A stretch of 64,000 bases of DNA, taken from NCBI GenBank assembly GCA_025363715.1, contig JANYLR010000104.1, positions 42,044-106,043 of the forward strand. Direction: 5' to 3'. The translations under genes and the position numbers were made by a program. Positions 1-64,000 of this stretch are shown here, piece by piece. The stretch is from Holophagaceae bacterium (GTDB lineage: Bacteria; Acidobacteriota; Holophagae; Holophagales; Holophagaceae). The notes beneath the pieces are model-generated. The model worked only from the letters and a program-made list of their open reading frames with translations, ran no database searches and was not told where the DNA came from. Each line of letters opens with the position of its first letter. Within the stretch, counting starts at the first letter, position 1.

Positions 1-1
1 G

Positions 2-211
2 CAGTACCGCCGCACGGCCCAGAACTTCAACCCCATGATGGCGGCCGCGGGAAAGATCACCATCGCCGAAGTGGAGGTCCTGGCCGCCATCGGCGACCTG
101 GAACCAGAACACGTCCATACGCCCAGCATCTACGTCCAGCGCGTCATTCTTGGCGGGCACCAGGAAAAGCGCATCGAACGCCGGACCGTGCGGAAGGGCG
201 GTGCCGCATGA
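2..211 (+). CDS. 3-oxoacid CoA-transferase subunit A, C-terminal fragment (cut by window start)
   Basis: Open frame from base 2 reads [25 protein letters not shown]...[13 protein letters not shown]..., typical of CoA-transferase alpha C-terminus; stop overlaps the ATG of subunit B (ATGA). Confidence 0.88.
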
Positions 212-852
212 CCTGGACACGGGAGGAGATCGCCCAGCGGGCGGCGCAGGAAATCCAGGATGGCTACTACGTGAACCTGGGCATTGGCATGCCGACCCTG
301 GTGGCCAACTACATCCCGGCCGGCAAGCGGGTGGTGCTGCAGTCGGAGAACGGCCTGCTGGGCATCGGCCCCTATCCCGCCGAAGAGGACTTGGATCCTG
401 ATCTGATCAATGCCGGCAAGGAGACCATCACCATGATCCCCGGCGCCGCCCTGTTCAGCAGCGCCGAGTCCTTCGCCATGATCCGGGGCGGCCACATCGA
501 TCTGGCCATCCTGGGGGGCATGGAAGTCTCCGCCACCGGGGATCTGGCCAACTGGGTCATCCCCGGCAAGATGGTCAAGGGCATGGGCGGCGCCATGGAC
601 CTGGTGCACGGCGCCAAGCGCATCGTGGTCATCATGGATCACGTCAACAAGCAGAGTGAGCCCAAGATCCTCCACCGCTGCACCCTGCCCCTGACGGGCC
701 GGGGGGTGGTCCACCGGATCATCACCGACCGGGCCGTGCTGGATGTGACGCCGGAGGGGCTGCTGCTGGTGGAACTGGCCCCGGGGCACACGGTCGCGGA
801 CATCCGAAACAGCACGGAGCCGCCCCTGAGCGTGGCGTCCGGGCTGGTCTAG
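208..852 (+). CDS. scoB: 3-oxoacid CoA-transferase subunit B
   Basis: [37 protein letters not shown]...[10 protein letters not shown] typical of CoA-transferase beta subunits. Confidence 0.93.
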
Positions 853-861
853 GTGGCTGCC

Positions 862-1644
862 ATGCTGAAGGGGAAGGTCGCCCTGATCACCGGGTCCACC
901 AGCGGCATAGGCCTGGGCATCGCCCGGGCTCTGGCCGCCCAGGGCTGCGGCGTCATGCTCAACGGGTTCGGCGATGCCGCGGCCATTGAGCGGTTGTGCT
1001 TGGAACTGTCGGAACAGCACGGTGCCCCAGTGGCCTACAACCGAGCCGACCTGACCCACCCCGCCGAGATCGAGACCCTGGTGGCGGATGCGGTGGCGCA
1101 GATGGGTGGCCTCGACATCCTGGTGAACAACGCGGGCATCCAGCACACGGCCCCGGTGGAGGAGTTTCCGCCCGAAAAGTGGGATGCCATCCTGGCCGTC
1201 AACCTCTCCGCGTCCTTCCACACGATCCACCACGCCCTGCCGCATATGAAAGCGAAAGGGTGGGGCCGGATCCTCAATATCGCCTCCGTGCACGGCCTGG
1301 TGGCCTCGCCCAACAAAGCGGCCTACGTGGCGGCCAAGCACGGCCTGGTGGGGTTGACCAAGGTGGTGGCCCTGGAGACGGCCGGGCTCGGGATCACCTG
1401 CAACGCCATCTGCCCCGGCTGGACCCGCACCGAGCTGATCGAGCCCCAGATCCTGGCCAAGGCCCAGGCCCTGGGCGTGGGCCTCGAGGCGGGCGGCCAG
1501 GCCCTCCTGGCGGAAAAGCAGCCTTCGCGGCAGTTCGTCAGCATCGAGCAGATCGGCCAGCTGGCGGTGTTTCTTTGCTCCAGTGCCGCGGTCCAGATCA
1601 CGGGGACGGCCGTCCCCATCGATGGTGGGTGGACGGCCCAGTAG
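862..1644 (+). CDS. SDR-family dehydrogenase, likely 3-hydroxybutyrate dehydrogenase
   Basis: MLKGKVALITGSTSGIGLGIARAL, NNAGIQ, YVAAKHGLVGLTK; adjacent to CoA-transferase. Start taken at the ATG at 862 rather than the track start at 853. Confidence 0.88.
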   Translation: MLKGKVALITGSTSGIGLGIARALAAQGCGVMLNGFGDAAAIERLCLELSEQHGAPVAYNRADLTHPAEIETLVADAVAQMGGLDILVNNAGIQHTAPVEEFPPEKWDAILAVNLSASFHTIHHALPHMKAKGWGRILNIASVHGLVASPNKAAYVAAKHGLVGLTKVVALETAGLGITCNAICPGWTRTELIEPQILAKAQALGVGLEAGGQALLAEKQPSRQFVSIEQIGQLAVFLCSSAAVQITGTAVPIDGGWTAQ

Positions 1645-1796
1645 GCCCGAATGGACGGCTCACACGGTTCGAACGCTGGCCTCCGAAGCCAAAGGTCGCT
1701 GTAACCCTGGTGCCACGGTCAGTCAGGCGAAGGAGCGTTGGCCAGAGGACTCGACCTTGATCTCAATCCCGTTCGAAGCCATGATGGAAGACCGTA

Positions 1797-1873
1797 GTAC
1801 CCGTAGCTCAGTTGGATAGAGCGTTGGCCTCCGAAGCCAAAGGTCGCTGGTTCGATTCCAGTCGGGTGCACCA
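1797..1873 (+). tRNA. tRNA-Arg (anticodon CCG)
   Basis: Cloverleaf: acceptor GTACCCG/CGGGTGC (one T-G wobble), anticodon arm TTGGC-CTCCGAA-GCCAA, T-arm CTGG-TTCGATT-CCAG, encoded CCA. Confidence 0.95.
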
Positions 1874-2108
1874 AACAAGCCCCTGAAACCCTTGAATATC
1901 AATGGTTTTGGGGGTTTGTTCTATCTACCAAAGAGCTTGGGCTTCACCCGCAGGTGATGTCTATGTGTTGATTCTACCAGCGTGGCTGCACCATATTTAC
2001 CACGGTCGAATCTTCTTAGAGTGAGTGGGGGCGAGGGTTTGCCGCTGTTGAGACCTTCTGGGAGTCTTGCAGGGGGCGCTCCACCTTGATTCCGGGCTAA
2101 CGGGAACC

Positions 2109-2136
2109 GGCTTTGGCCCGCTGCGCGGGCAAAGCC
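2109..2136. repeat. GC-rich inverted repeat (GGCTTTGgCCCGC-tgc-GCGGGCAAAGCC)
   Basis: Near-perfect stem with one bulged base, read directly. Confidence 0.55.
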
Positions 2137-2548
2137 TGTTCCACATAGAACTATCAAGGGTCTTGACGTTTGAGTGGCGTGGAACAACACCCGTCAGGCG
2201 ATGAGGTGGTCTACCAGTTCAAGGATGAGGTGAGGCACACGAAATTGCTTCCTATCCCGCTAGAGCCTCGGGCTCTGGTTACCAATAGGAGCAACCGTGG
2301 TTCTTCCTCCTTGCAGCCGCAGCCCAACTTTCTACTTCATTAGACAACGGAGGTCATGGACCGCCGGGAGCTTGGCTCCCGGCCCGATGGGCGACCAGGA
2401 ACAAACAGCGGCATATGGGTCCAGAGGACCACCCATGCCATCAGTCATCGCCGCAGCCCTGTCCATCTCAGTTCAACAACATGGGGTGGTAAGTGAATCC
2501 AGAGTGGCTACCACTCCGAACCCAATTCTCAATTCATGGAGAAATCGA

Positions 2549-3208
2549 ATGCCCGAAACGAAGCCCGCAGTGTCCACCTATAGGACCACCAAGCGGAAAA
2601 CCCCTGTATGGGTGCCAGCCACTGGAACCTCAAAGACCCGTATCAAGAAAGCCCGGTTCTACCTGAAGGGGAAGGCTTGGGTGCCCGCTGATCCCCGTGA
2701 TGGTGACAAGGCAATGCTGGTGGTCGTCTGCAACCTTAGGCGCTACCTCGAACTGAGTGCGGCTATGACCGTGACCCTCATTCAAGAACACTACAACCCT
2801 CGCTGCATCACATCGGGCGGTCATTCATGGGGTTGGAGCAGTCAGGACATTCTCAAGAAATACAGTCAGGCAGGTAAGCGCGGGATGTATCCGACCCTCG
2901 GCGTAGAAGACCCGAAAGCCAAGGCGAAGGTAAACAAGATGGACCTACATCGGCAATTCAAGGCATTTTGGAAGAAGCATGTGAATCCCGGTGGATGCTG
3001 CACTCCCGCAGAAGTCAGGGAAGCCTTCATCCGGTTCCGTGGTGGTGAAGCTGTCACTGCCAACATGCTGAGTCGGGTCATCAAGGCAGTCACGGGCAAT
3101 GAACCCGTCAGACCATTCGGTGAGAAGTTTTACCGAGGCTTTCACATTGTAGAGACGCATTTGGGGTTTATAAGAGATGCCACTAAGCAACAGCAACTGA
3201 TCGCCTAA
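2549..3208 (+). CDS. Hypothetical protein inside the tRNA-Arg element
   Basis: ORF 2297..3208; more plausible ATG at 2549 (MPETKPAVSTYRTTKRKTPVW...); no family confidently recognised. Confidence 0.5.
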   Translation: MPETKPAVSTYRTTKRKTPVWVPATGTSKTRIKKARFYLKGKAWVPADPRDGDKAMLVVVCNLRRYLELSAAMTVTLIQEHYNPRCITSGGHSWGWSSQDILKKYSQAGKRGMYPTLGVEDPKAKAKVNKMDLHRQFKAFWKKHVNPGGCCTPAEVREAFIRFRGGEAVTANMLSRVIKAVTGNEPVRPFGEKFYRGFHIVETHLGFIRDATKQQQLIA

Positions 3209-3641
3209 GCCGCACAGCGAAATTGAAGATTGCCGTGAGCGTCTTGATGGTGTTGTTGACATAGGTTCCAGAGCATTCGGCTTCAAGCATCCGGACTCTA
3301 AGATCCATGACATGAGAGGTGCTTACCCGATTGATGGGCATGGTCCCGATGACCGGAACCACCCAATTCCGGAGTGCAGATTCAGCGCTCTTGTAATGAC
3401 CTTGCGAGAAGATGGAGCGGTTCACCCGCAGCCACTCCTGGATGAGGTCTTGAACGGGCTTGAACCGAGTTGGACGCTTCAGGAGCCCGTCTACAAGTTC
3501 CTTTCGCTTCTCTTCAAGCACACGCCGGGCTGTCGCCAGATCGGTGGCTCGGGTTGAGCCATGTGCCCGCTGCCCGTTGGCACTGATGAGGTAATACCAG
3601 TAGCGTCCCTTTCGGTAGAGCCCTGGATGGGGTGTTGCCAT
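3183..3641 (-). pseudogene. Tyrosine recombinase/integrase, N-terminal part only
   Basis: MATPHPGLYRKGRYWYYLISANGQRAHGSTRATDLATARRVLEEKRKEL...IQEWLRVNRS...TLTAIFNFAV: phage-integrase arm-binding and SAM-like domains; ends at 152 aa with no catalytic R..HxxR..Y region. Confidence 0.78.
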
Positions 3642-3776
3642 GAACCGCCTCCGTGAGAGAGGCGGATGAAGCTCAAAAACTATGGTTTGAAGATTGGATG
3701 CACCACATTTACCACGGCACCGAAAACAGCCGCCTTACCGCTTGCTAGGTAAGGGGTTAGCAGCTTAGACCATCGG

Positions 3777-3821
3777 CTCCGAAGCCAAAGGTCGCTGGTT
3801 CGACCCCAGTCGGGTACACCA
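3777..3821 (+). repeat. Displaced tRNA-Arg(CCG) 3' half (att-type remnant)
   Basis: CTCCGAAGCCAAAGGTCGCTGGTTCGACCCCAGTCGGGTACACCA matches the tRNA 3' half; no 5' half upstream. Confidence 0.88.
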
Positions 3822-3857
3822 ACAAGGCCAGGGGGCCGTATGGCCCCCTGGCCTTGT
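3822..3857 (+). terminator. Strong hairpin directly after the displaced tRNA 3' half
   Basis: Perfect 16-bp stem ACAAGGCCAGGGGGCC-GTAT-GGCCCCCTGGCCTTGT; no long T-run. Confidence 0.6.
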
Positions 3858-3999
3858 CGACGTCTCTGGGATCGAACCAGCGAGTGGATCGCCCGGGATG
3901 GCGTGGTTGACATGAGCGTGCCTGTCGGGTGAATTTCCGGACACGGTCGGTTCTGCCGAGGCTCCTGGGCTACTCTGAACCCCTTGGTTCAGGTGGTGC

Positions 4000-4821
4000 A
4001 TGCGCAAGCCCTTCGCAGTCTCGGTGGTCTCGGTCTCCTTCGTGCTGCTGCACCTGGCCTGCCTCGCGGCCATCTGGCTGGCCTTCTCCTGGAAGCTGGT
4101 GGCCCTATGCGCGGTCATGTACATCATCCGCATGTTCGCCGTCACCGCTGGGTACCACCGCTACTTCAGCCACCGCACCTACAAGCTGGGCCGCATCCCG
4201 CAGTTTTTCCTGGCCGCCCTGGCCCAGACCTCGGCCCAAAAGGGCGTGCTCTGGTGGGCGGCCCACCACCGGCATCATCACCGCTTCTCGGACACTCCCC
4301 AGGACATCCACTCGCCGGTGGCCGATGGCTTCTGGTGGTCCCACATGGGGTGGGTGCTGTCAGACGCGTATGACCGCTACGATGCCAAGTCCATCGAGGA
4401 CTTCGGTCGCTTTCCCGAGCTGCGCTTCCTGGATGCCTACCACTGGCTCTGCCCCTGGCTGCTGGGCACGGCCACCTTCGCCTTCGGGGCCTGGTCGGGT
4501 CTCGGTGCCTGGGAGGCCCTGGTCTGGGGCTTCGTCATCTCCACCGTGCTGCTCTGGCACGGCACCTTCTGCATCAACTCGCTCACCCACGTCTGGGGCA
4601 CCCGCCGGTTCGACACCGGGGACCAGAGCCGCAACAACTTCCTGCTGGCCCTCATCACCCTGGGGGAGGGCTGGCACAACAACCACCACCACTACCAGGC
4701 CAGCTGCCGCCAGGGCATCCGCTGGTGGGAGTTTGATCCCACCTACTACACCCTGAAGCTGCTCAGCTGGGTGCGCATCGTCCGGGACATCCGGACCTTC
4801 CCAGTGTCGGCCCGATCCTGA
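4000..4821 (+). CDS. Acyl-CoA desaturase / fatty acid desaturase
   Basis: Histidine boxes HRYFSH, HHRHHH, HNNHH in MRKPFAVSVVSVSFVLLH... Confidence 0.93.
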   Translation: MRKPFAVSVVSVSFVLLHLACLAAIWLAFSWKLVALCAVMYIIRMFAVTAGYHRYFSHRTYKLGRIPQFFLAALAQTSAQKGVLWWAAHHRHHHRFSDTPQDIHSPVADGFWWSHMGWVLSDAYDRYDAKSIEDFGRFPELRFLDAYHWLCPWLLGTATFAFGAWSGLGAWEALVWGFVISTVLLWHGTFCINSLTHVWGTRRFDTGDQSRNNFLLALITLGEGWHNNHHHYQASCRQGIRWWEFDPTYYTLKLLSWVRIVRDIRTFPVSARS

Positions 4822-5288
4822 TGGGGTGGGTGGTTCGGCGGATCCGGGAGCCCATCCTCGGGATGCTCGGACAGGGGCTCAGTCCGGAAGGGCTCGCCTG
4901 GAGCCTGGCGGTGGGCTTGGCTCTCGGCGTCATTCCCCTGTTCGGAACCTCCACGGTGCTCTGCGTGGGCGCTGCCTTCGCCTTCCGGCTCAACCAGGCC
5001 GCCATCCAGCTGGCGAACTACTTCGCGTACCCCCTTCAGCTTCTGTTGATCCTGCCCTTCATTCGCATGGGCGAGCGGATCTTCGGCCTGCCGCACCTGC
5101 CCCTGTCCCTCTCCCAGCTGCAGGCGGCCCTGCGGGCGGACACCTGGGGCACCCTGCAGCTGTTCTGGACCACCCTCTGGCACGCCAGCGTGGCCTGGCT
5201 GCTGGTGGTGCCGATTCCGGTGGTGCTGCTGGCCTGGGGACTGACCCCGGTCTTCCGTGGCGGTGTGAGGACCTTCCGCCGGCCCTGA
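4821..5288 (+). CDS. DUF2062 domain-containing membrane protein
   Basis: SPEGLAWSLAVGLALGVIPLFGTSTVLCVGAAFAFRLNQAAIQLANY is typical of DUF2062. Confidence 0.8.
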   Translation: MGWVVRRIREPILGMLGQGLSPEGLAWSLAVGLALGVIPLFGTSTVLCVGAAFAFRLNQAAIQLANYFAYPLQLLLILPFIRMGERIFGLPHLPLSLSQLQAALRADTWGTLQLFWTTLWHASVAWLLVVPIPVVLLAWGLTPVFRGGVRTFRRP

Positions 5289-5331
5289 GCTCCGGCTAGG
5301 CTGTCTCACTTGGATATTTGGAGAACCGAGC

Positions 5332-6432
5332 ATGAGCGAGTCCCCCGGCCGCAAACCCTCCGTGATCAAGAAGCGCTTCCCCTGGGGCTGGGTGATTCTG
5401 GGGGTCCTCGGCGTGGCGGCCCTCGTAGCCATGGTGGCGGCCAAGGGTGGCCCCGTGACGGTTTCGGTGTCGTCCCCCACGGTCTTCAAGGCCGGAGAGC
5501 GCAACCCCCTGGTGACGGCCTCGGGGTACTTGGTGGCCCGGACCCGGGCCACGCTGTCCAGCAAGGTGCTGGGGCGGGTCAGCTGGCTGGGCGTGCAGGA
5601 GGGCAGCCGGGTGACCAAGGGTCAGGTCCTGGCGCGCCTGGAATCGCCGGATTTGGCGGCGGCCCGGGATCAGGTGAAGGCTCAGCTGGACCAGGCCAAG
5701 GTGGATCTGGACCGGGCGGTGAAGTTGCAGGCCCAGGGCATCCAGGACGCGGCCACCGTGGACAAGCTCCGCAGCCAGAAGCTCACGCTGGAAGCCCAGC
5801 TGGCCTACCAGGATGCGCTGCTGGAGAGCATGACTCTGCGGGCCCCCTTCAGCGGGGTCGTCACCCAGAAGCTGTCGGAAGTGGGCGAGACCGTCGCGCC
5901 GGGCAGCGCCGGTGGCGCCAATGCCATCAACGCCGTCCTGGTCATGGCTGATTTCGACACACTCGAAGTGGAGGTGGAAGTGAACGAGGCCTCCATCGCC
6001 AAGCTCACCCGGGGCATGCCCGCGGAAGTGCGCGTGGATGCCCTGGACGGGCAGGGGGCCAGGTCCAACCTGAAGGGCCGGCTGCGGGAGATCTACCCTA
6101 GCTCCAACCGCCAGAAAGCCGTGGTGGTGGTGCGGGTGGCCTTCGTGGAGAAGGACCCCCTGCTGGTGCCGGACATGGGTGCCAAGGTCACCTTCCTGGG
6201 GGATGCCTACGCCCAGGACGTGGTGGTGCTGGGCCGGGAGCAGGTGAAGAAGGCGGATGGCAAGGCCTTCGTGTGGGCGGTGGAGAACGGCCAGGCCGTC
6301 CAGAAGTTCGTGACGGTACTGGCCGAGAATCCCATCGGCCTGGAAGTTGGCGACCTGGCCAAGGACGCGAAGCTGATCGTCGCGCCGCCGGAAGCGCTGA
6401 AGCCCGGCGCCAAGGTCAAGGTCAAGAACTGA
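5332..6432 (+). CDS. HlyD/RND-type periplasmic adaptor subunit
   Basis: N-terminal TM, LSSKVLGRVSWLGVQEGSRVTKGQVLARLESPDLAAARDQVKAQLDQAKVDLDRA..., LRAPFSGVVTQK. Confidence 0.92.
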   Translation: MSESPGRKPSVIKKRFPWGWVILGVLGVAALVAMVAAKGGPVTVSVSSPTVFKAGERNPLVTASGYLVARTRATLSSKVLGRVSWLGVQEGSRVTKGQVLARLESPDLAAARDQVKAQLDQAKVDLDRAVKLQAQGIQDAATVDKLRSQKLTLEAQLAYQDALLESMTLRAPFSGVVTQKLSEVGETVAPGSAGGANAINAVLVMADFDTLEVEVEVNEASIAKLTRGMPAEVRVDALDGQGARSNLKGRLREIYPSSNRQKAVVVVRVAFVEKDPLLVPDMGAKVTFLGDAYAQDVVVLGREQVKKADGKAFVWAVENGQAVQKFVTVLAENPIGLEVGDLAKDAKLIVAPPEALKPGAKVKVKN

Positions 6433-7154
6433 TGAATACCGACCGCTTCGACCTAGGCGGGGGTACGCCCATCATCACCCTCCGCGATATCGCCAAGAGC
6501 TACTGGCGGGAGGCGCTGGAGATCCCGGTGCTCCAGGGCATCGATCTGGAGATCCCGGCCGGAGCCTACGTCGCCCTGATGGGCCCCTCTGGCAGCGGGA
6601 AGACCACCCTGCTGAACCTCATCGCGGGCATCGACCGGCCCACGGGCGGGTCGCTGGAAGTCTGCGGGCACGAGCTGAACGGCCTCGATGACGATCAGCT
6701 GGCCTCCTGGCGGAACCTGCATGTGGGCTTCATCTTCCAGAACTACAACCTGGTGCCGGTGCTGAACGCCTTCGAGAACGTGGAACTGCCCCTCCTGGTG
6801 TCCGGCGCCGGCCGCCGGGAACGGCGGGAACGGGTGGAGCGGGCCCTCACTCTGGTGAACCTCACAGACAAGCTGCAGAACTATCCCCGGCAGCTGAGCG
6901 GCGGCCAGGAACAGCGGGTGGCCATCGCCCGGGCCATCGTGACGGACCCGGATCTGCTGGTGGCCGACGAGCCCACGGGCGCCCTGGACGCGAAAAATGC
7001 CGAGGAGGTGCTGGGCCTCATGGAACGCCTTAACACAGAGTTCGGCAAGACCATTGTGATGGTCACGCATGACCCGAAAGCCGCGCACCACGCGCGCCAC
7101 CAGATTCATTTGGAGAAGGGCGTACTGGACAAGGCCGTCGAGGTGAACCGATGA
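6432..7154 (+). CDS. ABC transporter ATP-binding protein (MacB/LolD type)
   Basis: Walker [10 protein letters not shown], signature [15 protein letters not shown], Walker [16 protein letters not shown] at 6432 overlaps upstream stop. Confidence 0.94.
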
Positions 7155-7170
7155 AGGCCAGGGGCGCCTG

Positions 7171-8337
7171 ATGCGCTGGCTGGCGCTCATCTGGAAGAGC
7201 CTCATGCGCTCCAAGCGGCGCACGCTGCTCATCGTGGGCAGCCTGATCCTGTCGGTCTTCACCGTGGCGGTGCTGCAGAGCCTGCTGACCACCTTGAACG
7301 CCGTGACCAACAACCCCAACTCCAGCAACCGGCTGGTGGTGCGCCACAAGAGCGGCCTGACCCAGATGCTGCCCCGCAGCTACGAGGCCTACCTGCGCCA
7401 GCAGCCGGAGGTGGAGACGGTCTGCGCCCTCCAGTGGTTCGGCGGCTACTACCAGGATCCCCGGAACTTCTTCGCCAACTTCGCCAGCGACGAGACCACG
7501 CTGTTCCAGACCTTCCGGGAGGAATTCGGCGTCGCGGGCATCACCGAGGCCCAGATCAAGGAGTACCTGCGGGATGGCGCGGGCTGCATCGTGGGTGAAA
7601 GCCTGGCCAAGAAGAACGGCTGGAAGGTGGGGGACGTGGTGCCGCTCACAGGGACCATCTTCCCCATCAACCCTCGCCTCACCATCCGCATCATCTACAA
7701 GAGCCCCAAGCCTTCGGACGAGAACGTGCTGCACTTCCACTACAAGGTGCTGGAGGAGGGCGTGTCCTACATGAAGGGCCTGGTGGGCTCGTTCTGGGTG
7801 CGGACCCACCGGCCCGAGGACATCCCCCGGTTCATTGAGCGGGTGGATCGGCGCTACGCCAACAGCGCCTACGAAACGCTCACGGAAACCGAAAACGCCT
7901 TCAACCTCAGCTTCGTGAAGATGCTCGGCAACATCGGGGCCATCATCCAGGGCATCACCGCGGCCGTGGTGGTGGCCATCCTCATCGTCACGGGCAACAC
8001 CATGGCCACGGCCATCCGGGAGCGCACCACCGAGATCGCCGTGTTCCGGGCCATGGGCTTCTCCGCCCGCCGGGTGCTGCTGCTGCTGCTGTCGGAAGGC
8101 ATACTCCTGGTGGGCGTCGGAGGCTGCCTCGGCGTGCTGCTGGCGAACCTCGCCGCCGGCGGGGTACGGGAATCCCTGGGCATGGCCATGCCCTTCTTCG
8201 CCGACTTCGCCATCCTGCCGGACACCGCCCTGGTCTGCCTGGCGGGGGCCCTGGCCGTCGGACTCCTGGCTACCTTCATCCCGGCCTATGCTGCGACGCG
8301 CCGTCCCATCACGGATGGGCTGAAAGCCATCGGATGA
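7171..8337 (+). CDS. ABC transporter permease (FtsX/MacB type)
   Basis: N-terminal TM, periplasmic domain, C-terminal ERTTEIAVFRAMGFSARRVLLLLLSEG. Confidence 0.92.
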   Translation: MRWLALIWKSLMRSKRRTLLIVGSLILSVFTVAVLQSLLTTLNAVTNNPNSSNRLVVRHKSGLTQMLPRSYEAYLRQQPEVETVCALQWFGGYYQDPRNFFANFASDETTLFQTFREEFGVAGITEAQIKEYLRDGAGCIVGESLAKKNGWKVGDVVPLTGTIFPINPRLTIRIIYKSPKPSDENVLHFHYKVLEEGVSYMKGLVGSFWVRTHRPEDIPRFIERVDRRYANSAYETLTETENAFNLSFVKMLGNIGAIIQGITAAVVVAILIVTGNTMATAIRERTTEIAVFRAMGFSARRVLLLLLSEGILLVGVGGCLGVLLANLAAGGVRESLGMAMPFFADFAILPDTALVCLAGALAVGLLATFIPAYAATRRPITDGLKAIG

Positions 8338-9563
8338 TCCTGGGTCTGCTCATCCTCCTGCCTCTGGCGGCCTATCTGGCCTGGCTGGTGTGGGCCCTGG
8401 TGGCCTACCCCATTCCGCTCAGCTACAACCTGCGCTCCCTCTGGCAGCGCAAGGTCTCGAGCCTTAGCACGGCCTCGGCCATCGCGCTGGTGGTGGGCAT
8501 CTTCGTGGTGGTGCTGAGCCTGGCCCAGGGGCTCTCCGTGGCCTTCATCAGCAGCGGCCGGCCGGACCAGGCCCTGGTCCTGCGGCCCAATGCCCGCTTC
8601 GAGCTGAACAGCTCCCTTGAACGGGAGCGGGTCCGCATCCTCAAGGTCCATCCCCTGGTGCAACGGGATGGCGATGTTCCCATGGTCAGTGCGGAGTGCG
8701 TGGTGGTGAAGCTCTTCCCCATGGCCGATGGCACCGATAACAACGTGACCGTGCGGGGGCTCGAGCGCATGGGCATCAGCCTGCGGCCCCAGGTGCGCCT
8801 GGTGCAGGGGCGCTGGTTCCGCCCCGGCATCAGCGAGGTGGTGGTCCCCCGCAAGATGCAGGGTCGGTTCCCGGGCATGGAGGTGGGCCGCAGCCTCCGC
8901 ATGGGCGGCCGGGACTGGCAGATCGTCGGCGCCTTTGATGCCGGCGGCGCCAGCTACGAGAGCGAGGTCTGGTCGGATGTGAACGACGTGATGCAGGCCT
9001 TCCGACGGGAGGCGTATTCCGTGCTGTTGGCCCGGCTGGAGAGCCCCGAGCGGGTGACAGGCTTCGCCAAGGCCGTGGAGGATGATAAGCGGCTGAAGCT
9101 GGACGTGGTCCGGGAGACGGACTATTTCAAGGAGCTCACCAAGGCCGGGGACCCCATCAAGATCCTGGGCAACCTCATCACCCTGATCCTCACGGGGGCG
9201 GCCATTTTCGCGGCCATGAACACGATGTACGCCGCCGTGGCCGGGCGCACCAAAGAAATCGGCACCCTCCGGGCCCTGGGCTTCCGCCAGCGGGAGATCC
9301 TGGCCAGCTTCCAGTGGGAGAGCATCTTCCTTTGCCTGACCGGGGGCCTCCTTGGCTCGGGCCTGGCCCTCTTCGCCAACGGCATCCAGACCGGCACCAC
9401 CAGCTTCGAGACCTTCAGCGACGTGAGCTTCGCCTTCACCATCACCCCAGGTCTCATGGCCCAGGGCGTGGCCTTCAGCCTGGTGATGGGGCTGCTGGGG
9501 GGATTGTTGCCGGCCTGGCGGGCCAGCCGCATCCCGTTGACGGAGGCAATGAAGGGAGGGTGA
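8334..9563 (+). CDS. ABC transporter permease (FtsX/MacB type)
   Basis: AAVAGRTKEIGTLRALGFRQREILASFQWES; overlaps previous permease by 4 bp. Confidence 0.92.
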   Translation: MILGLLILLPLAAYLAWLVWALVAYPIPLSYNLRSLWQRKVSSLSTASAIALVVGIFVVVLSLAQGLSVAFISSGRPDQALVLRPNARFELNSSLERERVRILKVHPLVQRDGDVPMVSAECVVVKLFPMADGTDNNVTVRGLERMGISLRPQVRLVQGRWFRPGISEVVVPRKMQGRFPGMEVGRSLRMGGRDWQIVGAFDAGGASYESEVWSDVNDVMQAFRREAYSVLLARLESPERVTGFAKAVEDDKRLKLDVVRETDYFKELTKAGDPIKILGNLITLILTGAAIFAAMNTMYAAVAGRTKEIGTLRALGFRQREILASFQWESIFLCLTGGLLGSGLALFANGIQTGTTSFETFSDVSFAFTITPGLMAQGVAFSLVMGLLGGLLPAWRASRIPLTEAMKGG

Positions 9564-9664
9564 CCCACACCTTCCTGATTCCCTCCTCGTCGGGAGGCAT
9601 TGACCAACCTCAGTTAACGAGGCATATTGAGGTGTGCCATTTTTCTCCTAACCCGGAGGCCCCT

Positions 9665-9991
9665 GTGGACCGTGAACTGCTGAAGGGCAGCACCCCGCTG
9701 CTGCTGTTGTCGTTGCTCTGCGAGGGGCCCATGTACGGCTACCAGATCATCGAGACGGTCCGGCAGCGTACGGATGGAACCTATACCTTGAAAGAGGGGG
9801 CTTTGTACCCGGCCCTCCACAAGCTGGAGGCCACGGAATTCATCAGCTCCTACTGGGAAACCCAGGAGAATGGCCGGGAGCGCCGCTACTACTCCATCCA
9901 GCCCTCGGGGCTGGCTTTCCTGAAGGCCAAGAAGAAGGAATGGAACCAGTTCGTGGATATGGTCCAGGCCTTCGTGGGGCCGAAAGTCTAG
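9665..9991 (+). CDS. PadR family transcriptional regulator
   Basis: MDRELLKGSTPLLLLSLLCEGPMYGYQIIETVRQRTDGTYTLKEGALYPALHKLE (GTG start). Confidence 0.93.
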   Translation: MDRELLKGSTPLLLLSLLCEGPMYGYQIIETVRQRTDGTYTLKEGALYPALHKLEATEFISSYWETQENGRERRYYSIQPSGLAFLKAKKKEWNQFVDMVQAFVGPKV

Positions 9992-10000
9992 CGGGTAGCC

Positions 10001-10759
10001 GTGTCCAGGGCGCTGGAGGCCTATCTCTCCCAAGTGGGTTCAGGCCTCCGAGGTCTGACGGCCCGACGTCGGCTCACGCTGATCCGGGAACTGAAGGCCC
10101 ACCTGCTGGATGAGGCCGAGGCCCGGGGCATCGATTCCGAATCGGCCATGGCGACCCTGCTGGCGGAGAAGGAACACCCCCTCCATCTGGCGGAGGAAAT
10201 CGCCTCCGGAGAGGGCCAGGACGCCAATCACCGGAGCGGAACCGCCCTCGCCGCGGGCATGATCATCGGTCTCGCCACCGGCGGGCACCTGTGGATCGAG
10301 GGGTGGCGTTGGTACATCTGCCTGGCCTTCGCCCTGGCCCAGGGCCTGGCGGTGGGGTCCGGCTACTTCTGGGTGCGCCGCCATTGGCTACGGCTCAATC
10401 TCTGGGCCCGGACGGCGGTGGCCGTGCTCATCACGTCCCTCTTATCCATTCCCCTGGGTTTCACCACCCACCATGGCTTCAGGCCCACCCGCCTGCTCTA
10501 CGGTGCCTTCACCGGCTACCTGCTGGAGCGGCATAGCCAGCCACGGCCCCTGTGGCAGACCCTGCTGGAGCCAGTGGTGTTCACGGCCTTCATGTTCTTC
10601 ATCGAGATCGGGGTGGTGGGAAGGATCCAGTTCCACTGGTGGCAGGTGCCCCTGGAACTCAGCTTCAATGCCACCATCCTGTTGAGCGTGATGTTGGCCT
10701 CCCGGTTCCGGCGCATCCTGGCGGAACGCAGAGTATTGACCCCCCAGGAACAGGGTTAA
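10001..10759 (+). CDS. HAAS/DUF1700-like N-terminal domain membrane protein
   Basis: YLSQVGSGLRGLTARRRLTLIRELKAHLLDEAEARG...LGEE-like start then TM helices; follows PadR as is common for this pair. Confidence 0.7.
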   Translation: MSRALEAYLSQVGSGLRGLTARRRLTLIRELKAHLLDEAEARGIDSESAMATLLAEKEHPLHLAEEIASGEGQDANHRSGTALAAGMIIGLATGGHLWIEGWRWYICLAFALAQGLAVGSGYFWVRRHWLRLNLWARTAVAVLITSLLSIPLGFTTHHGFRPTRLLYGAFTGYLLERHSQPRPLWQTLLEPVVFTAFMFFIEIGVVGRIQFHWWQVPLELSFNATILLSVMLASRFRRILAERRVLTPQEQG

Positions 10760-10812
10760 TGCTCTCCGGGGAGACCGCCTGCTCGCTTTGCTCACTACGT
10801 CCCCCCGGGCCC

Positions 10813-10843
10813 CACTTCGCAGGCAGAGCCTGCCTGCGAAGTG
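10813..10843. repeat. Perfect 14-bp inverted repeat with 3-nt loop
   Basis: CACTTCGCAGGCAG-AGC-CTGCCTGCGAAGTG read directly. Confidence 0.85.
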
Positions 10844-10968
10844 TGCCCCTACCGGGAATCCCCCTTGAGTCAACGATCTTCCGGCGGTAGACTGGTCGTC
10901 TTGCGTGGACAAGCCGCGTGCACATACCCCGCTCATGGGGGCATCCGGTCGGTCCCAGGAGGAAAGCG

Positions 10969-11226
10969 ATGAAGGAAAAAATGCACCCCGAACTTCATGA
11001 CGTGAAGGTTCACTGTGCCTGCGGCAACGAGTTCATGACGCGGTCCACCAAGAAGGACATGCGCGTGGAAATCTGCTCAAACTGCCACCCGTTCTTCACG
11101 GGCAAGCAGCGCCTGATGGACACCGAAGGCCGAGTGGAGAAGTTCAACCGGAAGTACTCGAAGAAGGAAGCCGCCCCTGTCGTCGAGCCGACGCCCGAGG
11201 CCGCTCCGACCACCACCGAAGCCTAG
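10969..11226 (+). CDS. rpmE: 50S ribosomal protein L31 (zinc-ribbon type)
   Basis: [63 protein letters not shown]. Confidence 0.96.
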
Positions 11227-11239
11227 CTGAACTGTTCCA

Positions 11240-11275
11240 AAGGACGGGCTGAGCCAATCAGCCCGTCCTTCTTTT
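11240..11275 (+). terminator. Rho-independent terminator after rpmE
   Basis: AAGGACGGGCTGA-gccaa-TCAGCCCGTCCTT followed by CTTTT. Confidence 0.9.
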
Positions 11276-11284
11276 ATGTGTGCT

Positions 11285-11311
11285 CCAAATCCCGGCGAGG
11301 CCGGGATTTGG
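11285..11311 (+). promoter_or_regulatory. Perfect 12-bp hairpin in prfA leader
   Basis: CCAAATCCCGGC-gag-GCCGGGATTTGG, 21 nt upstream of the prfA ATG (11333). Confidence 0.6.
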
Positions 11312-11332
11312 AGGCAGCTGAAAGGATGGGTC

Positions 11333-12406
11333 ATGCTCGATCAGCTTGAAGCCGTGGAGTCCCGCTTCCAGGAAGTGGAGGCGCAGCTCCAGGATCCCTC
11401 GGTGGTATCGGATCCCAAGCGCCTGCGCGAGCTGTCCAAGCTCCGGGCCGAACTGGAGCCGGTGGTGCAGGCCTTCCAGGCCCATCGCACCCACCTCCGC
11501 CAGCTGGAGGAAGCCGAGTCCATGCTGGGCGACAAGACCATGGATGCCGAGCTGCGGGACATGGCCGCTCTGGAGGTCTCCGAGTTGAAGAAGGCCATCG
11601 CCGAGGGCGACGCTGAGATCAAGCGGCTGCTCGTCCCCAAAGATCCCATGGACGCCAAGAACGTGATTCTCGAGGTCCGCGCGGGCACCGGTGGTGAAGA
11701 GGCGGCGCTGTTTGCGGGAGAGCTATTCCGCATGTACATCCGCTTCGCCGAGCGCCGGGGTTTCAAGGTCTCCGTGCTGGACGAGAGCGATGCCGATGCC
11801 GGCGGGCTAAAGGACGCCACCGCCGAAATCCAAGGCGAGGGTGCCTACAGCCTCTTCCGTTTCGAGAGCGGCGTCCACCGCGTCCAGCGGGTGCCCAAGA
11901 CTGAAACCCAGGGCCGCATCCACACTTCCGCCGCCACCGTGGCCGTCATGCCCGAGGCCGAGGAGGTGGATATCGAGATCCATCCAAAAGATCTGCGGGT
12001 GGATACCTTCTGCTCCGGTGGCAAGGGCGGCCAGAGCGTGAATACCACCTATTCCGCCGTGCGCCTCACTCACCTGCCCACCAACACCGTCGTGCAATGC
12101 CAGGACGAGCGCAGCCAGATCAAGAACATGGCCAAGGCCATGACCGTGCTGCGCAGCCGCCTGCTCCAGAAGGCCCAGGACGAGGCCGACGCGGTCCACT
12201 CGGCCCTGCGCAAATCCCAGGTGGGCAGCGGCGACCGTAGCGAAAAGATCCGCACCTACAACTTTCCCCAGGGCCGCGTGACGGACCATCGCATCGGCGT
12301 CACCATCCACCAGATCGATAGCTTCATGGGAGGGCTCATCGAGCCCATCATCGAGCCGTTGAGGGCGGCTTTTGAGGCGGAGCGGCTGCAGGCGCTGGAG
12401 GCTTAA
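11333..12406 (+). CDS. prfA: Peptide chain release factor 1
   Basis: GGQ motif (GGKGGQSVNTTYSAVRLTHLPT) and RF1-like C-terminus. Confidence 0.95.
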   Translation: MLDQLEAVESRFQEVEAQLQDPSVVSDPKRLRELSKLRAELEPVVQAFQAHRTHLRQLEEAESMLGDKTMDAELRDMAALEVSELKKAIAEGDAEIKRLLVPKDPMDAKNVILEVRAGTGGEEAALFAGELFRMYIRFAERRGFKVSVLDESDADAGGLKDATAEIQGEGAYSLFRFESGVHRVQRVPKTETQGRIHTSAATVAVMPEAEEVDIEIHPKDLRVDTFCSGGKGGQSVNTTYSAVRLTHLPTNTVVQCQDERSQIKNMAKAMTVLRSRLLQKAQDEADAVHSALRKSQVGSGDRSEKIRTYNFPQGRVTDHRIGVTIHQIDSFMGGLIEPIIEPLRAAFEAERLQALEA

Positions 12407-12473
12407 AGGGGGACGCTCCTCCCGTCTGCCTCCCGATTTTGATATCGATCCGCCGAAAGCGGATCGCGGGGAA

Positions 12474-13307
12474 CTACTTCCGGAGAGTGACTTTTTCCGC
12501 CGCGGTCAGGCTGAAACTGACGGGCTTGCCGGAGGGGATGCGGATGACCGTATCGGCCGTACCCGCGGCAACGGCCGTGCCTGCGGCGGCACCCAGGGCC
12601 GCGCCGCCCAGGGCGTGGTCGTTCTTGTTCTTCTTGTCCGAAAGGATGCCGATGAGGGCGCCCAGGGCCGCGCCGCCGCCGATGTACTTGGCGTTGCGTT
12701 CGCCCTTGGCAGTGGCCACCACCACGTGGGTATCCGTATCGATGCCGACTCCGGCGATCTCCGTGAGGCGGATGCCCAAGGCACCCTGGCCATTGCTCAG
12801 GCGACCGGCCGCGGCACTCTGGGTGATGACGCCCCGGGCGCTGCTGCCGGCGCTCCACACCAGCCTGCCGTCCTGGACCACATCCGTGGCCAGGCTGCCT
12901 TCCCAGGCATCGCCGGCCTGATCCTTCTCAGTGCTCAGCTCCCGGGCCAAGCTGATCTCAAGCTTGGTCCCCACGGGGACCTCCACCACCACGGGCTTGG
13001 GGGCTTCCTGGGGGGCAGGGGCCTGGGCCAGGGTGAGCGCTTCCTGCTTCTTGACCTCGGCGCGCTTCTTCGCATCGGAGACCTGCCGTTCCAGGGCCTT
13101 GACCTGGGATTTGGTGAGGTGCTCGACATCTTGACCGGTGGCCTTCCCGGACTTGGCTTCGGCCAGCTGCTGCTCCAACTGGGCAACCTTGGCCTCGGCA
13201 GACTTGGCGACCTCCTCAGCCTGCAGGGCGGCTTCGCTCTTGCGGTTGCAAGCCAGGGTCAAGGCGAGGGACAGAGCCAGGATCAAGTTGGGCAGCCAGG
13301 GACGCAT
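12474..13307 (-). CDS. Putative lipoprotein with coiled coil and glycine-zipper region
   Basis: Lipobox LALTLAC; coiled coil; GGGAALGALIGILSDKK...GGAALGAAAGTAVAAG. Confidence 0.7.
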   Translation of the reverse strand: MRPWLPNLILALSLALTLACNRKSEAALQAEEVAKSAEAKVAQLEQQLAEAKSGKATGQDVEHLTKSQVKALERQVSDAKKRAEVKKQEALTLAQAPAPQEAPKPVVVEVPVGTKLEISLARELSTEKDQAGDAWEGSLATDVVQDGRLVWSAGSSARGVITQSAAAGRLSNGQGALGIRLTEIAGVGIDTDTHVVVATAKGERNAKYIGGGAALGALIGILSDKKNKNDHALGGAALGAAAGTAVAAGTADTVIRIPSGKPVSFSLTAAEKVTLRK

Positions 13308-13383
13308 GGGACCTCCTGAGGAGTGGAAAGCGTGCCGTATAGTAGGTCATCCCGTCAAGGGACCCTGGGAGCGAGTCCAAGTA

Positions 13384-14433
13384 ATGGCCCAACCCAACCT
13401 CAACCCCCGCGGCGAATCCGTGCTGCGCACCCTCATCGAGACCTACCTTGAGGAGGGGGAGCCCGTGGGCTCCCGGTTGCTGGCCAAGCGGTACCCGGAG
13501 TCCCTGTCCAGCGCCACGATCCGCAATGTCCTGTCGGATCTGGAGGATGAATCCATGGTGGCCCAGCCGCACACTTCGGCGGGTCGCATCCCGACGGAGC
13601 GGGCCTACCGGTACTACGTGGATCGGTGGCTGAAGGCCATGCCGCCGGACCCCGAGGTGGAGGGACGCCTGTCCGCGGCCCTGGATGGGCTCGATCTGGA
13701 CCCAGAGTCCTGGGCCCGGCATGCGGGCCGGACCTTGGCCGAGGTCATGGGTGGTGTCTGCGTGGCCCTGCCCCTCCCCTTCACCCAGAGTCGGCTGGTG
13801 CGGCTGGAGTTCGTGCCCGTGGGCTCGGGACGGCTGGTGGCGGTCTGGGTGGGCAGTCTGGGTGAAGTGGAACACCGCCTCATGGAGAATCCCTGGAACC
13901 ACTCCGCAACCGTGCTGACCGAACTGGGCAACTACGCCACGGCCCAGTTCGCCGGGCTGACCCTGGCCGAGTTGCGATCCCGCCTGCTCGATGCTTTGCG
14001 GGTAGGCGTCCAGCAGGGGGAAACCATCCGGCTCCGCCTCCAGGAGCTGGCCGCCCGCTGGCCGGAGGATCCGGGCGCCGCCGACCCGCCCGTCCTGATC
14101 TCGGGCCTGGGTCGTCTGGGCGGCCTGCCTGAATTCGAGGATGTGGCCCACTTCCGGGATTTGGTGGCCGCCTTCGAGGAACACGGACGGCTGGCCCGCC
14201 TCCTGAATGCCTTCGCGGGCCGGGCCTCCGAGGACGTGCAGCTCCTGCTGGGCAGCGAGAATCCCTATTTCGAGGCCTGGCCCCTGGCCACGGCGGTGCG
14301 GACCGTGGCCCTCGGGCCCGCGGGCTTCGTCACCTTCGCCTTGGTGGGGCCCCTCCGGATGGACTATGGACGGGTCATGGGGGGACTGCGGTGGTGGTCC
14401 CGGCAGGTCCAGAGTCGACGGGACCGAACCTGA
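13384..14433 (+). CDS. hrcA: Heat-inducible transcription repressor HrcA
   Basis: NPRGESVLRTLIETYLEEGEPVGSRLLAKRYPESLSSATIRNVLSDLEDESMVAQPHTSAGRIPTERAYRYYVD; upstream of grpE-dnaK. Confidence 0.94.
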   Translation: MAQPNLNPRGESVLRTLIETYLEEGEPVGSRLLAKRYPESLSSATIRNVLSDLEDESMVAQPHTSAGRIPTERAYRYYVDRWLKAMPPDPEVEGRLSAALDGLDLDPESWARHAGRTLAEVMGGVCVALPLPFTQSRLVRLEFVPVGSGRLVAVWVGSLGEVEHRLMENPWNHSATVLTELGNYATAQFAGLTLAELRSRLLDALRVGVQQGETIRLRLQELAARWPEDPGAADPPVLISGLGRLGGLPEFEDVAHFRDLVAAFEEHGRLARLLNAFAGRASEDVQLLLGSENPYFEAWPLATAVRTVALGPAGFVTFALVGPLRMDYGRVMGGLRWWSRQVQSRRDRT

Positions 14434-14487
14434 GGATTAGCCCAGCCAGCCATCGCCCTTCCGCGCCCTTTTGCTTATACTGCCACG

Positions 14488-15186
14488 ATGCCCACTGAGA
14501 ACCCCCAGCAGCCTGATGCCAAGCCCAATCTGGTGCTCGGGGAAGCCGAGGACATGGTGGACCTCAACCTGGACGAGCCCCTGGAGGGGGATCTCCAGTC
14601 GGTGGCCGACGAAGTGGCCTCCGAGTACCACACCCAGGTGGTGCCGGAGTTGGAGCTGCCGGATCTCCCCCAACCCTCCATGGACCTGGATGGAAGGCTG
14701 GACCTCGAATCCGCCCTCACCGAGGCCGAGCACCAGATGGAGGATTTGCTCCGGCGCGAGGCCGAGCTCATGGATCAGCAGCGCCGGATGGCCGCGGACT
14801 TCAACAACTTCCGCAGCCGCGCCCAGCGGGACATTGCCCTCGCCGTGGAACAGGCCGAGCGCAAGATCCTGTTGGAGATGCTCCCGGTGCTGGACAACTT
14901 CGATCGTGGCCTGAGCGCCACCTACCAGGATCTCGAGTCCTTCCAGTCGGGGGTCGAGCTCATCCGCAGGCAGTTCCTGGAGGCGCTGCGCCGGCTCAAC
15001 GTGGAGCAGCTGCCGCTCCAGGTAGGGGACCCCTTCGATGCCCTCAATGCGGAGGCCCTCACGACCTTCACGGATCCGAACCTGCCCGATGGCGCCGTGG
15101 CGGCCATCTATGAGCGGGGCTTCAGCCTCAAGGGGCAGTTGCTCCGAGCCGCCCGCGTGGTGGTGAACCGGAGCCAGGGGGCCTAG
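14488..15186 (+). CDS. grpE: Nucleotide exchange factor GrpE
   Basis: RRMAADFNNFRSRAQRDIALAVEQAERKILLEMLPVLDNFDRGL. Confidence 0.93.
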   Translation: MPTENPQQPDAKPNLVLGEAEDMVDLNLDEPLEGDLQSVADEVASEYHTQVVPELELPDLPQPSMDLDGRLDLESALTEAEHQMEDLLRREAELMDQQRRMAADFNNFRSRAQRDIALAVEQAERKILLEMLPVLDNFDRGLSATYQDLESFQSGVELIRRQFLEALRRLNVEQLPLQVGDPFDALNAEALTTFTDPNLPDGAVAAIYERGFSLKGQLLRAARVVVNRSQGA

Positions 15187-15275
15187 GGAAAATCCTAGTC
15201 AGGTCCAATGCTTATGATGGATGCACCATCGAGATGCCAGTACGATGAACCTGTTAACCCCTCGGAGTAGCACCC

Positions 15276-17138
<1,863 letters not shown>

Positions 17139-17145
17139 GGTTCGG

Positions 17146-17174
17146 TCCTCGGTCCTCAGTCCTCAGTCCTCAGT
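17146..17174 (+). repeat. Short tandem array (TCCTCRG)x4, left flank of four-helix-bundle cassette
   Basis: TCCTCGG TCCTCAG TCCTCAG TCCTCAG T read directly. Confidence 0.95.
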
Positions 17175-17193
17175 GGGGGGCCGTTGGCCCCCC
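17175..17193. repeat. Perfect GC hairpin GGGGGGCC-gtt-GGCCCCCC
   Basis: Directly follows the TCCTCAG array. Confidence 0.9.
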
Positions 17194-17213
17194 GCTCTAT
17201 AGAGGGTTCGATC

Positions 17214-17621
17214 ATGCGGGATCATCGAAAGCTGATTGCTTTCACGAAGGCGCGGGAGCTGGCCCTGGAGGTGTACCGGGCCACCTCGATGTTCCCTCGG
17301 GAGGAGCAGTTTGGATTGACATCGCAACTCAGGCGGGCATCAGTGTCCATCTCATCCAATCTAGTGGAGGGTTGCGCCAGGCGGAGTGAACGAGATTATC
17401 TGCGATTCGTGGATATGGCACTCGGATCGGCCCGGGAATTGGAATTCCAATTAGAGCTAGCCCAGGAATTGGGGTTTTTAGGAGAGAATGGACGTTTGAT
17501 CGGGTTATCCCAGGAGGTTGCCCGATTGGTGGCTGGACTTGCCAATTCCTTGGCGAATGTCCGTTCCAGGGACGGGAGCTGCCAGAACGCCGGTTCCCAT
17601 CCACTGAGGACTGAGGACTGA
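17214..17621 (+). CDS. Four helix bundle protein (23S rRNA intervening-sequence protein family)
   Basis: MRDHRKLIAFTKARELALEVYRATSMFPREEQFGLTSQLRRASVSISSNLVEGCARRSERDYLRFVDMALGSARELEFQLELAQELGF. Confidence 0.92.
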   Translation: MRDHRKLIAFTKARELALEVYRATSMFPREEQFGLTSQLRRASVSISSNLVEGCARRSERDYLRFVDMALGSARELEFQLELAQELGFLGENGRLIGLSQEVARLVAGLANSLANVRSRDGSCQNAGSHPLRTED

Positions 17622-17649
17622 GGACTGAGGACTGAAGACTGAGGACTGA
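17604..17649 (-). repeat. Short tandem array (CTGAGGA)x~6.5, right flank, inverted relative to 17146-17174
   Basis: CTGAGGA x4, CTGAAGA, CTGAGGA, CTGA; reverse complement of the left unit. Confidence 0.95.
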
Positions 17650-17656
17650 CCCAACA

Positions 17657-18814
17657 ATGAAACGCGACTACTACGAAGTGCTCGGTGTCTCGAAGGAGGC
17701 CGGGGCCGACGATCTGAAGAAGGCCTACCGCAAGCTGGCCATGGAACTGCATCCGGACCGGAATCCCGGAAACAAGGAGGCGGAGGAGAAATTCAAGGAG
17801 GCCGCCGAGGCCTACAGCGTGCTGTCGGATGCCGAGAAGCGGAAGGTCTACGATCAGTTCGGCCATGCGGGCCTGGGCGGCGCGGGCGGCGGCGGGCAGC
17901 AGTTCCAGTTTGATCCGAACCAGTTCGCGGATTTCGAGGACATCCTGGGCAGCTTCTTCGGCGGGGGGATGTTCGGCGACCTCTTCGGCGGCGGCCGTCG
18001 CCGCGCCACCGGCGAGGAGCGGGGCTCGGACCTCCAGTACAACCTCAAGCTCAGCTTCCACGACGCCATCTTCGGGAAGGAGGCGGTGGAACTCAGCATC
18101 CCCCGTCTCGAAGCCTGCGATACCTGCCATGGCTCCGGTTGCGAAGCGGGTTCAAGGCCCGAGACCTGCCCCCAGTGCCGGGGCGCCGGGCAGGTGGCCG
18201 TGCGACAGGGCTTCTTCCAGATGCTCACGCCCTGCCCCCGCTGCCAAGGCCGGGGACGCGTCATCCCCAAGCCCTGCCGCAGCTGCCATGGCGAGGGAAG
18301 AGTCCACCGGAAATCCAAGGTGAGCTTCAAGGTGCCTGCGGGCGTGGACCGGGGCACCCGGCTCCGGCTGCAGAACCAGGGCGAATCGGGCCGTTCCGGG
18401 GGCCGCACCGGCGATCTCTACGTGGTCTTCGAGGTGGAGCCGGATGCCCGCTACGAGCGGGATGGCAGCGATCTGCACCGGCGGCTGGAGGTCCACTGGC
18501 CCCTGCTGGTCATGGGCGGGACCCTCGAGGTCGAGACGCCCTATGGCGCGGACAAGGTGAAGCTGGCCCCGGGCACCCCCGCCGATCATGTCGTGAAGCT
18601 GATGAACGCCGGCGTCCCCCGGCTGCAGGGCAGCGGCCGCGGCGACCTCTACCTGCATCTGCGGGTGGCGGTGCCGAAATCCCTGAGTGCCGACCAGCGT
18701 CAGCTCGTGGAACAGCTCCACCGCAGCCTGGACGGCGGATCCGCGCCAGTCGAAGAGGAAGGCTTCCTCGCCAAGGTGTTCGGGTCCGAGAAGGGGAAGA
18801 AGAAGCGGAAGTAG
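17657..18814 (+). CDS. dnaJ: Molecular chaperone DnaJ
   Basis: J-domain with HPD ([10 protein letters not shown]), G/F region, four CxxCxGxG-type zinc motifs. Confidence 0.95.
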
Positions 18815-18827
18815 GCGTCAAGAACTC

Positions 18828-20015
18828 TTAACCCGCCACCACGACTCTCCCCTTGCCCTCCTTCTTGGCCCGCAGGAGCGCCTGATCGGCCTGTTCGATG
18901 AGGTGCCCGGCGCCGTTGGCATGTTCGGGATAGGCTGCCACTCCGGCGCTGAGCGAGATGGCGAGCTGTTCCCGGCCCAGGTCCAGGGGATGCTCCCGCA
19001 GCACCTGGAGCAGGCGCTCGGCCAGCTTGCTGGCGCCCTGAGAGGTGGTGCTGGGCATGAGGATGCAGAACTCGTCGCCGCCATAGCGGTAGAGCCGGTC
19101 ATGGGCGCGGCAGAGCCGCTGGGCGATGCTGGCCACGGACTCCAGCATGAGGCTGCCGGTGGGATGGCCGTGGCTGGTGTTCACGCGCTTGAGGTCGTCG
19201 ACATCCAGGAACAACAGGGCGAGGGGTTCGGCCTTGGTGGCCGCAGAGCGCACGGCCTGGGGCAGCTCGGCCTCCAGGCAGCGGCGGTTCTGCGCCACGG
19301 TGAGATCGTCCTTGAAAGATAGCGCCCGGCTTTCTTCCAGCTGCCAGGCATTGAGCAGCAGCGGCTCCATATCATCGAAGCCCCGGAGGAAGCGCTCCGG
19401 CGATTCCCTGGGGTCCACCAGACGCAGGATCCCCAGCTGTTCGGAAGGGGCCAGCAGGAAGGCCTCACCGCGCCGGAGGAGCTCAGCCGCCTCCTGGCGG
19501 GGCAGGGGGGCTTCCGGGAAGGCGCCATCCCCCGCCCGCTGGTAGAACGTGTCGTCCCGACGCAGCCAGATGGCGCCGCCCGTGGCTCCGGAGAGCCGGA
19601 TGGCCCGTCCCAGGACCAGCCGGAGCAGCTCGTCCAGCGAAGCCATGTGCATCATCTGGCGGAGCCAGCCCTCACTGCCCAGGTCCCGCTGGCGCAGGTG
19701 CAGCAGGGCTTCCCGCGCGGCCTCCAGGGGCCGGTCCTGGAGGAGCACCCAGCCGGGCCGGAGGCTCAGCACGGCGCTCACGGCTTCCGGCTCCGCCTTC
19801 TCCACCCACCAGAGGATCTCGTGCCCCTCCTCGGGGATCAGACGGGGGTCCGGGTGGTTCGCCACCAGCACCAGGGAACCGGGGCCGGGGCCCGGAAGGA
19901 TCTCGTGCCCCCACGCCGCCAGGGCCAGCCGCAGGGTCTCCCCCGCGGCGGAGGGATGGACGTCCAACCAGTGGATTCCAGGCATGAGGCTCCCTGATGA
20001 CAGGCTCTTCGGCAT
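18828..20015 (-). CDS. GGDEF domain diguanylate cyclase
   Basis: DDLTVAQNRRCLEAEL...FLDVDDLKRVNTSHGHPTG...RYGGDEFCILMPSTT. Confidence 0.92.
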   Translation of the reverse strand: MPKSLSSGSLMPGIHWLDVHPSAAGETLRLALAAWGHEILPGPGPGSLVLVANHPDPRLIPEEGHEILWWVEKAEPEAVSAVLSLRPGWVLLQDRPLEAAREALLHLRQRDLGSEGWLRQMMHMASLDELLRLVLGRAIRLSGATGGAIWLRRDDTFYQRAGDGAFPEAPLPRQEAAELLRRGEAFLLAPSEQLGILRLVDPRESPERFLRGFDDMEPLLLNAWQLEESRALSFKDDLTVAQNRRCLEAELPQAVRSAATKAEPLALLFLDVDDLKRVNTSHGHPTGSLMLESVASIAQRLCRAHDRLYRYGGDEFCILMPSTTSQGASKLAERLLQVLREHPLDLGREQLAISLSAGVAAYPEHANGAGHLIEQADQALLRAKKEGKGRVVVAG

Positions 20016-20030
20016 GGGAGAAGGTTCCGC

Positions 20031-22004
20031 TTAACCCAAGGCCGCCTCAAGGCGGATGGCGAGCTGACGCAGATGGGCGGCCAGCTGGTTCAGGGCGGGC
20101 AGCGAGCCATCCTTCTGGCCGCGTTCGACCCGGACCCACCGTTTGAGCAGGGCCAGGGACTGGGGATCCCGCACGCCCAGGCGTTTGGAAGTCTGGATGA
20201 GTTTGTGGGAGAGGCGGGTCCGATCCGCGCCGGAGGGCTCCTCCAGCAGGTCCGAAATGAGCCGCAGGGCCTCCTGGGCCACCTCCAGATCCTGGCGGAT
20301 CAAGGGGACCCGGGCATTGATCCGGAGCAGGAAGAGCTCCAGGAAGCGCAGCAGCTCCCCCAGCAGATCCATGCCGTCCCGCAGGGCCTGGGGCACGTCA
20401 TGGGGCGATTCGAGCAGCCGGCCCAGCTCCTGGATCAGCCGTTCGGCTTCTTCCCGGTCGGGACGCCGCATGAGTGGGAATTCCGGGCTCCGGCGGAAGG
20501 CCAGCAGGTGCCGGTAGGTGTGGGAAAGGCCCAGGGCCAGCCGGGGCCAGTCCTGCAACTCCAGGTGGAGCTGTAGCTGACCATGGAGGGGTGGCACCTG
20601 TTCCCAGAGCCGCTGGATGCGCAGCCGCAGGCGCTCACCTTCCTCCATCATGCTGGGGGATTCGGGGAAGAGCCGGTGCTGGACATCCGGGGAGAAGATC
20701 CCCACCAGCTCGCCCATGAGCTGTTTCTGGTGGTTGATGAGCAGGCCGCGCAGGTTATCGAGGGTCTGGGCGAGCTGGTCCGCATCCTGACCGGCCAGGG
20801 CCTGCTGAAGGAGGCTGCGCAGGGTGCCCTGGTCCTGCTGGAGGCTCAGCACCGCCTGCCGGAGGAAGGCTCGCAGCCGGTGGGAACTGGAGCGGGTGGG
20901 ATCCAGCAGCTCGCCGCGGGCGGGATCGTAGGTCCGCTCCGCCAGGCGGCCCAGCTCGGCTTCCAGGACCAGGAAGGACGGGACGGCGGCGTAGCGGTCG
21001 CGGAGGCCGGCATTGGCGGCGAGTTCCAGGGGTTCCAGGAGTCCCAGCAGCGAGATGTGGCTGGCCAGGGCCCGGGCCACCACCGAAAACGCGGGGCGAT
21101 CGTCCCGGCGGATCTGCTGAAGCAGGCGCCGCAGCTCCGGGGGCATGCTGTCGCGGAACAGATCGGTATCCATGCGGGGCAGGGACCAGCCCAGGTGGTC
21201 CCAGAGCCAGCGGAGGCTGCCCCGCACCTGCTCGACGGCGGGCCAGTGGATGCCCCGATCCAGCGGGCGGACCAGGCCGAGGCGGAGGTTGGATACCACG
21301 TGCTCCAGCAGGAGCAGGGGTTCCACCCGGGCATGAATTTCGACCGGGATGCAGGCCTCCAGATGCTCAGCCAGGCGAGTCAGGGCTTCCTCCAGGCGCC
21401 CCTGGCCCTGAATGGCCCGGTTGACCGTCTTCATCTGGGCGTTCAGCTTGGCCACGGAAGCCACGCCCAGTTCGCTTTCCTGGAGGGCCGCCAGGATTTC
21501 GCGGAAGGCGATCCGGTGGTCCGCCAGGAAGGTGGACCAGAGCTGGCGGAGGTTGCCATTGTGTTCCGCGGGGGCGATGGACATGGCCCGCAGCGAAGCC
21601 AGGAGGTCCAGCAGCTGGGTTACCCAGGCGGGCTGCCGCTGCTCGGCCAGTAGCTCCCGATGGGCTGCCTCGGCCTGGTCCCCGATCCTGCCCAGGCTAT
21701 GGAGGATCACCAGGCCCATGGCGCTCCGCGCCTCCCCGAGTCGGCGCGGTGAGAAGTGGTGGAGGAAGGCCAGGAAGTACCCCAGGCTCCGCCGCAGGGA
21801 CGCCTGGGCAGGGGATTCCTCATTTGAGGTGGCCCGCTGAGGCGCAGCCTCCATCAGGGGTTCCAGGTCCAGGGCCCCTTCGCGAAGAATGTCTTCCAGC
21901 AGCGCCAGATCCGCTTTCGACAGACCCTTGTCCCGGATCAGCTGCCGGGCCAGCAGCAGGCGCTGGGGCTGGGTACCAGGAGTGGACATGGCAAAAGCAT
22001 ACAA
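20031..22004 (-). CDS. Large leucine-rich helical hypothetical protein
   Basis: 657-aa ORF with no stops and normal composition; no family recognised. True start may be the internal MSTPGTQPQ. Confidence 0.7.
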   Translation of the reverse strand: MYAFAMSTPGTQPQRLLLARQLIRDKGLSKADLALLEDILREGALDLEPLMEAAPQRATSNEESPAQASLRRSLGYFLAFLHHFSPRRLGEARSAMGLVILHSLGRIGDQAEAAHRELLAEQRQPAWVTQLLDLLASLRAMSIAPAEHNGNLRQLWSTFLADHRIAFREILAALQESELGVASVAKLNAQMKTVNRAIQGQGRLEEALTRLAEHLEACIPVEIHARVEPLLLLEHVVSNLRLGLVRPLDRGIHWPAVEQVRGSLRWLWDHLGWSLPRMDTDLFRDSMPPELRRLLQQIRRDDRPAFSVVARALASHISLLGLLEPLELAANAGLRDRYAAVPSFLVLEAELGRLAERTYDPARGELLDPTRSSSHRLRAFLRQAVLSLQQDQGTLRSLLQQALAGQDADQLAQTLDNLRGLLINHQKQLMGELVGIFSPDVQHRLFPESPSMMEEGERLRLRIQRLWEQVPPLHGQLQLHLELQDWPRLALGLSHTYRHLLAFRRSPEFPLMRRPDREEAERLIQELGRLLESPHDVPQALRDGMDLLGELLRFLELFLLRINARVPLIRQDLEVAQEALRLISDLLEEPSGADRTRLSHKLIQTSKRLGVRDPQSLALLKRWVRVERGQKDGSLPALNQLAAHLRQLAIRLEAALG

Positions 22005-22068
22005 TGGTTAAGAGATCAGAACCTGTGGGTGGTGATACCATCGCCTCACCCCAATCTGGAGGCAGCCG

Positions 22069-23916
22069 GTGGTCAGCAAGCTCGGGGAAATGCTCGTCAA
22101 GGCCCAGCTCATCACGGATACGCAGCTGGATGAGGTCATGAAAATCCAGCGCAGGGAAGGCGGCAAGCTCGGCAGCATCGTCGTGCGGGCCGGTTTCTGT
22201 TCGGATCAGGACATCGTGAGCTTCCTGGGGATGCAGTACGGCGTCCCCGCCGCGGATCTGGAGCAGTGGCCGCCCATCGATGCGGGCGTCATCGCCCTCA
22301 TCCCCCGGGATCTGGCCCAGCGGCACAAGGTCCTGCCCCTCCAGCGCACCGGCAACGTCCTGACCCTTGCCATGTCCGATCCCACGGACATCTTTGCCAT
22401 GGACGATGTGCGCTTCCATACGGGCTACAACGTGGATCCCGTGGTCTCCAGCGAGATGGGCCTCGTCCGGGCCGTGGAGAAGTACTACGGCGGCAACAGC
22501 GCCGTGCGGCTGGCTGAGGGCGCCAAGGCCCGAGGCACGACCACCATGGGCGGTGGTGGGGGCACCTCCGGCGGTGGTCCAATGGCTACGGATTCTGCCC
22601 AGCCCTTCGATGAGGAAGAAGAACAATTCGATCTGTCCGAGCTGGAGCAGGAACTCGACGCGGACGCGGAATTCGATACCACCGATGAAGACGAAGGCAG
22701 CGTCAACGTCGGCAGCCTGAAGCGGGGCAGCGAAGACGCCCCGGTGGTGAAGCTGGTGAACATGGTGCTCATCGACGCCATCAAGCGCGGCGCCTCGGAT
22801 ATCCACATCGAGCCCTATGAAAAGACCTACCGCATCCGGTTCCGCATCGACGGCATCCTGATGGAGGTCATGCGGCCCAACCTGAAGCTCAAGGATCCAC
22901 TGACCTCCCGCGTGAAGATCCTGGCCAAGCTCAACATCGCCGAGCGGCGGCTGCCCCAGGACGGGCGCATCAAGCTGCGGGTGAACATGGGTGGCCGGCA
23001 GAAGGTCATCGACTACCGCGTGAGCATCCTGCCGACCCTGTTTGGCGAAAAAATCGTGTTGCGCCTGCTGGATAGCGACAAGCTCATGCTGGACCTTACC
23101 AAGCTCGGCTTCGAGCAGGAGAGCCTGGATCGCTGGGACCGGCAGATCTCCAAGCCCTACGGCATGATCCTGGTGACCGGCCCCACGGGCTCCGGGAAGA
23201 CCAATACCCTCTATTCCTCCATCGCCAAGCTCAACACCGTCGATACCAACATCATGACCGCCGAGGATCCGGTGGAATTCAACTTCCCTGGCATCAATCA
23301 GGTGCAAATGAAGGAGCAGATCGGGCTGAATTTCGCCGCGGCCCTGCGCTCCTTCCTCCGACAGGATCCCAACATCATCCTGGTGGGCGAGATCCGCGAC
23401 TTCGAGACCGCCGAAATCGCCATCAAGGCCAGCCTGACGGGCCATCTGGTGCTGTCCACCCTGCACACCAATGACGCTCCCAGCACCATCAACCGGCTTA
23501 TGAACATGGGCGTGGAACCCTTCCTGGTGGCTACCTCCGTGAACATCATCTGCGCCCAGCGGCTGGTGCGGCGGCTCTGCACCAATTGCAAGGCGGTGGA
23601 TCCCCACCAGCAGCCCGAGGAAGCCCTCTACAAGGTGGGCTTCACGCCCGAGGAAGTGCAACGGGGCATCACCTTCTACAAGCCCGTGGGCTGCGAGGTC
23701 TGCAACAAGCGCGGCTACAAGGGCCGGGTGGGGCTTTACGAAGTGCTGGAGATGTCCGAGACCCTCAAGGACATGATCCTCACCGGCGCCTCCGCCATCG
23801 AGATCCGCGAGCAGGGCCAGAAGGAAGGCATGATCACCTTGCGCCGTTCCGGCTGCCGCAAGGTCCTGGATGGCGTCACCACCATCGAAGAAATCATCCG
23901 CGAGACCGTGTTGTAA
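22069..23916 (+). CDS. pilB: Type IV pilus assembly ATPase PilB
   Basis: GspE/PilB N-domain, GPTGSGKTNTLYSSI, LRSFLRQDPNIILVGEIRDFETAEIA, CxxC pairs. Confidence 0.93.
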   Translation: MVSKLGEMLVKAQLITDTQLDEVMKIQRREGGKLGSIVVRAGFCSDQDIVSFLGMQYGVPAADLEQWPPIDAGVIALIPRDLAQRHKVLPLQRTGNVLTLAMSDPTDIFAMDDVRFHTGYNVDPVVSSEMGLVRAVEKYYGGNSAVRLAEGAKARGTTTMGGGGGTSGGGPMATDSAQPFDEEEEQFDLSELEQELDADAEFDTTDEDEGSVNVGSLKRGSEDAPVVKLVNMVLIDAIKRGASDIHIEPYEKTYRIRFRIDGILMEVMRPNLKLKDPLTSRVKILAKLNIAERRLPQDGRIKLRVNMGGRQKVIDYRVSILPTLFGEKIVLRLLDSDKLMLDLTKLGFEQESLDRWDRQISKPYGMILVTGPTGSGKTNTLYSSIAKLNTVDTNIMTAEDPVEFNFPGINQVQMKEQIGLNFAAALRSFLRQDPNIILVGEIRDFETAEIAIKASLTGHLVLSTLHTNDAPSTINRLMNMGVEPFLVATSVNIICAQRLVRRLCTNCKAVDPHQQPEEALYKVGFTPEEVQRGITFYKPVGCEVCNKRGYKGRVGLYEVLEMSETLKDMILTGASAIEIREQGQKEGMITLRRSGCRKVLDGVTTIEEIIRETVL

Positions 23917-23945
23917 TTTTCATACAAGAAGAAGAAAAGATCTTT

Positions 23946-23990
23946 GACAGGATTAACAGGATTGAAAGATTGGATTAACAGGATTTCAAA
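23946..23990 (+). repeat. Left flank array GACAGGATTAACAGGATTgaaagattGGATTAACAGGATTTCAA
   Basis: Near-exact reverse complement of 24391-24432. Confidence 0.95.
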
Positions 23991-23995
23991 AAGGA

Positions 23996-24394
23996 ATGGT
24001 CATGGCGGTGGGTGAGAATGCCATGAATGAGCTGTCTGGGCGCGTGATTGGGGCGGCGATGCGGGTGCATTCGGCGCTTGGGCCTGGATTCACGGAGGGC
24101 GTCTACCAAAATGCGCTGGCACTCGAAATGACCCTGGAAGGCATTCCGTTTGAACGCGAAGTGAAACTTGAAGTCCGCTATCGGGGTGAACTGGTCGGGC
24201 AGTATCGAGCAGACCTTCTGGTCGCAGGTGTGCTGATCTTGGAACTGAAAGCCGTTCAGGCCATCCTTCCCGAATACGAAGTCCGGGTAGTCAATTACCT
24301 CGCCGCCACTGGTTTGGAACATGCATTGCTTCTGAACTTCGGGACAAAGAGCCTCCAGTTGAAAAAGAAATTCAGGAATTTCCGCCCTTCTTGA
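23996..24394 (+). CDS. GxxExxY protein
   Basis: NELSGRVIGAAMRVHSALGPGFTEGVYQNALALEM...YRADLLVAGVLILELKAV: GxxExxY (GFTEGVY) and ELKAV typical of the family. Confidence 0.93.
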   Translation: MVMAVGENAMNELSGRVIGAAMRVHSALGPGFTEGVYQNALALEMTLEGIPFEREVKLEVRYRGELVGQYRADLLVAGVLILELKAVQAILPEYEVRVVNYLAATGLEHALLLNFGTKSLQLKKKFRNFRPS

Positions 24395-24432
24395 ATCCTG
24401 TTAATCCTGCTTTTAATCCTGTTAATCCTGTC
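24391..24432 (-). repeat. Right flank array TTGAATCCTGTTAATCCTGCTTTTAATCCTGTTAATCCTGTC
   Basis: Inverted relative to 23946-23990; contains the GxxExxY stop codon. Confidence 0.95.
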
Positions 24433-24460
24433 CCAGCTTTTTGTTTTTCCCGAGGCCCCC

Positions 24461-25651
24461 ATGAGTGAAGTCGGCGCCAATTACGTTGCACCTCTCCAGC
24501 AGCTCCTCAAGACGATGGTGGAGTACGGGGGCACGGATCTGCACATCACCACGGAGTCGGCCCCCCAGATCCGCATCGATGGACGGATGGTGCCCCTCTA
24601 GCTGCCGCCCCTGGACGCATCGCAGACCCGCTGGCTCTGCTACGGCGTGATGACCGACCAGCAGAAGCACCGCCTCGAGGAGGACTTCGAGGTGGACTTC
24701 TCCTTCGGGCTGCAGGGTGTGGCCCGCTTCCGAGCCAACGTGTTCAACCAGCGGGGGGCCACGGCGGGCGTGTTCCGGACCATCCCCGAACAGATCCGGA
24801 GCTTCGATCAGCTGGGTCTGCCGCCGGCCATCCAGGGACTGTGCAGCAAACCGCGCGGCCTGGTGCTGGTGACCGGCGTGACCGGTTCCGGCAAGTCCAC
24901 CACCCTGGCAGCCATGATCGACAAGATCAATGCCGAAGAGCCCGTCCACATCCTCACCATCGAGGATCCCGTGGAATACGTCCACAAGCACCGGCGCGCC
25001 CTGGTGAACCAACGCGAGATCCACGCCGATACCCACAGTTTCAAGAAGGCCCTGCGGTCGGCCCTGCGCCAGGATCCGGACGTGGTGCTGGTGGGTGAGA
25101 TGCGGGATCTCGAGACCATCGAGTCCGCCCTGACCATCGCCGAAACCGGCCACCTCACCTTCGGCACCCTCCACACCAGCAGCACCGTGCAGACCATCAA
25201 CCGCATCATCGACGTGTTCCCCAGCCACCAGCAGCCCCAGATCCGGGCCCAGCTCTCCCTGGTGCTGGAAGGCATCATCTGCCAGAGCCTCATTCCCAAG
25301 GCCAGCGGCAAGGGCCGGTCCCTGGCCCTGGAGATCCTGATTCCCAATTCCGCCATCCGGAACCTCATCCGTGAGGACAAGATCCACCAGATCTACGGGG
25401 TCATGCAGGCGGGCCAGTCCAAGTACGGCATGCAGACCTTCAACCAGAGCCTGTCGGACCTGGTGATGAAAAGGGATATCACCCAGGAACAGGCCTTCGA
25501 CTACTCCTCGAACACCGATGAACTGCGGGAACTCATCAATCGCGGGGTCGGTGTGGGCTCCGCCGGGGGCCGTTCCGCCGCCCCCGGCCAGCCAGTCCAG
25601 CCGGTCAAGCCCGCCCTGGGGGGCCGAAACCCCAACATCAAGTACACCTAA
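24461..25651 (+). pseudogene. pilT: Twitching motility ATPase PilT interrupted by in-frame TAG at codon 47
   Basis: MSEVGANYVAPLQQLLKTMVEYGGTDLHITTESAPQIRIDGRMVPL*LPPLDASQTRWLCYGVMTDQQKHRLEEDFEVDFSF... then intact Walker A (GVTGSGKSTT) to a normal end, all one frame; TAG at 24599-24601. Confidence 0.9.
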
Positions 25652-25721
25652 GACTTCTCCACAGGCGCTTTCCTGCCTATCCTGAAGGCACCACCGTTCC
25701 CAGCTACTCGCCGAGGTCCGC

Positions 25722-26924
25722 ATGCCCGCTTATGCCTGGAAAGGTAAGAACCGAATGGGGGAGGTCCAGGAAGGGGTCCTGGTCTCCGATTCCCGGGATG
25801 CCGCCGCCATCACCCTGAAGCGCAACGGCATTGAAGTCCTGAACGTCCGCCTCACCGCCGCCCAGGGGGGGAAATCCTTTGGCAAGGTGCCCGCCAAGGC
25901 CTTGGCCATCTTCACCCGGCAATTCAGCGTGATGATCGATGCCGGCCTGCCCCTGGTGCAGTGCCTGGAGATCCTGGGCGCCCAACAGGATCATAAGGGC
26001 TTCCAGCGCATCATCGAAGCCGTGCGGGACGATGTGGAGAAGGGCTCCACCCTCCAGGCCTCCCTGGCCAAGCACCCCAAGGCCTTCAATGATCTCTACG
26101 TGAACATGGTGGGCGCGGGGGAAAGCGGCGGCATTTTGGATGTCATCCTCCAGCGGCTGTCGGGCTACATTGAAAAAGCCGTGAAGCTGACCGCCAAGGT
26201 CAAGGGAGCCATGACCTACCCCGTGGCCGTCATCACCATCGCGATCTCGGTGGTGGTCATCATCATGGTCAAGGTCATCCCCGTCTTCTCGGCCATGTAT
26301 GACGGCCTGGGCAGCAAGCTCCCGTACCCCACCCTGATCTGCATGGCGCTGTCGAATGCCCTCATCAACTACAGCTGGTTGATCATCATCGGCGTTGTTC
26401 TCATCGTGGTGGGTCTGCGGCAGTATTACCAGACACCACCGGGACACCTGCAACTGGATGCTCTACTGCTCAAGATCCCCATCATCGGGGACGTGCTCCG
26501 CAAGGTGGCCGTGGCGCGCTTCTGCCGCACCTTGAGCACCCTCATCAGCTCCGGGGTGCCCATCCTGGAGGGCATGGATATCACGGCCAAGACCGCTGGC
26601 AACATGGTCATCCAGAATGCCATCCTGAAGTCCAAGGATGCGGTGGAACAGGGCCGGAACATCGCCACGCCCCTGGCGGAAACCAAGGTCTTCCCCCCCA
26701 TGGTGGTGCAGATGGTGGGTGTGGGCGAAGCCACCGGTGCCCTGGACGCCATGCTGGCCAAGGTGGCCGACTTCTACGAGGACGAGGTGGATAACGCCGT
26801 GGCCAACCTCACCAGCCTCATGGAGCCCGTCATGATCGCCATGCTAGGTGGCATCATCGGCTTCATCGTGATCGCCATGTACCTGCCGATCTTCAACCTG
26901 GCCAATGTCTTCGGCAAGGATTGA
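25722..26924 (+). CDS. pilC: Type IV pilus inner membrane platform protein PilC (T2S GspF family)
   Basis: MPAYAWKGKNRMGEVQEGVLVSDSRDAAAITLKRNGIEVL...FTRQFSVMIDAGLPLVQCLEILG. Confidence 0.94.
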   Translation: MPAYAWKGKNRMGEVQEGVLVSDSRDAAAITLKRNGIEVLNVRLTAAQGGKSFGKVPAKALAIFTRQFSVMIDAGLPLVQCLEILGAQQDHKGFQRIIEAVRDDVEKGSTLQASLAKHPKAFNDLYVNMVGAGESGGILDVILQRLSGYIEKAVKLTAKVKGAMTYPVAVITIAISVVVIIMVKVIPVFSAMYDGLGSKLPYPTLICMALSNALINYSWLIIIGVVLIVVGLRQYYQTPPGHLQLDALLLKIPIIGDVLRKVAVARFCRTLSTLISSGVPILEGMDITAKTAGNMVIQNAILKSKDAVEQGRNIATPLAETKVFPPMVVQMVGVGEATGALDAMLAKVADFYEDEVDNAVANLTSLMEPVMIAMLGGIIGFIVIAMYLPIFNLANVFGKD

Positions 26925-26968
26925 TAGCACGATTCTTGCAAAGTCCGACTCCTCCTAAGGAGGCATCC

Positions 26969-27409
26969 ATGTCCCCTCTGTCACTCCGGTCCGAACGGTC
27001 ACAAGGTTTCTCCCTGGTGGAGTTGCTGCTGGTGCTGGCCATCATTGGCATTATCAGCGGCATCGCCATTCCACAGTTTTTGGGCCAGCGTCGGCGGGCC
27101 CGTCTGATCGGGGATGCTCAGGTCAATGCCCGTGTCTTGGCAATGGCCTTGGAGAGCCGCCGGGCGGATGGCGGCATCTATGCCGCTTCGGGGACAACGG
27201 TCACATGGACCGGAGGCGTACCGAGCAATTCGTCCTTCCTGCCGAACATTTCGCTCAAGAATGGTACGAAGATGAACTACAGCGTGGCGGTGACCAACGG
27301 CGGTCTGGGCTATTCCATCGCAGTAACCGATCCATCCGTTGGCAGTGCCGCTGTCATGACTACCGACCAGAACGGCGCTATCAAACTTGACCCTACCTAC
27401 AATAAATAG
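26969..27409 (+). CDS. Type IV pilin-like protein
   Basis: Prepilin signature GFSLVELLLVLAIIGIISGIAIPQFL; RBS taaggagg. Confidence 0.92.
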   Translation: MSPLSLRSERSQGFSLVELLLVLAIIGIISGIAIPQFLGQRRRARLIGDAQVNARVLAMALESRRADGGIYAASGTTVTWTGGVPSNSSFLPNISLKNGTKMNYSVAVTNGGLGYSIAVTDPSVGSAAVMTTDQNGAIKLDPTYNK

Positions 27410-27412
27410 TCG

Positions 27413-27433
27413 ATCCCTCTTATGGAGAGGGAT
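27413..27433. terminator. Possible bidirectional hairpin between convergent genes
   Basis: ATCCCTCT-tatgg-AGAGGGAT at the 3' ends of both genes; no clear T-run. Confidence 0.4.
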
Positions 27434-29417
27434 TGGTCGTTCTAGTCAATTGGTTAGGAATTTGGATTGGCCGGAGCATTCGCTCCAACCTCTGTGTTTC
27501 CGCCTCATAAGCCTTCTGATCAACAGCCGTGATGGCGTTCAGGCGAAAACCTAGGTATTCGTAAAGGTGCGCTCCTCCGTCCTTTAATGGTTTCGTAATC
27601 CGTAGGACGCCCCGTTCGGCCACGCCAAGGGTGAGTTCCTTGGCTCGCTCTTCCGCAGGCTTTTCGTACTGTGTGAACCAGATGCCGTAAGGCGCGATGT
27701 ATGAGCCTTTGATCAGATCCTTGGTGTTCATCTGTTTGTATTCAGCCGGCTCCTGGGTGAAGTCTGAGGTACTCAGTGTGTGGTAGCGCATGGGGGCCTG
27801 GGGGTAGGCTTTTTCAATGCCTCTTGGCGTGATTGCAGTTCCTTGTCGAAGCAGACCTGCAATGGAATCCCGGACGCCCAATAAACTAACGGTGGATTCG
27901 TGATCTATTTCTGGACCTGCCCCACTGAATCGTGGCCCAGCCACCTTCAGCATGACGCGGGTCTCCCAGGGGTCCAGATTGTAGCCGTGAATCCCACACA
28001 ATTGCACCCCATCGGCCACATGGTAGAAACGCTCACCGTGGTCCGAGAACAGGATGCGAACCGAGTCCTTGTAGGCTGGATCCTTCGCCAATCCTCCCCA
28101 GATGGGCCCCCAGGCCTTCAGGATCGACTGCATCCGGATCTGGTAGGCTTTGAAGGGGTCTCCCCGCCGATCCCAGCGGGCGAGGTGCTTTTCATTGACC
28201 TGGGCCAGGACGACCAGGGGCTCCAGGTTGCGGGGGATGGCCGTCCACCAGCGGGGAAGCTGATTCATTTCCTTCCGGTGGAGGTAGATCGGTTGATGGG
28301 CCAGACAGGAATGGAACATGACCCATTTCGATCCCCGCCCCTGCCGCAGCGCCTCCCGCAACCCACCATCAAGGGGCGCCCACGGGTTGGTGGTCGGGAA
28401 GGCCCGGGCCCAGTTCTCCCAGGCGGCGTAAAGCGGGAAGTTCACGGAGAGGTTTGAGTTGACGAAGTTCTCCCAGCCCCGGGCGGGCATCAGGGTGTCG
28501 TCGAAAAACTGCTCTGCCCTACCGGCCAAGCCAATGGTGCCGCCATCGTCGATGTAGAACCTGGGTTTCCAGCCCTTGCCCTTGGCCTCTTCAAGCAGGG
28601 GCAGGGGAATGCGCACCCCGTTTGCCCCATATTCCTCCATGGCTGGTGGGGCATGGCCCACCGTGTAGTACAGCGGATCACCGCCCCACAGGATGTGCCA
28701 TAGCAGGCGGGTGGCGGGGATGGGCGTGTAGGCGAACTCGTAGGACCGACCTTCCCAGGCCTGGGTAGCCTCCTGGCCCACGTCGAAACGCAAGCCATCC
28801 AGGCCGATCATGAGCACTTCCGCCTTGTCCTGCCCGCCCTTGACCGGGGAATGCCATCTGGGCAACCATTCCGGCAGTTGCGGCACCAGGCTCCAAAGCA
28901 ACACCCAGCCGGCGAGGAGCGGAAGGGCCAGCCACCGTCGACCGAGACGAGTCCAACTCCAACGGGCAGGATAGGCCAGGGCCAACAGGCCCAGGAGGGG
29001 AAACAGCAGCCAGAAGGGCAGCAGCCTCAGGCCAGGCAGAGTCCACAGAGTGGCAGGCACCTCCCACCAAAGCACCAGATGGGTCCACAGCAGGGCAGAG
29101 AAGGTGAAGCCAAAACCTTCCAAGGCACGCCAATCCTTGGACCAGCCCCGATGCCACATGGCACCCCAGGCTAGGGTAAGGATCCACAGCAGCAGGCCCA
29201 TAAACGCATAGAAGGGTAGAAGGATACCCAAGCCGAAGCCTGCGACGTACTCTCGGGTAGGCCCCGTATTAAAGGCTTGGCCGACGGTGTTGATCAGCCC
29301 TGCCTCACTGGATTTCAGACGGAGCCAAATCTCAACAACAAGGAACACGAAGAACAGCCCGCCCGCTGCCAGGGGCAGCAACCACCGCACTAGGCGGGAA
29401 CCCAAGGGCTTGGTCAT
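27420..29417 (-). CDS. Membrane-anchored sulfatase / alkaline-phosphatase-superfamily protein
   Basis: N-terminal TM helices, then VLMIGLDGLRFDVG...ILFSDHGERF typical of sulfatase-like enzymes. Confidence 0.8.
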   Translation of the reverse strand: MTKPLGSRLVRWLLPLAAGGLFFVFLVVEIWLRLKSSEAGLINTVGQAFNTGPTREYVAGFGLGILLPFYAFMGLLLWILTLAWGAMWHRGWSKDWRALEGFGFTFSALLWTHLVLWWEVPATLWTLPGLRLLPFWLLFPLLGLLALAYPARWSWTRLGRRWLALPLLAGWVLLWSLVPQLPEWLPRWHSPVKGGQDKAEVLMIGLDGLRFDVGQEATQAWEGRSYEFAYTPIPATRLLWHILWGGDPLYYTVGHAPPAMEEYGANGVRIPLPLLEEAKGKGWKPRFYIDDGGTIGLAGRAEQFFDDTLMPARGWENFVNSNLSVNFPLYAAWENWARAFPTTNPWAPLDGGLREALRQGRGSKWVMFHSCLAHQPIYLHRKEMNQLPRWWTAIPRNLEPLVVLAQVNEKHLARWDRRGDPFKAYQIRMQSILKAWGPIWGGLAKDPAYKDSVRILFSDHGERFYHVADGVQLCGIHGYNLDPWETRVMLKVAGPRFSGAGPEIDHESTVSLLGVRDSIAGLLRQGTAITPRGIEKAYPQAPMRYHTLSTSDFTQEPAEYKQMNTKDLIKGSYIAPYGIWFTQYEKPAEERAKELTLGVAERGVLRITKPLKDGGAHLYEYLGFRLNAITAVDQKAYEAETQRLERMLRPIQIPNQLTRTTNPSP

Positions 29418-29433
29418 GCGGTCTCCCGATATG

Positions 29434-29460
29434 AAAAGGGAGGCCGAAGCCCCCCTTTTT
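29434..29460 (-). terminator. Terminator for pilin gene (minus strand)
   Basis: AAAAGGGaGGC-CGAA-GCcCCCTTTT; on the minus strand the stem is followed by TTTT. Confidence 0.75.
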
Positions 29461-29482
29461 AATTTCAGGCCTTATGAACAAC

Positions 29483-29981
29483 CTACTCGATGGCTGTGGC
29501 CTTGGCGACCTTATTGGAACTGTTGACCTTGTTATCTACGTAGACGGCGCCATAGACAAACCCCGGATTGCCAGCAGTAGGGAAAGCGATGCCAAAGTGG
29601 GATTCCCCACGTTTGGAAGCGTCCACAAGACCCTTTGCAACGCCAACGGCTAAGGATTGGGTTGCGGCGGTGCCGGCTCCGGCAGTCCAGACAAAGGCGG
29701 GGTTCGCAGGGTTCCAGGGGTTCTTGTCCGCACCGCCGGTGGCAGTCAGGTAGTTACCGAGAGAAGTCAGGATGGCACCACTTGCCAACCCTGCCTCGCG
29801 GAGCTTGTCGTACTGGCCTACCAGATCCCCCATGCGGCCCACCATGTTGTCGATGGCGGCCTTGTCCCGGGCTCGGGCGCGCTGGCTGAGCAGGGCCGGG
29901 ATGGCGATGGCACTGATGATGCCGATGATCGCGAGCACCAACAGCAGTTCGATGAGGGTGAAACCTGACTGCTTCTTCATG
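29483..29981 (-). CDS. Type IV pilin (PilA-like)
   Basis: MKKQSGFTLIELLLVLAIIGIISAIAIPALLSQRARARDKAAIDN; RBS AAGGAG. Confidence 0.93.
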
Positions 29982-30014
29982 GGCGTCTCCTTGGGAATGG
30001 GCCGAGACCAAGAG

Positions 30015-30031
30015 ATCAAGTCCCGTGCCAA
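30015..30031 (-). promoter_or_regulatory. Sigma-54-type (-24/-12) promoter of the pilin gene
   Basis: Minus strand TTGGCACGGGACTTGAT vs consensus YTGGCACGrNNNTTGCW, differing at the -12 C; ~35 bp upstream of the ATG. Confidence 0.7.
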
Positions 30032-30337
30032 CGGTGAGTTGAAGTCCAAGATGAGCAGTTACTCATCATTTGACAAGGAATTATTGATGCTTGGATTCAA
30101 GGGTGGTGATGGAATTTGAGTCGAACGGACCCAGCGCGTCACTCGGGATGACGAGAAAGGTCAGGGCGAATTCGTGATTCTTTCGATACCAAAGAGTTGA
30201 GGCAGGCATCCTCAATTTTGGAAGATGGATGGTCATGAGATTCGATGCGAGCCGTGTCCCGGATGGGTGAGGGCGTGTTTGGTGTCAAGCTCCAGGTAAG
30301 CTGGATCCCGAGAATAAAAGGGGAGAACGCAGAGCAG

Positions 30338-32041
30338 ATGGACACCACGCCCAAGAACATACATAAGCCCCTTCTTTGGGGCGGGGTTGCATCCTTCGCC
30401 TTCATTTTTGGGTTGTCCATCTATCTCGGCATCCATCGAATCTTCCAGGTGGATGAGGTCCTTTATTCAAGCCTGGCACGCTTCATGGCGACCGGGAAGA
30501 TGGCCCAGTTTGTTCCGAACGTTCCCATCATTCTGGTGGGTCCTCTGACTTGGATTGCTGGCGCTGCGAAAGACGGTGTTGGGGTCCTGATCGCTATGAG
30601 ATTGCCCTTTGTGGCGCTGATGTGGGTCAATGCGTTTCTGATGGTCAAGGCAACAGGCCAAAGGCTAAGGAGCCGTGGAGGTGTGGTCACGCTGTTTCTC
30701 GCGTCCACCCTCGCTCCGATGTGGGACTACGGGTTCGAGATCCGGCATGATGTCCCCCTTGTCACAGTGACCCTGGCCTTGTGGTGCCTTCTGAAGACTG
30801 AAAAACCAGGATTCCCTCTCCGCATGCTCTTGGGAGGAGTCCTGGCCGCATGCATGCAGTTGATCGCCTTCAAGGGATTCCTGTACGCCCTGCCCATGCT
30901 TGGGTTGGGCATCTATATGGTTCGCCCCAAGAACCTGAAGACGTGGTTTACCTGCCTGAGCATGATCCTGGTCGGAATTGCAGGTGGTCTGCTGCTGGGG
31001 CGCCTCATCCATGGTGTGGTGGGGACCTGGGATCTGGCGTGGAAAGGGTTTCAAGCTGGGACTGCGTTTGCGGCCAATGGGGTAGAGCGGTTCTCTCCGT
31101 GGTCCACGCTTCTTCGGGGGTTTACAGAGGCCCCCCTTCTTGCCTGCGCGGGTGTGGGAGTATTGCTTGCCCCCTTTTTCCAACCGAGTGTAAGAACGAT
31201 TCGGGTTTTGGTGGAAGCCGACTGGTTTCCGGAATGGGCCTTTGCAGTCCTATGTTTCGCCTTGCTGCTCATCAATCCGACGCCCTTTCCCTACAACCTC
31301 ATTCATGTGGTCCCGGCCTTTTTCATCGCAGTGCTCCGGTTCAGGGAACCGATTCTTGAGGCCATTCTCAGTCTGGCTAGTCCGGTTAGACAGGCGGTTC
31401 TTGGTTGCCTGTTGCTGCTTCATGGTCTGACCTGGTCCATCGCCACAGCCAGGCATCTCAACATGGACAATGATCGGCAGGTCGATGTCATCAGGACCTC
31501 CGAAAAATTGACCGATCCATCCTTGCACCGGGTTTTTGACGGTTCTGGCCTGGTACCGACCCGCAGCCCCATTGGAGAGAAGTGGATCATCCACAGCTTC
31601 ACCATTCGGCACTACATGGATGGCTCGTGGCCAACGGTCCGGAGCCTCCTGGCCAAGAACCCCACCCCGGTGATTCTTCCGAACTACCGGACGAATTGGC
31701 TTCCGAAGGAAGACCAGGCGTTCATCGGAACTCACTATGTTTTTCTCGCGGAAGACTTCATGGTGCTCGGAACCATCAGGGGATCCGGATCGTCCTCCTG
31801 GGAGGTTCTGGCTGATGGTCGATACATGATGACAGTGCTCCCGGAGGGTGCCGAGACCGGGAAAGCCATTGAGATCGATGGGAGAAGGATAGATCCTGGC
31901 ATCTGTTCATTCACCCGGGGGGTCCATTCCCTCCAGGTTCCTGAAGGCTTCCGAATCCAAATCGTCTGGTTGGGTCCACATCTTCAAACCATCCCTGCAC
32001 TCGGCCCAGCCCCCCACCCCTTGTTCGTGAACTGGTACTGA
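30338..32041 (+). CDS. Membrane glycosyltransferase (GT-C/ArnT-like)
   Basis: Multi-TM, FQVDEVLYSSLARFM acidic loop after TM1, DYGFEIRHDVPL; ORF 30245..32041. Confidence 0.7.
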   Translation: MDTTPKNIHKPLLWGGVASFAFIFGLSIYLGIHRIFQVDEVLYSSLARFMATGKMAQFVPNVPIILVGPLTWIAGAAKDGVGVLIAMRLPFVALMWVNAFLMVKATGQRLRSRGGVVTLFLASTLAPMWDYGFEIRHDVPLVTVTLALWCLLKTEKPGFPLRMLLGGVLAACMQLIAFKGFLYALPMLGLGIYMVRPKNLKTWFTCLSMILVGIAGGLLLGRLIHGVVGTWDLAWKGFQAGTAFAANGVERFSPWSTLLRGFTEAPLLACAGVGVLLAPFFQPSVRTIRVLVEADWFPEWAFAVLCFALLLINPTPFPYNLIHVVPAFFIAVLRFREPILEAILSLASPVRQAVLGCLLLLHGLTWSIATARHLNMDNDRQVDVIRTSEKLTDPSLHRVFDGSGLVPTRSPIGEKWIIHSFTIRHYMDGSWPTVRSLLAKNPTPVILPNYRTNWLPKEDQAFIGTHYVFLAEDFMVLGTIRGSGSSSWEVLADGRYMMTVLPEGAETGKAIEIDGRRIDPGICSFTRGVHSLQVPEGFRIQIVWLGPHLQTIPALGPAPHPLFVNWY

Positions 32042-32170
32042 CCGAAATCGGCACTCCTTGTGCTGGTGAGCTTCGAGGCAGGCCGATGCCAGAAGGCGTT
32101 CTGAAGGCCTTACAGATTGAGTCAACGTCAGAACAGGAATCACCGATTAGTTCGCGTGAAAAGGGAAACA

Positions 32171-33196
32171 ATGGCTTCAAGGCTCACTTTCTATCTGAAC
32201 ATGGTGACCAAACTCCATCCTGCCAAGGCAGTGCCCAAGATATGGAATTATCTGAAGTATCGCTATCAGCCGCGGAAGCCCATCGCCGCGATCTCCCGGA
32301 ACGCACCTCAGATCGCCTCCCTTCTGCTCACAAAGCGCTGCAACATGAGCTGCAGTTTCTGCAACGCTGCGAACTTCATGCATGATCACAGCTCGACTTG
32401 GCAGGAGAGTGAAGCCGACCTGACGAAGGTGCAGAAGATCTTCGAGAACCCTCTGTTCAACCGAGCCCTCCTGGTCGACCTGCTGGGGGGTGAGCCGATG
32501 CTAGTCAAGGAGCTGGTTCCGATCGTGGCCTTCCTGGCAAAGCGGGGGCATTTAACCAACCTCACCACCAATGGTCTCCTGCTGGCGGATCGAATCTCTG
32601 ATCTGAAGAAAGCTGGCATATCCAGGATCAGTGTTTCGGTCTATGAAGCCAACCGGGCTGCCCTGGAGAAGGATCTTCCCAGGATCAATAAAATCTACCC
32701 TGTGCATACCAACACGGTCCTTCTCCGGAAGGATGTGGTAAGCGCTCCCGAAAAGTTGGTCGAAACCGTCCGCTTCCTGAAAGAGTCCGGCTGCCTGGAC
32801 TTGCGTTTCTGGATGTACCGCCCCATGGGGGAACAACCGGACCCCAAGGAAGTGCTGTACGACACGGACCCGGCCTACCTAACCTTCCGGAGCAAAGTGG
32901 AGGAGGCGGCGCCCGGGTTCTGCTTCTGGCCGCCCGTGGCGGTCAAAGGGCCCATCAAGAAGCTCTGCCCTCAGCTCTGGCAGCGGATTGGGTGCGATAT
33001 GCAGGGAAACATGGGTATCTGCTGTGGCATCGACACCATGCTATCCGGGCCTGGCGGGAACCTCTTCGAGGGGGACTCCGACACGATTTACAATCACCCC
33101 ACGGTCGTTCGGATGCGCGAGCAGTTGTTAGATCCCCACAGCGAACCACCAGAGGTCTGCAAGAACTGCAACCTGCTGGGTGATCCAGGTTGGTAG
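32171..33196 (+). CDS. Radical SAM protein
   Basis: CNMSCSFC, LLGGEPML, C-terminal Cys-rich region. Confidence 0.9.
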   Translation: MASRLTFYLNMVTKLHPAKAVPKIWNYLKYRYQPRKPIAAISRNAPQIASLLLTKRCNMSCSFCNAANFMHDHSSTWQESEADLTKVQKIFENPLFNRALLVDLLGGEPMLVKELVPIVAFLAKRGHLTNLTTNGLLLADRISDLKKAGISRISVSVYEANRAALEKDLPRINKIYPVHTNTVLLRKDVVSAPEKLVETVRFLKESGCLDLRFWMYRPMGEQPDPKEVLYDTDPAYLTFRSKVEEAAPGFCFWPPVAVKGPIKKLCPQLWQRIGCDMQGNMGICCGIDTMLSGPGGNLFEGDSDTIYNHPTVVRMREQLLDPHSEPPEVCKNCNLLGDPGW

Positions 33197-33204
33197 GTTG
33201 AGAC

Positions 33205-34164
33205 TTAGTGCCCGGCTTCTGTTCCGGCCGAGAAATAGTAGTTTCCATTCAAGGAGTTGGCGATCTCGAAAGCTTCGAGATCGCCTTTCTCATTGATGTA
33301 TTTGCCTGTGTAACCATGCGTCGTCAGGAATTGGATCACATCCTGGGGGGTGTGGCCGAAGCGTTGGCAGTGGATATCGCTGATCTCGATCAGGATGCTG
33401 GGATGGCACTTGGACAGCAGGCTTTCAGCACCGCGTAACAGGTTGAGTTCACCACCTTCAATATCCGCCTTGATGAAATCGACCCGGTCGATGCCTTGCT
33501 TTTCCAGAAAGTCATCCAGTTTGAGCATGGGGACTTCGATCTTTTTCCCGGTATCCAGGAACTGGGAGGCTGCTCCGGCGCCCAGGTGGATCTCAGGGAC
33601 GAACATGGTGATGGCACCGTCGATATTGCCCAGCGCCTTGTTGCGGAGATCCAAGTTCTTGCACTCGTTGAGTTCCATGTTGGCGGCCAATTCCCTGTAC
33701 GACTCCGGTACGGGTTCAAAGGCGATAACCTTGCCCCCTTCGCCCACCAGGCGCGAGAAATGGATGGCGTACCAGCCAAAATTGGCACCGGCATCGACCA
33801 CCGTCCAATTGGGCTTGATGACTCTGGAGATCAAGGCCGTTTCGTTCGTCTCGTAGTATCCGTAGGTGAACAAGGCGCTGCTGATGGATTCATGGGAGGT
33901 GGCTACATAGAATGCGCACCCATTCTTGTAATGAAAAATGGCTTTGCCTTCTTTGAAAACAGCCTTGTCTAAGTCAAGGTATTCCAATAATTTATTGAAT
34001 TTTTTCCAGAATTTAGCCCGCCTCTTGCTCCGTAGGTCCACTAGGCTTAAATAGCTCTGCAGCGAGAACAGCCGTATGGAAAAGCGGGCACAGAAAGCGA
34101 CAAACCAGCGGTGAGCAAGGGCATTCTTGTTGATGGTGTTCCGAATGACCGCCTTGATGCTCAA
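33205..34164 (-). CDS. FkbM family methyltransferase
   Basis: WTVVDAGANFGWYAIHFSRLVGEGGKVIAFEPVPESYRELAANMELN...DFIKADIEGGELNLLRGAE. Confidence 0.92.
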   Translation of the reverse strand: MSIKAVIRNTINKNALAHRWFVAFCARFSIRLFSLQSYLSLVDLRSKRRAKFWKKFNKLLEYLDLDKAVFKEGKAIFHYKNGCAFYVATSHESISSALFTYGYYETNETALISRVIKPNWTVVDAGANFGWYAIHFSRLVGEGGKVIAFEPVPESYRELAANMELNECKNLDLRNKALGNIDGAITMFVPEIHLGAGAASQFLDTGKKIEVPMLKLDDFLEKQGIDRVDFIKADIEGGELNLLRGAESLLSKCHPSILIEISDIHCQRFGHTPQDVIQFLTTHGYTGKYINEKGDLEAFEIANSLNGNYYFSAGTEAGH

Positions 34165-34263
34165 CTAGCCCTCCGCATGATTGATCCCTGATGTTACCTC
34201 AGCCCCGGTCCAACCACGGTTCATCGTGTCACCAGGGCTTTGAACAGGGCCGATTGCACTAGG

Positions 34264-35319
34264 ATGGACAAATTACCTTCGCGTGGGATAGCCGTGGATC
34301 AACCTTCAAACCATCAGGAACGTTCGGACTCGGTGCCCTGGCGGGAATTGATGGGGAAGAGAATCTTCCTTACCGGCGGCACGGGCTTCTTCGGCTGCAA
34401 CCTGCTCGAAGCCTACACCCGGGCATGGGACCGAGAGCGCCTGGGGGGCCTGATCTCGGTGCTGACCCGCAATCCTGTGGCCTTCCGCAGCAAGGCGCCC
34501 CACTTGGCGGGACACCCCGGTGTGGAGATTCTTGAAGGCGACCTGACGGATTGGGATTTCGGTGATTCCTGCTGGGACCTCGTGATCCACTCGGCGGTGG
34601 AACATGGGGAACCCCTGGACCTTCTCGATCGCAACCTACAGGCCACCCGGCGCACGCTGGAACTGGCCCGCCGCTGGGGTGCTCGCCGGGTGCTCTTCAC
34701 CAGTTCAGGGGCCGTCTATGGCCCTCAGCCGCCCGGTCTCAGCCATCTGACGGAGGACTTCGGTGGCGCGCCGCCCCTGGCCGCCACCAGTGCCTATGGA
34801 GAGGCCAAGCGGGCTTCGGAGCTGCTGGGCCTGCTCCACGGCGAGCGCCACGGCTACGACTTCCTCATCGCCCGGGGCTTTGCGTTCCTGGGCCCCTGGC
34901 TGCCCCTGGATGGCTTCAGTGCCGTGGGGAACTTCATCGGCGATGCCCTGGCCGGACGGTCCATCCAAGTCAACGGTGACGGGCGCCCCTTTCGCTCCTA
35001 CCTCCACGGGGAAGACCTCGCGGACTGGCTCTGGATCATCCTCCTCCGGGGGGTCCACGGGCGGCCCTACAACGTGGGGTCCGGCGAAGCCATTTGCATC
35101 GCGGACCTCGCCCGCCGGGTCCGCGATCTACTTGCTCCTGGACTGGAAGTCCGAGTCGCCCTGGCATCCGGGAAGGATCTTCCACCGAGGTACGTGCCTT
35201 CGGTGGAACGGGCCCGGCAGGAGCTAGGACTCGAACCACGCATGGGTCTCGATGAGGCCATCCTGCGGACCGCTCGCTGGAACCAGGAGCGGCCCGGATC
35301 GGCCAGGCGGTTATGCTGA
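34264..35319 (+). CDS. NAD-dependent epimerase/dehydratase
   Basis: KRIFLTGGTGFFGCNLLEAY, SAYGEAKRASELL, YNVGSGEAICIADLARRV. Confidence 0.92.
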   Translation: MDKLPSRGIAVDQPSNHQERSDSVPWRELMGKRIFLTGGTGFFGCNLLEAYTRAWDRERLGGLISVLTRNPVAFRSKAPHLAGHPGVEILEGDLTDWDFGDSCWDLVIHSAVEHGEPLDLLDRNLQATRRTLELARRWGARRVLFTSSGAVYGPQPPGLSHLTEDFGGAPPLAATSAYGEAKRASELLGLLHGERHGYDFLIARGFAFLGPWLPLDGFSAVGNFIGDALAGRSIQVNGDGRPFRSYLHGEDLADWLWIILLRGVHGRPYNVGSGEAICIADLARRVRDLLAPGLEVRVALASGKDLPPRYVPSVERARQELGLEPRMGLDEAILRTARWNQERPGSARRLC

Positions 35320-35382
35320 ACCCTGCGACCAAGGCCCCCTATCGATCGATGGATTGACGCATTTTGTCCCACGGACCACAGC

Positions 35383-36348
35383 ATGAAAAAGAAAATCTCG
35401 ATCCTATCGCCGGCCTACAACGAAGAGGGGAGCGTCCGACGCTGCTATGAAGAGGTCCGGGCCGTCATGCAGCCTCTGCTGGACCGCTATGACTATGAAC
35501 ACATTTTTGGAGACAACTGCAGCACGGATCGGACCCTGCCAATCCTGAGAGACATCGCGGCCCAGGATCACAATGTCAAGGTGCTCACCTATTCCCGGAA
35601 CTGGGGCGCCAACAAGAACGGCATGACCCTGATCCGCCACGCTTCCGGGGACGCCACGATTCCCATACCTACCGATCTGCAGGAACCTGTGGAACTCATC
35701 CCACGTCTGGTGGAACTTTGGGAACAGGGTTACGAAATCGTCTATGGGATCTATGAGAATTCCTCAGACGGTATCCTCATGCGGGGTGTGCGCCGTCTTT
35801 ACTATTGGCTGGTGAATAAGCTGAGCAATGAACCCCTGCTGAAGAACTATTCCGGGTTTGGGATCTGGGACAGGAAGATCGTTCGAGAGGTTTCCAACCT
35901 GGACGACTTCAACCCGTATATCCGGGGATTTCTGGGCAACATTGGATTTCGCAGTACCACCTTGCGCTACCAACGGGTGAGGAGAAGGGCCGGGAAGAGC
36001 TCGTACAACTTCGCCGCCTACCTGGATCTGGCCATCAATGCCATTCTCAGTCACAGCTTGGTGCCCATCCGCCTGGCCACCCTGGTTGGGTTGATCCTGT
36101 TCGGCTCTAGCATCACGGCGGCCTTCGCCTACGCCCTGGTGAAGATCTTCTATTGGCAGTTCCAGGCCCCAGGCGCGACCACCACCATCATTCTGGTGCT
36201 CTTCTTCTCAGGCGTTCAACTATTCTTCCTGGGGATGCTCGGCGAATACATCGGTGCCATCCACGCTCAGGTGCGGCGCGGGCCGTTCATCATCATTCGC
36301 GAACGCATCAACTTCCCTGCTACCGATGAGACTGATTCGAGAAAATGA
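35383..36348 (+). CDS. Family 2 glycosyltransferase (polyprenyl-phosphate glycosyltransferase type)
   Basis: KISILSPAYNEEGSVRRCYEEVRAVM, GDNCSTDRT, C-terminal TM pair. Confidence 0.92.
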   Translation: MKKKISILSPAYNEEGSVRRCYEEVRAVMQPLLDRYDYEHIFGDNCSTDRTLPILRDIAAQDHNVKVLTYSRNWGANKNGMTLIRHASGDATIPIPTDLQEPVELIPRLVELWEQGYEIVYGIYENSSDGILMRGVRRLYYWLVNKLSNEPLLKNYSGFGIWDRKIVREVSNLDDFNPYIRGFLGNIGFRSTTLRYQRVRRRAGKSSYNFAAYLDLAINAILSHSLVPIRLATLVGLILFGSSITAAFAYALVKIFYWQFQAPGATTTIILVLFFSGVQLFFLGMLGEYIGAIHAQVRRGPFIIIRERINFPATDETDSRK

Positions 36349-36411
36349 TGCCAACCGAACAGCTGTCCGTGCCGAGGATCCATCCGGCAGGGGTGCCGAC
36401 ACTCTTCCTGG

Positions 36412-37644
36412 TCAGCAGTCCTCTGGCATTTCCGTCGGCGAGTCCTCATACAGGCAGATCAGGGGATTTGTCCACTTGAGCACTTGGAGGATGTGGCCCT
36501 CGATGGCCTGCTCCGAGACGTGCGAAGAGATGAGGATTGTCGCCGAGGGTTCATGGACCTCATCGGGGGACAGGATGGGGATTCCCTGCAGCCGCTTGCC
36601 TTGATAGCAATTGTTGGAATCAACGAATGCGAGAATGTTCGCTTGTGCGAGTGAACTCGTTTTCAACAGACGTAGCGTATGCGTTCCGGCACCCCAGACG
36701 AGGAGGGGAATTTGCCTGCTCACCAAATCATCGATGACTTTGCGGATGCGCCCATCAAGGGTGTTTGACGACGCGATGTAGCGCCGGAGGGCCGGTTCTG
36801 TTTCAGAGTCGTAGGGGCAAGTGGTTTCGCCTGGGGCCGAGGCATGCTGATGGAAAAGTCCGGCGACGGCGGGTTCACCGGCCTTGGGCCCGAGAAAGCG
36901 GGGAGCACGTTGGACGAAGGTCGCCTGGAACCCATGGGCAGCCATCAAGTTCGCCAACGACTGTGGTGAGAAGAAATTGATGTGCTCCATACTGAAGAAT
37001 TGGAAAGGGGCACTGAACCATCGGTCATAACGTGTTGCATCCGGGACCTCGACATAGATCCTGCCACCCGGCTTGAGCACACTTGTGATCAAGTTCAACG
37101 AACCTTCCATGTCACATAGGTGTTCGAGCACACCTATCAGGATGACCGTGTCGAATCGCTCGGTGATTTCTCCAAGGCACTCGATGGGCATTGGCCGGAT
37201 CGGGATGCTGTAGTGCCGCATTCCCGCGGCTGCACACGCCGGGGAAGGGTCGATTCCGAACAGATTGGAAAAACCGCGACGCTTGAATTCCCCAAGTAGA
37301 GCGCCAGTGGCACAACCGATGTCTGCAATGGATTCCTGTGGACTCAAAAAAGGAGCCAACAGGTCGGCGATCTGGCGGTAGCGGTCAGCCTGGACAGGGC
37401 TGGCCACGCCGTCGTCTTCTCCGTGCTCATATTTCGACATCTCCGCGTAGTAGTGGTCAAAGGCCTCCTGCGGGGGTATGTCGTCTGCGTAGGCCGCACC
37501 ACACTGGCCACAGATGGCGAGGTGGTAGCCGGTCATCAATCCGCCCTCGGAAAACTCCGAAAATTCCTGGTGATAAATGCCGCGCGGCTCCCGTGCAAGG
37601 CAGACGGGACACGGGCGGGGCGAAAGCAGTTCTTTTGGATTCAT
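36412..37644 (-). CDS. Class I SAM-dependent methyltransferase (C-methyltransferase type)
   Basis: CPVCL..., ESIADIGCATGALLGEFKRRGFSNLFGIDPSPACA, EHINFFSPQSLANLM. Confidence 0.88.
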   Translation of the reverse strand: MNPKELLSPRPCPVCLAREPRGIYHQEFSEFSEGGLMTGYHLAICGQCGAAYADDIPPQEAFDHYYAEMSKYEHGEDDGVASPVQADRYRQIADLLAPFLSPQESIADIGCATGALLGEFKRRGFSNLFGIDPSPACAAAGMRHYSIPIRPMPIECLGEITERFDTVILIGVLEHLCDMEGSLNLITSVLKPGGRIYVEVPDATRYDRWFSAPFQFFSMEHINFFSPQSLANLMAAHGFQATFVQRAPRFLGPKAGEPAVAGLFHQHASAPGETTCPYDSETEPALRRYIASSNTLDGRIRKVIDDLVSRQIPLLVWGAGTHTLRLLKTSSLAQANILAFVDSNNCYQGKRLQGIPILSPDEVHEPSATILISSHVSEQAIEGHILQVLKWTNPLICLYEDSPTEMPEDC

Positions 37645-37692
37645 CGTGTGGTGGGTGGATCGCAGCTCGAAGTGTTGTTGTAGCGGAGTGGT

Positions 37693-38838
37693 CTAGTAGG
37701 ACGGAGGAACCGCGTAGCAGACCGTGTCATCAATTTCCCGGGTGTAATGACGAAGGTACAGCCTGTACCGGGGGTTTAGTTCGTGAATGAGCAGCGGCAA
37801 TTCCCATAGATCGCTGGGGTTGTGATAAACCGAAACAGCCAATGTCGGCTGATGACGCGCGATCAATCCCTTGGCGCCAGATAAGGCCTGGGCCTCAGCT
37901 CCTTCAATGTCTAATTTGATGAAGCTTGGCGGCGGGAGATGGGCGAAGAAGTCATCGAGGGCATGGACCTGAATCGTGGTCGCCGTCGGCGAAGGGACTG
38001 AGGACTTGGATAGGTGTGAATCGTAGGAGGCCCCGCACTCGAAGGTGAGAAGCCCTGAGCGGTCAGCCAACCCCGCCGGGAGAATCACCAGGCGCTTACC
38101 TTCTCCGCGGATCCGTTGCTGCATTCTGGCGAAGTTCCCAGGGTCAGGCTCGAACGCGTAATAGGTGTTGAAACGACCGTTGCAGGCGCTTCGAAACTGC
38201 TCGAAGGTGTCGCCATCAAAGGCTCCCCCATCCACGAACACTTCATCAGGGCGGAGGGCCATGACCTCGCGGTCAAAGTAGATGGCTTGGGAGCTTCGTA
38301 TGGCATCGAGCCGCCACTTCTCGAGGGTCTGGAGATATTGGACCTTCTCCTCGAACACTCGCCTGGAAGCGTCGTCGGCAAACATATGGCCCACGGCTTC
38401 GATCATTGCAATGCCTGCCAATGAAGTGACCGCCTCCAAGGCGCCGCTGTACTCGCGGCAGGGAAAACACTCGGGCAACAAGTAATTCAGAATAGGCATG
38501 GGAATCACGTGGGTGCAGCCGTGTCTCTCCAGGGCCTCGCGGATCACGGAGTCATGAATTGAGCTGGCCACGAGGACTTCGGCATCTCGGTGGTCCTCTG
38601 AAATCTCGCTGGGCGACCATACCGGTAGCCCGTCGATCTCTGAACCCCACAGGGAGGGGTTGCTGTCTCCGAAGCCGATGATGCGGACGCCAGAAGCGCG
38701 CAGGTGAGCGGCCCCCGCGCGGGCCATTCGGGCAGCGGGGTACAAGATGGCAGGCCGTTGTCGGGACATGACCTCAGCGAAAGCGGGAAAGCGGGTTCGC
38801 AGAATCGAATGAATGCGATTGACCTCATTCGTCGCCAT
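37693..38838 (-). CDS. FkbM family methyltransferase
   Basis: EVFVDGGAFDGDTFEQF...YYAFEPDPGNFARMQQR...SFIKLDIEGAEAQALSGAK. Confidence 0.9.
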   Translation of the reverse strand: MATNEVNRIHSILRTRFPAFAEVMSRQRPAILYPAARMARAGAAHLRASGVRIIGFGDSNPSLWGSEIDGLPVWSPSEISEDHRDAEVLVASSIHDSVIREALERHGCTHVIPMPILNYLLPECFPCREYSGALEAVTSLAGIAMIEAVGHMFADDASRRVFEEKVQYLQTLEKWRLDAIRSSQAIYFDREVMALRPDEVFVDGGAFDGDTFEQFRSACNGRFNTYYAFEPDPGNFARMQQRIRGEGKRLVILPAGLADRSGLLTFECGASYDSHLSKSSVPSPTATTIQVHALDDFFAHLPPPSFIKLDIEGAEAQALSGAKGLIARHQPTLAVSVYHNPSDLWELPLLIHELNPRYRLYLRHYTREIDDTVCYAVPPSY

Positions 38839-39904
38839 GAGTCCGACCTTCGAGCCGTTCTCCGATCATGGCCATGTCACACCGCTCCGTGCACTTGAGG
38901 CAGGGCGTCAGGTCGAAATGATTCTCCCGGAAGGTCTGGTACCTTTCACCGTTCCAGATGGCACTGAGGCTTTCCTTCTTGACATCGCCTAGCACGATCT
39001 CGTTGTTGAAATCCTCCATGCACATGGCCGCTTCACCGTTGGATTTGATGGTCATGGACATCCACGGGTGCTTGCAGATCTCACTCCAATGCACCGATTT
39101 CGTACCGTGGAAGTCGGTGCGGTACCACTGTTGGTCCTCGCTCTTCAGGTAGATGTAGACATCCTTGCCGGCGAAGGCGGCCCGCAACTTTCGGTAGTCT
39201 TCGGTCTGGTTTTTGCGGTTCAGGTCCAGCATGGTGATGATGATTTGGGTCTGGAAACCGTTTGTCTTCTTGAGTTCCAGAAGCCTGATGATCCTTTCGT
39301 AGGCCTCGGAGAAGTTCGAGGCATCGCCTCGAATCGCCTTGTGCTCCTCATCATCTACGCTTTCGATCGAGTACTTGATGTAACTCAGCCCGTTCTCGAA
39401 CATCTGGAGCGTCTTCTCAATGTTGATGTTCGCGGGATTGCAGCTGAAATACGTTTGCAAACCGCGCGATGTCAGGAGCTTGACGTGCTGCGCCATCCCC
39501 ATGTCCAGCAACGGGTCCCCGTAGCCGTGCAACTGGATGACCTTCGGGATCACATAGAGGAAGAAATGATTCTCACTCATGTCATCCGGACGAATACCGT
39601 ATTTCTCGACCACGAATCGTTCCCATTGTGCCCAAGTGCTTTCAGGAAACGGGTTCAGCTGGGACACCACATTGTCGAAGACCTTCCTGTCGATGGTCTT
39701 GATCGGACGGGTCATCATGGTCGTTCGAGGGCACATCGTGCACACCATGTTGCAGGCGTTGGTGGTCTCAATGTTGTAGACGACGGGTTCGCGACTGCGG
39801 TAGCTCTCCAGGAGCGCAAGCGAGGTGTCGCGATCCTGAATCTTGCCTTCCTGGGCGTTTTTCAAGAAATCATATGACTTCATGTAAAACTCGATGTCAT
39901 ACAT
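38825..39904 (-). CDS. Radical SAM/SPASM domain protein
   Basis: IETTNACNMVCTMCPRT, SPASM-like CLKCTERCD at C-terminus. Confidence 0.9.
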   Translation of the reverse strand: MYDIEFYMKSYDFLKNAQEGKIQDRDTSLALLESYRSREPVVYNIETTNACNMVCTMCPRTTMMTRPIKTIDRKVFDNVVSQLNPFPESTWAQWERFVVEKYGIRPDDMSENHFFLYVIPKVIQLHGYGDPLLDMGMAQHVKLLTSRGLQTYFSCNPANINIEKTLQMFENGLSYIKYSIESVDDEEHKAIRGDASNFSEAYERIIRLLELKKTNGFQTQIIITMLDLNRKNQTEDYRKLRAAFAGKDVYIYLKSEDQQWYRTDFHGTKSVHWSEICKHPWMSMTIKSNGEAAMCMEDFNNEIVLGDVKKESLSAIWNGERYQTFRENHFDLTPCLKCTERCDMAMIGERLEGRTHGDE

Positions 39905-39994
39905 GGCTTCCTCCAGAACGTGTGCCCACACTATCTGTAACACAGGCCTGTAGCCCGATCGTCAATAGGATCGGTTGATTTTCGAACACGGCCA

Positions 39995-40978
39995 TCATTG
40001 TTCATCCAAACGAGAGGAGGCGTTCAGAATCGCCAGGGCCATCTCTAGTGCCCGGACGCCATCTTCCAATGTGCATAAGGGTTTAGCCTCACCGCGGACG
40101 ATTGCAAGGAAGTGGATCATTTCATCGAGGAAGAGCGTGTTCCGACCGAAGCCGCCCGGCGGCATCTCCAGGCGCGGTGAATCACCATCTGAAGGAAGCC
40201 AGGAGAGCTCACCGCCTTCTGCCCGCCAGGACGCCACCCCCTCTGTCCCCACTACCTCAAGGCGGTGGACTGGGGGACGCCGGTAGAGGTCGAGATGGAC
40301 ACTCGCCATGGCCCCGCTTTGAAACAGGAAGCCGGCCTCCACTTCGTCTTCAACGTCCAGGTCCAATACTCTGGTGCGTCGGACATGCGCCCACGAAAGA
40401 GTCGTGGCCTCCCCTAGAATCCACCGGAGGTAGTCGAAAGGATGCGTCAGGGTTCGAGCCACACCGCCACCCAGCTCTGCGCGGGCCACGTAGCCCTGCC
40501 GATAGTCCTCCCAGGGGTGCCAGTCGGGAAGGTACTCGCCCCACTCGACCCGCGCCGAGAGAATGGTCCCGAGAGCGCCTTGACGGATTCCTTCGGCCAA
40601 GGCACCTAGGGTTGGGTGAAAGCGGAACTGGAATCCCATCAACAGGGAACCACCGCCCAGTTTCAGGGCCATGCGCAGATCGTGCAGACCTTGCCGGTCG
40701 TGGGATACCGGCTTCTCCATCAGGATGTGACATCCCCTGTGTGCCGCGGGAATAGCCACCTCCAGGTGGCAAGCAGTGGGATTCGCCACAACGAGTGCAT
40801 CCGGGCCCCACTCAAGAGCCTCTTCCAGGCTGCGGTACCTGGGCAGTCCGGCCAGGTCGTCCAGGGGTAGCGTAGAGTGTCCCGTGCTGTAGAGAGCCAG
40901 GTCCTTTACTCCCAGGGTGCGGAGGTTGCCAAGGTGCCTTCGCCCGATGGAGCCAGTCCCGGCAACCAATACCCTCAT
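39995..40978 (-). CDS. Gfo/Idh/MocA family oxidoreductase
   Basis: MRVLVAGTGSIGRRHLGNLRTLGV, HILMEKPVSHD. Confidence 0.93.
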   Translation of the reverse strand: MRVLVAGTGSIGRRHLGNLRTLGVKDLALYSTGHSTLPLDDLAGLPRYRSLEEALEWGPDALVVANPTACHLEVAIPAAHRGCHILMEKPVSHDRQGLHDLRMALKLGGGSLLMGFQFRFHPTLGALAEGIRQGALGTILSARVEWGEYLPDWHPWEDYRQGYVARAELGGGVARTLTHPFDYLRWILGEATTLSWAHVRRTRVLDLDVEDEVEAGFLFQSGAMASVHLDLYRRPPVHRLEVVGTEGVASWRAEGGELSWLPSDGDSPRLEMPPGGFGRNTLFLDEMIHFLAIVRGEAKPLCTLEDGVRALEMALAILNASSRLDEQ

Positions 40979-42780
40979 GGAACTTCCAGCGAAGCAGGCA
41001 GGGGAGGCACAGTCATCTGCTCGAAGAATTCCGCCCGATCGAGGAAAGGCAGGAGGTCCTCCATGGGCCGGGAGACCATACTGCCGTCTGGACGCTGAAT
41101 GCTGGCCACAGAGGGGATGCGGGGTTCGTCAGAAGGGCTGATGATCTCGCAGATGCCTGGGCCCGGGGATTCGAGGAAATCCTTTAGTTGAGCCGTGAGA
41201 TCCACCTCTGAGTCCAGACGCCAAGTCCGGATCCCGAAGGCCTCTGAGACCTTCCGGATGTCTGGAAGCGTGAGCCCGCTTCCCGCATCGGCGCCGGAGA
41301 GTCGATGGAAATATCGAGCCTGAGAAGCGCGGATGGAGGCATATCCGCCGTTATTCACCACGAACAGCTTCACCGGCAACGCGAGACGCCGAAGTGTCTC
41401 GAGCTCCTGGATGTTCATGAAGAACCCTCCGTCGCCATCAAGACCGACCACGCGTGTTCCCGGCCTGGCTACCGCGGCGCCCGTGGCAGCAGCTATGCCA
41501 TAGCCCATCGCACCCAAACCGGTGGTGTTGAAGAGGCGCTGACCCTTCTTGGTCCTGAACGCGAGCAGGAATATCTCTACGGCCAGGCCCGAACTGCAAG
41601 GCACGATAAGTTCTTCCTCCGGCAGCAAGTCCGAGAGGCAATCAGCAAGGCGGTAGACGCTTATGCCCGGCTCCGAAGAGATGGGGATCTCCAAGGGGTA
41701 GCGGCGCTTCCAGTCCTGGCACCTCCCGATCCACCCGCCCCGGTCCTCCCATGAGGTGCAGCGTGGGTGGGCCAAGAGCTGGCCCATGAATCTGCCTGCA
41801 TCCGCATGAATGGGCAACTGGATAAGGTCACTCAGCTTAGCGGTTTCTGTGGGATCGACGTCCACCATGGCCTTCCATGCGCCGCGGGCGAAGGATTCCG
41901 GGGCGAAACCGGTAATGATCCGGTCCAAGCGTGTCCCCACGGTGAGAAGCCAGTCCGCGTTCTGAATGGCGAAATTCGCAGCGCGGGGAGCTGTGATGCC
42001 TGGGCGTCCCACCAGCAGGTCGTAAGTATCGGGTAGCAGGTCCATGGCCGGCCAGGTGGTAAGTACGGGAATCCTCAGGCGGTTCACGAGTTCTAGGCAG
42101 CTTGCCTCGGCCTTCGCCGAGCGGATGCCATGTCCCAGGAGCAGGACTGGGCGCTCAGCGCGAGAGAGGCGCCCGAGGAGTTCATCGAGCAGCCCGGGGG
42201 CCACCGCAGGCCCCTTATTCACGGGATCCGGTTTGAATCCCTCCAATAGATCGAGGTCCAGCAAGGCGCCTTGGACATCCATGGGCAGGTCAATCCAGAC
42301 TGGACCGGGGCGTCCGCTCTGCGCCAGATGCCAGGCCTTCTCCAGATGGAAGCGGATGTCCTCAGGCTTCTCCACGGTAACCGCGTACTTCGTGATGGAT
42401 CGCACCAGGGTCACGATATCGATCTCCTGGGGGCCCATCTGACGCACCCCGCTGGCGCCAACCAAGTCGCTTCGCTTGACCTGGCCGGAGAGAAAGATGC
42501 ATGGAATGGAATCCTGCCAGGCTCCAGCCACGCCTGTGATGGCATTCGTTCCCCCTGGGCCAGAGGTCACAAGGGCGGCCCCGGGAAGGCCCTTTACACG
42601 GCCGTAGGATTCCGCGGCAATCGCGGCAGCTTGTTCGTGGAGGACGCAGACGGGTCGAATTCGGGGGTGGTGTGCCAGGGAGTCATTGAGATGCATGGCA
42701 CCCCCGCCCGCAACCATGAACACATGCTCAATGCCCAAGTCGGCAAGAAAATTCATGACGTAATCGGAAAGTTTAATCAT
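40975..42780 (-). CDS. Thiamine-diphosphate-dependent enzyme (acetolactate-synthase-like)
   Basis: VFMVAGGGAMHLNDSL, HEQAAAIAAESYGR, GLDGDGGFFMNIQELETLRRLALPVKLFVVNNGGY; start at MIKLSDYV. Confidence 0.93.
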   Translation of the reverse strand: MIKLSDYVMNFLADLGIEHVFMVAGGGAMHLNDSLAHHPRIRPVCVLHEQAAAIAAESYGRVKGLPGAALVTSGPGGTNAITGVAGAWQDSIPCIFLSGQVKRSDLVGASGVRQMGPQEIDIVTLVRSITKYAVTVEKPEDIRFHLEKAWHLAQSGRPGPVWIDLPMDVQGALLDLDLLEGFKPDPVNKGPAVAPGLLDELLGRLSRAERPVLLLGHGIRSAKAEASCLELVNRLRIPVLTTWPAMDLLPDTYDLLVGRPGITAPRAANFAIQNADWLLTVGTRLDRIITGFAPESFARGAWKAMVDVDPTETAKLSDLIQLPIHADAGRFMGQLLAHPRCTSWEDRGGWIGRCQDWKRRYPLEIPISSEPGISVYRLADCLSDLLPEEELIVPCSSGLAVEIFLLAFRTKKGQRLFNTTGLGAMGYGIAAATGAAVARPGTRVVGLDGDGGFFMNIQELETLRRLALPVKLFVVNNGGYASIRASQARYFHRLSGADAGSGLTLPDIRKVSEAFGIRTWRLDSEVDLTAQLKDFLESPGPGICEIISPSDEPRIPSVASIQRPDGSMVSRPMEDLLPFLDRAEFFEQMTVPPLPASLEVP

Positions 42781-42821
42781 GAGTAGGCAGCTCGAAAAAA
42801 TGGCCAGCAACGGCCCGTCAT

Positions 42822-43298
42822 TCAACCCTTGATAATCGAGTCAATCAGTTCTCTCACGGCCCCGGATCCACCCGGATTCTGCATGACAATTTTCGCCTCT
42901 GCCAGGGCATCAGGGTGGGCATTGGAGGGGGCTGCAGGCAGGCCGACGATGCTGAGACCGGGGGCGTCGATGGTGTCATCTCCCATGAAGGCGACTTCCT
43001 CCAGCAGGAGGCCATATCGGGAGGCAAATTCGGAAAGGGCCGCAGCCTTGTCCTGGCAGCCCACCCAAAGATCCTCGATGCCGAGAGACCTTGCGTAATT
43101 GCGAAGAATGGCGATCCCCTCGAACGTACTGTCACCTGAGATCAGCCCGATCTTCATGCCGCTCTTTATGGCGCGCAGGATCCCCGTGCGGTCTCGCATG
43201 GAAAAACGCTTTTGGAGGGTCCCATCCACCCCGATCCAAAACCCGTCATCCGTGAGTACACCATCCACATCGAGGGCGAGCGCCTTGATTGGTCTCAT
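42822..43298 (-). CDS. HAD-family phosphatase, KdsC-like
   Basis: IKALALDVDGVLTDDGFWIG...KIGLISGDST...EVAFMGDDTIDAPGL. Confidence 0.9.
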   Translation of the reverse strand: MRPIKALALDVDGVLTDDGFWIGVDGTLQKRFSMRDRTGILRAIKSGMKIGLISGDSTFEGIAILRNYARSLGIEDLWVGCQDKAAALSEFASRYGLLLEEVAFMGDDTIDAPGLSIVGLPAAPSNAHPDALAEAKIVMQNPGGSGAVRELIDSIIKG

Positions 43299-44173
43299 GC
43301 CTCTTTCTCGCTTCGGCGGAGCTTCGCCCGGATGGAGACCTCTTTCGGGTGCAATTGCTTTACGCCATCCCCCAGTGCTTTTTCCACCAGGCGAATATCT
43401 CGCACGAGTCGGGTGATGCCACTCGGGCCGAGCGAAGCGGATTGGTCAGTACCCCACATGGCCCGGTCGAGGGTGATGTGGCGTTCCACCGCACAGGCGC
43501 CGAGCGCAAAGGCGCCCACAGAGGCAGGGATACCAGTCTCGTGGCCCGAATAGCCAACAGGTACGCCATAGCGCTCCCGCAAGAAGGGGATGACCCTAAG
43601 GTTCAGCTCTTCATACTGGGCTGGATAGGTACTAACCGTATGGAGGAGAATCAGATCGTCGAGGCCCATCACCTCCACCGCATGGTCGATCTCTTCGACG
43701 GTACTCATACCTGTGGACAAGATGACGGGCAACCCTTTGGCGCAAGTGTGACGCAGCAACTCGTCATCTGTGAGACACGCCGATGCGATCTTGTAGCAGG
43801 GTGGGTTATAGGCATCCATGAACCCTAGTGAATCCAAATCCCAGCACGAAGCGAACCAGAGAATCCCAACGCGCCGACAGTACTCATCGATCTCATCGTA
43901 GGCTGCTCGGCCCAGTTCGATCCGGTGCTTGTACTCGAGGTAGGTCATCGTTCCCCAGGGAGTTTCCCTGGGCACAAGCTTTTGGTTTTCCGGGACACAG
44001 AGGTCTGGGTTCCGCTTCTGAAACTTGACGGCATCGCATCCAGCAGCTCTTGCCAAATCGATCAATTTCTTCGCGATCTCCACGTCCCCGTTGTGATTGA
44101 TTCCGATCTCGGCAATCACGAAACAGGGTTCGTTGGAACCAACTGCAATTCCTCCGATCTGGACTGTTGCCAT
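43295..44173 (-). CDS. N-acetylneuraminate synthase family protein (NeuB-like)
   Basis: CFVIAEIGINHNGDVEIAKKLIDLARAAGCDAVKFQKR, PVGYSGHETG, VERHITLDRAMWGTDQSASL. Confidence 0.92.
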   Translation of the reverse strand: MATVQIGGIAVGSNEPCFVIAEIGINHNGDVEIAKKLIDLARAAGCDAVKFQKRNPDLCVPENQKLVPRETPWGTMTYLEYKHRIELGRAAYDEIDEYCRRVGILWFASCWDLDSLGFMDAYNPPCYKIASACLTDDELLRHTCAKGLPVILSTGMSTVEEIDHAVEVMGLDDLILLHTVSTYPAQYEELNLRVIPFLRERYGVPVGYSGHETGIPASVGAFALGACAVERHITLDRAMWGTDQSASLGPSGITRLVRDIRLVEKALGDGVKQLHPKEVSIRAKLRRSEKEA

Positions 44174-44230
44174 GGTTTGTTCTCCTGGATTGGTGCGAGG
44201 AAGGTCAGCGAGCCCTAGGAATGGGAACGA

Positions 44231-45541
44231 TTATTGGCAATGCAATAAGAAGGCCACGCTATCGGAGATAAAATCCAGGTGATTTTTGCCCAGTCCCGGG
44301 TAAACCCCCACCCAGAAGGTCCGATTCATGACTGCGTCCGCACCCTCCAGGTTTCCCACCACGCGATGGGGAATGTTCTTGTAGGCGGGTTGGCGGAGCA
44401 GGTTGCCCCCGAAGAGGAGGCGCGTGCCGATGTGGCGGGCTTCGAGACCCTGCACGAGAGCCCTGCGGTCCAGAGGAGCCTCGGGCCGAAGCGTGATGGG
44501 GAAGCCGAACCAGCTGGGCTCGGCCTTGGGGAGCCACTCCGGAAGCTGCAGCCATCGCTCCAGGGGCCGCAGCCGCTCCAGCAGATAAGCGAAGTTCCGG
44601 TTTCTCGCTTCGATGAAGGACGGCAGTTTCTTCAACTGCGAGAGGCCCACGGCGGCCTGCATGTCCGTGGCCTTGAGGTTGTAGCCGATATGGCTGTAGG
44701 TGTACTTGTGGTCGTAGCCTGCGGGCAGCTCGCCCAGGCTCCAGTCGAAGCGTTTGCCGCAGGTGTTGTCGTGGCCGGGTTCGCACCAGCAGTCCCGCCC
44801 CCAGTCCCGCAGGCTTTCGACGATTTTTTTCAGCCTGGGATTGGAGGTAAGCACGGCACCGCCTTCACCCATGGTGATGTGGTGGGCGGGATAGAAACTC
44901 ACGGTGGCCAGGTCCCCGAAGGTGCCCACGGGCCGACCACCGTAACGGGCTCCCACAGCGTCGCAGCAATCTTCGACGACCCACAGGTTGTGGCGGCGGG
45001 CCACTGCCATCACGGCGCCCAGGTCGAAGGGATTGCCCAGCGTGTGGGCCAGCACGATGGCGCGGGTCCGAGGTCCGACGGCCGCTTCCAACTGGTTGAC
45101 ATCGACATTGTAGGTGGGGAGGTGGACGTCCAGGAAGACCGGCACCAGCTGGTTCTGGAGGATGGGGTTGACCGTGGTGGGGAAGCCAGCAGCACAGGTG
45201 AGGACTTCGTCCCCCGGGCGCAGGGCACGCTCCCCCAGTTGCGGGGAGCAGAGCGCGGATACCGCCAGCAGGTTGGCGCTGCTGCCGGAGTTCACCAGCA
45301 GGGCATGGGCCTGGCCCATGAAGGCGGCGAAGGCCGGTTCGAAATTCCGGGCAAACCGACCGGTCGTGAGCCAGAAATCGAGACTCGCATCCACGAGGTT
45401 CCGCACATCGGCGCCGTCAAAGACCTTGCCGCTGACCGGGACCGGGCTTTCGCCCGGGAGGAAGGGCGGGGCGGGCCAATTGGCCTTGGCGTACGTCTCT
45501 ACCAGGTCCAGGATCTGCTGGCGCAGATCATCCGGCGTCAT
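44231..45541 (-). CDS. rfbH: CDP-4-dehydro-6-deoxyglucose-3-dehydratase (RfbH/DdhC)
   Basis: DegT-fold with His replacing the PLP Lys ([18 protein letters not shown]) and Cys cluster [18 protein letters not shown]. Confidence 0.93.
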
Positions 45542-46515
45542 CGGTGCGCTGCCAGGAAGGGGCGGTACCAGGCGATGGTGCGTGCAAGGCCTTCCTGTAG
45601 GGGAACTCTGGCCTGCCAGCCGAGGACCCGTTTGGCCTTGCTCGCATCCAGATACTGATCCCGGATCTCTGCCTGGGCGGTGTTCAGGATTTCTGGCTGG
45701 AGGTCGGGCCTACCGAGAACCGCGAGGAGCTGCTGGACCAGCTCCAGCACCGACAATTGCCGCTCGGGACTGAAATTGAAGGCTTCACCCCGCACACCAT
45801 CCCGATCCACCTGCTGCGCCAAGGCCAGGTAGGCATCCACCACGTCCTCGACGTACAGGTAGTCCCGGGTGAAGGTGCCGTCCGACCGCAGCACCGGGGC
45901 TTTGCCTTCCAGCACAAGGCGGATGCTTCCTGGAACGATCCGGCTCCAGTTGAGGTCTCCGCCGCCGTAGATGTTGCCGCAGCGTGCCACCGCGATGTTC
46001 ATCCCGTAGGTGTGGGCGTAGGTGTGGGCAAGCAGGTCGGCGCAGCTTTTTGATACGTCGTAGGGATGGCGGCCCTGGGCCGGCATGTCCTCGGTGTAGG
46101 GAAGCACTTCAGCCTCGCCATAGGCCTTGTCCGACGAGGCCACCACGATGCGCTGCACCAGGCTTCTGTGGACTCGGCAGGCCTCTAGCAGGTTGTAGGT
46201 GCCGCGGATGTTGCTCTCGAAGGTCAGCAGGGGACTGCGGAAAGCGGTGCCGACGATGGCCTGGGCGCCCAGGTGGAAGACGACTTCCACCTCATGCTCA
46301 CTGATGGCCCGTTCGAGGGTGCCGTAGTCTTCCAGGCGACCCGAAACCACGATGCAGCGTTGCACATCGCCGCTGCGGACCAGCTCGGTCTGCGTATCCC
46401 AGTCCCGCACCAGGGCCACCACGCGCGCCCCTTCTTGCAGGAGCCGTCGAACCAGCCAAGAGCCCACCAAGCCTGTGGCGCCAGTGACCAGGACCGTCCT
46501 TCCCGCCCAGCTCAT
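45538..46515 (-). CDS. rfbG: CDP-glucose 4,6-dehydratase
   Basis: [81 protein letters not shown]. Confidence 0.92.
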
Positions 46516-47282
46516 GGCCACACCTTCCAGGGGGCATGCCCCGAGGCCCACATATCCTCGAGCAGATTCCGCTCCCGCAGAGTGTCCATGGGTTGCCAGA
46601 ATCCTTCGTGGCGGTAGGCCTGAAGCTGCCCCTGCTCCGCAAGGCGTTCAAGGGGTTCCCGCTCCCATAGGGTGCTGTCCCCGTCAATGAACTCGAGTAC
46701 GCGGCGATTCAGTACGAAGAAGCCGCCGTTGATCCAGCCGTCCCCGGCTTGGGGCTTTTCCAAGAACTGCATCACCGAATCGCCGTTCAGGACCAGCCCT
46801 CCAAAGCGAGCAGGGGGGCGAACCGCTGTCACGGTGGCCAGCTTGCCGTGGCTCCGGTGGAAGGCGACGAGCGCCTGAAGATCCAGGTCGGCTACGCCAT
46901 CCCCATAGGTGAGCAGGAAGACATCCTCATCGAGCCAATCCATGAGCCGCTTGATGCGCCCGCCGGTCTGGGTGGCAAGACCGGTGTCCACGAGCTCCAC
47001 CTTCCATGGTGTCTGGCTTCCCCCGCGTACCTTCACCTGCCCGGAGGCCAGGTCGATGCCCAGGTTTGCATTCCGGGTATGAAAGTTCAGGAAGTAGTCC
47101 TTGATCTGGTCGCCCTTGTAACCCAGCGCCACGATGAACTCATGAAACCCGTGGTGGGCGTAGATGTTCATGATGTGCCACAGCATGGGATGGCCCCCAA
47201 CCTCCACCATCGGCTTAGGGCGGAGTTGGGTTTCTTCGGTGAGGCGCGTGCCCAGCCCTCCGGCGAGGATGACGGTCTTCAT
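46512..47282 (-). CDS. rfbF: Glucose-1-phosphate cytidylyltransferase
   Basis: [45 protein letters not shown]. Confidence 0.94.
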
Positions 47283-47307
47283 GGCATACCTGCACTGGTC
47301 ATGGGGT

Positions 47308-48285
47308 CTACGATAGCCCAGCCTTCGCTGGACCGCGAGCCTCCGGCTGCAGTAGGAGGGCCAGGCCGCCATGCCCGACAATCACGAGGAGGTGGCCCAG
47401 GTGGGCCAGGAGGCTGAAGGCCAAGGCCTGTGGGATGGGAACTCCAAAGGGTCGCAGGGCCAGAATGCAGGCGACCTGAAGCGAACCGGCCGCCCCGGGA
47501 AGCAGGGGCAGGGCAAAACCGATGGCGCTGAACATCAGCACCTGAAGGCCGGTCCAGGGCGGAAGCGGCACGGTGAAGGGGAGCGCTCTGAGCGCGATGG
47601 TCGCGGTGAGGACTTCGAAGGCCGTGATGAAAAGCTGAAGCAGCAGCAATCTGATCCAGGTCCGGCTGCCGCGGAGATGCTCAGCTTCATCAAGCACTGC
47701 GCCCAGGCGTCCCATCTTCTGGGCCAACCAGGGGTGGTGGGCGAGCGAGCGGGACAACCGGGTGACATACGCCTTGCCCCGAAAAAGGAAGAGAACCAGA
47801 AAGAGCCCGATAAACAGCAACAGGAAGCCCATGCTGCGAAGCAGGGTGCCCACCGGCCCCGGAAGCTCTTGCAGTCCCCCGAGCAGGGCAAGGCCGAGAG
47901 CGAGGCCCGCCAGATCGAAGAGCCGATCCAGAGTCACCGCGGATCCGGCGTGCAAGAGGTCCAGGCCCCGAGCCTTCATGAGTGTTCGGAGTTTCACGAG
48001 TTCCCCACCGCCTGCGGGGACGACCAGGCCAGCAAGGTAGCCGAGGGCTACGGATCTCCATATGCCGAACAAAGGCTGTGGAGATCCGAGCACCCAATGG
48101 AGTCGCAGGGCACGGAGCCACACGCCAAGAGTGCCCAGCGCCAGCGCCGGAAGCCACCAGCTCAGACGGACCTGACCTAAGGTCCGCAGCGCCTCGGCCC
48201 AGGGCATACGCCAAAGGAGGTAGGCCACCAGCAGGATTCCGACTCCTGGTCCGATCCAGCGTCTCGCGGCGTTCAGCTTCATCAA
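47308..48285 (-). CDS. Lysylphosphatidylglycerol synthase TM-region/UPF0104 family protein
   Basis: Multi-TM with PAGGGELVKLRTLMKARGLDLLHAGSAVTLDRLFDLAGLA. Confidence 0.82.
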   Translation of the reverse strand: MMKLNAARRWIGPGVGILLVAYLLWRMPWAEALRTLGQVRLSWWLPALALGTLGVWLRALRLHWVLGSPQPLFGIWRSVALGYLAGLVVPAGGGELVKLRTLMKARGLDLLHAGSAVTLDRLFDLAGLALGLALLGGLQELPGPVGTLLRSMGFLLLFIGLFLVLFLFRGKAYVTRLSRSLAHHPWLAQKMGRLGAVLDEAEHLRGSRTWIRLLLLQLFITAFEVLTATIALRALPFTVPLPPWTGLQVLMFSAIGFALPLLPGAAGSLQVACILALRPFGVPIPQALAFSLLAHLGHLLVIVGHGGLALLLQPEARGPAKAGLS

Positions 48286-49355
48286 AGGTTGCCCATCAAT
48301 TCCCTCGCCCCCCGGTGCTTCGGGTCCAGCCTCAGGGCCTCCTGGGCAGCCCGCCTGGCTTCATCCCTGCGGCCCAGGTCCCGGAGGATCTGGCCCTTGC
48401 GCCACCAGGCGCCGGGGGTGCCGGAGGAGCCGCCTTCGAGGGGTTCGCGCAGCACCTGGTCCAGGGCGGTGAGGCCCTCGGGGCGGTGCAGGCCGCTGGC
48501 GGCGGCCACCTTGCCCCGTTGCAGGCGCAGCAGGCTGGGGGCGTCCACCTGGTCCAGGTGATCCTGAAGCACCTTCCAGGCCTGCTCGGGTTGGCCCCCA
48601 TGCAGGTAGGCATCGCTGGCCGCGATGACCCCCCGGGCGCGGGTGCGCACGCCGGGGAGCAGCCGCTGGGCCTCGGCCAGGAGGCGGGCGTTCTTGCCGG
48701 CCTCGCCCAGGGCTCTTTTCGCCGGGCGGCGGTCCAGGGCGTCCAGCCACTGGCCGACGACCTCGGGATCCTGGGGTGCCTTGGTCAGGGCCTTCAGGAA
48801 GCAGGGCTCGGCCTCCCGCCACTGGTCTTCCTCCACGAGGATCAGGGCCTGGAGCAGGTCGCCCCGGGCTGGTGCGACGGCCCGGAGCCGATCGGCGCAC
48901 TGCAGGGCCTTGCGGGTGGAGCCGCCCAGTAGGCCCGGCAGCATTTCATAGGCCAGGCCCAGGCTCATCCAGGCAGGAGCCAGGGTCGGGTCGGCGGCGG
49001 TGGCGGCCCGAAGGTCATCCATGGCGCCCAGCGCGCCCCGCAGGCTGCCGAGATCCCGCTGCTTGATGGCCTCCCCGGCCCGAGCCAGGCCCCGGGCCAG
49101 CAGGGCATCCGCGAGGCCGGGCTTCGAGGCGACGGCCCGCTCCGCCGCGGCCCGGGCCTCAGTGAAGCGCAGGAGGCTGGAGAGGGCCTGGGACTTGGCG
49201 GCCCAGGCCTGGGCGTCGGTCGGATCCTGACGGAGCCTCTGTTCAGCCTCCAACAGCACCTTCAGATAGTGCCCCGCATCCAGGTCGGCACGGAAGGTGG
49301 GGGCCTGGGACTGGACGAAGGCCAGGATGGCAAGGGCGGGGAGGAGCACGGGCAC
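48282..49355 (-). CDS. Tetratricopeptide repeat protein
   Basis: Signal peptide-like start (GTG) and TPR-like helices. Confidence 0.78.
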   Translation of the reverse strand: MPVLLPALAILAFVQSQAPTFRADLDAGHYLKVLLEAEQRLRQDPTDAQAWAAKSQALSSLLRFTEARAAAERAVASKPGLADALLARGLARAGEAIKQRDLGSLRGALGAMDDLRAATAADPTLAPAWMSLGLAYEMLPGLLGGSTRKALQCADRLRAVAPARGDLLQALILVEEDQWREAEPCFLKALTKAPQDPEVVGQWLDALDRRPAKRALGEAGKNARLLAEAQRLLPGVRTRARGVIAASDAYLHGGQPEQAWKVLQDHLDQVDAPSLLRLQRGKVAAASGLHRPEGLTALDQVLREPLEGGSSGTPGAWWRKGQILRDLGRRDEARRAAQEALRLDPKHRGARELMGNL

Positions 49356-49372
49356 CTAAAAAACAAAGACAG

Positions 49373-49412
49373 GACAGGATTAACAGGATTGAAAGGCCGG
49401 ATGAACAGGATT
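49373..49412 (+). repeat. GACAGGATTAACAGGATT-family array, single copy upstream of DUF4143 gene
   Basis: GACAGGATTAACAGGATTgaaaggccGGATGAACAGGATT matches the left flank at 23946. Confidence 0.92.
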
Positions 49413-49495
49413 ACGACCGGGTTGGTGATGGGATGTTGTACCGGTTGGCGAGTGCGATGGATATAGGTTGACAGGTGATTCGTCACTTATGATTA

Positions 49496-49520
49496 TATTT
49501 GACGGAATACGCGTCAAATA
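49496..49520. promoter_or_regulatory. Perfect 9-bp palindrome, operator-like, upstream of DUF4143 ATPase
   Basis: TATTTGACG-gaatacg-CGTCAAATA ending 11 bp before the ATG at 49532. Confidence 0.6.
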
Positions 49521-49531
49521 ATGAGGCCAAT

Positions 49532-50683
49532 ATGTATGTTGCTCGCCAGCTCGATCTCGCGGCAGTGCTGAAGCAGAAGTCCTGTTTCCTCTTCGGACCG
49601 AGGCAGACGGGGAAAACCAGCCTGATCCGGGAAACCCTGCCGGGGGTGCCGGTCTACAACCTGCTGGACCACCGGACTTGGTTGAACCTGAGCACCAATC
49701 CGTCGCGGATCCGGGAAGAACTGGATGCTTCTGGGCTGCGGGACGCGGTGGTCGCCATCGACGAGATCCAAAAGCTGCCGGTCCTCCTGGATGAGGTGCA
49801 GCTTCTGATTGAAACCCGAGGCCTGCGGTTTCTCCTGACAGGTTCGAGCGCCCGGAAGTTGAAACGGTCGGGTGCGAACCTGCTGGGTGGCAGGGCCCGG
49901 TCACGCACACTGCATCCCTTCAGCTGGGTCGAGCTGGGCGCGGCCTTCGATCTCAACAAGGCCCTTGGATATGGGTTGCTCCCTCACATCTACGGATCGG
50001 ACGACCCGGCAGAGGACCTGCGGAACTACGTCGGCGCCTACTTGCGCGAGGAGATCGCCGCGGAGGGCCTGACGCGCAATGTGCCTGCCTTCGCCAGGTT
50101 CCTGGAAGTTGCCGCCGCCTGCAACGGCCGGATGATCAACAAGACCGAGGTGGCGAATGATGCGAAGGTCCCCCGCACCACGGTGAATGATTATTTCGAG
50201 ATCCTGAAAGACACGTTGATCGGGAGCGAACTGGAAGCCTGGACGCGGAGCCGGAAGCGGAAGGCCATCGAGACGGCCAAGTTCTACCTCTTCGATGGCG
50301 GGGTCGCGCGGGCCATTCAGGGGTTGCCTCCGCTCGCACCCAAATCGCCCGATTTCGGCGACATGTTCGAGCAGTTCATCTTCCACGAGCTGAGGACTTG
50401 GATCGACACCCGGAAACCTGGATTCCCGCTCAACTACTGGCGCTCGACCTCGGGCTACGAGGTGGATTTCATCCTGGGCGGCCACACCGCCATTGAGGTG
50501 AAGGCGACCTCCAGTGCCGGCCGGCGCGACCTGCGAGGACTGGAGGCGCTGGCGGAGGAAGGCCTGATGAAACGCTTGATCCTGGTCTGCCGCGAGGATG
50601 TGCCGAGACAAGTGGGGCGAGTACTCGTGCTGCCCTGGCGCGTCTTCCTGCAGCAGCTGTGGGAGGACGCATTCCTGGATTGA
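49532..50683 (+). CDS. ATP-binding protein, AAA/DUF4143 family
   Basis: LKQKSCFLFGPRQTGKTSLIRETL, LLTGSSARKLKRSGANLLGGRA, C-terminal EVDFILGGHTAIEVKAT. Confidence 0.93.
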   Translation: MYVARQLDLAAVLKQKSCFLFGPRQTGKTSLIRETLPGVPVYNLLDHRTWLNLSTNPSRIREELDASGLRDAVVAIDEIQKLPVLLDEVQLLIETRGLRFLLTGSSARKLKRSGANLLGGRARSRTLHPFSWVELGAAFDLNKALGYGLLPHIYGSDDPAEDLRNYVGAYLREEIAAEGLTRNVPAFARFLEVAAACNGRMINKTEVANDAKVPRTTVNDYFEILKDTLIGSELEAWTRSRKRKAIETAKFYLFDGGVARAIQGLPPLAPKSPDFGDMFEQFIFHELRTWIDTRKPGFPLNYWRSTSGYEVDFILGGHTAIEVKATSSAGRRDLRGLEALAEEGLMKRLILVCREDVPRQVGRVLVLPWRVFLQQLWEDAFLD

Positions 50684-50771
50684 TCATCGGTCCCAGCTCC
50701 GGCTCTGGCGGGGGACTGAGCCTTCCGGTTATCCTAAGTGCTTGTTCGGACATGACTCTGGAGGAGCGCGC

Positions 50772-51551
50772 ATGGTCGCCAAGGGCGGGCTGTTGGAAGG
50801 CAAGCGGGGACTGATCATCGGGGTGGCCAACAAGCGGTCCATCGCCTGGGGCATCGCCCAGCGGGCGACCGAAGCGGGGGCGCAGCTCTGCCTGACCTAC
50901 CAGAACGAGCGCCTGGGCGAGAATGTCCGCGAGCTGGCCGCCGAGCTGAAGCATCCCCTGCTGACCATGATGGACGTGGGCAGCGATAGCCAGATCGTCA
51001 TGGCCTTCGACGAGATCCGGAAGAAGTGGGGGAAGCTCGATTTCGTGGTGCACGCGGTGGCCTATGCGCCTCGCCAGGCCCTGGAGGGGAGCTTCCTGGA
51101 CACCAGCCGTGAGGATTTCCGGGTGGCCCTCGATATCAGCGCTTACTCCCTGGCCGCGGTCGCACACGCGGCCCAACCGCTCATGCCGGATGGCGGCTCC
51201 ATCGTGACCCTCAGCTACCTGGGTTCCGAACGGGTGGTGCCCGGCTACAACGCCATGGGCGTGGCCAAGGCGGCTCTGGAATCCAGCGTGCGCTACCTCG
51301 CCGCGGACCTGGGCCCCCAGGGCATCCGGGTGAACGCCATCTCGGCCGGGCCCATCAAGACCCTGGCCGCCTCGGGCATTCCGGGCATCGGTTCCAAGCT
51401 CAGGCACCACCGGACCGTCACCCCGCTGCAAAAGGACACGGACATCCTGGAGGTGGGCGACGCGGGCGTGTTCTTCCTCAGCGACATGGGCCGGGGCGTC
51501 ACCGGCCAGGTGCTGTACGTCGATGGTGGCTTCAGCATCATGGCGGGGTAG
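50772..51551 (+). CDS. fabI: Enoyl-[acyl-carrier-protein] reductase (FabI)
   Basis: GLLEGKRGLIIGVANKRSIAWGIAQ, YNAMGVAKAALESSVRYLA. Confidence 0.95.
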   Translation: MVAKGGLLEGKRGLIIGVANKRSIAWGIAQRATEAGAQLCLTYQNERLGENVRELAAELKHPLLTMMDVGSDSQIVMAFDEIRKKWGKLDFVVHAVAYAPRQALEGSFLDTSREDFRVALDISAYSLAAVAHAAQPLMPDGGSIVTLSYLGSERVVPGYNAMGVAKAALESSVRYLAADLGPQGIRVNAISAGPIKTLAASGIPGIGSKLRHHRTVTPLQKDTDILEVGDAGVFFLSDMGRGVTGQVLYVDGGFSIMAG

Positions 51552-51574
51552 GCGCCGACCCATCGAAGAACGGG

Positions 51575-51617
51575 GACAGGATTAACAGGATTAAAAGCTG
51601 GATTAACAGGATTCAAA
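51575..51617 (+). repeat. GACAGGATTAACAGGATT-family array, left end of an apparently empty cassette
   Basis: GACAGGATTAACAGGATTaaaagctGGATTAACAGGATTCAA. Confidence 0.95.
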
Positions 51618-51653
51618 AGTACCTGGGTATCGGCCTGCCTCAGCTTGAAAGGA

Positions 51654-51674
51654 CCACCACGAAGGGCACGAAGA
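51654..51674 (+). repeat. Second repeat type (ACCACGAAGGGCACGAAGA), nested
   Basis: AAGGGCACGAAGA recurs inverted at 51785-51797. Confidence 0.8.
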
Positions 51675-51784
51675 CGCCCTGTGGGCGCAGGAAGTTCACG
51701 AAATTCATCATCCTTCCCCGGGTCATCCCTTTGCGGGGCGGCGGCCGAAGGCCCGGATAACCCACACCGGAGCGACGGGGCCGG

Positions 51785-51826
51785 TCTTCGTGCCCTTGGT
51801 CTTTGCTCTTTTCGTGTCCTTAGTGG
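51785..51826 (-). repeat. Inverted partner of nested ACGAAGGGCACGAAG repeat
   Basis: TCTTCGTGCCCTTggtctttgctcTTTTCGTGTCCTTAGTGG. Confidence 0.8.
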
Positions 51827-51894
51827 AGGCATTGAAGGCCCTGCAAGAGGCGGAGCAAGGCCGATAAACAGGCAAAAGCATTGATTTATTGATC

Positions 51895-51936
51895 TTTAAT
51901 CCTGTTAATCAGGCACTTAATCCTGTTAATCCTGTC
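51895..51936 (-). repeat. AATCCTGTTAATCCTGTC-family array, right end, inverted relative to 51575
   Basis: TTTAATCCTGTTAATCaggcacTTAATCCTGTTAATCCTGTC, adjoining the peroxiredoxin stop codon. Confidence 0.95.
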
Positions 51937-52410
51937 TTAGCTTTTTTGTAGTGCCGCCAGTGTCTCCATGACTTCGGCGACGTGTCCCTTCACGCTGACT
52001 TTGGGCCAGACGTGGCGGATGATGCCTTTGGGATCCACGAGGTAGGTGCTGCGGATGATGCCCTGCACTTCCTTGCCGTACATGATTTTCTTGCCGAAGG
52101 CACCCAGGGGGTTGAGCAGCGTGCATTCGGGATCGGAGAGCAGGCGGAAGGGGAGGTTCTGCTTGGTGATGAAGTTCTGGTGGCTCTTGAGGCTGTCCCG
52201 GCTGATGCCATAGACCCGGGCGCCGTAGGACTGCACCCGGGCCAGGTTGTCGCGGAAGTCGCAGGCCTCCGTGGTGCAGCCGGGGGTGCTGTCCTTGGGA
52301 TAGGCGTAGAGCACGGTCCAGTGGCTCTGGAAGTCCTTGGCCGTGATGGTGGCGCCCTGATCGTCCTGCAGGGAGAAGGCGGGAAGGGGCTGTCCGAGGA
52401 GGGGGCTCAT
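51937..52410 (-). CDS. Thioredoxin-dependent peroxiredoxin (BCP type)
   Basis: LGQPLPAFSLQDDQGATITAKDFQSHWTVLYAYPKDSTPGCTTEACDFRDN. Confidence 0.94.
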   Translation of the reverse strand: MSPLLGQPLPAFSLQDDQGATITAKDFQSHWTVLYAYPKDSTPGCTTEACDFRDNLARVQSYGARVYGISRDSLKSHQNFITKQNLPFRLLSDPECTLLNPLGAFGKKIMYGKEVQGIIRSTYLVDPKGIIRHVWPKVSVKGHVAEVMETLAALQKS

Positions 52411-53111
52411 GGACGCAAGGGTAGCGAGGATGTCCACGCCAGGCCAAGGACCGTCAAGAGCGCGGCCCAACCCAAGGGGGATGGATCCGACCCGAGGCGC
52501 GGCAGTTCCTCCGCCAGCAGGCGCCCCAGGCTGTCGTGGCCGGGCCCCGGCCCCAGGCCCAGGGTCGAAAGGGTGGCCTCCCCCCACAGGGCCGATAGCC
52601 AGGCGCTGGGAAAGAGGGCGGCGGCCTGCTGCCAGCCCCAGGGGGCCCAGCGGCGCAGGGTGGAGGCCCCGGTGGCACCCAGGGTCCGCTCCGCGGCCCA
52701 GGCCGGGGAATGCCGGAAGTGCTGGAGCCTGGCCCTCAGCGCGGGCTCCAGGTGGGGACTGATCAGGAGGCCTAAGAGGAGCCCGAGGGGCAGAGCAGAG
52801 AGGCCCCCGAGAACCGCAGCCAGGGGCAGCAGGAAGAGCAGGGGCGGCAGGCTGCGCAGGGCCGACCAGGTGCCGAGCCAGCGCTGGCCGCGCCAGGCGG
52901 TGAGCAGGCCCAGGGCCAGTGCCAGGAGGGCGCAGGCACTGGCGAATCCCAGGCTGCGGACCGCGGCCAGGGCCAGACGCAGCAGGGCGTCCCGGCCCAG
53001 GTCATCCGTGCCCAGGGGATGCCAGAGCGTAGGGACGAGGCCCCCGCGGAAAGGATCCAAGGCCAGCTCGGGGAGGAGCAGGGAACCCAGACAGGCGAGG
53101 CGCCACCTCAT
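52407..53111 (-). CDS. Peptide ABC transporter permease-like protein (DppC-like, short)
   Basis: LWHPLGTDDLGRDALLRLALAAVRSLG is the DppC/OppC hallmark. Confidence 0.75.
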   Translation of the reverse strand: MRWRLACLGSLLLPELALDPFRGGLVPTLWHPLGTDDLGRDALLRLALAAVRSLGFASACALLALALGLLTAWRGQRWLGTWSALRSLPPLLFLLPLAAVLGGLSALPLGLLLGLLISPHLEPALRARLQHFRHSPAWAAERTLGATGASTLRRWAPWGWQQAAALFPSAWLSALWGEATLSTLGLGPGPGHDSLGRLLAEELPRLGSDPSPLGWAALLTVLGLAWTSSLPLRP

Positions 53112-53750
53112 GCCGTCTCCCGTTCCCAGAAGCGGGAAAGGCCCCACAGCAAGGCCAGGACCAGGATCCAGAGGGCCAGGCCGGTCCGGTCGCGCACGGC
53201 CACCCGGGTCATCCAGTCCGTACCGAGGCCAGGCACACCGAGCACCCGTTCGAGCACCAGGGTGGCGGTGAGCCAGATGGGCAGGCGGGCCGCCATCCAC
53301 CGGCCCCAGAGGCGCAGCAAGACCAGGCGCCGCATCCGGCGGGTCGCGGCTTGGCCCCAGGCCAGGGGGAAGGGATGTTCTCCAGGCATGGCTTGGGCCA
53401 GCCACCGGGCCTCGCCAGGGAGCGCGGCCGCGAGAAAGGCCGCCAGCCAGGCCCCGAGACCCGGTGGTCCCCACTGATTGGGCCACAGGGCCAGGAGCAG
53501 GCCGGCCCAGAGCAGGTCTGGCGGGGCCTCCAGCAGGGCCAGTGAACGCCGGTCGGCGAGGCCAGGGCCCCCGATCCAGGCCAGCATCGGCGCCAGCCCG
53601 GATAGCAGCGCCACTGCCAGGCAAGCCGGCCCCAGGGCTCCCCAGGGAAAGACCGGCGGTGACGCCGCCTTCCAGGCGAAGCCGGGGAGGCCCAGGGCCA
53701 AGGCGAGACCCAGCGCCCAGACGGCCAGCCCCTGAACCAGGTCGCGCATC
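53108..53750 (-). CDS. Peptide ABC transporter permease-like protein (DppB-like, short)
   Basis: LERVLGVPGLGTDWMTRVAVRDRTGLALWILVLALLWG resembles the DppB C-terminus. Confidence 0.68.
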
Positions 53751-55116
53751 AGGGCTCCCAGCGCCAGCCGGCGGCCCCTGGGGTGTGCAGGTAAAGCCCC
53801 AATGGGCTGGGTTCCACCCGCAGCCGCCGGTCCACCCAGATCACGCTCTGGAAGTCCAGAAGGGGCAGGGCCGCCGGGTTGCGGGCCCAGAGGGACTGCA
53901 GATCGCGCCAGCCGGGATCGCTGGGCTGCTGGATCCGGTGGATCAGGCCCTCCAATTGTGGGTGCCGCCACCCGGTGAAATTCATGGGGCCCGTCGGCTC
54001 CAGGTACTCCAGCACGGCCCAGGGGTGCGGATCGAAGATCACCGTAGAGCAGGCCAGCATGAAATCACCCCGCTGGAGCCGTGCCGCCAGGAGGCCTTGT
54101 TCGAGGGGTTCCAGGCCGAGCTCGAAGCCGTCCCGCCGGGCCCGTTCCCGCAGGGCCAGGAGCAGCTTTTCGATACTCTCCTCCCCGGCGGCGTAGAGCA
54201 GCCGCAGGGCGCCCGGGCCCTGGGGCAGAGGCAGACCCGTGTCCATGACTCGGGTTGGGAAGCCCAGAGTCTCCGGCCACAGACCCCGGCTGGGACGGGC
54301 ATTCTGGCCCAGGAGCTGGGGCGGGAAGGCATCCTGCCGCCAGCGCTCCAGCAGCTGCAGGGGAGCTGGCCCCGGGCGGCTCCAGACCACCAGCTGGGCG
54401 TGCATGGGCTGAGTCACCAGGCGATGGGTCGGGGGCACCGCGCCCTGGCGGCGGGTCGTCGGGGCACCGATGCTGAGCCAACCCTTCTGCAGAGCGGTCA
54501 TGACCCCGGCCGCATCCGGGAGGAGGCGGAACCGGATGCCTTCGACGCGGGGCTTCAGGAAGTGGTCCCGGCGGCTGAAGAGCCAGGCCCCGGCTTCTTT
54601 GCGGAAGGCGAAGGGCCCCGAGCCGCGGTCGGGGTGGTGCCTTTGGGCAATGGGGACTCGCGCCAGCTCCAGGAGCAGACGGCTGGTGGGGCGCGGGGAT
54701 CGAAGCCAGGGTCTGCCCTGGTCCTCGCCTACGGTCGCGCCCTCGAGAATGGCCCGCTTGGTGGGGCTGGCCCCGGGGTGCTGGAGGAGCTGCTGGACCG
54801 TCCAGATCACGTCCTCGGCCTGGACCTGGCTTCCATCCGAAAAGCGGGCCTCCGGCCGAAGGGTGAAGCTGATCCTGCCGTCCTTCTGGAGCTTCCAGCG
54901 GTCGGCAAGCCTGGGCACGACCTTGCCGGTGGGGCTGATCCCCACCAGGGCATCCCCGGCCAGGGACTGGAGAATCCATTGCTCGTAGCTATCGCCCTGG
55001 ATGAAGTCCAGGGGGCCCGGGTCCCGGGCCAGGGACTCCTCCACGATCTGCGCCGCCAGGGGACGGGCCAGCAGTCCCGCTAGGGCCAGGCATAGGGCCA
55101 GACGCAGAATGGGCAT
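53749..55116 (-). CDS. ABC transporter substrate-binding protein (family 5)
   Basis: Signal peptide, LAGDALVGISPTGKVVPRLADRWKLQKDGRISFTLRPEARFSDGSQVQAEDVIWTVQ. Confidence 0.88.
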   Translation of the reverse strand: MPILRLALCLALAGLLARPLAAQIVEESLARDPGPLDFIQGDSYEQWILQSLAGDALVGISPTGKVVPRLADRWKLQKDGRISFTLRPEARFSDGSQVQAEDVIWTVQQLLQHPGASPTKRAILEGATVGEDQGRPWLRSPRPTSRLLLELARVPIAQRHHPDRGSGPFAFRKEAGAWLFSRRDHFLKPRVEGIRFRLLPDAAGVMTALQKGWLSIGAPTTRRQGAVPPTHRLVTQPMHAQLVVWSRPGPAPLQLLERWRQDAFPPQLLGQNARPSRGLWPETLGFPTRVMDTGLPLPQGPGALRLLYAAGEESIEKLLLALRERARRDGFELGLEPLEQGLLAARLQRGDFMLACSTVIFDPHPWAVLEYLEPTGPMNFTGWRHPQLEGLIHRIQQPSDPGWRDLQSLWARNPAALPLLDFQSVIWVDRRLRVEPSPLGLYLHTPGAAGWRWEP

Positions 55117-55219
55117 AAATGATCCATGGGTTCTCTTCCAGGATGCCCGGCTATCTACTCAGAGTAAAGGCGTGTTGATCCGACAGAGGCAAAAGGTGTT
55201 GCTACTCTGATTACCGGGA

Positions 55220-56992
55220 GTGCTCGTGGCGGATCTTTCAAACTCGAAGCTCTGGTGGTGGTGGCCGCTCATGGACCGTCACCGGCGCACCCTCAACTGG
55301 GGCCTGGCGGCCACGGTCTGGTGCAGCGTGGCCGCTTCGGTGGTGCCCTACTGGTCGGGCCGGGCCGTGCATGCCCTGGAGGGGCAGGACTGGCCGGGCT
55401 CCCGGGGCTTCCTGGCCTGGATGCTGGTCTTCACCGCCCTGGCCGGCATCGGCCGCTACCTCATGCGCAATACGCTCATCGGCCTCAGCCGCGAGGTGGA
55501 GCGGGAGCAGCGAGGAGCCCTCTATAACTTCCTGCTGTCCCGCCCCTACTCCTTCTACGAGCGGCAGCGGGTCGGCGACCTCATGTCCCGGGTGGGGGAC
55601 GACGTCGGCACCGTCCGCATGGCCACCGGGCCGGGGCTCATGAGCTTCCTCCAGGTGCTGTCCATCCTGCCCGTGACCCTGGCCCTGATGTTCCACACCA
55701 GCTGGCGGCTCACCCTGGCCGTGATGCTGCCCTTCTCCTTCCTGGCCCTGGGCTTCTACATCATCGGGAAGTGGAGCCACATGGTGCAGCAGAGGCTGCA
55801 GCTGGCCTTTTCGGCACTATCCACTTTCAGCCACGAGACCATCAGTGGCGAACGGGTGGTCCAGGCCTTCGGGCTGGAGGCAGCGCGGGTGGCGCAGTTT
55901 GGCGCCCTTAGCCGCCGCCACGCCATGCTCAGCATGAAGCAGTCGGTGATCTTCAGCGCCTACGCGCCACTATCGGCCTTCATCAGCGGTGTGTCGGCCC
56001 TGGTCCTGGTGGCCTATGGCGGCAGCCTGGTGGTGAGGGGCTCCCTCAACCTGGGGGACCTCACCGCCTTCACGGGGTTCCTGGTGGCCCTGGCCTGGCC
56101 CATGATGAGCCTGGGATGGTCGATCAACCTGTTCCAGCGGGCCAAGGCTGGCCAGGAACGCCTGAACGAACTGCTCCACAGCCCCGAGCGGTCCCTGCCA
56201 CCCGCGGAAACCATCACCCTGCCGGAAGCCCCGGCGGCGCTCCGTTTGGAGGGAGTCCTCCATCGCTTCGAAACCCGGCGCGGATTGGGACCCTTGACCC
56301 TGGATTTGGCCCCTGGGGACAGCCTCGCCGTGGTCGGCGGCATCGGCTCCGGCAAGACCCTGCTGCTGCAGGTCCTGGCGGGTCTGCGGGAACCCCAGGC
56401 GGGCCGTTTGCTCCTGGATGGCGAGTCCCTGTCGGATGCGACCCTGCGGCGCCACTGGGCGGGGCTGGGCTGGGTGCCCCAGGAGGCCTTCCTCTTTTCG
56501 GATACCCTGCGCATGAACCTGGCCATGGGTCGGCCGGAGGCCACCGACGGGGAGATCTGGGAGATCGCCCGGGTGGTAGCCATGGATGACTTGATCCGGC
56601 GGCTGCCCGAGGGGCTGGACACGGTGGTGGGCGAGCGCGGCGTCATCCTCAGCGGCGGGGAGCGCCAGCGCACGGCCCTGGCTCGCGCCCTGCTGCGCCG
56701 GCCCCGGCTGCTGCTGCTGGATGATGCACTATCCGCGGTGGACGCCGAAACCGAAAGCCGGATCCTGGAGAACCTGAGGGCCTTCCTGGGTACCTCGACC
56801 CTGGTGCTCGCCACCCACCGGGTCTTCGTGGCAGAGACGTGCGCCAGGGTGCTGGTGCTCGAGGAGGGCCAGGCCATTCAACTGGGCACTCCCGAAGCGC
56901 TGGCGGAGGAGCCCGGCACCTTCGCGCGCCTCAAGCGGCTGCAGAGCCTCGAGCGCGAACTGGTGCGGGGGAACACCGCTCCAGGGCTTTGA
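55220..56992 (+). CDS. ABC transporter ATP-binding protein/permease (exporter type)
   Basis: TM domain with RVGDLMSRVGDDVGTVR; GGIGSGKTLLLQ, LSGGERQRTALARALLRRPRLLLLDDALSAVD. Confidence 0.93.
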   Translation: MLVADLSNSKLWWWWPLMDRHRRTLNWGLAATVWCSVAASVVPYWSGRAVHALEGQDWPGSRGFLAWMLVFTALAGIGRYLMRNTLIGLSREVEREQRGALYNFLLSRPYSFYERQRVGDLMSRVGDDVGTVRMATGPGLMSFLQVLSILPVTLALMFHTSWRLTLAVMLPFSFLALGFYIIGKWSHMVQQRLQLAFSALSTFSHETISGERVVQAFGLEAARVAQFGALSRRHAMLSMKQSVIFSAYAPLSAFISGVSALVLVAYGGSLVVRGSLNLGDLTAFTGFLVALAWPMMSLGWSINLFQRAKAGQERLNELLHSPERSLPPAETITLPEAPAALRLEGVLHRFETRRGLGPLTLDLAPGDSLAVVGGIGSGKTLLLQVLAGLREPQAGRLLLDGESLSDATLRRHWAGLGWVPQEAFLFSDTLRMNLAMGRPEATDGEIWEIARVVAMDDLIRRLPEGLDTVVGERGVILSGGERQRTALARALLRRPRLLLLDDALSAVDAETESRILENLRAFLGTSTLVLATHRVFVAETCARVLVLEEGQAIQLGTPEALAEEPGTFARLKRLQSLERELVRGNTAPGL

Positions 56993-57028
56993 ACCGGAGC
57001 CGCAGAGTCATCGTATCAAGCGTGGGGA

Positions 57029-58660
57029 TCAAGCCCCTTCGCGGAAGGTCACCTTATTGATCTCGCTGAAGGTGGTGATCCCCAACCGTACCTTCTCGAT
57101 GGCGCTCTCCCGCAGGAACTGCATGCCGCCTCGCCGGGCAGCGGCCTTCACTTCGCGCACGGGAGCCCGTTGTATGAGCAGCTCCCGGAGTTCGTCGTTG
57201 AGGCCCATGAACTCGATGATGGCCTGGCGGCCCCGGAAGCCCGTGCCGTGGCAGTCCACGCAGCCCACGCGATCGAAGAGGGTAGCGCCCCGCAGCCAGG
57301 CCTCGTCCACGTCGTTCTCCTCCAGTTCCAGGGGCGTGGGCACGGGCGCCGGGCGCTTGCACTTGGTGCAGAGCACGCGGATGAGGCGCTGGGCGAGGAT
57401 GCAGTTGAGGGACGACACGAAGTTGTAGACCTCGACGCCCATGTGTTGGAAGCGGCCCAGGACATCCAGCACGTTGTTCGCGTGGACGGTGGTGAAGACC
57501 AGGTGGCCCGTGAGGGCGGACTGGATGGCGATCTGGGCGGTCTCGGGGTCGCGGATCTCGCCCACGAGGATCTTGTCGGGATCGTGGCGCAGGATGGACC
57601 TGAGGCCCAGGGCGAAGGTAAGGCCCTTCTTCTCGTTCACGGGGATCTGGGTGACGCCCTCGAGCTGGTATTCGACGGGATCCTCGATGGTGATGATCTT
57701 GTCTTCGGGTGACTTGATCTCGCTGATCACGGCGTAGAGGGTGGTGGTCTTGCCGGAACCGGTGGGCCCAGTCACCAGGAACATGCCGTAGGGTTCGCGG
57801 GCGAACCGGCGCAGGCGCTTCAGTTCGTGATCGGAGAAACCGAGGATTTCCAGGGTCAGAGTCTGGAATTCCTCCGTGAGGTTTTCCTTGTCGAGGATGC
57901 GGATGACCGCGTCCTCGCCGTGGATGGTGGGCATGATGCTCACGCGGAAATCGATGGCCCGGCCGCGCACCTTGAGCTTGAAGCGCCCGTCCTGGGGCTT
58001 GCGCTTCTCGGCGATGTCGAGTTCGGACATGACCTTGACGCGGCTGATGATGGGCGAGGCGAAGCGGCGGTCGATGGGCTCGGCGGCGGGGTAGAGGCTG
58101 CCATCGATGCGGTACTTGATCTGGAACCCGGTGGAGGTGGTCTCCAGGTGGATATCGGAGGCCCGGCGCTGCAGGGCATTGAAAATGGTGGTGTCCACCA
58201 GGCGGACGATGGGGGCCTCGTCCTTGTCGGTCAAGCGTTCCAGATCCAGTACTTCATCGTCCAAGTCCTCTTCGTGGAGCACCTGGATCTTGAGGGCCTC
58301 CCCGGCCTCGTCCATGACCTTCTGGCCACTCTCCGACTTCTTGAGGACTTCCTGGATCTGGGCCTGGGGGGCGCCCGCGAACCGCAGGGGCCGCTTCAAC
58401 CTCAGCCGCAGCATGTCCTGGGTGGGAATATCCAGGGGGTCAGCCATGGCCAGCCAGAGCACGCCATCCCGCTCTTGCACGGGCACGAAATGGTGTTTGA
58501 GCATCAAATCGATCGGCAGGGCCTGAAAGAGGGCGAAATCAACTGGCTCCCGGGTGAGGTCCAGGGTCGGGTAGAGCTCCTTGGCGGGCCGGAAATCGGC
58601 CAGGGTCTGCTCGCCTGTGGCGCCAGCATCAGTGGGGACCGGTGGGTTTGAAGAGGACAT
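57029..58660 (-). CDS. GspE/PulE/PilB family ATPase
   Basis: GPTGSGKTTTLYAVI, LRSILRHDPDKILVGEIRDPETAQIAIQSALTGH, CxxC pairs. Confidence 0.92.
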   Translation of the reverse strand: MSSSNPPVPTDAGATGEQTLADFRPAKELYPTLDLTREPVDFALFQALPIDLMLKHHFVPVQERDGVLWLAMADPLDIPTQDMLRLRLKRPLRFAGAPQAQIQEVLKKSESGQKVMDEAGEALKIQVLHEEDLDDEVLDLERLTDKDEAPIVRLVDTTIFNALQRRASDIHLETTSTGFQIKYRIDGSLYPAAEPIDRRFASPIISRVKVMSELDIAEKRKPQDGRFKLKVRGRAIDFRVSIMPTIHGEDAVIRILDKENLTEEFQTLTLEILGFSDHELKRLRRFAREPYGMFLVTGPTGSGKTTTLYAVISEIKSPEDKIITIEDPVEYQLEGVTQIPVNEKKGLTFALGLRSILRHDPDKILVGEIRDPETAQIAIQSALTGHLVFTTVHANNVLDVLGRFQHMGVEVYNFVSSLNCILAQRLIRVLCTKCKRPAPVPTPLELEENDVDEAWLRGATLFDRVGCVDCHGTGFRGRQAIIEFMGLNDELRELLIQRAPVREVKAAARRGGMQFLRESAIEKVRLGITTFSEINKVTFREGA

Positions 58661-58793
58661 GGAAGCATCGTAACGGATCCAGCAATGGGCCGAGTGGCCA
58701 GAATCGGACATGGATCACAAAGGACGGGAGGGTTGGCTTAGAGCGTTGACCTGTGCGGACCTGCACGACACAATGACCTGTTCTGGAGGCTCC

Positions 58794-59147
58794 ATGCGTG
58801 GGTACGCGTCCATCCTGCTGCTGATCCTGGTGGCAGTGGCCCTGCCGATCATCATTTGGAATTTATCGTGGTTGCTGCGCCCTAGCTGGCCCAGCGCCGC
58901 GAAGTACTCGTCCTACGAGTGCGGCATCGTCACCACCAGCGAGGCCCGGGAGAAGTTCTCCGTGCGCTACTACCTGGTGGCCGTGATGTTCCTCGTGTTC
59001 GACGTGGAAACGGTCTTCCTCATGCCCTGGGCCATCCAGATGAAGGAATTGGCGGTCTTCGGCGCCATCGAGCTGGGCCTCTTCCTCTTCCTGCTGCTGT
59101 TCGGGTACGGCTACATCTGGTCCAAGGGAGCCCTCACATGGGAATAA
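58794..59147 (+). CDS. nuoA: NADH-quinone oxidoreductase subunit A
   Basis: [44 protein letters not shown]. Confidence 0.95.
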
Positions 59148-59647
59148 TGCAACCCTCCACCTTTGAGCAGATCCTCATCACCACCAAGGTCGAGAAGGTC
59201 ATGAACTGGTCCCGCGCCACCAGCGTGTGGCCCGTGACCTTCGGCCTGGCCTGCTGCGCCATCGAGATGATGGCCGCGGGCGCCAGCCGCTTCGACTTCG
59301 ACCGCTTTGGCGCCGGCATCTTCCGGGCCACGCCCCGCCAGGCGGACCTGATGATCATCGCAGGCACGGTCACCTACAAGATGGCCCCGGTCATCAAGGT
59401 CCTTTATGACCAGATGCCCGAGCCCAAGTGGGTGATCGCCATGGGCTCCTGCGCCACCGCCGGCGGCCCCTTCGATTCGTACCACACCATCCAGGGCGTG
59501 GACAAGATCATCCCCGTGGACGTCTTCATCCCCGGCTGCCCGCCCCGGCCCGAATCGCTGATCTACGGGTTCATGAAGCTGCAAGACAAGATCATGACCA
59601 GCAGCCTGGCTGATCGGTACAAGGACATCTTCGAGGAGGTCGGCTGA
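59138..59647 (+). CDS. nuoB: NADH-quinone oxidoreductase subunit B
   Basis: [72 protein letters not shown]. Confidence 0.96.
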
Positions 59648-60525
59648 TGTCGGACGAAACCCTCCCCCAGCCGCAGGAGCCGCCGGCGGCGCCCGCCGGG
59701 CCCTACGTCTACGACTACGCGGCGTCGCCCCAGCGCCAGATCGTCCTGCCGAAGACGGTGCCCCTGCCGAGCCTGATCACCTTCCTGGCCGAGCAGAAGG
59801 CTGCCGCCGAAGCCGACGAGGCCAAGTGGCTGAAGCAGCTGGCGGATTTCGAGGTGGCCAAGGCCAAGGCCGAGGCCGAGGGCAAGGACGCCCCCAAGCC
59901 CCCGGTTCGCGCCGTGCCCCGCAAGGATGACAACGATCTGAAGACCCCCTGGCCCCAGGAGGCGAAGGATGCGGATCTGCTCCACCTCCAGGATTGCCTG
60001 GGTGGCAAGGTCGAGGAGATCTTCGAGCAGGCCGGCGAGCTGACCTGCCAGGTGTCCAAGGAATCCATTCTCGAAGCGCTCCTGCTCTGCCGGCAGGACG
60101 CGGAGCTGAACTACGAGATGCTGGCGGACCAGACGGCCACCCACTATCCGGCCGCCACGGGGTTTGCCTTCAGCGTGGTCTACCACCTGACCAGCATCAG
60201 CCGCCGCAAGCGGCTCCGCCTGCGGATCCTGGTGCCCGAGGGCTTCGTCCCCGAAAGCGCCTGCGCCGTCTATCCCAGTGCCAACTGGATGGAACGCGAG
60301 ATCTACGACATGCTCGGCATCCGCTTCGCCAACCACCCCGACATGACCCGCATCCTCTGCCCGGAGGACTGGGAAGGCCATCCCCTCAGGAAGGACTATC
60401 CGACCGTGGGCCTGGGCCAGCGGGACATCTCCTTCCGGGAGGATCGCGGCGGCAGGCTCGAGCTGATCGCCATGCAGAAGGCCGGCCAACTCGGCATCAA
60501 CCTGAAGCAACCCAAGGCGGAATGA
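59647..60525 (+). CDS. nuoC: NADH-quinone oxidoreductase subunit C with long N-terminal extension
   Basis: SVVYHLTSISRRKRLRLRILVPEG...YPSANWMEREIYDMLGIRFANHPDMTRILCPEDWEGHPLRKDYP. Confidence 0.94.
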   Translation: MSDETLPQPQEPPAAPAGPYVYDYAASPQRQIVLPKTVPLPSLITFLAEQKAAAEADEAKWLKQLADFEVAKAKAEAEGKDAPKPPVRAVPRKDDNDLKTPWPQEAKDADLLHLQDCLGGKVEEIFEQAGELTCQVSKESILEALLLCRQDAELNYEMLADQTATHYPAATGFAFSVVYHLTSISRRKRLRLRILVPEGFVPESACAVYPSANWMEREIYDMLGIRFANHPDMTRILCPEDWEGHPLRKDYPTVGLGQRDISFREDRGGRLELIAMQKAGQLGINLKQPKAE

Positions 60526-60528
60526 TCC

Positions 60529-61629
60529 ATGTTCAAGAACGAGGAAATGGAGATCAACCTGGGCCCGCAGCATCCGTCCACGCACGGCGTGCTCCGGGTG
60601 AAGTTGCGGCTGGATGGCGAGACCATCACCCACTGCCGCCCCATGATCGGCTACCTGCACCGGGGCGTGGAGAAGATCTGCGAGAACCAGACCTTCTTCC
60701 AGGGCCAGGTCTGGACGGACCGGATGGACTACTGCTCCGCCGTGGCCAACAACCTGGGCTGGGCGGAAGCCAACGAAAAGTTGTTCGGCATCACCGTCCC
60801 CCGGCGCGCCCAGTACATCCGCACCATGCTGAACGAGTTCAACCGTCTGGCCTCGCACCTGATCTGGCTGGCGACCCACGCCCTGGACATCGGGGCCATG
60901 ACCGTCTTCCTCTACGCCTTCCGCGAGCGCGAGGACATCCTCGACATGAACGAGGCGTTCTGCGGCTCCCGCCTCACCACCACCGCCTTCCGCATCGGCG
61001 GACTGCGCGAGGACCTGCCGCCCGGCTTCGAGAAGCTGGTGACCAAGTTCCTGGCCAAGTTCCCCAGCTGCCTCGAGGAATACGAAAACCTGCTGAGCGA
61101 GAACCGCATCTGGAAGAAGCGCACCGTCGGCGTGGCCAAGCTCAGCGCCGAGGATGCCATCGCCCTGGGCGTCACCGGCCCCGTGCTGCGCGCGGCGGGC
61201 GTGCCCTACGACATCCGCAAGGCCTTCCCCTACGCGGCCTACGCGGAGATGGATTTCGAGGTGCCCACCAAGACCGAGGCCGACACCTACGCCCGGTACC
61301 TGGTGCGCATGGAGGAGATGCGGCAGAGCGCCCGCATCATCCAGCAGTGCATGGACGGCATGCCCGAAGGGCCCGTCATGGCCAAGTTGCCCAAGATCCT
61401 GAGGGCCGAGGTCAACGAGGTCTACCACGCCACCGAAGCCCCCAAGGGCGAGATCGGCTACTACCTCGTGGGCGAGAAGGGCAGCGGGAATCCCTACCGC
61501 TTCCACGTGCGGGCCCCCGGGTTCATCAATCTGCAAGCCCTGCCCAAGATGGCTGAGGGTGGCCTGATCGCCGACATCGTCGCGGCCATCGGCACCCTGG
61601 ACATCGTGCTCGGCGAGATCGACCGCTAG
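60529..61629 (+). CDS. nuoD: NADH-quinone oxidoreductase subunit D
   Basis: EINLGPQHPSTHGVLRVKLRLDGETITHCRPMIGYLHRGVEKICENQTFFQ. Confidence 0.96.
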   Translation: MFKNEEMEINLGPQHPSTHGVLRVKLRLDGETITHCRPMIGYLHRGVEKICENQTFFQGQVWTDRMDYCSAVANNLGWAEANEKLFGITVPRRAQYIRTMLNEFNRLASHLIWLATHALDIGAMTVFLYAFREREDILDMNEAFCGSRLTTTAFRIGGLREDLPPGFEKLVTKFLAKFPSCLEEYENLLSENRIWKKRTVGVAKLSAEDAIALGVTGPVLRAAGVPYDIRKAFPYAAYAEMDFEVPTKTEADTYARYLVRMEEMRQSARIIQQCMDGMPEGPVMAKLPKILRAEVNEVYHATEAPKGEIGYYLVGEKGSGNPYRFHVRAPGFINLQALPKMAEGGLIADIVAAIGTLDIVLGEIDR

Positions 61630-61648
61630 CCGACGAGGATCCCAAGCC

Positions 61649-62806
61649 ATGCCGACTCCGACTCTGACCCAATTCATCGTGATCACCCTCGTCCAGTGCC
61701 TGCTGGTGGTGATCTTCGTATTCGTCGTCGTTCCCCTGACCGTGTTCGCCGAGCGCAAGGTGCTGGGCTACCTCCAGCAGCGCCTGGGCTCCACGCGCGT
61801 GGCCAGTGGTCACGTCGGCGTCACCGGCTGGATGAACCGCGGCATGTGGAAGTGGGGACGCATCCCCGTGCTGTCCTACTGGCGCGGCATTCCCGGTCTC
61901 GTGGCCGACATCCTGAAGCTGATCCTGAAGGAGGACGTCATTCCTGCCAAGGCCGACAAGTTCGTGTTCTTCATCGCCCCTGCCCTCAGCATGGTCTCCG
62001 CGGTGGTGGTGTTCGCGGCGGTTTCCTTCGTGCCCGGCGTCTTCTTCACCTTCCCCGCCTGGTTCCCCTTGGTGGGCGGGCTGCCGGTCTCGGGCGGCAT
62101 CGCCGACATCAATGTCGGACTGCTCTGGATCCTGGGCGTGGCCAGTGTCGGCGTCTACGGCATCGTGCTGGCGGGCTGGGCTTCCAACTCGAAGTATCCC
62201 CTCCTGGGCGGCCTGCGCAGCGCGGCCCAGATGGTGAGCTACGAAGTGCCCCTGGCCATCAGCCTGCTGGCCCCGGTGGTGCTCACCGCCAGCCTCAACT
62301 TCGGCGAGATGTCCACCCGCATGGCGGTGGGTCTGCCCTTCTGGGGCCTGGTGCCCCAGATCCTCGGCTTCCTGATCTACCTCACCTGCGGCTTCGCCGA
62401 AACCAACCGCCTCCCCTTCGATATGCCGGAAGCCGAAAACGAGCTGGTGGCGGGCTTCCATACCGAGTATTCGGGCATGAAGTTCGGCTTCTTCTACCTG
62501 GCCGAGTACATCAACATGACCGTGGTGGCGGCCCTGGCCGCCGGGTTCTTCCTGGGCGGCCCCTGGCTGCTGCCCTTTGGCCTCCAGGGCCTGCTGATTC
62601 CCGCTTCCGTGCCGTTCATCGGCCAGCCCCACGCGATCTTCTTCGCGGTGAAGATCATCTTCATGCTCTTCACCTACATCTGGGTGCGGGGTACCATTCC
62701 CCGCTACCGGTATGACCAGGTCATGAGCGTGGCCTGGAAGTACCTGATCCCCATGGCGCTGGCCAACCTCCTGCTGGCGGCCCTCGTCCGCTGCTTCGCC
62801 GTCTAG
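61649..62806 (+). CDS. nuoH: NADH-quinone oxidoreductase subunit H
   Basis: FAERKVLGYLQQRLGSTRVA, ETNRLPFDMPEAENELVAGFHTEYSGMKF. Confidence 0.96.
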   Translation: MPTPTLTQFIVITLVQCLLVVIFVFVVVPLTVFAERKVLGYLQQRLGSTRVASGHVGVTGWMNRGMWKWGRIPVLSYWRGIPGLVADILKLILKEDVIPAKADKFVFFIAPALSMVSAVVVFAAVSFVPGVFFTFPAWFPLVGGLPVSGGIADINVGLLWILGVASVGVYGIVLAGWASNSKYPLLGGLRSAAQMVSYEVPLAISLLAPVVLTASLNFGEMSTRMAVGLPFWGLVPQILGFLIYLTCGFAETNRLPFDMPEAENELVAGFHTEYSGMKFGFFYLAEYINMTVVAALAAGFFLGGPWLLPFGLQGLLIPASVPFIGQPHAIFFAVKIIFMLFTYIWVRGTIPRYRYDQVMSVAWKYLIPMALANLLLAALVRCFAV

Positions 62807-62815
62807 GGGCCATCG

Positions 62816-63319
62816 ATGAACAAACTCCTCAGGACTCTCATCCCCTTCGACATCGCCAAGGGCCTGTCCATCACGGGCAAGCACTTCTGCAAGGTGTTCT
62901 TCACCGCCAACCGCCGCAAGGTGCCCTTCCACATCGTGTCCGAGTACCCCGAGGTGGTGGCCAAGATCCAGCCCCGCTTCCGCGGCCGGCTCACGCTGCT
63001 GAAGGACGAGCAGGGCGAGATCAAGTGCGTCTGCTGCCTGGCCTGCGAAAAGATCTGCCCCACCCAGGTGATCACCATCGAAAAGGGTAAAAAGGAAGGC
63101 CGCAAGATGCCCTTCCCCGTGCGCTACGACTTCGAGATGGAACGCTGCATCTTCTGCGAGTTCTGCGTGGAAAGCTGCGGCTTCGATTCCATCATCCTGA
63201 ATCACCAGTTCGAACTGGCCGCCTACAACCGGGAAGACTTCTCCCTGGGCATGGAAGGGGCCATGCAGAACATGTACGACCCCTCGCCGGTGGGCAAGTT
63301 CAGCGTGGCTGACGACTGA
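62816..63319 (+). CDS. nuoI: NADH-quinone oxidoreductase subunit I
   Basis: Two 4Fe-4S motifs CVCCLACEKICPTQVI and CIFCEFCVESCGFDSI. Confidence 0.95.
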   Translation: MNKLLRTLIPFDIAKGLSITGKHFCKVFFTANRRKVPFHIVSEYPEVVAKIQPRFRGRLTLLKDEQGEIKCVCCLACEKICPTQVITIEKGKKEGRKMPFPVRYDFEMERCIFCEFCVESCGFDSIILNHQFELAAYNREDFSLGMEGAMQNMYDPSPVGKFSVADD

Positions 63320-63353
63320 CCCTTTCCCCTTCGCGTATTTCCGAGGAAGCCCC

Positions 63354-63905
63354 ATGGAACATCTACTCGAAACGATCGGCCGGAACATGTTCGCCATCTT
63401 TGGCGTCATGACCCTGTGCGGCGCCGCGTTCATGGTCGCCTCCCGGAGCGCCGTGCACAGCGTGCTCGGCTTCCTGTTCGCGATGCTCTGCATCGCCGGC
63501 TGCTTCCTCTCGCTGGAGGCTGAGTTCCTGGGCATGGCCCAGATCCTGGTCTATGCGGGCGGCATCGTGGTGCTCTTCCTCTTCGTGGTCATGCTGGTCG
63601 AGATGAGCAAGAAGCGGGAGAAGGAGGTCTTCCAGTTGCAGTCCCGCTATGCCGTGGTCGCCGTCCTGGTGGGCGCCGCGGTCTTCGTGGGGGTGTTCCG
63701 GAAGGTGATCTTCGGAGCGGCCTCCCCGGAAGCCTTGGTGTTGCGCCCGGAACTGGCCCAGGGCTTGAACGTGGCGAACCAGAATGCCCAGGCGGTCAGC
63801 CGCAGCCTCTTTGCCGACTTCCTCCTGCCCTTCGAGATTCTCAGCGTGATCCTCCTGGTGGCCCTGGTTGGTGCGGTGGTCCTGGCTAAAACGGAGAGGG
63901 TGTGA
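63354..63905 (+). CDS. nuoJ: NADH-quinone oxidoreductase subunit J
   Basis: SRSAVHSVLGFLFAMLCIAGCFLSLEAEFLGMAQILVYAGGIVVLFLFVVMLV. Confidence 0.95.
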   Translation: MEHLLETIGRNMFAIFGVMTLCGAAFMVASRSAVHSVLGFLFAMLCIAGCFLSLEAEFLGMAQILVYAGGIVVLFLFVVMLVEMSKKREKEVFQLQSRYAVVAVLVGAAVFVGVFRKVIFGAASPEALVLRPELAQGLNVANQNAQAVSRSLFADFLLPFEILSVILLVALVGAVVLAKTERV

Positions 63906-64000
63906 TGGTCAGCTTGAACACGGTCCTCCTCTTCTCCTTCCTGCTGTTCTCTATCGGCATTATCGGGGTGCTGATCCGGCGCAACGCGCTGATCATCCTC
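63905..64000 (+). CDS. nuoK: NADH-quinone oxidoreductase subunit K, N-terminal part (cut by window end)
   Basis: MVSLNTVLLFSFLLFSIGIIGVLIRRNALIIL; ATG overlaps nuoJ stop. Confidence 0.88.
   Translation, partial: MVSLNTVLLFSFLLFSIGIIGVLIRRNALIIL

Follow-up and report, generated by a model that had tools for sequence, protein, structure and literature searches.

REP and REPIN elements are moved by RAYT (Y1) transposases, and some insertion sequences target REP. The repeats described here are likewise palindromic, occur genome-wide and can be targets for other elements, but insertion of the inner element of the locus produces duplications of 8 bp, and its partner transposase is of the DDE type. 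The locus occupies positions 51575-51936 of a 64,000-nucleotide stretch from a Holophagaceae bacterium (contig JANYLR010000104.1), referred to as the window.

The closest precedent is found in Streptococcus pneumoniae, where the terminator-like SPRITE (with AAAA/TTTT ends), BOX and RUP lie near gene ends and are inserted into one another (PMC3049150; reviewed in PMC10969869). In the window, small palindromic gene-end repeats show the same mutual insertion; however, the sequences are unrelated, and the arms of the outer hairpin consist of period-9 doublets that occur in many phyla. As the situation is otherwise that of pneumococcal nesting, with another transposon family identified for the inserted element, the inner element is a new IS1595-family MITE in a nest of a known general kind.

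The IS1595 family generates 8-bp duplications and has an N-terminal zinc finger in most groups, while the related eukaryotic Merlin elements have a terminal GG (PMC8101967). The window element resembles IS1595-family MITEs in being short and non-coding, in sharing its termini with transposase-bearing congeneric copies, and in its 8-bp duplication. It differs in its new termini (CCTG.TTATCGGC...), in a body composed of period-9 repeats and a GC-rich palindrome, and in a strong preference for hairpin arms in one relative. GxxExxY (PDDEXK_3) cassettes have the same GACAGGATTAACAGGATT arms as the locus, but these carry a gene.

Layout of the locus

The features of the locus are listed in Table 1. 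The outer arms (51575-51616 and 51895-51936) are 42 nt each and 88% complementary. When up to 3 mismatches are allowed, their core GACAGGATTAACAGGATT occurs 9 times in the window, compared with 0.02 expected. This agrees with a sequence-only reading of the window, which had assigned the outer pair to the family of the copies at 23.9 kb. The inner inverted pair noted in that reading also exists, with its partner region at 51785-51826, but its start is found at 51656 and not at 51654. It consists of ACCACGAAGGGCACGAAGA from 51656, a partner at 51785-51803 and then TTCGTGTCCTTAGTGG at 51811-51826, with a chance expectation of 0.01. A genome-wide scan for the CACGAAG motif at 3 mismatches was too noisy for use. 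A third inverted pair, previously unlisted, encloses the CACGAAG pair and forms the true ends of the inner element (51622-51644 and 51850-51872).

Table 1. Features of the nested repeat locus in window coordinates
Feature	Position	Strand	Remark
fabI-like enoyl-ACP reductase gene	50598-51551	+	PF13561; converges on hairpin; start codon uncertain
Outer hairpin, left arm	51575-51617	+	two period-9 doublets, GACAGGATTAACAGGATT and GGATTAACAGGATT
8-bp target site duplication, left copy	51614-51621	+	CAAAAGTA
Inner element, IS1595-family MITE	51622-51872	+	251 bp, non-autonomous, non-coding
MITE left terminal inverted repeat	51622-51644	+	CCTGGGTATCGGCCTGCCTCAGC
Inner CACGAAG repeat, left copy	51656-51674	+	MITE body
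Junction lacking a GC-rich central palindrome of ~66 bp found in other copies	51737-51738		alignment
Inner CACGAAG repeat, right copies	51785-51826	-	MITE body
MITE right terminal inverted repeat	51850-51872	-	GCGGAGCAAGGCCGATAAACAGG
8-bp target site duplication, right copy	51873-51880	+	CAAAAGCA
Outer hairpin, right arm	51895-51936	-	
bcp-like peroxiredoxin gene	51937-52587	-	PF00578; converges on hairpin; start codon uncertain
T run just beyond the right arm	51942-51947	+	terminator-like tract by sequence and polarity statistics; overlaps bcp end

The absence of a convincing gene between the inner pair, stated in the same reading, is borne out, since the sole frames over the inner element are a 79-aa frame with a TTG start and a 179-aa antisense frame running into fabI, and the indels that distinguish related MITE copies over these frames have lengths not divisible by three. 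A search for a conserved ORF inside recovered none, and the locus had no match in Rfam even at E ≤ 1. Folding of the 362 nt is far better than that of shuffled sequence (z = -8.9), as expected from nested palindromes. At 49373-49412 of the window, a left arm of the outer repeat is present with no right arm visible, upstream of an AAA_14/DUF4143 ATPase gene (49499-50683).

The inner element

The window MITE is bounded by the terminal inverted repeats CCTGGGTATCGGCC.../...GGCCGATAAACAGG and contains no transposase gene. Its termini are common to autonomous copies (CCTGGGTATCGGCC.. / CCTGTTTATCGGCC.. in the window and CCTGATTATCGGCG.. in the congeners G031, G014 and G016). In a search of 60 genomes, matches to the MITE body (51622-51872) were located in the same genus. 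Full copies are often ~310-320 bp in length, with the ends CCTGGTTATCGGCC...GGCCGATAACCAGG, and fold as stacked hairpins. The window copy is shorter, lacking the central palindrome (251 bp versus ~317 bp in the copy on contig C85 of the same genome); this non-coding core of ~66 bp is its sole visible loss.

The target duplication of the window copy is imperfect (CAAAAGTA/CAAAAGCA, 7/8), the mismatch being probably a later point mutation. Among 42 full congeneric copies, the flanking 8 bp agree at a mean of 5.26 of 8 positions, compared with 2.55 in shuffles (maximum 3.53). Duplications of 7/8 or 8/8 are present in 20 of the 42 copies (shuffles: mean 0.9, maximum 4), and a scan of duplication lengths from 4 to 11 gave by far the strongest excess at 8. 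MITE bodies of other subfamilies, with the same termini and other period-9 repeats (GCAGATGGC, GCAGAGGGC, CACAGATTTG), occur at three loci (L196 on contig C10 of the window genome, L198 and L180). It may be that such MITEs acquire hairpin repeats or transport them.

The partner transposon

The autonomous partner encodes a DDE_Tnp_IS1595 transposase with an N-terminal zinc ribbon. It is an element of 2757 bp in G031 (C161, 1748-4504), which is bounded by CCTGATTATCGGCGAGCCTCAGCC and inverted CCTGATTATCGGCGTCCCTCAGCC and flanked by the perfect duplication TAAACAAG. The transposase matches PF12762 at 98 bits, PF12760 at 54.8 bits and NF033547 at 192 bits (cut-off 75). Three further loci encode close relatives of this transposase and have the same kind of termini with 8/8 duplications, namely G014:C260 (TTCCGTTA), G016:C20 (AAAATGGT) and G016:C38 (TATCTTTA). 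The G031 element also contains a Fic-domain passenger gene (DUF4172 and Fic; L323, 1775-3379).

In the window genome, a draft that is ~84% complete, no intact IS1595 transposase was found, the one trace being a C-terminal fragment that adjoins a terminal repeat where contig C25 ends. In G008 and G060, terminal repeats spaced by more than 700 bp were looked for, and no autonomous copy came up. Transposases of the IS4/IS5 type (PF01609) were considered as partners and gave two matches, neither with MITE termini. The IS1595 copies of G009 and G060 also lack these termini; therefore, not every IS1595 element of the genus is a partner.

Comparison among the genomes documents the nested arrangement and its empty alleles, the terminal repeats with their 8-bp duplications, transposase-bearing partners and a bias towards hairpin arms. 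The MITE would be mobilised in trans.

Choice of insertion site

The preference for hairpin arms is strong in G008. Seven copies in this genome (L172, L179, L180, L181, L183, L184 and L185) are inserted at TCCTGTTA in arms belonging to GACAGGATT hairpins. The arms entered differ, both orientations occur, and all seven duplications are perfect. One more copy, L109, is flanked by TCCTGTCA/TCCTGTTA. At the fabI/bcp site of G008, the element is located in the right arm, again with the perfect duplication TCCTGTTA. The 3.3-Mb genome contains ~35 arm matches, each some 42 bp long, so that such clustering is not due to chance. Across the genus, matching hairpin arms of this family or another (at least 13/14 complementary) border 15 of the 42 copies, a level reached by no control flank.

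Judged from its sequenced copies, the MITE repeatedly uses terminator-like hairpins as landing sites. The transposase may prefer the sequence or the hairpin, or insertions there may merely be tolerated. The same kind of nest is present in Geothrix fuzhouensis SG12 (TTCTGTTA/TCCTGTTA), a named strain, and may therefore be testable there. The window bacterium itself probably belongs to or near Geothrix, as named contigs of that genus match loci of the window genome and of G008 at 83-84% and a contig of an uncultured Holophagaceae is identical to congener G014.

The outer hairpin in the genus

The outer repeat is found at about a dozen loci in the window genome, a 3.4-Mb draft, and most of these are cargo-free hairpins only some 70-130 bp long. 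A match to the fabI/bcp region was obtained for 46 of the 47 genomes in the genus, which enabled direct comparison of the alleles. A cargo-free hairpin alone occupies the site in G066, which represents the sister lineage, and in G033, G036, G024, G006 and G014. The hairpin lies beside an extra gene in G011 (C8), G021, G060, G026 and G015, and an apparent remnant is present in G002 and G032. In G005, G067 and G063, the gap is 3-4 bp and contains no hairpin. No gene lies between the arms in the alleles examined, except for a TA-like pair by the MITE end in G011. There, at L165 (C49), an outer arm and a decayed MITE end are followed by a Phd-like/ParE-like toxin-antitoxin pair, named by eye. Other palindromic repeat families occupy the site in G061 (L137), G017 (L138) and G030 (L156), with the motifs GCGAATGGC, GATGAACACGG, CACAAAGGA and CACGAAG. 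This pattern suggests that hairpins replace one another at gene ends.

Stable hairpins followed by T tracts are characteristic of intrinsic terminators, and the outer hairpin has this arrangement. In G066, the empty hairpin has a folding z of -7.8, and GCUUUUUU comes after it. Of 27 distinct copies in the genus, 26 have a tract on one side or both, namely AAAA no more than 15 nt beyond the left arm or TTTT no more than 15 nt beyond the right arm; the opposite polarity was found in none, and control windows placed 100 bp out gave 0-1. A consensus terminator scan returned nothing, as its loop limit excludes this hairpin. From these features, the outer hairpins are most likely intrinsic, often bidirectional, terminators in the genus. 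No target duplication was evident at the ends of the outer-hairpin copies inspected by eye.

Probable order of events and alternative explanations

The locus is very probably a nest formed in two steps, a terminator-like hairpin that received an IS1595-family MITE in its loop. The convergent fabI/bcp junction would initially have carried a short palindromic repeat with arms of GACAGGATTAACAGGATT and a loop of ~25-30 nt. An IS1595 DDE transposase acting in trans would then have moved the MITE into this loop, with duplication of 8 bp, and part of the palindromic core of the window copy would have been lost later. A repeat within a repeat can in this way be resolved into ordered events, with the empty site, the target duplication and the transposon family all identified. 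A maximum-likelihood tree built from the ends of the flanking genes places the window closest to G066 (support 100/81), whose empty loop contains no duplicated 8-mer; the four MITE-bearing alleles at fabI/bcp do not group together. Against the two-step nest stand the one mismatch in eight in the window duplication, the failure to find an intact IS1595 transposase in the draft window genome, the negative consensus terminator scan and several congeners without any hairpin at the site.

The sequence-only reading had proposed that one cassette was inserted into another, followed by loss of cargo, or that the cassette is non-coding. As a whole, this interpretation is partly supported. Insertion of one element into another is upheld by the 8-bp duplication, by the empty hairpins that relatives, the sister lineage among them, have at the site, and by the naming of the transposon family; the description as a non-coding cassette fits the inner element. 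Neither outcome that would have refuted the reading was obtained, as no conserved ORF was recovered and similar elements are numerous elsewhere. Loss of cargo is not supported: an outer hairpin free of cargo is the norm both here and in most of the remaining copies, and copies of the inner element are as a rule MITEs that code for nothing. It would require that the outer repeats once enclosed cargo comparable to the GxxExxY gene at 24.0 kb before a second cassette entered. The same arms do flank that gene at the 23.9-kb site, where armed gene cassettes come and go, but the cargo-free hairpin is the common state at fabI/bcp, genome-wide and in other phyla, and the flanks of the window MITE rejoin into an ordinary short loop. 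Nothing points to a lost cargo, and this explanation is very improbable. It is equally hard to credit that the inner part is a selected structured RNA or regulatory element instead of a mobile-element remnant. The strong folding and the 16 of 73 consensus pairs that are changed on both sides speak for selection; however, covariation contributes just -0.54 kcal/mol, a small term that stems in large part from one clade-specific swap in the central palindrome and falls short of demonstrating a functional RNA. Moreover, Rfam gave no match, the element is dispersed as copies with target duplications, and the window copy lacks the core. The MITE may nevertheless have been co-opted for a function.

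A further explanation accepts the MITE insertion and concerns the outer hairpin, which would be a mobile palindrome without terminator function, tolerated between convergent genes. Hairpins with the 18-mer GACAGGATTAACAGGATT in many phyla and in archaea, without the A/T-tract polarity seen in the window genus, are consistent with this, as are the other hairpin families at the same site in congeners. The near-uniform polarity of the genus copies argues against it, and it is considered unlikely, although to be taken seriously. The two-step nest with a terminator-like outer hairpin remains the preferred reading.

The outer repeat beyond the genus and GxxExxY cassettes

In the window, a GxxExxY (PDDEXK_3) gene at 24002-24394 lies between the same GACAGGATTAACAGGATT arms (23946-24432). 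Across the genus, this 23.9-kb site holds either a bare gap of 10-43 bp with no hairpin, as in most congeners, or an armed cassette. In G017 (L336), the arms at this site enclose ~350 bp of other content. Having no gene between its arms, 51575-51936 does not qualify as a GxxExxY cassette.

The exact 18-mer was found in at least Kiritimatiellota, Verrucomicrobiota, Chloroflexota, Proteobacteria, Bacteroidota, Desulfobacterota and others, as well as in Methanoperedens archaea. Among the matches listed, those outside the genus are mostly short hairpins. No description of a cross-phylum 18-mer hairpin class was found in the open literature searched, and searches with the repeat letters gave unrelated papers; the identical 18-mer in many bacterial phyla and Methanoperedens brings this class to attention. 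Tentatively, the GACAGGATTAACAGGATT hairpins may be regarded as a cross-phylum and archaeal class of period-9 doublet hairpins, which spreads among genomes, whose members replace one another at gene ends, and which provides preferred landing pads for IS1595 MITEs and GxxExxY-type cassettes. Two Candidatus Methanoperedens contigs, L230 and L248, carry the exact GACAGGATTAACAGGATT, in L230 as a short hairpin.
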